Below are positions 1 through 36,602 of a DNA stretch of 36,602 bases, in pieces. The stretch covers positions 1 to 36,602 of the forward strand of contig JAIPJP010000001.1 of the NCBI GenBank assembly GCA_021734105.1. Direction: 5' to 3'. The stretch's first letter is position 1; the number at the start of each line of letters is the position of its first letter. Made by a program: the position numbers and the translations under genes. The DNA comes from Candidatus Woesearchaeota archaeon. GTDB lineage: Archaea; Nanobdellota; Nanobdellia; Woesearchaeales; SKGA01. The notes beneath the pieces are model-generated. The model was given only the letters and a program-made list of their open reading frames with translations. It had not been told where the DNA came from and made no database searches.

Positions 1-18
1 AACCTCTCAAAATCCTTT

Positions 19-543
19 GTGAAGAGGCGAGCATTAGTGAAACGTTCTAGGAAGGGTCAAGCTGCATTAGAATATCTTATTACCTATGGTTGGGGTTTTT
101 TAGTTATTCTTGTGGCAATTGGTGTTTTAAGTTATTTTGGCCTCTTAAATCCGCAACGTTATGTTCCTGATACATGTGAATTTGGTGAGCAAATTAAATG
201 TGTTGATCATTTGATTGTAAATCAAGAGGATTCTGGTTTAAGTGGTTATGTTGTTTTGCGTGTAAGAAATAATTTTGAAGAAGATATTCAAATAACTAAT
301 GCAAGCGATATTGATGGTGTTATTAGTTTACATACGGGTTCTTTAGTTATTAATCGCGGTGAAATTAAACGCGTTGAATTAGCAATTGCAGATACTAAAC
401 CCCTAGGTGTTGGTGATAAAACGCGTATTCCGGTACTGCTTGAATTTAATCGCGTTGGAGGTAGTGTTTCTCATAATATTTCGGGAGTAGTCTTTGCTGA
501 AGTTGTTGATGTTGCTGATCTTGGTTCTAATCCGGTTACTTAA
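19..543 (+). CDS. Class III signal-peptide (archaeal pilin-like) protein, 5' end uncertain
   Basis: This is probably a small surface or pilus-like subunit. The N-terminus is basic and followed by K-G-Q-A-A-L-E-Y-L at about residues 12-20 and then one hydrophobic helix to about residue 42. That is the archaeal class III signal peptide: the family is cut by a prepilin peptidase before the Gln and assembled through the hydrophobic helix. The remaining ~130 residues look like a beta-rich extracellular domain with two Cys residues. The start at 19 is a GTG; the frame is open to the left edge without a stop, so the true start may lie outside the window. It is followed by a ParA gene on the same strand, but a TATA-like box lies between them. 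The signal-peptide class is firm; the exact role is inference. Confidence 0.75.
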   Translation: MKRRALVKRSRKGQAALEYLITYGWGFLVILVAIGVLSYFGLLNPQRYVPDTCEFGEQIKCVDHLIVNQEDSGLSGYVVLRVRNNFEEDIQITNASDIDGVISLHTGSLVINRGEIKRVELAIADTKPLGVGDKTRIPVLLEFNRVGGSVSHNISGVVFAEVVDVADLGSNPVT

Positions 544-628
544 GTTTTCATCTTGTTTTGTTATTTTTTCTGTGAACAATATGTGTGTTTTTGTTTTACT
601 TAGGCGAGTCCATCAACCAAATAATAAA

Positions 629-644
629 AATATTTATATATTAG
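629..644 (+). promoter_or_regulatory. TATA-like promoter element of the parA-like gene
   Basis: An A/T-only block containing TATTTATATATT lies about 60 bases before the chosen ATG at 698. Archaeal initiation about 25 bases downstream would give a short leader that includes the GAAAGGTG ribosome site at 685-692. Confidence 0.5.
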
Positions 645-697
645 TATACACTTTCCCACACACATCTAACCTGTTTTGCATGGTGAAAGGTGTTTAT

Positions 698-1519
698 ATG
701 AGGAAAATATGTGTTATTAATCAAAAGGGTGGTGTTGCAAAAACGACCACGGCAGTAAGTATTGCAGCAGGTCTTGCTCGTCAAGAAAAACGAGTGTTGC
801 TTGTTGACTTAGATCCGCAAGGTAATGTTGCGCATTCGCTCACAGCAAGTAAACGTTTAAATTTGTATGATTTTTTAATGGGAACTTGTTCTCATGTTGA
901 TTGTACGACTGCTCTTGGAAAGAATTTAGATATTATTCATAGTGATGAATCATTAACCAAAATTGATGTGCATTTAGCAAAGCAAACCAATCCTTCTCAA
1001 GTGATTTCTAAAAAGTTTGCTGATGTGCAGGATTATGATTATCTTATTTTTGACTGCGCACCATCCTTAGGTATGCTTAATCAGAACGCATTGCTTTTTA
1101 GTGATGAAGCACTTATTCCAGTATCAACGACGTATCTTTCTTTAACTGGTTTAACGTATATGGTTGAAGCGATTAAAGAACTTAATAATCATTTTAATCA
1201 TGATTTAAAGATTTCCCATATTGTGCCAACGTTGCATGATAGACGTAATCGAACGAACCGCAACATGCTTGCAAAGTTAATGGAAGATTATGGACAAAAA
1301 GTAACTAATCCTGTTCGGGTGAATTCAAAGCTTGCTGAAGCGCCTGCAAGTGGAAAATCAATTTTTACGTACGCGCCAAAAAGTCGTGGTGCTGAAGATT
1401 ATGGGGAAGTTGTTAAGACCATTGTTGCTAATGAAAAACAAACTTCTATGCGAACAGCTTCACAACCAATTAGTATGCGTGTGCAGCAAATGATGGCTGA
1501 TGTAGAAATCGAGGACTAA
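698..1519 (+). CDS. parA: ParA/Soj-type P-loop ATPase
   Basis: ParA/MinD-superfamily ATPase of 273 residues, the class that positions DNA or cell-surface cargo. The deviant Walker A motif KGGVAKTTT is at about residues 9-17, followed by VDLDPQGN and the Walker B-type segment YLIFDCAPSLG. The start at 698 was chosen because the protein then begins directly with the first beta strand (MRKICVINQKGG) and a GAAAGGTG ribosome site sits just upstream; an in-frame ATG at 680 is the alternative. No ParB gene or parS-like repeat is visible nearby. Because the neighbour is a pilin-like protein, a role in surface-structure positioning is as possible as chromosome segregation; this is inference. Confidence 0.88.
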   Translation: MRKICVINQKGGVAKTTTAVSIAAGLARQEKRVLLVDLDPQGNVAHSLTASKRLNLYDFLMGTCSHVDCTTALGKNLDIIHSDESLTKIDVHLAKQTNPSQVISKKFADVQDYDYLIFDCAPSLGMLNQNALLFSDEALIPVSTTYLSLTGLTYMVEAIKELNNHFNHDLKISHIVPTLHDRRNRTNRNMLAKLMEDYGQKVTNPVRVNSKLAEAPASGKSIFTYAPKSRGAEDYGEVVKTIVANEKQTSMRTASQPISMRVQQMMADVEIED

Positions 1520-1613
1520 AGAGCAACGTCAACAGCTACGGCCTTGAAGTATTCTTAAGTCAAACGTATTTTTTTGAACTGTTAAGTTTACAAAATCTCC
1601 ACGTTTGATGATG

Positions 1614-1626
1614 TTTTTTTTTTTTT
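1614..1626 (+). terminator. Oligo-T terminator after parA-like gene
   Basis: An unbroken run of 13 T on the plus strand, 95 bases after the stop codon. Archaeal RNA polymerase terminates at such U-tracts without needing a hairpin. The gene downstream is on the opposite strand. Confidence 0.5.
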
Positions 1627-1683
1627 GCTTGTATTGCAAGTAATAGTTCTTCGTTGTTGTTGACAAGAATTAATTTTTTCTTC

Positions 1684-4131
1684 TTACTCTTTTTTTTCTT
1701 CTTTTGGTGCTAGTGTTCCTTCAAACTTAACTTCTTCAGAATCGGTGATTGTACTTGTTTCAATTTGTCCAGCACTTAATGTCATATCTAAATCATTTTT
1801 AACTAATTCAAGTAAATTTTTATTTCCAAAATAATTTGCTGAAGTGAATTGATGTTTTTGACTAACTCCGGCAGCATTTTTTTCTTGCCTTCCAAATGAA
1901 ATTATTTGTTTTGCAACTTCGCCTGCGGCCTCTTCATCAGCAAACACTAACTCTTCACTAAATGTTGGCCAACTTTCTGTATGAATACTTTTCACGTTAA
2001 GGTCGTTTGCAAATTTCCAGGAGAAAACTTCTTCTGTAATGTATGGAACATAGGGTGCAAGTAACTTAAGTGTATTAAGCAGGACATGATACAAGGTCAT
2101 TTGCCCAGCATATCGCGCATCGTCGCCATGAAGTTCTGGTTTGTATAATCTATCTTTAACAATTTCTAAATAATTATCGCAGAGGTCATCCCAGAAAAAT
2201 CGTTCGATGATAGTTCTTGCTTTTGCATATTCGTATGTATCTAATGCTTTGTCTGCTTCATGAATTGTTGTATTTAATTTTGAAACAAGCCATTTATCGA
2301 TTGATGATATTTTAGAAACATGTAATGCTTTACCATCGTAATCTTCAAGATGCATGTGTGCAAATTTTGCAGCGTTAAAGATTTTTGTAACAAATTTTTT
2401 CCCTGTTTCTAGATATTTATCGTGGAATGGTTGATCTTCACCAAGTTTTACAACTGATGCTGCATACCGAACAGTATCTGAACCGTATAGATCGATAATT
2501 TTTACTGGGTCAATAGTGTTGCCTTTGCTTTTACTCATTTTCTTGCCGTGTTTATCAAGGACAAATCCTGAGACCATGATATTTTTCCAAGGAATTGTGT
2601 TATTGTTATACAATCCTTTAACGATGGTGTAAAATGTCCATGTTCGAATAATATCATGTGCTTGCATGCGAAGTGTCATAGGAAAAACTTTTTTGAATTC
2701 TGTTTCAGATAGATCTGGCCATTTGAGCGCAATTTGTGGGCTCACGCTGCTTGTTGCCCAGGTATCCATAACATCCATTTCAGCAATTAAGTTATCGTTA
2801 CTTTTTCCTGTTTCTTGAGCGTACCATGCTGGTTTATGTGTCATGGGATAAATGGGAAGATCTTCTTTACGCGCTATAATTGGTTTGCCTGTATCTTTTT
2901 CATACCAGACAGGGAATGGAACGCCGAAATGTCGTTGCCTGGAAATACACCAGTCCCAATTGAGGTTTTCAACCCAATGAGTGTATCGTGTTTTCATATG
3001 TGTTGGATACCAATTAATGTCATCACCAGCTTTAATGAGTTTTTCTTTATGATCCATAACGTTAATGAACCATTGTGAAGTTTTGAGGAATTCAATTTCT
3101 GTACCGCATCGTTCGTGCACGTTTGTATTGTGGCTGATTTGTTTACTGGATTTTAAGAATCCTTTTTCTTCTAAATCTATAACGATTTGTTTTCGAGCAT
3201 CTAAAATTTTGAGGTTTTTGTATGGTCCTGCAAGTTCATTAAGCATTCCTTTTTCATCAAGAATGACTCGTAAATCAAGTTTGTATTTATGCCATTTCTC
3301 AACATCTTCTTTGTCACCAAACGTACAGACCATCATCAGACCCGTTCCTTTGTCAAGTGCTACGCTTTCATCAAATTTAATAGGAACCTTATAGTCAAGA
3401 ATTGGAACAACTGCATTTTTTCCTTTTAGATGTGTATATCGCTTATCTTCAGGATGTGCAAAAATACCAACGCATGCAGGAATGAGTTCTGGTCGTGTGG
3501 TTGCAATAATTAATTCGTTGCCTTCTTCATCATGAAAGGCGATATCATGAAAATGGGAATTTTTTTCTATATTTTCAAACTCTGCTTGTGCTATTGCTGT
3601 TTGACATTTCGTACACCATACTGTTGGTGATGATGTTCGATACACTAATTCTTTTTCATGTAAATCAATAAATGATAATTGTGATGTTTTAATGCTGGTG
3701 TCATCAATAGTGGAGTAGGCGTTTTCAAAGTCTGCACTGATTCCTAAGTCAATCCATGGTTGTACGAGTTCTGGTAAAATTTCTTTTACTGTTTCACTAC
3801 AAACTTTTACGAAGTCTTCCCGAGCCATCTTTTTAGAATCTAATTTTTTTAATTTCTCAATGTATCGCTCTGTTGGTAGACCATTATCATCGGTTCCAAA
3901 TGGAAAGAATACATTAAACCCTTTCATCCGTTTAAATCGCATGATAAAATCTCCTTGTGAATAAGATATGGCGTGGCCCATGTGCATTTTACCGCTGACG
4001 TATGGTGGCGGTGTATCTGCTGAATATACATTATCGCCTTGTTTGGAAAAAGTAATTATTTTCTTTTCTTTCCAGTATGTTTTCCACTTACTTTCAATAT
4101 CTTTAAACGAATACTTTTTGGGTAGTTCCAT
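1684..4131 (-). CDS. valS: Valyl-tRNA synthetase
   Basis: Class I aminoacyl-tRNA synthetase charging tRNA-Val, 815 residues. Signature HMGH is at residues 50-53 and KMSKS at 531-535. A CP1 editing region lies between them, with TTRPELIPACVG and a WCTKCQ zinc-type knuckle. The anticodon-binding domain follows, and the protein ends in a short acidic tail. It lacks the long C-terminal coiled coil of bacterial ValRS, as expected for archaeal enzymes. The start codon lies only two bases after the stop of the FKBP gene, so the two are one operon. The window also contains a tRNA-Val(GAC) at 31.4 kb, a plausible substrate. Confidence 0.97.
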   Translation of the reverse strand: MELPKKYSFKDIESKWKTYWKEKKIITFSKQGDNVYSADTPPPYVSGKMHMGHAISYSQGDFIMRFKRMKGFNVFFPFGTDDNGLPTERYIEKLKKLDSKKMAREDFVKVCSETVKEILPELVQPWIDLGISADFENAYSTIDDTSIKTSQLSFIDLHEKELVYRTSSPTVWCTKCQTAIAQAEFENIEKNSHFHDIAFHDEEGNELIIATTRPELIPACVGIFAHPEDKRYTHLKGKNAVVPILDYKVPIKFDESVALDKGTGLMMVCTFGDKEDVEKWHKYKLDLRVILDEKGMLNELAGPYKNLKILDARKQIVIDLEEKGFLKSSKQISHNTNVHERCGTEIEFLKTSQWFINVMDHKEKLIKAGDDINWYPTHMKTRYTHWVENLNWDWCISRQRHFGVPFPVWYEKDTGKPIIARKEDLPIYPMTHKPAWYAQETGKSNDNLIAEMDVMDTWATSSVSPQIALKWPDLSETEFKKVFPMTLRMQAHDIIRTWTFYTIVKGLYNNNTIPWKNIMVSGFVLDKHGKKMSKSKGNTIDPVKIIDLYGSDTVRYAASVVKLGEDQPFHDKYLETGKKFVTKIFNAAKFAHMHLEDYDGKALHVSKISSIDKWLVSKLNTTIHEADKALDTYEYAKARTIIERFFWDDLCDNYLEIVKDRLYKPELHGDDARYAGQMTLYHVLLNTLKLLAPYVPYITEEVFSWKFANDLNVKSIHTESWPTFSEELVFADEEAAGEVAKQIISFGRQEKNAAGVSQKHQFTSANYFGNKNLLELVKNDLDMTLSAGQIETSTITDSEEVKFEGTLAPKEEKKE

Positions 4132-4133
4132 TT

Positions 4134-4817
4134 TTATTCTTCTTTTTTAGCTTCTTCTTTTTTATTGCTGCCTTCTGTGGCTTCAAAGGTAACTGCATCA
4201 ACTTTAATGAGTCGTTTAATATCTTCTGTTAATGGTTTTGCAAATTCTGGTGGTAGTAATTGTTTTGTTGTGATAATCACTTCTTTCTCTGTTGCAGTAA
4301 TTTTATCTACTGGCAAGCCCATAGCATCAAAGAATGCTTGTGTTTGTTCTTTTTTATCGGTAATGATTTTAATAACTTCAACGTCATAAATAAGATCTTT
4401 GCTTGCTAGTGGATGGTTAAAGTCTACAACGACCCTTCCCCCGCTTACTGAGCGAATAAATCCCATTTGATTATCAATATTAACTTGTAATCCTGGTTGT
4501 GGTCGAATGCCTTCTTTTACAAATATTTTGTTAGAGAGTAGTTTCATAAGTTTTGCATCTTTTTTGCCGAATGCGTCAACGTCAGGAATCTCGAATGTGT
4601 ATGTGCCCGGTTCTTTACCAATAAGTTGTTTGTCGATTCCAGGAAGTACCTGTCCTTCACCTACAACGATGACTGCTGGTCCGTATTTTGTTTTTGGACT
4701 GTATATTTCTTCTTGTTTAGCAACAGCGATATCTGTTGTGTCAAATACTGCTTTGTCTGAATCGTTAATTTTTCCTGTATAATTGATTTTAATAAAATCT
4801 CCTTCTTTAATTGCCAT
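4134..4817 (-). CDS. FKBP-type peptidyl-prolyl cis-trans isomerase, long archaeal form
   Basis: Peptidyl-prolyl isomerase and likely cytosolic chaperone, 227 residues. The N-terminal FKBP core (KEGDFIKINYTGKI, VLPGIDKQLIGKEPG) is interrupted by the chaperone-type insert (IF) domain seen in SlyD and archaeal FKBPs, then closes with VDFNHPLASKDLIYDVEV. A C-terminal extension of ~80 residues ends in a Lys/Glu tail, as in the 26-kDa archaeal type. I chose the ATG at 4817 over a GTG at 4826 because AGTGAT sits 4 bases upstream and the protein then begins MAIKEGD. It is the first gene of an operon with valS. Confidence 0.92.
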   Translation of the reverse strand: MAIKEGDFIKINYTGKINDSDKAVFDTTDIAVAKQEEIYSPKTKYGPAVIVVGEGQVLPGIDKQLIGKEPGTYTFEIPDVDAFGKKDAKLMKLLSNKIFVKEGIRPQPGLQVNIDNQMGFIRSVSGGRVVVDFNHPLASKDLIYDVEVIKIITDKKEQTQAFFDAMGLPVDKITATEKEVIITTKQLLPPEFAKPLTEDIKRLIKVDAVTFEATEGSNKKEEAKKEE

Positions 4818-4888
4818 AAGTATCACTTCATTTACTATTACATCAGTTCAAGCTTTAGTGTTGCCTTGGAGCTTTGTTAAGTGAGCAG

Positions 4889-4909
4889 ATTTTACGCAAA
4901 GCGTAAAAT
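4889..4909. repeat. Perfect 9-bp hairpin, 3-nt loop
   Basis: ATTTTACGC pairs with GCGTAAAAT around an AAA loop. The same 9-base arms recur at 28367-28391 in another intergenic space. It lies in the 292-base divergent gap between the FKBP and PIN genes. Confidence 0.6.
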
Positions 4910-4931
4910 AATTCCTGCGAATGATTACTCC

Positions 4932-4950
4932 TTGTCAACAGCGTTGACAA
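4932..4950. repeat. Perfect 8-bp hairpin, 3-nt loop
   Basis: TTGTCAAC pairs with GTTGACAA around AGC. It sits 22 bases after the hairpin at 4889-4909, in the same divergent gap. Confidence 0.55.
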
Positions 4951-5077
4951 TAAGACTCCGTAACACGTTGCGCTGATTATTTTGGTTGTTGAATGTCAAG
5001 CGAAGCTTAACAGTAAACAATTTTAATTGGTTAGTCCTGAGGGCTTTTTAAACCTTCTCTCTTTTCATGAGCGTAAC

Positions 5078-5088
5078 TATATAAATAA
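5078..5088 (+). promoter_or_regulatory. TATA box for PIN-domain gene (leaderless)
   Basis: TATATAAATAA is centred about 27 bases before the ATG at 5110. Initiation at the usual distance would fall on the start codon, so the mRNA is probably leaderless. No ribosome site is present. Confidence 0.65.
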
Positions 5089-5109
5089 GGCTTATTATTT
5101 TCTATTCTC

Positions 5110-5526
5110 ATGGGACTCTTCACAAAAAAAGCTAAAGTCATTATTGACACTAATTTTCTCTTGCTTCCAGGTAGTGAAGGTATTGATATTTACACAGAAA
5201 TTGATCGCTTAGTAACCGAATCATACGAGCTGTGCGTTATGGAAAATAGCTATAGGGAGCTTCAACACATTATGGATGGTCAGACTAAAGCTAAGGGAAA
5301 AGATAAGTTTAATGCAAAGCTTGGTTTTATCATGGCCAAGCAAAAAGGTTTAAAAAGCCTGGCTTGTTCCTCAAAGGAGCCTTTAGTGGATGATAATATT
5401 GTCCGCATAGCAAATGAGAAGACGTACGTTGCAACACTCGACAAAGGTCTTCAGAAACGTTTGCAAAAAAAACAGGCAAAAATAATCACAGTACGTCAAA
5501 AAAATCATTTGACATTACTGGCATAA
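5110..5526 (+). CDS. PIN-domain endonuclease, Fcf1/VapC9-like
   Basis: Predicted metal-dependent ribonuclease of 138 residues. The PIN fold starts with VIIDTNFLL (Asp13), has a central acidic stretch including EPLVDDNIVRIA, and ends with YVATLDKGLQKRL. That arrangement matches archaeal homologues of the rRNA-processing nuclease Fcf1/Utp24. The start at 5110 is supported by a well-spaced TATA box. The downstream gene is Rpo7, which suits a housekeeping RNA-processing role rather than a toxin. No antitoxin gene is adjacent. The PIN assignment is strong; the rRNA-processing role is by family analogy. Confidence 0.85.
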   Translation: MGLFTKKAKVIIDTNFLLLPGSEGIDIYTEIDRLVTESYELCVMENSYRELQHIMDGQTKAKGKDKFNAKLGFIMAKQKGLKSLACSSKEPLVDDNIVRIANEKTYVATLDKGLQKRLQKKQAKIITVRQKNHLTLLA

Positions 5527-5582
5527 GGTGTGCAACCCCGTTCTTGTCTTTGGGCGCGTATATCTTGGCAGGGTGGCTGTTA

Positions 5583-5621
5583 ACCTGAATCTGAACGCTG
5601 TTCACAGGTCGCAGAATTCTG
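5583..5621 (+). promoter_or_regulatory. Structured leader before rpo7
   Basis: ACCTG/CAGGT and TGAAC/GTTCA form one stem with a 4-nt bulge (AATC) and a GCT loop at 5583-5609. The perfect palindrome CAGAATTCTG follows at 5612-5621. The GAGGAGG ribosome site for rpo7 begins a few bases later. The segment is GC-richer than its surroundings. No known riboswitch is recognised. Confidence 0.4.
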
Positions 5622-5640
5622 TTAGAGGAGGAAAAAGAAA

Positions 5641-6201
5641 ATGTTTTACGAAGTTAAAGTAAAAGATCACATTCGAGTCCCGCCTAGTGCTTTCACAAAA
5701 GACTTAGCGGATGCTGTTGTAGGGCAGATTAAAGAAAAATATTCTGGTTATATTTCTAAAGAACTTGGCTATGTTATTGATGTTGTAAAACTTAATGGTG
5801 TTGAAGATGGAATTATTATTCCGGGTGATGGTGCTGCGTACTATAAAGCAACATTTGACATTCTCACGTTCATTCCTGAGATGCAAGAAGTTATTTACGG
5901 TAAGATTAAAGACATTACTGACTTTGGTGCCTTTTTAACTTTAGGTCCTGTTGAAGGTATGATTCACATCGGCCAAACGATGAATGACTTTGTGTCGTTT
6001 AGTAAAGAAAAAGTCTTAACTGGTAAAGAATCTAAGCGTTCCATTAAGGTTGGCGATAAATGCTTTGGCCGAATTGTTGCAGTGTCTTTTAAGGACATTA
6101 CGAATCCAAAAATTGGTATTACGATGCGTCAAGATGGTCTTGGGAAAGCCGAATGGGTTCCTGAAGACTTCAAATCACCTAAAAAAGCTGAAGCGAAGTA
6201 A
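5641..6201 (+). CDS. rpo7: DNA-directed RNA polymerase subunit Rpo7 (E')
   Basis: Archaeal counterpart of eukaryotic Rpb7, 186 residues; with Rpo4 it forms the polymerase stalk that binds emerging RNA. The N-terminal domain (residues 1-80, MFYEVKVKDHIRVPP, YVIDV) is followed by an S1 RNA-binding domain (about 82-165, YGKIKDITDFGAFLTLGPVEGMIH, IGITMRQ). A strong GAGGAGG ribosome site lies upstream. In many archaea the next gene is spt4 (rpoE''); here it is an unrelated protein, and no spt4 is visible in the window. Confidence 0.97.
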   Translation: MFYEVKVKDHIRVPPSAFTKDLADAVVGQIKEKYSGYISKELGYVIDVVKLNGVEDGIIIPGDGAAYYKATFDILTFIPEMQEVIYGKIKDITDFGAFLTLGPVEGMIHIGQTMNDFVSFSKEKVLTGKESKRSIKVGDKCFGRIVAVSFKDITNPKIGITMRQDGLGKAEWVPEDFKSPKKAEAK

Positions 6202-6287
6202 TTGCTTCACTTATTTTTTTATTCTATCTTTTCTCCTTTAAATATTCTATACGAAGTTTTATATTATGTTTTAGAATTAGGTCTTTT

Positions 6288-7103
6288 ATGTCAAAACGAT
6301 TTATTTTCACGCAACCCATTGACTTTGAACTCAAACGTCCTGATTTTATTGTTAGAAATGAATATCCTCAACAATACTTAAAAGAAATATTGCAAGCTCG
6401 CGTGCCTGATGCGCAGGTGATTATTATGGACGACCATCATGATGTTGTATCGTTACTCAATGATGCTTTGAAAAACGGTGAAGAAGAGTTTCAGAAGTAT
6501 CGTGCAGCATATCAAGATGCAATGAGCATGGCTGTAGAATTGGATGTGTTAGATTTTCCTAGTGCTGCAAGTGATTTTGAACGAAAAGAGTATCATCATC
6601 GACGTGAGCAACATAGGCAGCGAGTGAAGGAAAAATATCCTGAATATAGTGTTAACTTGGCCTACGATTGTTTTACTTATGCTCATCCACGAAAAATTTC
6701 TTCATTTACAGAATCAAAAATTAAAACTGATATTGAGGGAATTGTCGTTCCAATTGGTCATGGTGATTATAGAGATATTACTGATATTTTATGTGGATTA
6801 AACGGAACTATAAAAAAGCAATTTGATGAGATTGTTGCTAATCGTGGTCTTCCTGAAAAAGAAAGTGATACATTAGAGAATTCAAATGTGAAACATAATT
6901 TGAGTTTGATGCGCCAACATTTCTACAAGCGATTTCAAATTCCTGTCTTTGAGTCATTTATTCACGCACCGTATGATCGAGATGGTCTAGCGCCTGTTGG
7001 TCGACAGATTGATTGGAAAGAAGATGAATACTCCTTTGGTCGAGAAGAGCATATCAAATTTGCGTTCAACAAGTGGATTGACACCTACTTTCCAAAAAAA
7101 TAA
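6288..7103 (+). CDS. Unrecognised protein, 271 aa
   Basis: I do not recognise this soluble protein. It has no membrane segment or signal peptide. A His/Arg-rich charged helix lies at about residues 100-120 (YHHRREQHRQRVKEKYPEY). Scattered possible metal ligands (DDHHD near residue 50, GHGD near 160, a late HAPYDRDG) would suit a hydrolase, but no family signature is complete. A TATA-like TTTAAATATT at 6238-6247 precedes it by about 45 bases. It reads in the same direction as rpo7 after an 86-base gap. Function unknown. Confidence 0.75.
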   Translation: MSKRFIFTQPIDFELKRPDFIVRNEYPQQYLKEILQARVPDAQVIIMDDHHDVVSLLNDALKNGEEEFQKYRAAYQDAMSMAVELDVLDFPSAASDFERKEYHHRREQHRQRVKEKYPEYSVNLAYDCFTYAHPRKISSFTESKIKTDIEGIVVPIGHGDYRDITDILCGLNGTIKKQFDEIVANRGLPEKESDTLENSNVKHNLSLMRQHFYKRFQIPVFESFIHAPYDRDGLAPVGRQIDWKEDEYSFGREEHIKFAFNKWIDTYFPKK

Positions 7104-7443
7104 GTTTTTTCGGAGTAAATAGTTCTTTAGAACATACAGCAACACGCAACTCTTTGTTTTATTTGGTTAAAAAAGGTTGATTTTTCATAACCTGTTCGTG
7201 TTAAGCTTTGCTTGATCTGTTGAGCTTCGCTTATCACACAAGCAAATTTGTTACTTAGTGCCCAAAAATCTTAATTTCTGTTATTCTAAACGTTCTCCTT
7301 GCAGTTTTTTAGTCTTTTTTCTCGTATTTTCCTTAAGTTTTTTAAATGAAACGTGTTTTCTTGGGAGAATTATCACGTGCGTATTCTGCGTAAAGTGAGA
7401 GTATTTTCAAGGGAAAACACATAGTTTTCACTTAAGAGAAGCA
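7104..7443. other. Non-coding gap between the 6.3-kb unknown gene and the ATPase operon
   Basis: No gene is seen. It holds small imperfect hairpins with AAGC arms (7203-7213 and 7222-7232), related to CAAGCGAAGCTT at 4997-5008. A larger complementarity (AAGTGA 7393-7398 with TCACTT 7428-7433, enclosing GAAAAC/GTTTTC at 7413-7429) lies just before the promoter of the next operon. Confidence 0.4.
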
Positions 7444-7458
7444 AAATATTTAAATAAG
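7444..7458 (+). promoter_or_regulatory. TATA box of the ATPase-receiver operon
   Basis: AAATATTTAAATAAG is centred about 50 bases before the ATG at 7502. The predicted transcript would carry a short leader with the ribosome site AAGGGTGA at 7487-7494. Confidence 0.55.
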
Positions 7459-7501
7459 AAGCGATACTGCAAATAAGTATTATTATAAGGGTGACTATTA
7501 A

Positions 7502-8461
7502 ATGAAAGCATGGTATAAAAGACTTGGTTATTACGAGAACCCGTTTCTCATCAAACCGCTCCAAGAAATGACTAAATTATATGGTCAAGAAGAACAACTC
7601 AATGACGCGTTGTATTATGTTCGTTCGGGAGCAACAATTTTTGTTGAAGCAAAGAAAGGTGCAGGTAAAACTAAATTCTTACGAAAAATTATTGAAAGTT
7701 TTAAAGGAAGAATTATTTATGTTGATGCAGCTAAGCTTAAGAAAAATCTTAATATTGAAGAATTACTTCGAAAACGAAATGGTATGAAAGGAAAACTTCT
7801 TGGTAGCAAACCAAGAGAAATGATTCTTGTCATCGATAATGTTGATGAACTATCTCATGTGAATACGGAACGACTCAAATATTATTTTGATTATGGCTAC
7901 TTGCATTCAGTTGTCATGGCGGGCAAGTCATTTAAGAAAGTGCCTTTTAGTGAAAGTATGGCTAATCGTATTGGTCGACGAGTTATTAAACTTGATGATT
8001 TAACAAAAGATCAAGCAATTGAACTCGCCTTTGAGCGTCTTGATGAATTCAAAGATGATGAGGATGCACTTATCAAACAAAAACTTATTCAGAAAATTTT
8101 TGAAAAAAATACAAATCCTCGCATGTTTTTAATTAACTTGCACCGCGTTTTTGAAGAAATGGGTTTTGAAGAAGATGAAAAAGTTCTTGATAAACATCTA
8201 AACATTCTTGATGAACCATTGGATGCAGAGGATGAAGAAGATTATGCATCAGCTCTTGGTGAAGAAGTTATTTCTGACGAGGAAAAGCTTGTTGATGAGA
8301 AAGGAAATAAGATTATGAAAGTTGGCGAGTATTACAGATGTCCTGCTTATGAGATGTTTTGTGGTAATTGTGGAGCTATTGTTAAAAGAACGGACACCTG
8401 CTGTCCGGAATGTAATGCTGAGTTTGAAAACACACAAGAAGAAGGTGAAAAAAATGAGTAA
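7502..8461 (+). CDS. P-loop ATPase with C-terminal zinc ribbon (paralogue A)
   Basis: AAA/ORC- or ExeA-like ATPase of 319 residues. It begins with an aromatic W-Y-x-x-L-G-Y-x-x-N-P-F-x-I-K-P motif (residues 4-19). Walker A KKGAGKT is at 51-57 and Walker B MILVID at 107-112. A Sensor/C-domain-like helical part runs to about 235, followed by an acidic linker. A C-terminal treble-Cys ribbon has C287/C290 and C301/C304, with extra C280 and C300. The start has a good GGGTGA ribosome site. It overlaps the next gene, its paralogue, by 8 bases. The partner of the complex is unknown. Confidence 0.8.
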   Translation: MKAWYKRLGYYENPFLIKPLQEMTKLYGQEEQLNDALYYVRSGATIFVEAKKGAGKTKFLRKIIESFKGRIIYVDAAKLKKNLNIEELLRKRNGMKGKLLGSKPREMILVIDNVDELSHVNTERLKYYFDYGYLHSVVMAGKSFKKVPFSESMANRIGRRVIKLDDLTKDQAIELAFERLDEFKDDEDALIKQKLIQKIFEKNTNPRMFLINLHRVFEEMGFEEDEKVLDKHLNILDEPLDAEDEEDYASALGEEVISDEEKLVDEKGNKIMKVGEYYRCPAYEMFCGNCGAIVKRTDTCCPECNAEFENTQEEGEKNE

Positions 8462-9173
8462 GAAAGCTCCTTTATGGTATGAATCACTTGGTTATGCTTA
8501 TAATCCGTTTATTATAAAGCCAGGATTTTTTGATGATGAAGTAGTTGGTTATGATAAAGAAATTGATAATCTTGTGACAAAACTAACCAGTCCTGTTATG
8601 TATTTTTTAGAAGGTGATTTTGGTCTTGGTAAAACAACAATGCTTCGTTATGTAATCAATGAGTTTGCTGGTCAGAAAAAAGTGTTATACATTAGTCGAA
8701 ATAGAAGTGATAGGGCATTTGATTATGCACAGCTTTTGAAAGGTGCAAATAAAGGACTAGGAAAACTTCTTGGTAAAAAAGCAAAAGACGTTATTCTTGT
8801 TGTTGATGAAACTGCAAAGATTAATGCTGCTGATTGTGAGCAAATTGTTGAGTATTTTGAGTCGGGTAATTTTCTTTCCGTTCTTTTTGTTGATAAATCG
8901 TTTAAAGAAGCTCGACTTTCTGATGAGATAAGAAAAATTATTGGCCAACATGTTATGTCGCTTAAGCAACTTAAAGCTGAAGATGCAATTGAGTTAGCAA
9001 GAAGTCGACTTGATGGTAATAATGATTTTATTTCTGATGCTCTTATTAAAGATGTTTTTGATAAATCAGGAAAAAACACTCGATTATTCCTTGCAGCATT
9101 AGAAGATGTATGTAGACATGCTGTTAGTACAGGTCAAAAAAAAGTCACTAAAGATGATCTAAAAGTTTTATAA
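8454..9173 (+). CDS. P-loop ATPase (paralogue B)
   Basis: A 239-residue paralogue of the preceding gene without the zinc ribbon. It shares the W-Y-x-x-L-G-Y-x-x-N-P-F-x-I-K-P entry motif (8-23), Walker A GDFGLGKT (54-61), Walker B VILVVDE (113-119), and a V-D-K-S-F-K-E-A segment matching paralogue A. Shared lines such as KLLGKKAKDVILVVDE and AIELARSRLD show a tandem duplication. I chose the ATG at 8454 because GAAGGTGA precedes it; the frame is open further upstream, but only inside paralogue A. It is two bases from the receiver gene. It may form a hetero-oligomer with paralogue A; this is inference. Confidence 0.82.
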   Translation: MSKKAPLWYESLGYAYNPFIIKPGFFDDEVVGYDKEIDNLVTKLTSPVMYFLEGDFGLGKTTMLRYVINEFAGQKKVLYISRNRSDRAFDYAQLLKGANKGLGKLLGKKAKDVILVVDETAKINAADCEQIVEYFESGNFLSVLFVDKSFKEARLSDEIRKIIGQHVMSLKQLKAEDAIELARSRLDGNNDFISDALIKDVFDKSGKNTRLFLAALEDVCRHAVSTGQKKVTKDDLKVL

Positions 9174-9175
9174 AC

Positions 9176-9592
9176 ATGAAGTCAGATAATAAAGAACCTC
9201 ATAGGGGTCAACTAGATGACATGGTGAATGATGCTTTTTCTAAAAAGAGAATTCTTATTGCAGAAGATGATGAACTTTCTAGAATGATTTTTAGTTTTCA
9301 ATTACAAGACGAGTACGATGTTTTTTTTGCTAATGATGGTAAAGCAGCAACTGATTTAGTTTTATCATATCATTATGATTTAATTATCTTAGATGAGCGT
9401 ATGCCAAAAATGAGTGGTTCTAAGGCGAATGAAGAGATTAGACAATATCAGCCAGACGTTCCTATTTTTGGTATAAGTGCATCATTTGGTGAGTTAAGTT
9501 ATTTATATGAAGTAAAAGACAAGTATGATGAAGTGCTTGCTAAACCATATGATGTGGATGTTCTTCGTAATCTAATTAGAAAATACATATAA
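9176..9592 (+). CDS. CheY-like response-regulator receiver protein
   Basis: Stand-alone phosphoacceptor domain of 138 residues. The acidic pocket E30-D31-D32, phosphoacceptor Asp73 (LIILDERMPKMSG), Ser101 and Lys123 (AKPYD) are all present, so it should be phosphorylatable. A ~22-residue N-terminal extension precedes the fold. There is no output domain. No histidine kinase, CheA or flagellar switch gene is in the window. It starts two bases after paralogue B's stop codon, so translational coupling is likely and the ATPases are the natural output partners (inference). Confidence 0.9.
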   Translation: MKSDNKEPHRGQLDDMVNDAFSKKRILIAEDDELSRMIFSFQLQDEYDVFFANDGKAATDLVLSYHYDLIILDERMPKMSGSKANEEIRQYQPDVPIFGISASFGELSYLYEVKDKYDEVLAKPYDVDVLRNLIRKYI

Positions 9593-9662
9593 TTTTTTAT
9601 TTTTTTGTTTTCTTGTTTTTTGATTTTTTTTTGTTTTTTTTGCTCAATTTTCTTGTTTTTGT
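9593..9662 (+). terminator. T-rich terminator after the ATPase-receiver operon
   Basis: About 70 bases dominated by T runs of 4-9 start at the receiver stop codon. This is typical of archaeal U-tract termination and closes the operon. Confidence 0.6.
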
Positions 9663-9815
9663 TTATATGCTGGCACCTTGACGTAACATTCATCAACAAC
9701 CGATTCAACCAGGCGCAGCCCTACAAAACGACTGTTGTCATAAAATCGTTGTTTTAGTATAATCTAGGAAAAATATCCTTTTCCCCTATTTTGAACAGGG
9801 TCCAAAAACCACTTC

Positions 9816-9825
9816 ATTTATAAAA
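9816..9825 (+). promoter_or_regulatory. TATA box for the retropepsin-like/RimK-like pair (leaderless)
   Basis: ATTTATAAAA is centred about 28 bases before the ATG at 9849, which supports that start over the upstream TTG at 9831. Small hairpins (GGAAAA/TTTTCC at 9768-9785, CCCT/AGGG near 9785-9800) lie just upstream. Confidence 0.6.
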
Positions 9826-9848
9826 GAATCTTGCTTACAAAGCAGCAG

Positions 9849-10232
9849 ATGACCTCTGCAAAAGATACTGATGATGAACAGCATATAATTGGTTTTACAG
9901 AACCTGTATTATGTACATCGAATGGTAAGCATATTCAAGTTCGAGCAAGAATTGATACTGGTGCTTCAAAAAGTTCAATTGATGAAAAACTAGCTAAAGA
10001 ATTAGGTTTAGGTCCTATTTTGGGCGAGAAAACAATTCGTAACGCGCATGGAAGTAGTTCAAGAAAATTTGTAGATGTAACTATTGAACTTGCGGGAAGA
10101 AAATTTACTGAACATTTTACTATTGCTGACAGATCAACTATGCGTTTTCCCGTACTTATTGGTCGCAATATTTTACGAAAAGGTTTTTTAATTAATCCAA
10201 AAAGAAAAGCCCGCAAGGTGCAACTGAAATGA
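9849..10232 (+). CDS. Retropepsin-like protein, RimB-type (ATP-dependent zinc protease family)
   Basis: 127-residue single-domain aspartic-protease fold. The catalytic-type motif R-A-R-I-D-T-G-A-S is at residues 32-40 (Asp36), with a second strand pair ending in FPVLIGRNILRKGFLINP. This is the family that in Proteobacteria lies next to rimK and trims or tunes glutamate tails. The gene overlaps the RimK-like ATP-grasp gene by ATGA, so the pairing is preserved here. The start at 9849 is set by the promoter spacing. The substrate in this organism is unknown. Confidence 0.85.
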   Translation: MTSAKDTDDEQHIIGFTEPVLCTSNGKHIQVRARIDTGASKSSIDEKLAKELGLGPILGEKTIRNAHGSSSRKFVDVTIELAGRKFTEHFTIADRSTMRFPVLIGRNILRKGFLINPKRKARKVQLK

Positions 10233-11323
10233 AAGCAGCATTAATTAGTTTAGAAAGTGAGTCAAGTAAATGGACGGCTGTTGCAATGGAGAAATATTTT
10301 GATGAAGTTGATTTACTTAATATTCGTCATATCGAAATTAGTATTAGTGGTAAGAAAGCAGAAATTTTATACAAAGGAACTCCTTTAGCAAGATATGATT
10401 GTATTTTTGCAAAAGGCTCGTTTCGTTACGCTAATCTTCTTAAAACATTAACGCTTCTTATTAATGGTACTGCTTATATGCCGATTAGTGATAGAGCGTT
10501 TACGTTTGCTCATGATAAACTTTTAACACAACTAGAGTTTCAAAGAAATGGTATTCCTATGCCTACAACGTATTTGGCATCAACTATTACTGCGGCACGT
10601 TCTATTCTTGAGCGACTTAATTATCCAATTATTATGAAGTTTCCTCAAGGAACAGGTGGAAAAGGTGTGCTTTTTGCTGAAAGTTTTGCATCAGCATCAT
10701 CTATTCTTGATGCGCTTTCCTCTCTTCGTCAGCCGTTTATTATTCAAGAGTTTTTAGAAACTGGTGGGCGTGATGTGCGTGCATTCGTTATTGGTGGTCA
10801 AGTTACTGCTGCTTATCAACGAAAAGCAAAGAAGAATGAAGCTCGATCAAATATTCATTCTGGTGGAACTGGTGATGTTATTGAGCTTGATGATGAAACA
10901 AAGCGTATTGCAGTAAAGGCAGCAGAAGCGCTTGGTGCAGATGTTTGTGGCGTGGATATTTTAATGACCCATAAAGGACCTATGGTTTTAGAAGTTAATT
11001 TAAGTCCTGGTTTGCAAGGCATTACTCAATACACAGGAATTGATATTGCTGATAAAATTGCAAAATATCTTGCTGACAGAACACAAGCAAAGATGAATCG
11101 CTCTCAAAAGAAAGGAGCTGATAAAGTGCTTTCGGTTATTGATAAGGCTGATAAAAAAGAAGACACGCTTATTACTTCAATTGATTTTAGAGGAAGTCGC
11201 GTTTTACTTCCTGAAATGGTTTCTAAATTAGCGAACTTTAAAGAAGATGATGACTATGAGTTTGTCGTAAAAAATAGCGAAATTTATATTAAGAAGTTTG
11301 AGATGAAAGAATATAAAGATTAG
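10229..11323 (+). CDS. RimK-like ATP-grasp ligase with C-terminal extension
   Basis: ATP-grasp enzyme of 364 residues that probably adds an amino acid (often glutamate) to a peptide or protein carboxylate. A pre-ATP domain fills residues 1-90. The grasp domain (about 95-285) includes MKFPQGTGGKGV (136-147), IIQEFLETGGRDVRAFVIGG (171-190) and the metal-binding VLEVNLSPG (253-261). Residues 290-364 are an extra lysine-rich linker and a compact segment (DFRGSRVLLPEMV...YEFVVKNSEIYIKK) that faintly resembles an AbrB-like beta hairpin. RimK, MptN/CofF and LysX are related options. Its substrate cannot be read from the sequence. Confidence 0.88.
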   Translation: MKAALISLESESSKWTAVAMEKYFDEVDLLNIRHIEISISGKKAEILYKGTPLARYDCIFAKGSFRYANLLKTLTLLINGTAYMPISDRAFTFAHDKLLTQLEFQRNGIPMPTTYLASTITAARSILERLNYPIIMKFPQGTGGKGVLFAESFASASSILDALSSLRQPFIIQEFLETGGRDVRAFVIGGQVTAAYQRKAKKNEARSNIHSGGTGDVIELDDETKRIAVKAAEALGADVCGVDILMTHKGPMVLEVNLSPGLQGITQYTGIDIADKIAKYLADRTQAKMNRSQKKGADKVLSVIDKADKKEDTLITSIDFRGSRVLLPEMVSKLANFKEDDDYEFVVKNSEIYIKKFEMKEYKD

Positions 11324-11342
11324 TTTTTAAAGAAACAAAAGT

Positions 11343-11352
11343 ATTTTTATAG
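11343..11352 (+). promoter_or_regulatory. TATA box for the 11.4-kb unknown gene (leaderless)
   Basis: ATTTTTATAG is centred about 27 bases before the ATG at 11374, and no ribosome site is present. Confidence 0.5.
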
Positions 11353-11373
11353 TATTCTTTATTTTTCTTTTTT

Positions 11374-12153
11374 ATGTCACAAGAAAAAATTGTTCCATCC
11401 CCTAATAAATATTTATCACACGGTAATATTGCTGAGATTATCGCGCTTAAAATGTATGCTCCTGCACATAAAGTTTCTGATTCTAGTTATATTCGTCAAG
11501 TTGCAGCTTCACTTTTTCTTCGTCCAGAAACTCTTGCTTATTATTGGTCTGAGGAATATACTCCTTCTAGAGAAACTAAATCGAAAATTCCTCAAAAAGA
11601 AGAAACAAAAAAAGAGTGGATACAGGATAATTTATCTTCTGTTAAATCGGGAAAAACAAAAAGGCTTCCTTCTAAAAAGAAAGAAGATACGTTACAAACC
11701 ACCTCAAAAAAACCTTATCTTGTCTCTTCACCCGAAAAAAAATCTATGTCCAAAAAAGTCAGTTTGCATTCTGACGATGATTCTATTGATGCGCTGCTCA
11801 AGAATGATGTAGAGTCAGGAGATGTTTCTGTTGCTGATATGGTTAAGCACGAGTCAAATGTATTGTCTACTCCTGAATCTGTAGATGAAACTATGGAGTT
11901 TCTTGACTATGCTCGTTTGCATGTTGCGAAAAATTATAAAACGAGTTTTCTTTTTGTATTGCGACGAGCGTATCAAGGTGTTCCTGTTAAGACTATTGTT
12001 GAAGAACTAAGCAAACAAGATTTCGGAAGATTTTCTGAGAATTATATAACATATCAACTTGAATATAAACAAAAATTATTGGGCGCATCGTCTATTGATG
12101 CTTTATACAATAAAATTTACAAAGGAATTTCCTTTTCTTCAAAAGAAAAATAA
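11374..12153 (+). CDS. Unrecognised protein with disordered charged linker
   Basis: 259 residues, family not recognised. A predicted helical N-terminal part (1-62) is followed by a Lys/Ser/Glu-rich low-complexity linker (about 63-140) and a helical C-terminal domain (about 170-255: TMEFLDYARLHVAKNYKTSFLFVLRRAYQG). Both ends resemble small helix-turn-helix-like units, but neither matches a known family by eye. Its stop codon directly abuts the stop codon of the convergent gene at 12154, leaving no intergenic base. Confidence 0.7.
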   Translation: MSQEKIVPSPNKYLSHGNIAEIIALKMYAPAHKVSDSSYIRQVAASLFLRPETLAYYWSEEYTPSRETKSKIPQKEETKKEWIQDNLSSVKSGKTKRLPSKKKEDTLQTTSKKPYLVSSPEKKSMSKKVSLHSDDDSIDALLKNDVESGDVSVADMVKHESNVLSTPESVDETMEFLDYARLHVAKNYKTSFLFVLRRAYQGVPVKTIVEELSKQDFGRFSENYITYQLEYKQKLLGASSIDALYNKIYKGISFSSKEK

Positions 12154-12723
12154 TTATTTTTCTAGAATTTTAAACTCTTGCGCTCTAAATGTTTGTATAT
12201 TAAAACCATTAATTAGATTAATGTATTTATCTTGACTATAAGGATGTTCTGCTTGTTCAAAAAGTAAGGGGAAATTATATTTCATAACAAAATTAAATAA
12301 TTTGGAGAATGTTTCTTCTATGTTGACTGGTTGTTGACTAGTATAGGTTGTGTTTAAACTTTTTTTATGCCATCCAAATATGCTTTCAAGAGCTCGTTCT
12401 AGGTATTCTGCTTCACCTTCAAACTTGTTATGTGCTACTCGCGCAATGCCATTTTCGTAGTAGATATGTTGTTTATCTTGTTCTTTTTTAGATAGATTAG
12501 TGAGTTCATCAAATGTATTAAGATAGACGCGAGTATGAATTTTGATAGTATTACTTGAAAGCGGATGTTTGTTTAGGTGATGGCGAACATAGGTTTCTAA
12601 ATTCATCAATTCTGTTTCTTTAATTTCTGTTATTCGTTTTCCTTTCTTAAGTTCTCTAATGATATCTTCTCCACTAAGGCGTGTTGCACGCATATATCGA
12701 GGATTTTTCCATCTTCTTGTCAT
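12154..12723 (-). CDS. Unrecognised protein, 189 aa
   Basis: A soluble, basic-to-neutral protein I cannot assign. It starts MTRRWKNPRY and contains the charged segment ELKKGKRITEIKETELMNLETYVRHHL, suggestive of a DNA- or RNA-binding helical unit, then aromatic residues near the C-terminus. It is convergent with the gene at 11374 with no spacer. A TATA-like ACATATAAATT (minus strand, 12744-12754) lies about 26 bases before the ATG, so the mRNA is probably leaderless. Confidence 0.7.
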   Translation of the reverse strand: MTRRWKNPRYMRATRLSGEDIIRELKKGKRITEIKETELMNLETYVRHHLNKHPLSSNTIKIHTRVYLNTFDELTNLSKKEQDKQHIYYENGIARVAHNKFEGEAEYLERALESIFGWHKKSLNTTYTSQQPVNIEETFSKLFNFVMKYNFPLLFEQAEHPYSQDKYINLINGFNIQTFRAQEFKILEK

Positions 12724-12743
12724 AAAAAAGGTAATTCTTTGAA

Positions 12744-12754
12744 AATTTATATGT
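12744..12754 (-). promoter_or_regulatory. TATA box for the 12.2-kb minus-strand gene
   Basis: ACATATAAATT on the minus strand is centred 26 bases before the ATG at 12723. Confidence 0.5.
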
Positions 12755-12825
12755 GTTTCTTTCTTTTTGACTTTGTGTGAACAAGAAGCGTGTGCTTCTT
12801 TTTAAACGATTTGTATTAAGAATAA

Positions 12826-12865
12826 GAAAAAAGTAAAAATAAAATGCTCGGAAATAAATTTCCGG
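12826..12865 (-). terminator. Hairpin plus T-tract terminating the S19e-L39e-L31e operon
   Basis: CGGAAAT pairs with ATTTCCG at 12849-12864 around two bases. On the minus strand it is followed by a T-rich tract (TTTTATTTTTACTTTTTT). It lies 30-65 bases past the L31e stop codon. Confidence 0.55.
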
Positions 12866-12891
12866 CACACTTTACAGCGAAATAAAGAAAT

Positions 12892-13575
12892 TTATTTCTT
12901 TTTGTCTTCTGCTTTAACTTCGGGCTTAACTTTTTGAGTAGCTTCCTTTTCTTCTGCCTTTGCTTCTTTTGTTACTGCTGGCTTTTCAACAGTTTTTTGT
13001 GTTTCTGCATCTGGCTTATTAGTTTTAGCTTCAGTTTGTGAAGCAACAGGCTTCTTAACAGCTTCCTGCTTTTCTGCGTTCGGCTTGTCAGTTTTTGCTT
13101 CTGCTTTAGGAGCTTCTTTTTCTACAGGAGTTGCAGGTTTAGTTTCTGTTTTTATTTCTGTTGGCTTAGTTTCAGCTGTAGTTTTTGCATTTGCTTTCGC
13201 TGGTGCTTCTTCTTTTTTGTCGCCCTTTGCGCCTTTCACTGCTGCTTGTAATTTCTCTTTAGCAGATTTTGGCTCTTCTTTTTTCTCTTGTTGTTTGAAG
13301 TCTTTGTAAGCTACACCTTCAAGTTCTGCTCGTACGACACCTTCAGCATCTTTAGTTGCAGTAATTTTTACTCGAGGGGGCGGGTTCTTAATTCCTTTTG
13401 CCCAAAGTAATTCATTAAGTTGTGCGCCTAATTTGATGTTTTCGGATTTCATATGTCGTACAAGAAATGCCCGAAGTACAGAAACAGCTTTATTAGTTCG
13501 CTTGTAACGTGGTGTTTCTGCATATCCTCGTCTAAGAGGTACGGTGTAGGTTCGTGTTAATGTTTCATCTGCCAT
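12892..13575 (-). CDS. rpl31e: Ribosomal protein L31e with long low-complexity tail
   Basis: Large-subunit protein. Residues 1-94 are a full archaeal L31e (LTRTYTVPLRRGYAETPRYKR, ELLWAKGIKNPPPRVKI). Usual archaeal length is about 80-95 residues, but here 130 more follow, made almost only of Lys, Ala, Glu, Pro, Thr and Gln. The tail contains a tandem ~23-residue repeat (EAKTDKPNAEKQ from residue 159 and EAKTNKPDAETQ from 182) that also resembles the S19e tail. A GGTGAT ribosome site overlaps the stop of L39e. It is the last gene of the operon. Confidence 0.95.
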   Translation of the reverse strand: MADETLTRTYTVPLRRGYAETPRYKRTNKAVSVLRAFLVRHMKSENIKLGAQLNELLWAKGIKNPPPRVKITATKDAEGVVRAELEGVAYKDFKQQEKKEEPKSAKEKLQAAVKGAKGDKKEEAPAKANAKTTAETKPTEIKTETKPATPVEKEAPKAEAKTDKPNAEKQEAVKKPVASQTEAKTNKPDAETQKTVEKPAVTKEAKAEEKEATQKVKPEVKAEDKKK

Positions 13576-13585
13576 AATCTATCAC

Positions 13586-13759
13586 CTATACTTTAGTTTT
13601 ACCACGTCTCCATGAACGTTTTACTTCTGTGTGTCGTCCCGGGTGGATTTTTTTATTAGATCCGTAGATCTTTGGGATTGTCCAAAATGGAGCCCATCTT
13701 GTTTGTCGTCCAAGCTTTGCAAGTCGCTTCTTTTTTGCTGGTGGAATAACTCTTGCCAT
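13586..13759 (-). CDS. rpl39e: Ribosomal protein L39e
   Basis: 57-residue basic protein read directly from the minus strand between S19e and L31e. It begins MARVIPPAKKKRLAKLGRQ and contains the family signatures TRWAPFWTIPK and RHTEVKRSWRRGKTKV. L39e lines the peptide exit tunnel. The start lies one base from the S19e stop, and the stop codon lies 11 bases before the L31e ATG, so the three genes form one operon. Archaeal L39e is normally about 50 residues. Confidence 0.95.
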   Translation of the reverse strand: MARVIPPAKKKRLAKLGRQTRWAPFWTIPKIYGSNKKIHPGRHTEVKRSWRRGKTKV

Positions 13760-13760
13760 T

Positions 13761-14417
13761 TTACTTAGCCCCTCTATCAGTTTTCTGCTTTTCTGTGTTC
13801 GGCTTATCTGCTTCAGTGTCAGGCTTTGCAGTAGTTTTCTGCTGTTCAGCTTTTACTTCTTGTTTGCTTTCTTGTTTTGCAGTTTTTTCTTCCTTTGTAG
13901 CTTCTTGCTTTTCAGCTTTGTCTTCTGCTTTTGGCTTTTCAGCTTTTGCTTCTTCTTTAGCTGGCTTTGGCGAAGGTTTAGTTACTGGTTTGCTTGTTTT
14001 GATTGCTTTGCCAACTGTTTTTGCTGCTTTTGCTAGAATGCTTATGCCTGCAGGTGTGGTGATGCGTCCTTTGTGTGTGCCAACAGTATGTTGTTTAACA
14101 AGTTTTGCTGTTTCGAGTTGTTGCAGAATTGCGCGAATTACTTTTCCGCCTGCTCGTGTAAATTTATCAGGTTTATAGCCTCTGTTTTGTCTTCCCCCGT
14201 ATCGGGTTCGAAGTTTGCTTACCCCTACTGGTCCTTCTTTATAGCACATTCGCAGAATGGATGCTGCTCGGATGTACCACCAGTCAGGATTTTTAGGCAT
14301 AGTTTCTCTATGTGGTCCTGTTTTTGCATACAGTGCCCACTCCGGCATTTCTATATGGTTTTTTAATTCAGCGCTAGCCGCAATAATGAGCTTTTGCTGA
14401 TCTATGTCGTATATCAT
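13761..14417 (-). CDS. rps19e: Ribosomal protein S19e with low-complexity tail
   Basis: Small-subunit protein, 218 residues from the start chosen here. Residues 1-138 are S19e (IYDIDQQKLIIAASAELK, PDWWYIRAASILRMCY, GVSKLRTRYGG, TPAGISILAKAAK). Residues ~139-218 are a Lys/Ala/Glu/Pro/Thr tail ending in DKPNTEKQKTDRGAK. An upstream GTG at 14474 is in frame, but the 19 residues it would add do not look like S19e and GAGGT lies between, so ATG 14417 is preferred. In many archaea pdcd5 sits between S19e and L39e; it is absent here. Confidence 0.93.
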   Translation of the reverse strand: MIYDIDQQKLIIAASAELKNHIEMPEWALYAKTGPHRETMPKNPDWWYIRAASILRMCYKEGPVGVSKLRTRYGGRQNRGYKPDKFTRAGGKVIRAILQQLETAKLVKQHTVGTHKGRITTPAGISILAKAAKTVGKAIKTSKPVTKPSPKPAKEEAKAEKPKAEDKAEKQEATKEEKTAKQESKQEVKAEQQKTTAKPDTEADKPNTEKQKTDRGAK

Positions 14418-14481
14418 TTTTGCTGTTCTTACCTCGTTTTTCAACGAACGTTGCATGTGAACTTTGTTCATCACGCAGATG

Positions 14482-14507
14482 ACGCAAATTAAAAATTATT
14501 TTTGCGT
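14482..14507. promoter_or_regulatory. Inverted repeat in the S19e leader/promoter region
   Basis: ACGCAAA and TTTGCGT flank an AT-only centre. Position relative to the S19e start (65-90 bases upstream) suits an operator or a leader hairpin. No known regulator motif is recognised. Confidence 0.35.
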
Positions 14508-14530
14508 TAGACAGAGCAAACGCGCTTCTC

Positions 14531-14563
14531 TTTATAAACAAAGTGGTTCTGTTTATAAACAAA
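14531..14563 (-). promoter_or_regulatory. Tandem TATA-like repeats of the ribosomal operon
   Basis: TTTATAAACAAA occurs twice (14531-14542 and 14552-14563), exactly 21 bases apart. On the minus strand each contains TTTATAAA preceding the S19e operon. The spacing is two helical turns. Either copy could be the TATA box. Confidence 0.45.
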
Positions 14564-14566
14564 TCC

Positions 14567-15328
14567 TTAGAATTTTACTTTCACGCCAACTGGGCAGTGA
14601 TCGCTTCCCAATACTTCTGGTAGAATAAATGCTTCTTTTACGTATTTCAAAGATTCTTTACTAGTCACAACATAATCAATACGCCAACCAATGTTGCGTG
14701 CTCGAGCGCTAAAGCGGTATGACCACCAGCTATATTCGATGGCATCGGGATGTAGCGTTCGGAATGTATCGACAAATCCTTCAGAAAGCAACTGCGTAAA
14801 AGCTCCTCGCTCTTCAAGAGTAAATCCTGGGTTGCCCATATTTGGTTTTGCATTCTTAATATCTATTTCGTTATGTGCAACATTAAGATCACCACAAATA
14901 AATATTGGTTTTATCTTGCTCATTTTTTTAGCAAACGCTCGAAGTTCTTTTTCAAACTCGAGTCGATAGTCCATGCGAAGAAGTCCGTGTTGCGCGTTTG
15001 GCGTATAAACACTTGCAACAAAGCATTGCTCAAATTCCAGCATCAACACTCTGCCTTCATCATCAAACTTCTCAATACCAATTCCTTTTATAACTGCTAG
15101 TGGTTTCTGTTTAGTATAGATGGCAACACCACTATAACCTTTCTTTTGTGCAGAGAAAAAGTATGAATAATAATCACCAATATCTGTGTGATGTTCCTCA
15201 AGGTTATCAATCTGAGCTTTCGTTTCTTGAATGCATAAAACGTCTGGATTATACTCCAACAAATACTTATCAAAACCTTTTTTAGCAACTGCCCGAAGAC
15301 CGTTCACGTTCCAAGAATGTATTTCCAT
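14567..15328 (-). CDS. xth: Exodeoxyribonuclease III (AP endonuclease)
   Basis: Base-excision-repair endonuclease/3'-5' exonuclease of 253 residues, a complete length for the family. Motifs: N7/N9 region (SWNVNGLRA), E35 (LCIQETKA), Y108 region (VYTPNAQHG), D147/N149 (CGDLNVAH), W/R region (WWSYRFSARARNIGWRIDYV) and D243/H244 (GSDHCPVG). All catalytic residues are present. A TCTTTAAAAA box at 15351-15360 lies 27 bases before the ATG, predicting a leaderless mRNA. It resembles bacterial-type ExoIII, which many archaea share. Confidence 0.96.
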   Translation of the reverse strand: MEIHSWNVNGLRAVAKKGFDKYLLEYNPDVLCIQETKAQIDNLEEHHTDIGDYYSYFFSAQKKGYSGVAIYTKQKPLAVIKGIGIEKFDDEGRVLMLEFEQCFVASVYTPNAQHGLLRMDYRLEFEKELRAFAKKMSKIKPIFICGDLNVAHNEIDIKNAKPNMGNPGFTLEERGAFTQLLSEGFVDTFRTLHPDAIEYSWWSYRFSARARNIGWRIDYVVTSKESLKYVKEAFILPEVLGSDHCPVGVKVKF

Positions 15329-15350
15329 GATAATTTGTTTGCTGGGCTGA

Positions 15351-15360
15351 TTTTTAAAGA
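15351..15360 (-). promoter_or_regulatory. TATA box for xth (leaderless)
   Basis: TCTTTAAAAA on the minus strand is centred 27 bases before the ATG at 15328. Confidence 0.5.
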
Positions 15361-15363
15361 TAT

Positions 15364-15699
15364 CTATGATTTGTCAAGTCGTGTGCTCATCTCTTTAAGT
15401 TTGTCAATAACGTGTTGTTGATTATTTTTTTTGCTCAGTTCAATGAATCGAATGATTTCATCTTGTAATGCTTTCACATCTTTGATGAGAAGAATTTTTC
15501 GAGAGTGGATAAAATAAAATCGAAATGTTTTGTATTTTTTCTCTTTGAGGATGAAATTGCCAAACGCATAGAGTAAATCTCCTTGGTAGGGGTTATCTTG
15601 TAGCGAAAGAAATAATTTTTTTATCTCGTGAAGCTCTTTTTTATTAAATTGCTTCTCGAGCTTTTTAACAAGCGTTGTATCTATTCTAACGATTACCAT
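15364..15699 (-). CDS. RelE/ParE-like toxin candidate
   Basis: 111 residues. The order of elements (a long helical hairpin, then LQDNPYQGDLLYAFG and a beta strand series KYKTFRFYFIHSRKILLI) is that of RelE/ParE-fold mRNA interferases or gyrase toxins. A helical C-terminal extension follows. It overlaps the upstream small antitoxin-like gene by 7 bases, the classic toxin-antitoxin arrangement. Catalytic residues cannot be assigned with confidence. Confidence 0.65.
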   Translation of the reverse strand: MVIVRIDTTLVKKLEKQFNKKELHEIKKLFLSLQDNPYQGDLLYAFGNFILKEKKYKTFRFYFIHSRKILLIKDVKALQDEIIRFIELSKKNNQQHVIDKLKEMSTRLDKS

Positions 15700-15869
15700 T
15701 CTAAGTCATTTACATCTACAGTGTCTTCTAAGTCTAAGAAAAGTTTTGCAAATTGGGTTTCTATTGCGGAGTTGTAGAGGCGCTCTAAAATCTGATTGTA
15801 TGTTTCGTTTTTGTGTCCAAATTCAGATATTTTTTGATGTATTTCTTCATTGACTGCGATAGTTTTCAT
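15693..15869 (-). CDS. Small antitoxin-like protein
   Basis: 58 residues beginning MKTIAVNEEIHQKISEFGHKN, a short beta strand plus helices typical of VapB/RHH-type archaeal antitoxins. An acidic C-terminal segment (FLDLEDTVDVNDLEW) would bind the toxin. The ATG at 15869 is preferred over longer frames because GGGTGAT (minus strand, 15874-15880) stands 4 bases upstream. It precedes and overlaps the RelE-like gene. Confidence 0.72.
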   Translation of the reverse strand: MKTIAVNEEIHQKISEFGHKNETYNQILERLYNSAIETQFAKLFLDLEDTVDVNDLEW

Positions 15870-16115
15870 AGGTATCACCCATTTATAAGAAATATAATAA
15901 TTATAAATATTATAAATGTTTTCATTTTTTAAGTTATTTTGCATTTTTTACTTGTTCGATTTAATTCTTTAAAATCATCACGTCAACTTGTCTAGTGCTT
16001 GTTTTTGCACAGGAGGAAAATTTCAACTAAATAGAATTAGATATTTGTTATTATTACCTTAATACCTATACAGCAATGGCAGAAATCTACAAAAAGAAAT
16101 AATTCTTTCTTAACC

Positions 16116-16125
16116 TTTAAAAAGC
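16116..16125 (+). promoter_or_regulatory. TATA box for the YjbQ-family gene
   Basis: CCTTTAAAAA is centred about 27 bases before the ATG at 16148. AGAGGT also stands directly before the ATG, so the transcript start is uncertain. Confidence 0.45.
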
Positions 16126-16147
16126 ATGCTTTACCTTTAGAGGTAAA

Positions 16148-16666
16148 ATGACGTTTACAACTTTTTTTGACAAACTTTCTTTTCAAACAAAAAAGCGTTT
16201 ACAATTCATTACAATAACCAAACAAATTCAAGACATTGTCAAAAAATCAGGCATTCAGTCTGGCAGTATTATTATTCAATCCATGCACACAACTGCACGG
16301 CTTTGGGTGAATGAAGATGAAAAGAATCTCATAGGAAATGGTTCAATGAGTTACACTCCTGACATTCACCAAGTTCTTGACACTTTCGCAGACCCTGACG
16401 CTACCTATTATCATAATGACATTAAAGATGTTCGAAATCCTGAAGGGAAACGAGACACGCATCTTTGCGCACCAGATGACCAAGGTGTGTGTTATGAGTG
16501 TAAGAATGGTCATGCGCACGCGCAAGCACTTATGCTTCCTCACGCGCTCACGTTTATTGTGCAAGACTGCAAACTGGTGAAAGGTTATTGGCAGGAAATT
16601 ATGCTTATAGAGCTTGATCACGATAGAAAGCGAGAAGTAAGTATTCTTGTGCAAGGAGAAAAATAG
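16148..16666 (+). CDS. YjbQ/UPF0047 family protein
   Basis: 172 residues of the COG0432 family, small trimeric beta proteins. The signatures are SMHTTARLWVNEDEKNL (about residues 42-58), an acidic loop YTPDIHQVLD, the late His/Ala segment NGHAHAQALMLP and the closing LVKGYWQEIMLIELDHDRKREVSI. Bacterial members show weak thiamine-phosphate synthase activity; the physiological role is unsettled. Extra Cys residues (THLCAPDDQGVCYECKNGH) are an unusual insertion-like feature here and might bind metal. Confidence 0.9.
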   Translation: MTFTTFFDKLSFQTKKRLQFITITKQIQDIVKKSGIQSGSIIIQSMHTTARLWVNEDEKNLIGNGSMSYTPDIHQVLDTFADPDATYYHNDIKDVRNPEGKRDTHLCAPDDQGVCYECKNGHAHAQALMLPHALTFIVQDCKLVKGYWQEIMLIELDHDRKREVSILVQGEK

Positions 16667-16749
16667 TTTTTCCGTAAAATTTTCAATTTTTTCTTAGAAG
16701 ACTATTTAATGCTCTTTCATAGACTTTATGCTATGAGTATTTCAGAAAA

Positions 16750-16760
16750 CTATATAAGTA
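16750..16760 (+). promoter_or_regulatory. TATA box for the MazEF-like pair (leaderless)
   Basis: CTATATAAGTA is centred about 28 bases before the ATG at 16784, which selects this start over longer in-frame options. Confidence 0.6.
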
Positions 16761-16783
16761 AGAATAGTCTTACTAGTCTTACC

Positions 16784-17053
16784 ATGCTTGAAACGGTAAA
16801 ATTATCTTCAAAAGGTCAAATTGTTATTCCTGAACGAATTAGAAAAAAACTCGGTCTCAAAGAAGGCGATAATTTAATTCTTCGGGAGGAAGGCGGTCGT
16901 TTTTCGTTAGAGCAAGAAGAGTCATTTATGCGACATCTTGAGCAATTTGAAAAGCAGCGAGAACGGATGGGTTGGTTAATGCTTGCTGAAGAAAATCTCA
17001 AAAAACTATGGGATAATCCTATTGATGAAAAAGAATGGGGTCGTTATCTTTGA
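16784..17053 (+). CDS. AbrB/MazE-type antitoxin
   Basis: 89 residues. The N-terminal swapped-hairpin DNA-binding domain is textbook: ETVKLSSKGQIVIPERIRKKLGLKEGDNLIL (residues 2-32). The C-terminal half is acidic and helical (FMRHLEQFEKQRERMGW...WDNPIDEKEWGRYL), the toxin-neutralising part. It probably represses its own promoter. The toxin gene overlaps its end. Confidence 0.9.
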   Translation: MLETVKLSSKGQIVIPERIRKKLGLKEGDNLILREEGGRFSLEQEESFMRHLEQFEKQRERMGWLMLAEENLKKLWDNPIDEKEWGRYL

Positions 17054-17382
17054 AGCAGAAGGACTTGTTTTTAGTTTCCTTTCCTTTCTCTGATTTATCT
17101 AAAACGAAAGTACGTCCAGCAATTATTGTCTCTAACAATAAGTTCAACAAGAAAAGCGAAGATGTTATTGTTTGCGGTATTACTGCGCAACAATCTTTAA
17201 AGAAAACTCATTTGCAGATTAACACAACTTCATTGTCTTCTGGAAAACTTCATAGGTCTTGCTCTATTGAACCTGAATCCCTTTTCAAGATGGACAAACG
17301 ATTGCTTCTCAAACAAATTGGAGTTCTAAAGGAAAAACCTTTCCAAGATCTTTCGAATAAATTGCACGAACTACTTTCTTAA
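17035..17382 (+). CDS. MazF/PemK-type endoribonuclease toxin
   Basis: 115 residues with the CcdB/PemK fold: QKDLFLVSFPFSDLSKTKVRPAIIVSNN, then DVIVCGIT and a CSIEPESLFKMDKRLLLKQIG segment. Members cut mRNA at short motifs. The ATG at 17035 overlaps the antitoxin by 19 bases. A TTG at 17050 (sharing TTGA with the antitoxin stop) would begin right at KQKDLFLV and is a good alternative start. The pair forms a type II toxin-antitoxin module. Confidence 0.88.
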   Translation: MGSLSLKQKDLFLVSFPFSDLSKTKVRPAIIVSNNKFNKKSEDVIVCGITAQQSLKKTHLQINTTSLSSGKLHRSCSIEPESLFKMDKRLLLKQIGVLKEKPFQDLSNKLHELLS

Positions 17383-17384
17383 TC

Positions 17385-18215
17385 TTATTTTATTTCTTCA
17401 ATAGTTTCTAAGTCTTTTATTCGACTTTCAGCGTCAATACTCATATGAAAGAAATGCCAAAATACTTTTTGCATCCACGCAATCCATTCTTCATCTCGAA
17501 TTTCATAAAAAATATACAATCTGGAATTGCGTTTTTGTGCTTTCTCTTCCTTAAATCGCATAAATGTTTTATCGATAACAAAACTTCGTAGTGGTTGCTC
17601 TGCGTGCCGCACTTCAATAAGATTTTTTTTATATTTATGATTTAACGCCAACACTGCTTTGATATTATCAATTGCATCTAGTTGTACGTTAGCAACAACT
17701 TTGATACTGACATTTCGAGCTACAAGTTCATCAAAGACATCAATTATCTTTGTGTTTCCTTGTGTAACGAGTGCCCATGATAAATTGCCTGAGAAAATAA
17801 GTACTTGTTCTTGCGTGCTTCGAAGTGCGTACTCCAAGTCTTGTTTCTCAGTAAGTTTATACTCTGTTTGTTCTTCATAGAATGCTCTTCTTTTTCCTTC
17901 CTCTATATATTGATAAATATCAAATGGGCTAAAATCAGTCTTATGGTGTGCACTTTGAATTTTTTGCAGAAGTCGTTCTTGAAATTGTGAGGAATGAATG
18001 GATGTATTATCTCTATAATAAACAATCTTCAGCGCTCCTCGAGTTCCTTCTCTAAATACTTTGGTTGCAACTGTCCCTTCTTCTCGAGCAATTCGTTCAA
18101 CGTAAGAATCAGCAGTTCTCCAATTCCGTCCAAGCATAACTGCTACTTCTTGAATAGTTCGCGGAGCTATTTTGACAAAGTCCTCTATCTTTCGAATATC
18201 TTCTTTTCCCAACAT
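17385..18215 (-). CDS. Winged-helix regulator with PLD-like/TrmB-type C-terminal domain
   Basis: 276 residues. The N-terminal winged helix (about 12-70) has an unambiguous HTH (TIQEVAVMLGRNWRTADSYVERIAREE) and a wing leading to KIVYY. The middle is charged and helical. The C-terminal part (about 125-270: VLIFSGNLSWAL, VSIKVVANVQLDAIDNI, RHAEQPLRSFVIDKTFMRF) resembles the degenerate phospholipase-D-like fold of TrmB-type effector domains and lacks HKD motifs. It is convergent with the MazF gene (stop codons 2 bases apart). Its target is unknown. Confidence 0.72.
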   Translation of the reverse strand: MLGKEDIRKIEDFVKIAPRTIQEVAVMLGRNWRTADSYVERIAREEGTVATKVFREGTRGALKIVYYRDNTSIHSSQFQERLLQKIQSAHHKTDFSPFDIYQYIEEGKRRAFYEEQTEYKLTEKQDLEYALRSTQEQVLIFSGNLSWALVTQGNTKIIDVFDELVARNVSIKVVANVQLDAIDNIKAVLALNHKYKKNLIEVRHAEQPLRSFVIDKTFMRFKEEKAQKRNSRLYIFYEIRDEEWIAWMQKVFWHFFHMSIDAESRIKDLETIEEIK

Positions 18216-18542
18216 CTTTTACAGTAACGCCTTGACGTTTAATCAGAAACGCGAGCGATTCGATGAAAATTAAAAATTTTCAGCATGCCAAAAATAATTT
18301 TTTGTGCACATGCAGCTCGTGTTTCGTAGTACGACCACGTCGTTATATCGTCGCGTTACGACCCTTAATCAATTCTCAGAAGCTTTAATATTTAAATTTG
18401 CCGAAAAAATACAACACTATATCAAGACTTCTGTAAGAAATAGATAAACTTACTACAACACTATAATATATCATAACGAAAAGCGTGAAACTACGCACTA
18501 AGATAGATTGTTACGTGCTACCGAGGATTGCGAGGTGCACCA
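18216..18542. other. Non-coding region with hairpins and a promoter
   Basis: No gene is seen. TGAAAATT/AATTTTCA (18264-18282, loop AAA) is a perfect 8-bp hairpin. A GC-rich imperfect-palindrome stretch lies at 18310-18362. TAATATTTAAATTT near 18388-18402 and CTATAATATATC near 18463-18474 are TATA-like. Two further hairpins lead into the micro-ORF: GCGT/ACGC (18483-18496) and GTGCTACC/GGTGCAC (18515-18540). Confidence 0.4.
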
Positions 18543-18659
18543 ATGACGCCTATCATTCGTTGGCCGGTGATACGTATGAGGAAAGATTTTTGGACATTGG
18601 AGGAATTAGACGAACTTGAAGGGTTTCAATTACAAGTGAGCCGTGAAGGCGAAGTCTAA
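18543..18659 (+). CDS. Probable micro-protein, 38 aa
   Basis: A small reading frame beginning MTPIIRWPVIRMRKDFW and ending QVSREGEV, with a Leu/Glu-rich helix between. Its ATG follows GAGGTG at 18532-18537. A second in-frame ATG at 18576 (MRKDFW) follows a perfect GGTGAT (18566-18571) with the same 4-base spacing used by other genes here, so a 27-residue product is equally likely. The upstream hairpin would sequester the first ribosome site. No homologue is recognised; coding potential rests on the ribosome sites and composition. Confidence 0.45.
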   Translation: MTPIIRWPVIRMRKDFWTLEELDELEGFQLQVSREGEV

Positions 18660-18856
18660 TTTTGAGGTAACATACAACAACAGCTAACATAAATACTGCC
18701 TTGCAGAACAATGAGTTCATCACATTCCGATGCAAAAGCGAGGAATTGTTATGATGAACGACTCAGATTTCGTCGTAGCGCGACGAATAATGCTGCGCAG
18801 TAGTTGTTAGCTTTTTCTTTTCAGAAAATAATATAGTGATAGCGAGGTAAAACAGA
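18660..18856. other. Non-coding stretch before the thymidylate kinase gene
   Basis: No gene is seen. TCGTCG/CGACGA (within 18765-18785) forms a short GC-rich hairpin. A TATA-like AATAATATA near 18828 and GAGGT at 18844-18848 precede the next ATG. Confidence 0.35.
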
Positions 18857-19516
18857 ATGGAGAATAATTATTTTTTTACGTTTGAAGGATTAGACGGCTG
18901 TGGGAAAGACACGCAATTGTTTGCGTTTGCGCAAGCTCTTAAGAATGGTTGTAAATATTTTGAAGGGGAAAAACATAAACCTTTATGGATAACTAATGAG
19001 CCAACGATGCTTTCAACGCCAGGAAAGAAAATTAACGAACTAAAAAAGACAAACACCTTATCAGTTGATGAAGCAACTAATCTTTTCATTGCAGATAGAA
19101 TCTTGCACACCGTCCAACATGTCAATCCTCGACTTCGTGATGGTCATGTCCTTTCTTCAAGATACGATCTCTCAACTTATATGTTTCAAGGAGCGCAAGG
19201 TGCGAGTTTTTCTCTAATGTATGACTTGCACGATTATCAAAACAATGGTTCGAGCAGTAGAATTCCTGACATCACGTTTGTTTTTGATGTTCCTGTGGAT
19301 GTAGCCATGCATAGAATTCACAAGCGAGGCGATAGAGCAGAATATTTTGAGAAAAGGAAATTTCAAGAAAAAGCAAAAGAAAATCTTGATCGTTTAATGG
19401 TGCTCCTTCCTGATATGGATGGTCGAACAATAATTAATATTAACGGGAATCAGCCAGTGCCTGACGTCACAAGAGAAATGCTCAAAGTCACCTCCTGCTA
19501 CGTGAAACATATGTAA
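18857..19516 (+). CDS. tmk: Thymidylate kinase-like enzyme
   Basis: 219 residues; phosphorylates dTMP with ATP. The P-loop FEGLDGCGKDTQ is at residues 9-20, the TMPK substrate segment LSSRYDLSTYMFQG near 95-110 replaces the usual DRY motif, and FVFDVPVDVAMHRIHKRG precedes a LID region (RAEYFEKRKFQEKA). The residue after the P-loop lysine is Asp18, not Ser/Thr, the usual magnesium ligand. The rest of the fold is intact. The pathway supplies dTTP, consistent with a retained minimal nucleotide metabolism. Confidence 0.88.
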   Translation: MENNYFFTFEGLDGCGKDTQLFAFAQALKNGCKYFEGEKHKPLWITNEPTMLSTPGKKINELKKTNTLSVDEATNLFIADRILHTVQHVNPRLRDGHVLSSRYDLSTYMFQGAQGASFSLMYDLHDYQNNGSSSRIPDITFVFDVPVDVAMHRIHKRGDRAEYFEKRKFQEKAKENLDRLMVLLPDMDGRTIININGNQPVPDVTREMLKVTSCYVKHM

Positions 19517-19526
19517 ACATGCATTA

Positions 19527-19537
19527 CTTTTAAATAC
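19527..19537 (+). promoter_or_regulatory. TATA box for trmI (leaderless)
   Basis: CTTTTAAATAC is centred 27 bases before the ATG at 19559; no ribosome site is present. Confidence 0.55.
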
Positions 19538-19558
19538 GTCTTTAGCTTACTACACGCT

Positions 19559-20296
19559 ATGCACGTCAAAAAGCTCGCAATCACAGAGGAAAAAAGGATT
19601 TATCCTATTTTGGACCTTAACCGTTCCATTCACTTCAATGAGGGTGCTGTTGATAGACAAGTGCTTATTGATGCAAATCATGAGGGCGTCATAAAAACAA
19701 CAGGTGGGCAAGAATTGCTTTTAGTCCCTGCAACGTTCAAAGATAATATGGAGCGTATGAAGCAACAAGCAGCAATCATCATCCCTAAAGACATTGGGTT
19801 TATCATCGCAGAATGCGGTTTAACCAAAGACTCAGTAGTAATTGATGCTGGTGCTGGTAGTGGTGGAAGTGCTTGCACGCTTGGTGCGTTATGTAAAAAA
19901 GTGTACACTTACGATATTAACGATCAGCACTTAGAAACGGTGCGGGAGAATTGCGTTAAACTTGATCTTACTAATGTCGAAGTTATCAAAGGCGACATAA
20001 CCACCATCGAACCTAAAGAGCAAGTTGATTTATTCGTTTTAGATATTCCTAAGACTGAAAAGGCAATTCCTACGATAAAAAAAGCGTTAAAACAAAGTGC
20101 TTACGCTGCAATTTACACACCGCATATTAATCAAGCACAACAATTTATTCAAGAACTCGATGATGACTTTAAACTCATAACAGTTATAGAACTTATTCAG
20201 CGTCGCTGGGAAGTTAATGACAAACAATTACGTCCAAAACATAACATGCTTGGTCATACAGCGTTTTTAACAATAGTTCGAAAATTTAAAAAATAA
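19559..20296 (+). CDS. trmI: tRNA (adenine-N1)-methyltransferase TrmI
   Basis: 245 residues, SAM-dependent; archaeal TrmI makes m1A in the T loop (positions 57/58). The N-terminal beta domain ends in AAIIIPKDIGFII. Motif I VVIDAGAGSGGSA is at 93-105, the acidic motif II is TYDIND, and the catalytic strand is VDLFVLDIPK. The typical closing sequence IELIQRRWEVNDKQLRP...LGHTAFLTIVRKF is present. The GAGAG motif and the RP..GHT end separate it from generic methyltransferases. Confidence 0.92.
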   Translation: MHVKKLAITEEKRIYPILDLNRSIHFNEGAVDRQVLIDANHEGVIKTTGGQELLLVPATFKDNMERMKQQAAIIIPKDIGFIIAECGLTKDSVVIDAGAGSGGSACTLGALCKKVYTYDINDQHLETVRENCVKLDLTNVEVIKGDITTIEPKEQVDLFVLDIPKTEKAIPTIKKALKQSAYAAIYTPHINQAQQFIQELDDDFKLITVIELIQRRWEVNDKQLRPKHNMLGHTAFLTIVRKFKK

Positions 20297-20310
20297 TTTT
20301 GTGTAAAAAC

Positions 20311-20383
20311 ATCGCCTACACGTCACCCCGAAGGGGTCAACCCTCGACGTGATACGTCAGAACAATTTGACGGCATCGGCGAT
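20311..20383 (+). promoter_or_regulatory. Three-way-junction RNA-like leader of the Lrp/AsnC-domain gene
   Basis: Outer stem ATCGCC (20311-20316) / GGCGAT (20378-20383) encloses two hairpins. The first is CACGTC (20319-20324) / GACGTG (20346-20351) topped by ACCCC-GAA-GGGGT (20325-20337). The second is CGTCA (20355-20359) / TGACG (20368-20372). GGAGGT (20393-20398) follows within 10 bases. A TATA-like ATTTAAAAAA at 20284-20293 would start transcription near the 5' arm. No known riboswitch class is recognised. Confidence 0.5.
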
Positions 20384-20406
20384 ATTTATACTGGAGGTAT
20401 GGTAAA

Positions 20407-20634
20407 ATGTTAGCATATTTGTTAATTAATGTGGAAAAAGATAAAGAGCAAGAACTTTATGAGACTATTAACGGTTATGAAGAAGTTATTGGCTCACACA
20501 TAATTTTTGGAGAATGGGATATTATTGCTAAAGTTGAAATAGAAAATTCTGAAGCATTAGGAACTTTTATATTAGATAAAATTCGTCCACTTGATGGTGT
20601 TGCAATGACAAGTACATTAATTGTTGCTCGTTGA
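20407..20634 (+). CDS. Stand-alone Lrp/AsnC effector-binding (RAM) domain
   Basis: 75 residues, only the C-terminal ligand-binding domain of Lrp/AsnC regulators: LAYLLINVEKDKEQELYETI, SHIIFGEWDIIAKVEIENSEAL, and GVAMTSTLIVAR. No DNA-binding part exists. Such single-domain proteins form small-molecule-binding oligomers or modulate full-length Lrp proteins. It has a strong GGAGGT ribosome site and is preceded by a folded leader. The following membrane-protein gene starts 10 bases after its stop, so the two are probably cotranscribed. Confidence 0.92.
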   Translation: MLAYLLINVEKDKEQELYETINGYEEVIGSHIIFGEWDIIAKVEIENSEALGTFILDKIRPLDGVAMTSTLIVAR

Positions 20635-20644
20635 AGGTTTGTTG

Positions 20645-21259
20645 ATGAATACAAAAACTAGTAAAAAAGGTTCTTTTAAAGAGCGGTTTATCGCGTTTTA
20701 TAGTGAACAAACAAAACAACACACGTTTGCAAAGTTTTCCATTGTATTACTAGTTATTTTGATTTATTTTATTATTATTTCTTCACACTATGGAACTAAA
20801 GATGGTTTTCTTATTACTGCTTTAACCTGGTCTTTTTTCGTATTTTGTACGCCGGTTGCTGATGCAGGTTTCTTACTTGACTTTCCTATTCGTCTTATTA
20901 CAAAACTACGAATGATTTATTCTGAAATGGTTGTATGGGTGATAGCATTAATTCTTAATGTTATTGTCTTTTTTACAAATCCGGGTGTGTACGAGAAAAC
21001 ATTTATTCTCAGTTTATTTCATCATATACTTTCTCAGCCTTTTCCTTTCTGGGGAATTATTCTTCTTTCAGGCGCAGGCACTTTTCTTTCAGTGTACTTT
21101 GCTGATGAGTTATTGGATGTTTCCACACATAAAAATAGAGAAAAATATCATCGTCACGTGAATAAATATCAAATAATTTTAATGTTATTTTTAATTGTAC
21201 TCATCATTATTTTTTATAATTTCTTACTTACGAAGATGGGTATTACTATTCATCTTTAG
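20645..21259 (+). CDS. Polytopic membrane protein, unassigned
   Basis: 204 residues with about 4-5 membrane helices (near residues 32-50, 58-75, 92-115, 135-155 and 178-200). A motif-like cytoplasmic/loop segment reads TPVADAGFLLDFPIRLITKLR. Family not firmly recognised. ATG 20645 was chosen because GAAGGT overlaps the preceding stop codon 7 bases upstream. Its 3' end overlaps the convergent DUF1461 gene by 36 bases. Confidence 0.78.
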   Translation: MNTKTSKKGSFKERFIAFYSEQTKQHTFAKFSIVLLVILIYFIIISSHYGTKDGFLITALTWSFFVFCTPVADAGFLLDFPIRLITKLRMIYSEMVVWVIALILNVIVFFTNPGVYEKTFILSLFHHILSQPFPFWGIILLSGAGTFLSVYFADELLDVSTHKNREKYHRHVNKYQIILMLFLIVLIIIFYNFLLTKMGITIHL

Positions 21260-21820
21260 TTTCTTTCGTGCACTATATTTCTCGCCAAGAAGTGCTAAAA
21301 TACTTAGTACTAACAAAATCACCATAATTAAAATGCTCATGCTAGTAAAGAATTTTTCTGGATAGGTTTGAATGAGGATTGAACTGAATGGAAATGAATA
21401 ATTACCTTGTGGAAAAAGGAGTTGATGAAATAGTTCAAAGAGTTTGGTAAAATTTGCAAACGTAAAAAGTGGTGTGAAGTAGAATAGAAAAAGAAAAGGC
21501 GTCAGCATTATTCCTCGTCGCTCTGCACGATTTAAATTAAACCAATATAATAAGACTCCCCCTATAAGAAGGAGTATACTATATGTGGTAATATGTATGA
21601 GTCTTCGAACATCTTCTAAATGACTTCTTTCTGCTGGCGTGAAAATTTGAAGATTTGTTGAATTGCCTGTGAGTAGAAATTTCGTAACTATCTTATCTGT
21701 TCTTTGCGCTTCTTCTTTAAGAAATGGTTTATGTAAACTTGAAGAGAGCGCTACAAGAAGAAAACTTACACATATGAGTGCTAGAAGATAAGTTATTCCA
21801 AGCAGCCAAACTCTTTTCAT
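21224..21820 (-). CDS. DUF1461 (TIGR01906-type) integral membrane protein
   Basis: 198 residues. A first helix at 7-28 is followed by an extracytoplasmic loop with the family signature IFTPAERSHLEDVRRL. Three more helices follow; between the second pair lies the second signature, FHQLLFPQGNYSFPFSS...YPEKFF. Function of the family is unknown. The C-terminal 12 codons overlap the convergent gene. Confidence 0.85.
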   Translation of the reverse strand: MKRVWLLGITYLLALICVSFLLVALSSSLHKPFLKEEAQRTDKIVTKFLLTGNSTNLQIFTPAERSHLEDVRRLIHITTYSILLLIGGVLLYWFNLNRAERRGIMLTPFLFLFYFTPLFTFANFTKLFELFHQLLFPQGNYSFPFSSILIQTYPEKFFTSMSILIMVILLVLSILALLGEKYSARKKLKMNSNTHLRK

Positions 21821-21930
21821 ATAGTATTCTATGTACTTCTTCTTTTTAAATGCTTACTCTCTTGTTATTTAGGGAAAGATTTTTAAAGTGTTTTTCTATA
21901 AATGAACCTATAACTCTTTGGAGGGGTAAA

Positions 21931-22353
21931 ATGGCTTTAGAAAGTTTATTGCCTACGGGCATATTTGCTGCTTTTGCAGGAATGATGTTTTTAGTGGTTA
22001 TTTTAGGAATTGGCTTGTATATCTACTTGTCTTTTGCTGTTATGACTATTGGTCGAAGAGAGAAGGTTGATTATCCTGCTCTTGCTTGGATTCCGGGTTT
22101 AGGTCCTGGTTTAGTGTTTAGAAAGATTGCTAAGATGCATTGGTGGCCTTTTTTGTTATTAATTGGAGCTTTAATTCCTTTTATTAACATTTTTGCAACG
22201 ATTGCTTTCATGGTGTTTTTCTTCATGTGGTGGTGGAAAACTACAGAAGCAAGAAAATTTCCTGGTTGGACAGTACTTCTAGCTCTTATTCCTATTGTGG
22301 GTAGTCTTTGGATGTATGTGCAGTTAGGTCTTTTAGCTTGGAAGAAAGAGTAA
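21931..22353 (+). CDS. DUF5684-like small membrane protein
   Basis: 140 residues with about four helices. The pattern YPALAWIPGLGPGLVFRKIAKMHWWPFLLLIGALIPFIN, then WWWKTTEARKFPGWTVLLALIPIVG resembles the DUF5684 family of small archaeal and bacterial membrane proteins. The start at 21931 is supported by GGAGGGG 6 bases upstream. An in-frame upstream ATG at 21850 adds an unlikely leader. TTTTTAAAGTG near 21881 is a possible TATA box. Confidence 0.78.
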   Translation: MALESLLPTGIFAAFAGMMFLVVILGIGLYIYLSFAVMTIGRREKVDYPALAWIPGLGPGLVFRKIAKMHWWPFLLLIGALIPFINIFATIAFMVFFFMWWWKTTEARKFPGWTVLLALIPIVGSLWMYVQLGLLAWKKE

Positions 22354-22444
22354 ATGCAATTGCTTCTTTAAGGAGCATTTTAGGAGCATTTTTTTCTTTT
22401 CGAGTATTTTTTTTCTTTTTTCTTTTTATTTTATAATTCTTTTT
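22354..22444 (+). terminator. T-rich intergenic terminator with AGGAGCATTTT duplication
   Basis: The spacer between convergent genes carries AGGAGCATTTT twice in a row (about 22370-22392) and then long T runs on the plus strand, fitting U-tract termination of the DUF5684-like gene. Confidence 0.5.
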
Positions 22445-24259
22445 TTATTCAACAGTCACAGACTTAGCTAGATTTCTTGGTTTATCAACATTGCATCCTC
22501 GTAAGACTGCGATATGATATGCGAGTAGTTGTAAAGGAATAACTGCAAGAATTGCGCTTAGAGAATAACGTGATTGAGGAATAAATATTATATTTTCACT
22601 TAAATGTTGTACCTGCGCATCTCCTTTTGTTGCAATGATAATTAACTTTCCGTTTCTTGCTTTAACTTCTTGCATGTTAGAGATTATTTTTTCATAGGTG
22701 AGTGAGTCTTTTATCGCAATACAGATTGTTGGCAAATTCTTATCAATGAGTGCTATAGGTCCATGTTTCATTTCTGCAGCGGGATAGCCTTCTGCATGAA
22801 TGTAACTTACTTCTTTAAGTTTGAGCGCGCCTTCAAGTGCTATTGGATAATGAATTCCCCGTCCTAAATATAATGCGTTCTTACTGGCGCTAAATTTTTT
22901 TGCAATTGTTTGAATATTTTTTTCTGTTCCTAAAACATCCATGATGAGCTTTGGTAATTCTTGTACATCTCGTATCATTTCTTTTATTTTTTTATCGCTA
23001 AGCGTATTCCTCTCTTTTGCAAAATGCGCTGTAAGAAGATAAAGAACTACAACTTGTGTAGTGAATGCTTTGGTTGATGCAACGCCAATTTCAGGTCCTG
23101 CGCGAGTATACAAAACAATATCGCTTTCTCTTGCAATGGTTGAATCCATAACGTTACAAATGCTATATACTTTCGCTCCTTTCTTTTTTGCTTCGCGTAG
23201 AGCTGCAAGTGTATCTGCTGTTTCTCCACTTTGACTAATTGCTAGTACAAGTGTGTTTGGTTCTATGATGGGGTCGCGATAACGAAATTCAGATGCATAT
23301 TCTACTTCAACAGGAAGTTTTGCTAACCCTTCAAGTAGAAATTCTCCAACGATTCCCGCATGCCACGAAGTTCCGCAGGCAATGATGATTATTCTTTTTA
23401 TGGTTGTGGTATTAGCAAGTTCAGGTAGAAATACTACTTCATTTTTTATTCTTCCTCGTATTGCTTGTTTTATTTTTTCTGGTTGTTCATAAATTTCTTT
23501 TAGCATAAAATGTGGATATCCTTCTTTTTCTGCAGTTTGCACATCCCACGTTATTTCTTTAACTTGTTTAGTGATTTCTTTTTTAGTATCTACCTCTTGA
23601 ATGTGTAGTTGGTCATTAATGATTGCAATTTCTCCATCTTCAAGATGTATAATTTTTCTAGTGTGCGTTAAGAGTGCAGGAATATCTGATGAAAGAACAT
23701 ATTCCTTTTTGCCAATTCCAATAACTAGTGGTGATCCTTTTCTGGCCGCTATAAGTTTATTATTTTTGGTATTACTAACAACAATTGCAAAGCTACCTTC
23801 TACTTCTTGTAGTGTTTCTCTGACGCTGTCAATAAATTTTTTTCCTGTGTTAAGATGATAGAATATGAGTTTGGGAATTATTTCAGAATCTGTTTCAGAA
23901 TAAATGTCTTGCAATTCATATTTTTCTTGCAGTTCTTTATAATTTTCAATAATGCCATTATGGACTACGGCGATGGTTTCATCTGTGGAGGTGTGTGGGT
24001 GTGCGTTTTCTTTTGTAACGCTTCCATGTGTTGCCCATCGCGTATGTCCAATAGCACTTTTGGTTGGTGTTGTATAGTGAGAATTATTTGGTTGAGGAAC
24101 AGAATATGTTTCTTTAATGATGAGATGCTCTTGATTGTCTTGTTGTTTGGCTGCAATACCCCATGAGTCATATCCTCTATATTCTAGTTGTTTAAGCCCT
24201 TCTAAAACAATAACTAGTGCATCGTCTCGCCAGCCGTGATAAGCAAATATTCCACACAT
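22445..24259 (-). CDS. glmS: Glutamine--fructose-6-phosphate aminotransferase
   Basis: 604 residues; makes glucosamine-6-phosphate from fructose-6-phosphate and glutamine for amino-sugar and glycan precursors. From the ATG at 24259 the protein begins MCGIFAY, so Cys2 becomes the N-terminal nucleophile after Met removal; the 16 residues added by longer starts would destroy this. The Ntn glutaminase domain (GHTRWATHG, HNGIIENY, SETDSEII) covers 1-230. Two SIS domains (about 280-600) include CGTSWHAG, SQSGETADTLAAL and GYPAAEMKHGPIALID. It ends KSVTVE, as is typical. Confidence 0.97.
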   Translation of the reverse strand: MCGIFAYHGWRDDALVIVLEGLKQLEYRGYDSWGIAAKQQDNQEHLIIKETYSVPQPNNSHYTTPTKSAIGHTRWATHGSVTKENAHPHTSTDETIAVVHNGIIENYKELQEKYELQDIYSETDSEIIPKLIFYHLNTGKKFIDSVRETLQEVEGSFAIVVSNTKNNKLIAARKGSPLVIGIGKKEYVLSSDIPALLTHTRKIIHLEDGEIAIINDQLHIQEVDTKKEITKQVKEITWDVQTAEKEGYPHFMLKEIYEQPEKIKQAIRGRIKNEVVFLPELANTTTIKRIIIIACGTSWHAGIVGEFLLEGLAKLPVEVEYASEFRYRDPIIEPNTLVLAISQSGETADTLAALREAKKKGAKVYSICNVMDSTIARESDIVLYTRAGPEIGVASTKAFTTQVVVLYLLTAHFAKERNTLSDKKIKEMIRDVQELPKLIMDVLGTEKNIQTIAKKFSASKNALYLGRGIHYPIALEGALKLKEVSYIHAEGYPAAEMKHGPIALIDKNLPTICIAIKDSLTYEKIISNMQEVKARNGKLIIIATKGDAQVQHLSENIIFIPQSRYSLSAILAVIPLQLLAYHIAVLRGCNVDKPRNLAKSVTVE

Positions 24260-24282
24260 AACTTTAATTATTGGCGCGTTCC

Positions 24283-24293
24283 TTATTAAACAC
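24283..24293 (-). promoter_or_regulatory. TATA box for glmS (leaderless)
   Basis: GTGTTTAATAA on the minus strand is centred about 28 bases before the ATG at 24259 and supports that start. Confidence 0.5.
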
Positions 24294-24338
24294 TTGAGTA
24301 GAAACAATCAGGAAGATACTTCTAGGTTTTTATATATC

Positions 24339-24563
24339 TCAAAGCGTGATGGTTACTTCAAAACTTAGCGCGTCGTGTTTACAAGAATTAATACATAATC
24401 CGCAGTCTGTACATTTATCAATATCAACACTGAGTTTATCTTCTCGCGTAAGTGCACCAGTTGGACAAATTTCTACGCAGCCTTCGCATGCGCCGCCGCA
24501 TCCACAACTTTTGCACGCGCCTTCTTGCCAACAACATTTTTCATAATCAATTTTTATGGTCAT
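24339..24563 (-). CDS. Ferredoxin-like 2[4Fe-4S] protein with extra Cys-rich insert
   Basis: 74 residues. The first cluster region (KCCWQEGACKSCGCGGACEGCVEICPTGAL) is unusually rich: beyond a CxxC-type set it holds C9/C10, C15, C18, C20 and C24. The second is standard (DKCTDCGLCINSCKHDAL). It is probably an electron carrier. The ATG at 24563 was chosen because GTGGAG precedes it; the frame is open upstream to 24650, adding a non-ferredoxin segment. An inverted repeat lies at 24641-24666. Confidence 0.85.
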   Translation of the reverse strand: MTIKIDYEKCCWQEGACKSCGCGGACEGCVEICPTGALTREDKLSVDIDKCTDCGLCINSCKHDALSFEVTITL

Positions 24564-24640
24564 GTTATGTTCTCCACAAAAGTTGCTGCGAAGTTTTTCT
24601 TTCTCGCTCTGCTCGAATTTTTCATCGCCTAACATGTTTA

Positions 24641-24666
24641 TTTTGCACAACTCGTGTTGTACAAAA
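24641..24666. repeat. Inverted repeat between ABCE1 and ferredoxin genes
   Basis: TTTTG-C-ACAAC and GTTGT-A-CAAAA pair around TCGT, with one mismatch (10 of 11 positions). It is not followed by a T-run on the minus strand, so an operator or processing site is as likely as a terminator. Confidence 0.4.
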
Positions 24667-24716
24667 TTTGTTTGGCTTATTGTTCTTTAAGGCAGCAGTT
24701 CTTTTGTTTGTGCTGT

Positions 24717-26480
24717 TTACCCGTAATATAGTTTTCCACTATTTTTTTGTTCCTTGTCTTTTTGACTTTCTGGTTTATTAACACGAGGACGATTGTTTGC
24801 TTCGTCTCGTCGGAAAGTAATATCTAGATCATCAAGAAAGTTATTCATACCTTCTGCCATGCCGTATGGTCCTGTTGCGAGCCCTTTTATTGCTGGTTCT
24901 CCTTGAAAGACTAACAGTCGTTTAGAAATATAATCTATAAAAAGTAAGTCGTGATCTACAACTAATGCGCTTGCTCGTTTGACATCCATCATGGTCGCTA
25001 TGACTTTAGAAAGTGCGAGTCGTTGTTCAACATCAAGGTATGCGCTTGGCTCATCAAGGAAGTAAAGATGTGCATCTTCGGCGAGTGTTTTAGCTATGGT
25101 TACTCGTTGTAATTCTCCGCCTGAGAGTTCATTAAGTTGTAAATCTAAAAGTGGTTCAATGGACAATGGTTTGATAAGTTGTAAATCGTATTTGAGTGCA
25201 TCTTTAAGATAAAGTCGAACAATTTCATCACTACTTTCAATATATTGTGGTTTATAGGCAATTTTTAATTCAGGAATGGTTTCTACAACGTTAAGTTTAA
25301 TGTCGTTTTCTTTTTTACTGGCGCCAACTAATGATTTTACTAAGCTTGTTTTACCAATGCCATTCTCTCCTAAAATTCCTACAACATCATTTCTGTAAAC
25401 AATTCCATTACTTGCGCCAAAGGTAAAATCTCCTAATTGTTGTTCGAATGCTTTCCACTCGACGAGTTTATGTATAGAGGTAATGTTTTCATCAGGATGT
25501 GTTTCAAACATAATTTCATGGTCTCGGAAGCGAACATTTTCTTCTCGAAGATACCCTGAAAGATACGTGTTAATGCCGTTTTTCGTTGCTTTAAGACTAC
25601 TCACAATACCATACGCAGATTCCTTACCATAGACTAAATGTACAAAATCTGTTAAGTAATCAAGAATAATTAAATCGTGTTCAATAACAATGACTGCGGT
25701 ATTTTCATCAGCAAGCTGCCGAATAAATTTTGCAACTTTGAGTCGTTGTTTAATATCTAAGTATGATGTTGGCTCATCAAAGAAATACACGTTTGCTTTT
25801 TTTAGAACGCATGCAGCGATGGTTACTCGTTGTAACTCACCACCGGATACTTGTTTGATGTCTCTATCTAAAATTGGTGTTAAATCAAGCATGGAGGTAA
25901 TTTCTTCGAATGCGTTTTTCTCATCTACTTTATGGAGTAAATCTGAAACTTTGCCGTCAAAATTCTTAGGAATGAGTTCTATTTGTTGTGGTTTATAAGA
26001 AATAGTGATCTCGTTTTTTGCGAGTTTTTCGAAATAGGCTTGCGCCTCTGTTCCTTTAAAATAATCTATTAAATCACGATAGGTACTTGTTTTTTCATAA
26101 TTTTCAAAGTTGGGTTTTAAAACGCCTGCGAGTATTTTCATCGCAGTTGACTTTCCAATGCCGTTTCGTCCGAGAAGGCCGACGACTTTGCCAAAGACTG
26201 GCACGGGCAGATTATAAAGTGAGAATTGATTCTCGCCATAGCGATGTATTGCGGTATCATTAAGTGCTTCTGGCAAATTGATAATGTCAAGTGCTTTATA
26301 CGGACAAACTTTTGGGCAGATGCCGCATCCTACGCAGAGGACTTCGTCTATCCAAGCTTTCCCTTCAACAATTTTCATGCATTCATCACCACCTTTGTTT
26401 ATGGGGCATTTTTTGATGCATAATTCATTGCATTCTTCAGGATGACATTTTTTTTTATCTACAATTGCAATTCTGCTCAT
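24717..26480 (-). CDS. abce1: ABCE1/Rli1 ribosome-recycling ATPase
   Basis: 587 residues; splits ribosomes after termination. Two [4Fe-4S] clusters at the N-terminus use C12, C17, C21, C25, C34, C49, C52, C55 and C59-type Cys residues. ABC domain 1 has Walker A GRNGIGKST (104-112) and signature QVSGGELQR with YFFDEPTSYLD. Domain 2 has GENGIGKTS and LNELSGGELQR with YFLDEPSAYLD. The twin hinge glycines and paired D-loops are intact. It is near-universal and single copy in Archaea and Eukarya. A TATA-like CCTTTAAAAAGG lies 30 bases upstream (26504-26515). Confidence 0.98.
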   Translation of the reverse strand: MSRIAIVDKKKCHPEECNELCIKKCPINKGGDECMKIVEGKAWIDEVLCVGCGICPKVCPYKALDIINLPEALNDTAIHRYGENQFSLYNLPVPVFGKVVGLLGRNGIGKSTAMKILAGVLKPNFENYEKTSTYRDLIDYFKGTEAQAYFEKLAKNEITISYKPQQIELIPKNFDGKVSDLLHKVDEKNAFEEITSMLDLTPILDRDIKQVSGGELQRVTIAACVLKKANVYFFDEPTSYLDIKQRLKVAKFIRQLADENTAVIVIEHDLIILDYLTDFVHLVYGKESAYGIVSSLKATKNGINTYLSGYLREENVRFRDHEIMFETHPDENITSIHKLVEWKAFEQQLGDFTFGASNGIVYRNDVVGILGENGIGKTSLVKSLVGASKKENDIKLNVVETIPELKIAYKPQYIESSDEIVRLYLKDALKYDLQLIKPLSIEPLLDLQLNELSGGELQRVTIAKTLAEDAHLYFLDEPSAYLDVEQRLALSKVIATMMDVKRASALVVDHDLLFIDYISKRLLVFQGEPAIKGLATGPYGMAEGMNNFLDDLDITFRRDEANNRPRVNKPESQKDKEQKNSGKLYYG

Positions 26481-26766
26481 AATAAGATAAGAAAAGAAGA
26501 AGACCTTTTTAAAGGTTATGTGCCTACATCTTTGAGGTGATCAAGAGCATGGCCTTGAAGAAAAACTGCATTTGAGCATTTTGAAGCTTAAGCTGAGAGC
26601 TTATTGCGAGCATGCAGAATTATTTGCTGGGCAGAGCGCGCAATAAACCTTCGCTGTTGCCAGTTATTTTTTTTCGAGCGGAATGAGGATAAAACTTCGT
26701 AGCAGTTGTCGCATTATAAACAAATAACAATGTTCATAAATCGTTACCTATTTCACTCTTTTACTC
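26481..26766. other. Divergent gap with long inverted repeat
   Basis: No gene is seen. TTATTGCG (26601-26608) and CGCAATAA (26639-26646) form an 8-bp stem enclosing a 30-base loop that can pair AGCA/TGCT internally. TTATAAAC near 26714 and TTCATAAATC near 26732 are candidate TATA boxes for the plus-strand gene at 26767. Confidence 0.4.
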
Positions 26767-28269
26767 ATGGCCAAAAAAGAAACTGCTGATACTGTTGGCA
26801 AAAAGAAAGGCAAGAAACCTACGTATGGTCAGGGAAATAAGTCGTGGAAATTCTTTGATATTGGAGAACCTGATTATTTAGTGTATTCGATGTATAGTAA
26901 AGGTGACGCGCTGGGCGTTCCTAATCTGGATGTTACTCCTTTACTTGTTGAGCAAGAGCCTTTTATTACAGCGTCCTATAAAGGTAAAGGTACGAAGTTT
27001 GGCAATATTACTTCATTTAAAGTTGTCCGCGATTCCTTTGCTATTGCAAAGGCTGCTAAAACGCATAAAAAATCTTTTCAAATTATTCCTGTATCTAATC
27101 AAAGTTCTACTATTGATAAAGCGTTTAATATCGCTGCAACAATTCGCAGCCCAGTGCGTTCTGATTTAGAAGACTCTATTAAAAATATGCTTCGAGGAGA
27201 TGTTGCGCAGCATTGTGTTGTCCCAGCAATACAACGACTACCTCTTCTTGAGCATTACAAAGTTGTTGATGCAATTCTTCCAAAACCAACATTTACTACT
27301 TCTTCACCTGCTGAAATTCTTATTAAGGGAAAAGGCGAGTATGAAAAAATTTGCTGGCTTGACTGGGGTTTTGACGTATCGCAAAATTGTTTTGCAACCA
27401 TGCTTCCTGATGGTCGTTATAGTCGGGAAGGTCGTTGCACGTATTGTTATGCGGAGTATATGAATGGTAAACCGGTCACGTCAGGTCTTAAAAATATTTC
27501 TCGCAAAAATTTTAGAAAAGAATTACGTGAGAAATTAGAAGGTGACGGCCCGCATTTTATTCGAAGTGGTCAGCGCGTTGAAAATCTTATTCCTGCATCA
27601 ATGAAAGTATGGCCTGGTTTTGTTGATAATTTACCTATCGTGCTTGAAGAAATTATTCGTGCAAAACATGAAGGAAAAAAGATAGCTGTTGCATTTCCAA
27701 CAAAAGTAGTGGAGTATGACGAAAAACTTGCACAATTATTTATTGACGCAAATGTAACGCTTCTTGGTAGTATTGGCTACGAAGCGCTTGAAGAAAATGT
27801 GGTACGCATGGGCGCAACAACGCAGGCACGTTTAGATGGCTTACTGCAATACGCTCGTGCTGGTGTTCGCGCTGCACCTTATGTTCTTACTGATGTAACA
27901 AGAAGTATGGAGTATTTGCAGGATGAAGCAAAGCTCGCTATTGATTTTTACAAAGCGCATAGAGCTGAGCTTGCTGGTTTACAATTTCTTGACGCAAGAA
28001 TCACCAAAAAGAAGGATGCGCCAATTATTGCGGGTAACGAATGGGAAGATCTAAAGACATCTAAAACAGGACAACTTAATTTTTTCACCACGCCCCGTTA
28101 TCATCTCACAGGCAACGGTCATTTGGCGGCAAATGTTGTGCATCAAGAGTTCTTAGACCTCGTGGGTAACAACCGTGAAGGCTTTCGTTTATGCTATACG
28201 CATAGCAAGGAAAAGAAGAATAAATGCGGCGCGTGCTTTATGGAAGCCACACGCAAAGAGTTTATTTAA
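26767..28269 (+). CDS. Putative radical-SAM-like protein with atypical cysteine spacing
   Basis: 500 residues, family not firmly recognised. A Lys-rich N-terminus and ~170 residues of unassigned domain precede a barrel-like region. Cys208, Cys224 and Cys227 lie as CX15CX2C (QNCFATML...GRCTYCYAEYMN), with Cys196 just before. Later text (VRMGATTQARLDGLLQYARAGVRAAPYVLTDV) matches the late strands of radical-SAM barrels, where a substrate-handling R-L helix and an A-G-V strand occur. A C-terminal CX10CX2C (C476, C487, C490) could hold an auxiliary Fe-S cluster. Distant relation to spore-photoproduct-lyase or Elp3-type proteins is possible. Confidence 0.6.
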   Translation: MAKKETADTVGKKKGKKPTYGQGNKSWKFFDIGEPDYLVYSMYSKGDALGVPNLDVTPLLVEQEPFITASYKGKGTKFGNITSFKVVRDSFAIAKAAKTHKKSFQIIPVSNQSSTIDKAFNIAATIRSPVRSDLEDSIKNMLRGDVAQHCVVPAIQRLPLLEHYKVVDAILPKPTFTTSSPAEILIKGKGEYEKICWLDWGFDVSQNCFATMLPDGRYSREGRCTYCYAEYMNGKPVTSGLKNISRKNFRKELREKLEGDGPHFIRSGQRVENLIPASMKVWPGFVDNLPIVLEEIIRAKHEGKKIAVAFPTKVVEYDEKLAQLFIDANVTLLGSIGYEALEENVVRMGATTQARLDGLLQYARAGVRAAPYVLTDVTRSMEYLQDEAKLAIDFYKAHRAELAGLQFLDARITKKKDAPIIAGNEWEDLKTSKTGQLNFFTTPRYHLTGNGHLAANVVHQEFLDLVGNNREGFRLCYTHSKEKKNKCGACFMEATRKEFI

Positions 28270-28273
28270 AAAG

Positions 28274-28455
28274 GTCCAACCAGCTCTGTTTGGAAAAGAC
28301 GTAATTTTCATACTGCAAAGAGCTAGTTTTTAGCTCCGCCAAAAAAATTAACCGACAAACAACACTATTTTACGCTATAAAAGCGTAAAATTTGTTTGTC
28401 TTAAGAGGACTTTTAGGCAGTATATTTAATTATCCTAAACAGAGCTGTCCAACCA
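28274..28455. repeat. Composite inverted-repeat element before secF
   Basis: CAGCTCTGTTT (28281-28291) and AAACAGAGCTG (28437-28447) are perfect 11-base inverted repeats. GTCCAACCA appears as a direct repeat at both edges (28274-28282 and 28447-28455). Inside, GAGCTA/TAGCTC (28320-28336) and a 19-bp hairpin with a CACT bulge (28354-28400) are nested. It may be a structured RNA or a small mobile-type remnant. Confidence 0.5.
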
Positions 28456-28495
28456 TAAGCTTTATTAATGGCTTATTGTTCTTTCACATCTAATC

Positions 28496-29530
28496 ATGGC
28501 GAAATCTCATAAGAAAAAGCGCTTAGAAGCACGTTTTGGAAGTAAACAAAACGCGCAAAAAATAGGTGCGAAAGCTAATTCGAAGGCCAGTTCTGAATTA
28601 GAGAACACCAATTTGCAGGCTACTGCTAAGCGAGGTTTTTATTATACGTATTATAAACAACTTCTTATTATTCCTTTCTTACTTTTAGTTATTGCACTTG
28701 TTGTGCTTGGCGTAAATTATGTGCAAACGGGTACTATTATTAACGGCGATATTACGCTTAGAGGTGGAACGAGTATTATTGTCACACAAGATTTAGCAGA
28801 GCTTGATGGTCTTACTGCTGATGGTATGCAAGCGCAACTTCAAGAGCGTTTTCCCGCTGCAGATTTTGATATTCGTACGCTTCGCCAATTAACGAAAGTT
28901 ACTGGTTTTGAAATTAGCGCCGATATTACTGATGAACAAGATATCGTGGCGTTTCGTTTAGCATTAACCGATATTATTCCAGGCCTTACTAATGATGAAG
29001 TCGGTGAAAACTTAGGTATTAAAGGTGCTTCTATTGGTGCTTCTTTTTTCAAACAAATTTCGTGGGCGCTACTTGCAGCGTTTATCTTAATGGGTATTGT
29101 TATTTTCATTCAATTCAAAGTTCCTATTCCTAGTCTTGCTGTTATTCTTGCAGCATTCTCTGATATTGTTATCACGCTTGCCATTGTTAATATATTGGGA
29201 ATTAAACTTAGTACTGCGGGCGTCGCAGCATTTCTCATGCTTATTGGATATAGTGTTGATACAGATGTATTACTTTCAACAAGGGTGCTTAAGAATAAAT
29301 CAGGAACTGTTTATAGTAGAATTATATCTGCTATGAAAATAGGTCTTACTATGAATATCACAACTCTTGCGGCAGTTACTGTTGGTATGATTGTTTCACA
29401 GTCAGCCACCATTTCTCAAATTATGACTATTCTTTTTATCGGTCTGTGGGTTGATATGATTAATACGTGGATTCAAAATGCTGGCATTCTTCGGTGGTAT
29501 GCAGAAAAAAAAGAGGGTGTTGCTAAATGA
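28496..29530 (+). CDS. secF: Protein translocase subunit SecF
   Basis: 344 residues, one half of the SecDF complex that aids Sec-dependent export. A Lys-rich cytosolic N-terminus precedes helix 1 (about 57-78). The periplasmic-side domain begins NGDITLRGGTSIIV and runs to about 180. Five helices follow, including the conserved IPSLAVILAAFSDIVITLAIVNIL and LMLIGYSVDTDVLLSTR motif. It overlaps secD by ATGA. Archaeal secF-secD order (the reverse of bacteria) is retained. Confidence 0.96.
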   Translation: MAKSHKKKRLEARFGSKQNAQKIGAKANSKASSELENTNLQATAKRGFYYTYYKQLLIIPFLLLVIALVVLGVNYVQTGTIINGDITLRGGTSIIVTQDLAELDGLTADGMQAQLQERFPAADFDIRTLRQLTKVTGFEISADITDEQDIVAFRLALTDIIPGLTNDEVGENLGIKGASIGASFFKQISWALLAAFILMGIVIFIQFKVPIPSLAVILAAFSDIVITLAIVNILGIKLSTAGVAAFLMLIGYSVDTDVLLSTRVLKNKSGTVYSRIISAMKIGLTMNITTLAAVTVGMIVSQSATISQIMTILFIGLWVDMINTWIQNAGILRWYAEKKEGVAK

Positions 29531-31266
29531 GTCGTGCCAAACAACTTTTTGGTAATACGCGTGTTATTCTTCTTATTGTCTTTTTACTTTTATCCCTTGT
29601 TGCTATTCATCCACGTATGGATATGGATGGTGTTGCTATTCGAAGTGTTGAAAAAGATAGTGCTGCAGCGATTGCAAATATGCAAAGTCCGAGTGCTTCT
29701 GGCACGCCAACGAGTCGAGAAGTTTTGCTTTCTATTAATAATAAACCTATTCCTGACGAAGAAACGTATTATGATTTTCTTGCATCTGTTGAGCCTAATA
29801 GAACGCTTTTACTCAAAACAAATAAGGATACCTATCGTTTAACAACCAAGCCGCTTCTTGAAGTTACAACGCTTAATGAAACAGAGTTTGTTGAAGTGAT
29901 TGAGCAAGTGTTTGATAATGAAACAAACACCACGAAAAACACTACTTCCTTTATTGAGCAAAATAAAACTATTACTACTGTTATTGGTACTCAGGATATT
30001 GGTTTAAAGGTGTATCCTGCGCCAACAAATAATATTCAAAAAGGTCTTGATTTGCAAGGTGGTACGAGGGTTTTGCTTGTTCCGCAAGGCGAAGTATCTG
30101 ATGATGAGCTTGATTTAATCATTACTAATTTAGAACAACGTCTTAATGTGTTTGGTTTAAGTGATATTATTGTTCGAAGTGTGAAAGATTTTACTGGTGA
30201 AGTATATGTCCTTGTTGAAATTGCCGGTACAAGTGAAGAAGAAGTTACTGAGTTAGTTTCTAAAGCTGGAAAGTTTGAAGCACAAGTTGGCGATACTGTT
30301 GTATTTAATGGTGAAGATATTAAGAATGTTTGTCGTTCTTCTTCAACAACTTGTTTTGCAGGTATAGATCCAGATCGTGGTTGTGGTCAATTATCTGATG
30401 GTACGTTCACGTGTTCATTTCGATTTTCTATTTCTCTTTCAGCTGATGCAGCGCGTTCAATGGCTGCTGCAACAGAGGACTTAGCTGTAATATATACTGG
30501 CGAGGTGACTAGTGATGGTTATCTTTCAGAAAACATCACGCTTCTTTTAGACGATGAAGAAGTTGATTCGTTGCGTATTGGCGAAGATCTTAAAGGTAAT
30601 GTCGTAACCGATATTAGTATTTCTGGTAGTGGTAGCGGTTCTAGTGAGCAAGCAGCAGCAATTGATGCGTTGGCTAATATGAAACAATTACAAACTTATT
30701 TGAGTACGGGCAGTCTTCCAGTGAGTTTGGAGATTATTGAATCTGCAACTATTAGTCCTGTGCTTGGTGAAGAGTTTATTGATAATGCAATGCTTGTTGG
30801 CGGTCTTGCTATTCTCGCGGTTGTGTTCATCATTGTTATTCGTTACAAAAAAATTACTATTGCGCTTCCAGCAATTATTGCTATGCTTTCTGAAGTGATT
30901 ATCTTGCTTGGTTTTGCTTCTGTTATTGGTTGGCGTCTTGATCTTGCTGCAATTGCAGGGATTATTATTGCAGTAGGTACTGGTGTTGATGATCAAATTG
31001 TTATTATTGATGAAACGCTTGCGCAACGAGATTCTACTAAGATGTTGTCTTGGTTGCAAAAATTAAAGCGTGCTTTTTTTATTATTATGACTGCGTACTT
31101 TACAACCGTTGTTGCTATGCTTCCGCTTTGGTGGAGTGGCGCTGGTCTTCTTAAGGGTTTTGCGTTAACCACGATTGCAGGGGTCACTATTGGTGTTCTT
31201 ATTACGCGTCCTGCTTTTGCAAAAATATTAGAAGTTTTATTTAGTAAAAAATCTGATGATAATTAG
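29527..31266 (+). CDS. secD: Protein translocase subunit SecD
   Basis: 579 residues. After helix 1 there is an inserted PDZ-like segment (VEKDSAAAIANMQSPSASGTPTSREVLLSINNKPIPDEETY). The SecD P1 domain carries the signature QKGLDLQGGTRVLL and the ferredoxin-like LEQRLNVFGLSDIIVRSV. Five C-terminal helices include LPAIIAMLSEVIILLGFASVIGW and the conserved GTGVDDQIVIIDETL. The gene overlaps secF by 4 bases. It closes the operon. Confidence 0.96.
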   Translation: MSRAKQLFGNTRVILLIVFLLLSLVAIHPRMDMDGVAIRSVEKDSAAAIANMQSPSASGTPTSREVLLSINNKPIPDEETYYDFLASVEPNRTLLLKTNKDTYRLTTKPLLEVTTLNETEFVEVIEQVFDNETNTTKNTTSFIEQNKTITTVIGTQDIGLKVYPAPTNNIQKGLDLQGGTRVLLVPQGEVSDDELDLIITNLEQRLNVFGLSDIIVRSVKDFTGEVYVLVEIAGTSEEEVTELVSKAGKFEAQVGDTVVFNGEDIKNVCRSSSTTCFAGIDPDRGCGQLSDGTFTCSFRFSISLSADAARSMAAATEDLAVIYTGEVTSDGYLSENITLLLDDEEVDSLRIGEDLKGNVVTDISISGSGSGSSEQAAAIDALANMKQLQTYLSTGSLPVSLEIIESATISPVLGEEFIDNAMLVGGLAILAVVFIIVIRYKKITIALPAIIAMLSEVIILLGFASVIGWRLDLAAIAGIIIAVGTGVDDQIVIIDETLAQRDSTKMLSWLQKLKRAFFIIMTAYFTTVVAMLPLWWSGAGLLKGFALTTIAGVTIGVLITRPAFAKILEVLFSKKSDDN

Positions 31267-31405
31267 AGTATAATTGATAAAATAATAATTTGATTGTTTT
31301 TAATGGTGTAAATTAATCTCCGTCCTCGCGGTAAATTAAGTTTCCAAAGATTATCTACTTCCTATTCTTTTGGGATGAGTTGTTCAGTGTCTGGCTAACC
31401 AGTAT

Positions 31406-31419
31406 CTTTTTAAATAAAA
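31406..31419 (+). promoter_or_regulatory. TATA-like box of tRNA-Val
   Basis: CTTTTTAAATAAAA is centred about 32 bases before the mature tRNA 5' end. A small hairpin CTGG/CCAG (31391-31402) precedes it. Confidence 0.5.
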
Positions 31420-31443
31420 AAGAAGTCACGTTTGTATAGTTTT

Positions 31444-31517
31444 GAGGCTATGGTCTAGCTCGGTATGACGTCCGCTTGACTTGCGGAAGATCCCCAGTTC
31501 AAATCTGGGTAGCCTCA
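31444..31517 (+). tRNA. tRNA-Val (anticodon GAC)
   Basis: A full cloverleaf is visible: acceptor GAGGCTA (31444-31450) / TAGCCTC (31510-31516) with discriminator A; D arm GTC...GAC; anticodon stem TCCGC/GCGGA with loop TTGACTT, giving GAC; and T arm CCCAG-TTCAAAT-CTGGG. CCA is not encoded. No intron. The 3' 11 bases recur twice downstream (31572 and 31663). Valine identity is inferred from the GAC anticodon and A73. Confidence 0.93.
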
Positions 31518-31674
31518 TTTGCGTAGCAAATGAGCTACACATCAGTGAATTGCTTTGCAATTTTAGCGTGTGGGTAGCCTCATTTTTACAGTCTGCTGTG
31601 AACTGTTTTCCAGCATTCTGTTTGGCTACACATCAGTGAATTGCTTTGCAATTTTAACGCATGGGTAGCCTCAT
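31507..31674. repeat. Tandem copies of the tRNA-Val 3' end with 50-base flanking repeats
   Basis: GGGTAGCCTCAT occurs at 31507-31518 (inside the tRNA), 31572-31583 and 31663-31674. The 50 bases ending each later copy (31534-31583 and 31625-31674) match at 47 of 50 positions, 91 bases apart. Each contains the AATTGC-TTT-GCAATT hairpin (31548-31562 and 31639-31653). At 31509-31538, GTAG/CTAC plus CTCATTTGC/GCAAATGAG form a hairpin overlapping the tRNA acceptor. The pattern is that of repeated tRNA-end duplication, as at integration sites. Confidence 0.75.
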
Positions 31675-31691
31675 GTTACTTCCTTTTCATG

Positions 31692-32180
31692 ATGTACTAC
31701 GATGATATTGCAGAAGGCTATGATGAGCTGCATAAAGAGGAGCAGTTAGCAAAATTGGCCTTGGTGAAGGACTTAGATATTATTGGCCCAGATGACAAAC
31801 TTTTAGATGTTGGTTGTGGCACTGGCTTCTCGCTTGACTATTTTGACGTGCAAAAAGCAACAGGTGTTGACCCTGCTCAAAAGCTTATTGCGCAATACAC
31901 TGGCAATCAAAAAATACTTTTAGGTAGTGCTGAAGCGCTTCCGTTCGATGATCATTCTTTTGATGTGGTAATAAGTATTACTGCTATTCAAAATTTTGAT
32001 AATGTGCGTAAAGGTCTTGCTGAAATGCTTCGTGTTGGTAAAGAGCGTTTCGTCCTCACTGCATTAAAAGCATCGCCAAAAATTGAGCAAATAGAAAAAG
32101 TAATTGATGAAATTTTTGCAAATTTCAATATTGAATCAATCGAGCAGGACAAAGATATTATTTTTTCTATAACTCTCTAA
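31692..32180 (+). CDS. Class I SAM-dependent methyltransferase
   Basis: 162 residues, UbiE/Methyltransf_11-like. Motif I LLDVGCGTGFSLDYF is at about 37-51, the motif II acid is in ATGVDPAQ, and EALPFDDHSFDVVISITAIQNF is the typical late strand. The protein is shorter than most and stops after helix/strand 7 (IIFSITL), so it could act on a small substrate. Starts at 31689 or 31692 are both ATG. No promoter or ribosome site of its own is seen; it lies 18 bases after the last tRNA-end repeat and may be read through from the tRNA-Val promoter. Confidence 0.85.
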   Translation: MYYDDIAEGYDELHKEEQLAKLALVKDLDIIGPDDKLLDVGCGTGFSLDYFDVQKATGVDPAQKLIAQYTGNQKILLGSAEALPFDDHSFDVVISITAIQNFDNVRKGLAEMLRVGKERFVLTALKASPKIEQIEKVIDEIFANFNIESIEQDKDIIFSITL

Positions 32181-32191
32181 TTATTCTCAAT

Positions 32192-32224
32192 ACTATTTTG
32201 TTCTTGAGAACGAAACTTATTAGT
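32192..32224. terminator. Bidirectional hairpin terminator between convergent genes
   Basis: GTTC-TTGA-GAAC (32200-32211), flanked by TTTT on the left and AAA on the right, lies between the methyltransferase and the ORF6N gene. ACTA/TAGT extend the symmetry. Confidence 0.45.
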
Positions 32225-33083
32225 TCAACTTAATTTTTTTTAACATATCTACAGCACCTGTTTCAAACTTAGAAAAAGCAAACCATTTTTTTCCCAAATC
32301 TTTTAGTGATGCACCGAAGTGATATATTTCTTTTGAATCGATAATTAAGAATCTGTCATGAGCATTATTAAATTCTTGTATTTGTATTGGTCCAAATTGT
32401 TCAGTAAATTTTTTAATATCTAATGCTAATTGGGCGGAGATTTTCTTAGTAAAAATATTAACGTTTACTTTTTCTTTTTTTTTAGAGATTAATGTTAAGA
32501 CACTTTCATCTATATAATTATCAATAAGAATAATTTCTTTTTTCGCATTCCTTATAATCTCGCTGACAAATACACATGCTTCAAAAACTTGACCATCATA
32601 AAATATGCCTTGTTTTTTCTCATGAGTTTTTAAAGCTTTAAAAATTGCATCAAATTTTTTATCATATTTTATTTGTTTTAATTCAATTGCATTTAATCTT
32701 TGAAATATTTGTGCATGTGTATATATGAAATTTCTCATAGTAACAAAAGCTCTCATAATTTGAATATTGATTTCTATGGCTTTTTCACTTGAGAGGATTG
32801 CTGATAAATTACTAACTCCTTGTTCTGTAAAAACATAAGGTTTAGCTCCTCCTAACTGTTTTTTTGAAGCTATCACAGATTGTGATACCAATGAATGTAT
32901 TTCATTTTCAGTTAAAATAAACATGAAATCTTCAGGGAATCGATTTATATTTCTTTTTACTGCTTGTTTTAATACTCTTGTTTCGATATTATAAAAATCT
33001 GCTAAATCTTTGTCAAGCATGACTTGAAGGCCTCTCATGGTGAAAATTTTATTTTTTATATCTGAAATAATTAGTTTATTCAT
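32220..33083 (-). CDS. ORF6N-domain protein with PLD-like C-terminus
   Basis: 287 residues. The N-terminal ORF6N/KilA-N-type DNA-binding domain (1-~115: IFTMRGLQVMLDKDLADFYNIETRVLKQAVKRNINRFPEDFMF, PYVFTEQGVSNLSAIL) is a family spread by phages and mobile islands. A helical linker follows. The C-terminal domain (about 165-287) resembles a single-HKD phospholipase-D-like unit: EIILIDNYIDESVL, then HDRFLIIDSKEIYHFGASLKDLG. The canonical HxK is HxR here, so activity is uncertain. AAGGAGT precedes the start. It lies beside tRNA-end repeats, which fits acquisition. Confidence 0.85.
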   Translation of the reverse strand: MNKLIISDIKNKIFTMRGLQVMLDKDLADFYNIETRVLKQAVKRNINRFPEDFMFILTENEIHSLVSQSVIASKKQLGGAKPYVFTEQGVSNLSAILSSEKAIEINIQIMRAFVTMRNFIYTHAQIFQRLNAIELKQIKYDKKFDAIFKALKTHEKKQGIFYDGQVFEACVFVSEIIRNAKKEIILIDNYIDESVLTLISKKKEKVNVNIFTKKISAQLALDIKKFTEQFGPIQIQEFNNAHDRFLIIDSKEIYHFGASLKDLGKKWFAFSKFETGAVDMLKKIKLN

Positions 33084-33168
33084 TTTTTTACTCCTTTTTT
33101 CGATCTTTAAAATACTAGTTGTTGGATTGCTGATGTAAGAATAAGGATATTTAAAATGATTTCTTGTT

Positions 33169-33182
33169 TTTTTCCGGAAAAA
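33169..33182. repeat. Perfect 14-bp palindrome
   Basis: TTTTTCCGGAAAAA is fully self-complementary and lies in the 177-base gap between the ORF6N gene and the next plus-strand gene. A regulator-binding site is possible. Confidence 0.4.
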
Positions 33183-33228
33183 TTACGGTTTGAAGCGTCT
33201 ATTTTTCTTAAATGTTCTAAACAATAAC

Positions 33229-33240
33229 CTTTTTATAATC
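33229..33240 (+). promoter_or_regulatory. TATA box for the 33.3-kb membrane-protein gene (leaderless)
   Basis: CTTTTTATAATC is centred about 26 bases before the ATG at 33261. Confidence 0.5.
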
Positions 33241-33260
33241 TGCTACGCAATATATGTTCT

Positions 33261-33833
33261 ATGAAGCTGAAACGATTCCTTCGCCACATCGCAATTTCTG
33301 TTAATCCAACAAAGTATCGACAGGTTGTTGAGAAAACGCTGAAACAATCATTTGGACTCTATTTTTTTGCATGGAGTTTATCTGTACTGTTATTATTGTT
33401 GGAGAGTTTTTTTGTCGTGCAGTATCTCACTGAGGAATTAGCAGCAATTACAGGATTAGAACTGTCTGCTGGTAGCGAGTCTCTTGGTTCGTTATTACCT
33501 TCTCTTATTTTAATTCCTGGTATGGTGTTGGCAACTGGTATTCTGGTGTTTGTTGTATCGCAACTTCTCGCGCTTTTTAGCGCGGTGATTATTAAGTCTT
33601 CAGTAAAAAAAGGGCTTTCGTTTCGTGATGCGTGGGTGTTGTGTTTGCATGCCATTCTTGTACCTATGTTTTTGTTTGTTGTTCTTGCGCCCAGTGGGCA
33701 ATTATTTTGGTTATTTATTGTTTTATTATTCTTCTACGCGCTTTTTGTAGCGATTGGCACATCGCTTGTTGCTGGAAGAACGTTAAAAAGCACTGCATCT
33801 CAAGGCGATGGTGATGAGAACGGAAACCTCTAA
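33261..33833 (+). CDS. Membrane protein, DUF1189/Yip1-like
   Basis: 190 residues with a basic N-terminus (MKLKRFLRHIAISVNPTKY) and four helices (about 32-55, 78-105, 122-142 and 145-168). The opening pattern and helix spacing resemble DUF1189 or Yip1-type proteins. The match is weak and no function can be assigned. It ends in a short Gly/Asp/Glu tail. A long non-coding leader region separates it from the subtilase. Confidence 0.65.
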   Translation: MKLKRFLRHIAISVNPTKYRQVVEKTLKQSFGLYFFAWSLSVLLLLLESFFVVQYLTEELAAITGLELSAGSESLGSLLPSLILIPGMVLATGILVFVVSQLLALFSAVIIKSSVKKGLSFRDAWVLCLHAILVPMFLFVVLAPSGQLFWLFIVLLFFYALFVAIGTSLVAGRTLKSTASQGDGDENGNL

Positions 33834-33890
33834 GGGAGTCTTTGTATTATGATTAATTATTTTAAGCAATTCATTGTGGCAAGACAAAAG

Positions 33891-33900
33891 ATTTATAAAT
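33891..33900 (+). promoter_or_regulatory. TATA box of the subtilase gene
   Basis: ATTTATAAAT lies about 170 bases before the ATG. Initiation at normal spacing gives a leader of ~145 bases, the longest inferred in the window. Confidence 0.55.
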
Positions 33901-33935
33901 CCTAATCGTTATTTTTCTATTGTTTTAAGGGGAAA

Positions 33936-34056
33936 CAACAGGGTTTTGATGAAACAGTAGTAGTTTGTGAGGTGTGGGAAGGTGTGCCTTCTTGAGAAAC
34001 TATATATTGCTAACCCATTCTAGCGTTAGCTCTTTGGTTTTGTGTGCCCTCTGTTG
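33936..34056 (+). promoter_or_regulatory. Structured 5' leader of the subtilase
   Basis: CAACAGGG (33936-33943) can pair with CCCTCTGTTG (34047-34056; two unpaired bases), enclosing two hairpins: GAAGG-TGTG-CCTTC (33978-33991) and GCTAAC/GTTAGC (34009-34014 / 34025-34030). The closing stem ends 12 bases before the ATG. No ribosome site is seen, only TTAATAATG. No known class recognised. Confidence 0.4.
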
Positions 34057-34068
34057 TATTAGTTAATA

Positions 34069-36602
34069 ATGAAACGTGACAAGAGGGTAGTTACTCGCTA
34101 TTCAACATTTTTGTTTTTTGCGCTAGTTATAGGTTTCATTATTGCATTAATTTTTGTTACTCCTTCTCTTACAGGTAATATTACTGCTAATCCCCTTGCT
34201 AATGCCGATCTTTATGAAACGCTTATTATTAACAAGAGTTATACTTCTCAACTTGAACCTTATGTTGTATCTTTTCCCCTTAATAATTCTCTTGATGCGC
34301 TGTTGGTTTCTGGTCAGCTTCGTGGTACTGGCGCTGTAGAGATTTTTCTTTTTAATGAAACTGATGAGTGGTTGGTGTATGCGTATACCTCGAATGGTGA
34401 AGCTTCTTCTTTAACAGGCATGGTTACTGGTTCAAATATGACTACTTCTTTGCTGGCGAATACGAGTAGTCAAAACAATTCTTCTATGGTTGTTTCCCTA
34501 AACGACGAGCCAGATAGTGTTTTTTCCGAGATTAAAAATGTGAGTAACGTTTCTACTACAGCGTCTGCTAATGATGCTCTTCATGATGGGTTGGTAAATG
34601 AAACAAATGTTGTTGATACGGATGAGTTTGTTGTTTTGCCTGTACGAGAAGATAATCATTCAACAGATAATCAAACACTTAATGATTCTCTTGCGAATAC
34701 TACTACGTCTCAAGAAGATTTTAACAAATCTGTTGATAAAGATAAAGATGTTGTTGATGAAAATGCTGACGCTGACCAAGAAGATAAAGAAGAAAATAAA
34801 GATAAAGATAAACATAATGATAAAGATACTGACGCTGACCAAGAAGATGTTGCTAGTAAACAAAATGAGAATTGGTTAGGCAGTAATTCTTCTGAGAATA
34901 AACAAGATGCTGTTTTTTCTATTGTTCCTTTTTCTTTAGAGTGTGAAGAGACGTGCGAGTTAGATGGTGTATATGCAAATCAATTACGAATGAAGGTTTC
35001 AGGTAATCTTGAATTATTCCTTAAAGAAGTTGCTGTTAGTACTCGTCAAGAGGCGGCGCAATTTCTTTTTATTCCTGATACGGTTATTTCTTTAAACGAT
35101 TCGTTTGTCCTTGATATATATGAGTATTTTCCATTTAATGAGAATATTATTTTTGACACGCCGTCTGTTGAGGGTTTGTCCTTATCTATTAAAGATAATC
35201 GTTACCTTGTTGTTTCCCCAGAAAAAACGGGTACGTTTTCTTTATTTATGTATGCAACAGACGGTGATGTGCTAAAGCGTTCTAATGAGTTTGCTATTGA
35301 AGTAGTTGTTGATGATGATGTGCAGATAGAAATTATTCAAGAACCAATAGTTACTCCTAACGTCTCTTTAGTTAACACGTCTCTTGCGATGACTTCTTTG
35401 GTTTTAGCTCAGGACATTGTTGCAGTTGCTAGAGCGGACATGTATAAACTTGATTCTGCTGTGCTTGATAGTTTACAAGAAAAGTCTTCTGTTCGTGTTC
35501 TTCTTAAAACGAATCAAGCAACATTCTTGCAAGTAGATGCAACAGCAAGTCCAAATAAAAAAGAATGGTATAATCCATTTGACGCGTCAGCAATTACTAA
35601 AAAAGATGTACAAGACATTGCTAAAGAGCTGAACACGTCCAAAAAAATTATTAATGATGCGCTGTATCTTAATATTGCATCTGGCGAGCCGATTGTTGTT
35701 AAACAAATTGTTACTCAAGATGTTGTTGCTATAGAATTGTCTGCTGCTGCTCTTGCTGACTTGCTTGCGAGTGATATGATTTTAGAAGTTAGTGAAGATA
35801 AACCGATGAATATTTTAACTACTGAAAGTTTGAACTTAACAAATATTTCTGTTGCTCATGATGATTATGGACTTTCTGGTAGTGGTGTTGCTATTTGTGT
35901 TCTTGATACTGGTGCAAATCCTTCTGTTCTTGGTCTTACTAATGGTTCTGATGTTTTTGGTTATAATTTTGTTGATGATACTGCTGATTATTCTGATGTT
36001 CATGGTCATGGTACGAAAGTCTTGTATCCTTTGGTGCAAACAGCTCCTGATGCGACTTATTTTGTTGGAAAGGTTATTAGTGATACTGGTGTTGGTTATT
36101 CTTCTGATGTTGCTGCTGGTTTACAGTGGTGTGCAGATAATAATGCAGATGTTATTTCTTTAAGCATTGGTGAAGGTAGTTATGAAGGTTTTTGTGTTGA
36201 TGATATTGTTGCTGATAAAGTGAATGAGTTGGTCGATGCTGGCATTGTGGTGGTTGCTGCAACAGGTAATGATGGAAGTACTACTGCGATTGCTAATCCT
36301 GCTTGTGCAGAACATGCTTTGCGTGTTGCTGCATCAACAAAGACTGATGAATTGTGGAGTAATAGTAATTATAATAATATTACTTTACTCCTCGCTCCGG
36401 GTGGTGGTATTCAAACACTTGATGAAATGGGGAGCGCAGTGTTTGCTTCAGGTACGTCAATGAGCGTTCCTTTTGTGAGTGGCTCTGTTGCTTTGTTAGT
36501 AGAAGATGATAGTTCTCTAACGCCCAACGCGACGAAGTGGAAACTCATTCATTCAGGAATGGTGATTAATACTTCAGCTAACGATTATTCTTTTGCAAGA
36601 AT
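34069..36602 (+). CDS. Membrane-anchored subtilisin-like serine protease, truncated by window edge
   Basis: At least 844 residues, open at the right edge. A basic N-terminus and one hydrophobic helix (about 12-32) form a signal anchor. An Asn/Ser/Thr-rich region with many N-x-S/T sites follows. Residues ~215-275 are a strongly acidic, Lys-containing linker with DADQED twice. A beta domain comes next, then a propeptide-like segment (about 470-600). The peptidase S8 domain holds the triad Asp613 (VLDTGAN), His647 (HGHGT) and Ser797 (SGTSMSVP) plus oxyanion Asn734 (ATGND). It is probably a secreted, surface-tethered protease of a compact archaeon. Confidence 0.9.
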   Translation, partial: MKRDKRVVTRYSTFLFFALVIGFIIALIFVTPSLTGNITANPLANADLYETLIINKSYTSQLEPYVVSFPLNNSLDALLVSGQLRGTGAVEIFLFNETDEWLVYAYTSNGEASSLTGMVTGSNMTTSLLANTSSQNNSSMVVSLNDEPDSVFSEIKNVSNVSTTASANDALHDGLVNETNVVDTDEFVVLPVREDNHSTDNQTLNDSLANTTTSQEDFNKSVDKDKDVVDENADADQEDKEENKDKDKHNDKDTDADQEDVASKQNENWLGSNSSENKQDAVFSIVPFSLECEETCELDGVYANQLRMKVSGNLELFLKEVAVSTRQEAAQFLFIPDTVISLNDSFVLDIYEYFPFNENIIFDTPSVEGLSLSIKDNRYLVVSPEKTGTFSLFMYATDGDVLKRSNEFAIEVVVDDDVQIEIIQEPIVTPNVSLVNTSLAMTSLVLAQDIVAVARADMYKLDSAVLDSLQEKSSVRVLLKTNQATFLQVDATASPNKKEWYNPFDASAITKKDVQDIAKELNTSKKIINDALYLNIASGEPIVVKQIVTQDVVAIELSAAALADLLASDMILEVSEDKPMNILTTESLNLTNISVAHDDYGLSGSGVAICVLDTGANPSVLGLTNGSDVFGYNFVDDTADYSDVHGHGTKVLYPLVQTAPDATYFVGKVISDTGVGYSSDVAAGLQWCADNNADVISLSIGEGSYEGFCVDDIVADKVNELVDAGIVVVAATGNDGSTTAIANPACAEHALRVAASTKTDELWSNSNYNNITLLLAPGGGIQTLDEMGSAVFASGTSMSVPFVSGSVALLVEDDSSLTPNATKWKLIHSGMVINTSANDYSFAR

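Follow-up and report, generated by a model that had tools for sequence, protein, structure and literature searches.

The locus raises the question of what two adjacent, paralogous P-loop ATPases followed directly by a stand-alone receiver domain might do together in a woesearchaeal archaeon, and whether the receiver belongs to the ATPases at all. We analyzed a stretch of 36,602 nucleotides, the window, from a Candidatus Woesearchaeota archaeon (contig JAIPJP010000001.1 of assembly GCA_021734105.1), whose genome (G000) comprises 1.07 Mb in 42 contigs and is 96.9% complete. The features of the locus are as follows:

7502..8461, forward strand: ATPase A, AAA+ core with a C-terminal zinc ribbon, 319 aa
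7835..7840, forward strand: Walker-B D112-N113 of A, with Asn at the position of the catalytic Glu (no Glu in 66 of 71 pairs)
7967..7969, forward strand: Arg156 of A in the RIGRR motif, at the box-VII arginine-finger position (71 of 71 pairs)
8360..8413, forward strand: zinc ribbon CxxC-x10-CxxC of A, residues 287-304, from the sequence
8454..9173, forward strand: ATPase B, AAA+ core, starting with ATG, 239 aa
8805..8810, forward strand: Walker-B D118-E119 of B (catalytic Glu in 71 of 71 pairs)
9081..9083, forward strand: Arg210 of B in the N-[PT]-R motif (NTR210), lid/sensor-2-like (71 of 71 pairs)
9176..9592, forward strand: stand-alone receiver domain, 138 aa, intact by sequence
9590..9650, forward strand: T-rich tract 3' of the receiver, terminator-like, from the sequence only

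The open reading frames of A and B overlap by 8 nt (ATGAGTAA), and 2 nt separate B from the receiver. A and B are paralogues, a B query matching A with E=9e-33 and 34% identity. An earlier sequence-only reading had assigned both ATPases a common entry motif, W-Y-x-x-L-G-Y-x-x-N-P-F-x-I-K-P, limited the zinc ribbon to the first of them, and noted a complete CheY-like receiver two bases past B and a T-tract closing the operon. All of this could be confirmed: the motif is present in both proteins, the CxxC...CxxC pattern at residues 287-304 of A has no counterpart in B, the receiver matches PF00072 (65 bits, cut-off 30) and contains the acid pair D31/D32 as well as D73, S101 and K123, the residues of a response regulator, and the DNA is T-rich from about 9590. 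The claim of complete Walker A and B motifs in both ATPases held for the two Walker A motifs and for the Walker B of B (ILVVDE), but not for the Walker B of A (ILVIDN), which has lost its catalytic Glu.

Homologue searches showed that the tandem A-B pair is a conserved unit and that the receiver is not part of it. Of 59 kin genomes, 19 contain relatives of B; a B profile matched in 96 of the 353 genomes from the order (E<=1e-8) and in 59 of 371 sampled across the phylum (E<=1e-30), the latter all from the same order or the same class, these counts taking in more distant single-copy relatives too. Among the fetched loci, 76 tandem A-B pairs could be read. Two genomes of the same genus (G001, G002) and one of the same family (G003) carry A-B without a receiver, and in G001 and G003 the pair is closely surrounded by the PIN-type, Rpb7-like, protease and RimK neighbours of the window's genome. 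The B protein at a same-genus locus is 65% identical to that of the window, and a scan of the genome contigs with B returned a single sibling locus (L033). A viral origin of the pair was considered and dropped, as no relative occurred among viral contigs. As side observations, a PF05618 aspartyl/'Zn'-protease-like gene followed by a RimK-type ATP-grasp ligase (window 9831-11323) also lies near A-B in G001, G002 and G003, and a gene for a DRG-like GTPase is found repeatedly close to A-B in several families, in many cases on the other strand (L040, L044, L068, L074, L080, L081, L087, L092, L093, L095).

Receiver homologues exist in 42 of 145 relatives, never adjoining A-B; among the genomes searched, only the window's own places a receiver beside the pair. 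Its genome encodes two receivers, the second also stand-alone and located beside an undecaprenyl-diphosphate-synthase-like gene (contig C19 16220-16573; L049:8203-8580). A search for a cognate histidine kinase in this genome (97% complete) returned only two HATPase_c proteins, of 640 and 558 aa, whose sequences read as GyrB and topoisomerase VI B, respectively. Two-component systems are likewise reported to be missing or scarce in finished DPANN genomes (PMC5847659). Considering the homologues at other places in relatives, the siblings lacking the gene and the lack of a kinase candidate in G000, the receiver is best read as a recent local addition without a known kinase, which may tune A-B from outside the core. 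We likewise rejected it as a conserved component, as siblings have A-B without it and relatives have receivers elsewhere. The phosphorylation-gated hetero-ATPase proposed from the sequence, with the receiver as its switch, draws on the 2-nt spacing and the 8-nt overlap, which suggest one transcript, and on the retained acid pair, phospho-acceptor Asp, Ser and Lys; set against the widespread pairs without a receiver, same genus included, and HATPase_c proteins limited to GyrB and TopoVI-B, we regard it as quite improbable. The conserved ATPase-ATPase-receiver order expected by the same reading was contradicted by the profile search, which found homologous A-B pairs widely without the receiver.

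The hetero-ATPase part of that proposal fared very differently, being strongly backed by complementary catalytic residues. We compared 71 aligned A-B pairs with intact unpaired relatives. The Walker-A Lys is present in all 71 B proteins and in 67 of the A proteins (Arg in the other 4), and both partners retain the Walker-B Asp. The Walker-B Glu is found in 71/71 B proteins and 5/71 A proteins, where Asn (52) or Asp (12) takes its place. For the box-VII Arg the distribution is inverse: it occurs in every A protein and in only seven B proteins, among them that of the sibling G001, and the window's B has Ile162 and no Arg at this position. The Arg of the lid N-P/T-R motif is again universal in B and rare in A (8/71). 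All three residues (Glu, box-VII Arg and NPR-Arg) are intact in the unpaired relatives, namely four wHTH-type singles, L062_147, L163-L167 and four f95 genomes. Partners have thus lost the Walker-B Glu and the arginine finger in complementary fashion, as in a hetero-AAA+ ATPase. Based on these complementary residues and on the intact state of the unpaired relatives, the most likely arrangement is a single composite ATPase site shared between A and B and formed by the nucleotide of B and the finger of A.

A tree built from 80 sequences resolves A and B as one group each (support 80 for A; 97, SH-aLRT, for B), with the f95 singles placed next to B. As A and B are each a single clade, one duplication followed by complementary loss appears to be the simplest history. 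The f95 genomes have one ATPase each. Single-copy relatives with a complete active site were also noted at L050-L053, L062:147-1214 and L163-L167, some with C-terminal helices resembling a winged helix.

No Pfam or NCBIfam model reaches its cut-off on A or B; AAA_22 scored 23 bits on A and 17.9 on B (cut-off 27). Single-chain structure models of the window and L033 proteins, calculated from alignments four deep, gave a pLDDT of 69 for A and 81 for B. Foldseek against the PDB matched these models to ORC1, Cdc6, RFC and RuvB with TM-scores of about 0.5-0.6, with TnsC also among the closest folds, and the top matches ORC1, Cdc6 and RFC identify an initiator-clade AAA+ core in both proteins. In the model of A, R156 ends a helix (151-157) before a strand (161-164). 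In the A profile, the RIGRR stretch lines up with the region of DnaA that comprises box VII and its finger residue (E=2.4e-7).

DnaA combines a trans-acting box-VII Arg with a sensor-II Arg that works in cis (PMC3401641), the same division that we propose for the Arg of A and the lid Arg of B; unlike A-B, it is a homo-oligomer whose single type of chain contributes both arginines, and it has a DNA-binding domain. The closest fold to A and B is found in ORC1-ORC4, likewise unequal AAA+ paralogues of which one retains the Walker-B Glu and the lid arginine and the neighbour gives the finger; in yeast ORC, ORC1 alone is active and ORC4 gives the arginine finger (PMC5291709). In contrast to ORC1-ORC4, A and B lack a winged-helix DNA-binding domain, are linked to membrane proteins and stem from a separate duplication inside one archaeal class. 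By analogy, A-B would work like ORC1-ORC4 at the active site, yet the pair is not a member of the Orc1/Cdc6 family, as the orc1/cdc6 model TIGR02928 gave 13.8 bits where its cut-off demands 181 and neither protein carries a C-terminal winged helix, B stopping after the lid helices and A running into a linker and the zinc ribbon.

The gene directly upstream of A connects the pair to the membrane. For 52 of 84 A genes, including three single-ATPase f95 loci, an ORF whose product ends in a conserved, cytoplasmic helical tail lies directly upstream within 700 nt, often with a 4-nt overlap; in the three f95 genomes scored for the tail, the single ATPase directly follows the tail gene. The tail segment consists of a transmembrane (TM) helix followed by about 45 residues of the type KAxxxHxKAxxLHxxGxxxxAxxYYxxAxxYRxKA. 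The proteins bearing it are single-pass membrane proteins of about 55 to 2,300 aa, ranging from tiny anchors of 55-85 aa (L148, L150, L144, L076) over mid-size forms of 116-340 aa to giants of 1,668-2,295 aa (L041, L046, L040, L056, L039, L060), some of them adhesin-like. By a simple hydropathy scan, the larger ones have a signal-peptide-like start and one further TM before the tail, and the four giants scanned contain Ig-like, PKD, beta-helix or similar repeat domains. The tail weakly resembles DUF1771, TPR and MIT hairpins (DUF1771, best E=1.4e-4, 8 of 15 members; MIT, 15.7 bits against a cut-off of 30, the one match with scores).

At E<=1e-4 the tail was detected in 42 of 353 genomes of the order, that is, in 37 of about 55 genomes with a strong pair and in 5 of about 298 others (Fisher p about 5e-31, uncorrected for kinship). 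Gene order and co-occurrence together show the association of A-B with the tail protein. Giants ending in the tail also occur in a small number of genomes in which no pair was detected (G065, G158). Conversely, the tail profile search recognised no tail protein in the pair-bearing genomes G002 (99% complete) and G003 nor in the f36 and g62 groups, and a lax search of pair-bearing genomes without tail gave matches at noise level only. An attempt to locate the G002 tail protein by synteny found other genes in the syntenic place. As no tail was found in G002, G003 and several other pair-bearing groups, the tail partner is common but not universal, or too diverged to see. The zinc ribbon of A tracks some lineages (f1, f36 and several with giants) and is missing in most with short anchors. 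It may be an alternative dock. The docking role suggested for it from the sequence is possible, but many A proteins lack a ribbon.

We consider it probable that A-B is a hetero-AAA+ switch coupled to surface proteins, in which the split ATPase works with the tail protein at the membrane. A and B would be unequal subunits of one initiator-type (ORC/Cdc6/DnaA-like) AAA+ ATPase that arose by one duplication. Judged from the residue patterns, B would bind and hydrolyse ATP through the Walker A, the Walker-B Glu and the lid arginine of its own chain, and A, predicted to bind nucleotide and to be catalytically impaired, would supply the arginine finger in trans to the site of B. In most lineages the pair would reside at the cytoplasmic membrane face, presumably recruited to the helical tail of the surface protein. 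ATP binding or hydrolysis would then act as an assembly switch, either to assemble, cluster or remodel the surface proteins or to read their engagement. The pair-bearing genomes in which no tail protein was recognised, the tailed giants of genomes lacking the pair and the seven B proteins with a box-VII Arg speak against this model.

Other functions of A-B have to be weighed against this membrane-coupled switch. A motor for the secretion or assembly of surface proteins, like ExeA/GspA or the VirB4/TraG-type ATPase of Nanohaloarchaea, would fit the several giant Ig/PKD/beta-helix membrane proteins encoded directly upstream of A. We take the N-terminal W-Y..NPF-like entry motif and the P-loop of A and B to resemble ExeA/GspA, and the P-loop is ORC/AAA_22-like in both cases. 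Unlike ExeA/GspA, A and B are two unequal subunits without a TM segment, which also speaks against a motor, and without a peptidoglycan-binding domain. The nearest published gene order to the A-B locus, which also counts in favour of a motor, is that of Nanohaloarchaea, in which a giant surface protein gene is followed by a VirB4/TraG-type ATPase gene (PMC10266531). Both cases concern DPANN archaea, and in the Nanohaloarchaeal locus, too, the gene of a giant, Ig-rich protein anchored in the membrane is immediately followed by an ATPase gene. The A-B locus differs by its two ORC-like AAA+ proteins, the conserved helical tail and a membrane partner that is often tiny rather than giant, and neither a VirB4/CagE or TraG domain nor ExeA appeared among the Pfam matches of A, B and 14 members of the B alignment. 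Many partners are TM-plus-tail proteins of 55-85 aa with almost no ectodomain to secrete, and these tiny anchors argue against a pure secretion motor, a reading that we therefore hold to be unlikely.

An action on DNA, with A-B as a divergent Orc1/Cdc6- or TnsC-like initiator or regulator and an incidental membrane link, is suggested by the closest folds (ORC1/Cdc6, RFC, RuvB, TnsC) and by the C-terminal helices of single-copy relatives, which by eye resemble a winged helix. A and B themselves end without any such domain, A in a ribbon or nothing, and the gene order linking the pair to membrane proteins is seen in several families, both within the window's order and beyond it, making this reading very improbable. 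Weak nSTAND and ATPase_2 matches, together with weak PADLOC matches (mad8, DolB, AbiO), would point to a STAND-like conflict or defence ATPase sensing an extracellular or membrane cue. All of them stay under their cut-offs (nSTAND5, 21.9 bits against 34), typical of shared P-loops, and neither an effector domain nor defence genes were found beside the pair, so that we give this idea hardly any credence.

More tentatively, and at somewhat less than even chances, the coupled switch could represent an undescribed archaeal transmembrane machine, in which an ORC-like AAA+ hetero-ATPase with a single composite site docks on the cytoplasmic tails of surface proteins; in the literature searched, which left out most subscription journals, we found no description of the A-B pair. 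DPANN archaea live attached to other cells. If such a machine exists, these symbiont-like archaea would couple ATP turnover to cell-surface contact through tailed surface proteins spanning tiny anchors to 2,000-residue adhesins, and the A-B pair, being genetically tied to surface proteins, is a concrete candidate for communication between surface and interior. The pair further offers a clear example of an enzyme divided by gene duplication, in which each copy kept the half of the active site missing from the other. The split mirrors ORC1/ORC4, apparently independently, and unsplit single-copy relatives survive for comparison.

In the f1 family the tail gene is not beside A. With a tail profile built from other families, without the window's genus (alignment A3), we identified a tail protein of 237 aa in the window's own genome (contig C1 80148-80861; L108:1003-1716; E=8.7e-14), encoded 71 kb away from A-B and unlinked to it, and one of 212 aa in G001 (E=1.7e-12). 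Both comprise a signal peptide, an ectodomain, a TM and the tail, and their genes occupy syntenic places. As the G000 gene lies outside the window, the partner could not have been seen from the window. In the G000 protein, the TM is closely preceded by TGAVIG and followed by MPW, and ITGAxxG/GGMPW look-alikes of these motifs were noted in L065, L099, L046 and L194. Elsewhere in the window, two gene pairs look by eye like toxin-antitoxin systems, one RelE/ParE-like with a small partner (15364-15944) and one AbrB-like with a MazF/PemK-like protein (16709-17382). A secreted surface protein of 4,222 aa starts in the window (34069-36602) and extends to contig position 46737, followed from 47218 by the gene of another large secreted protein.
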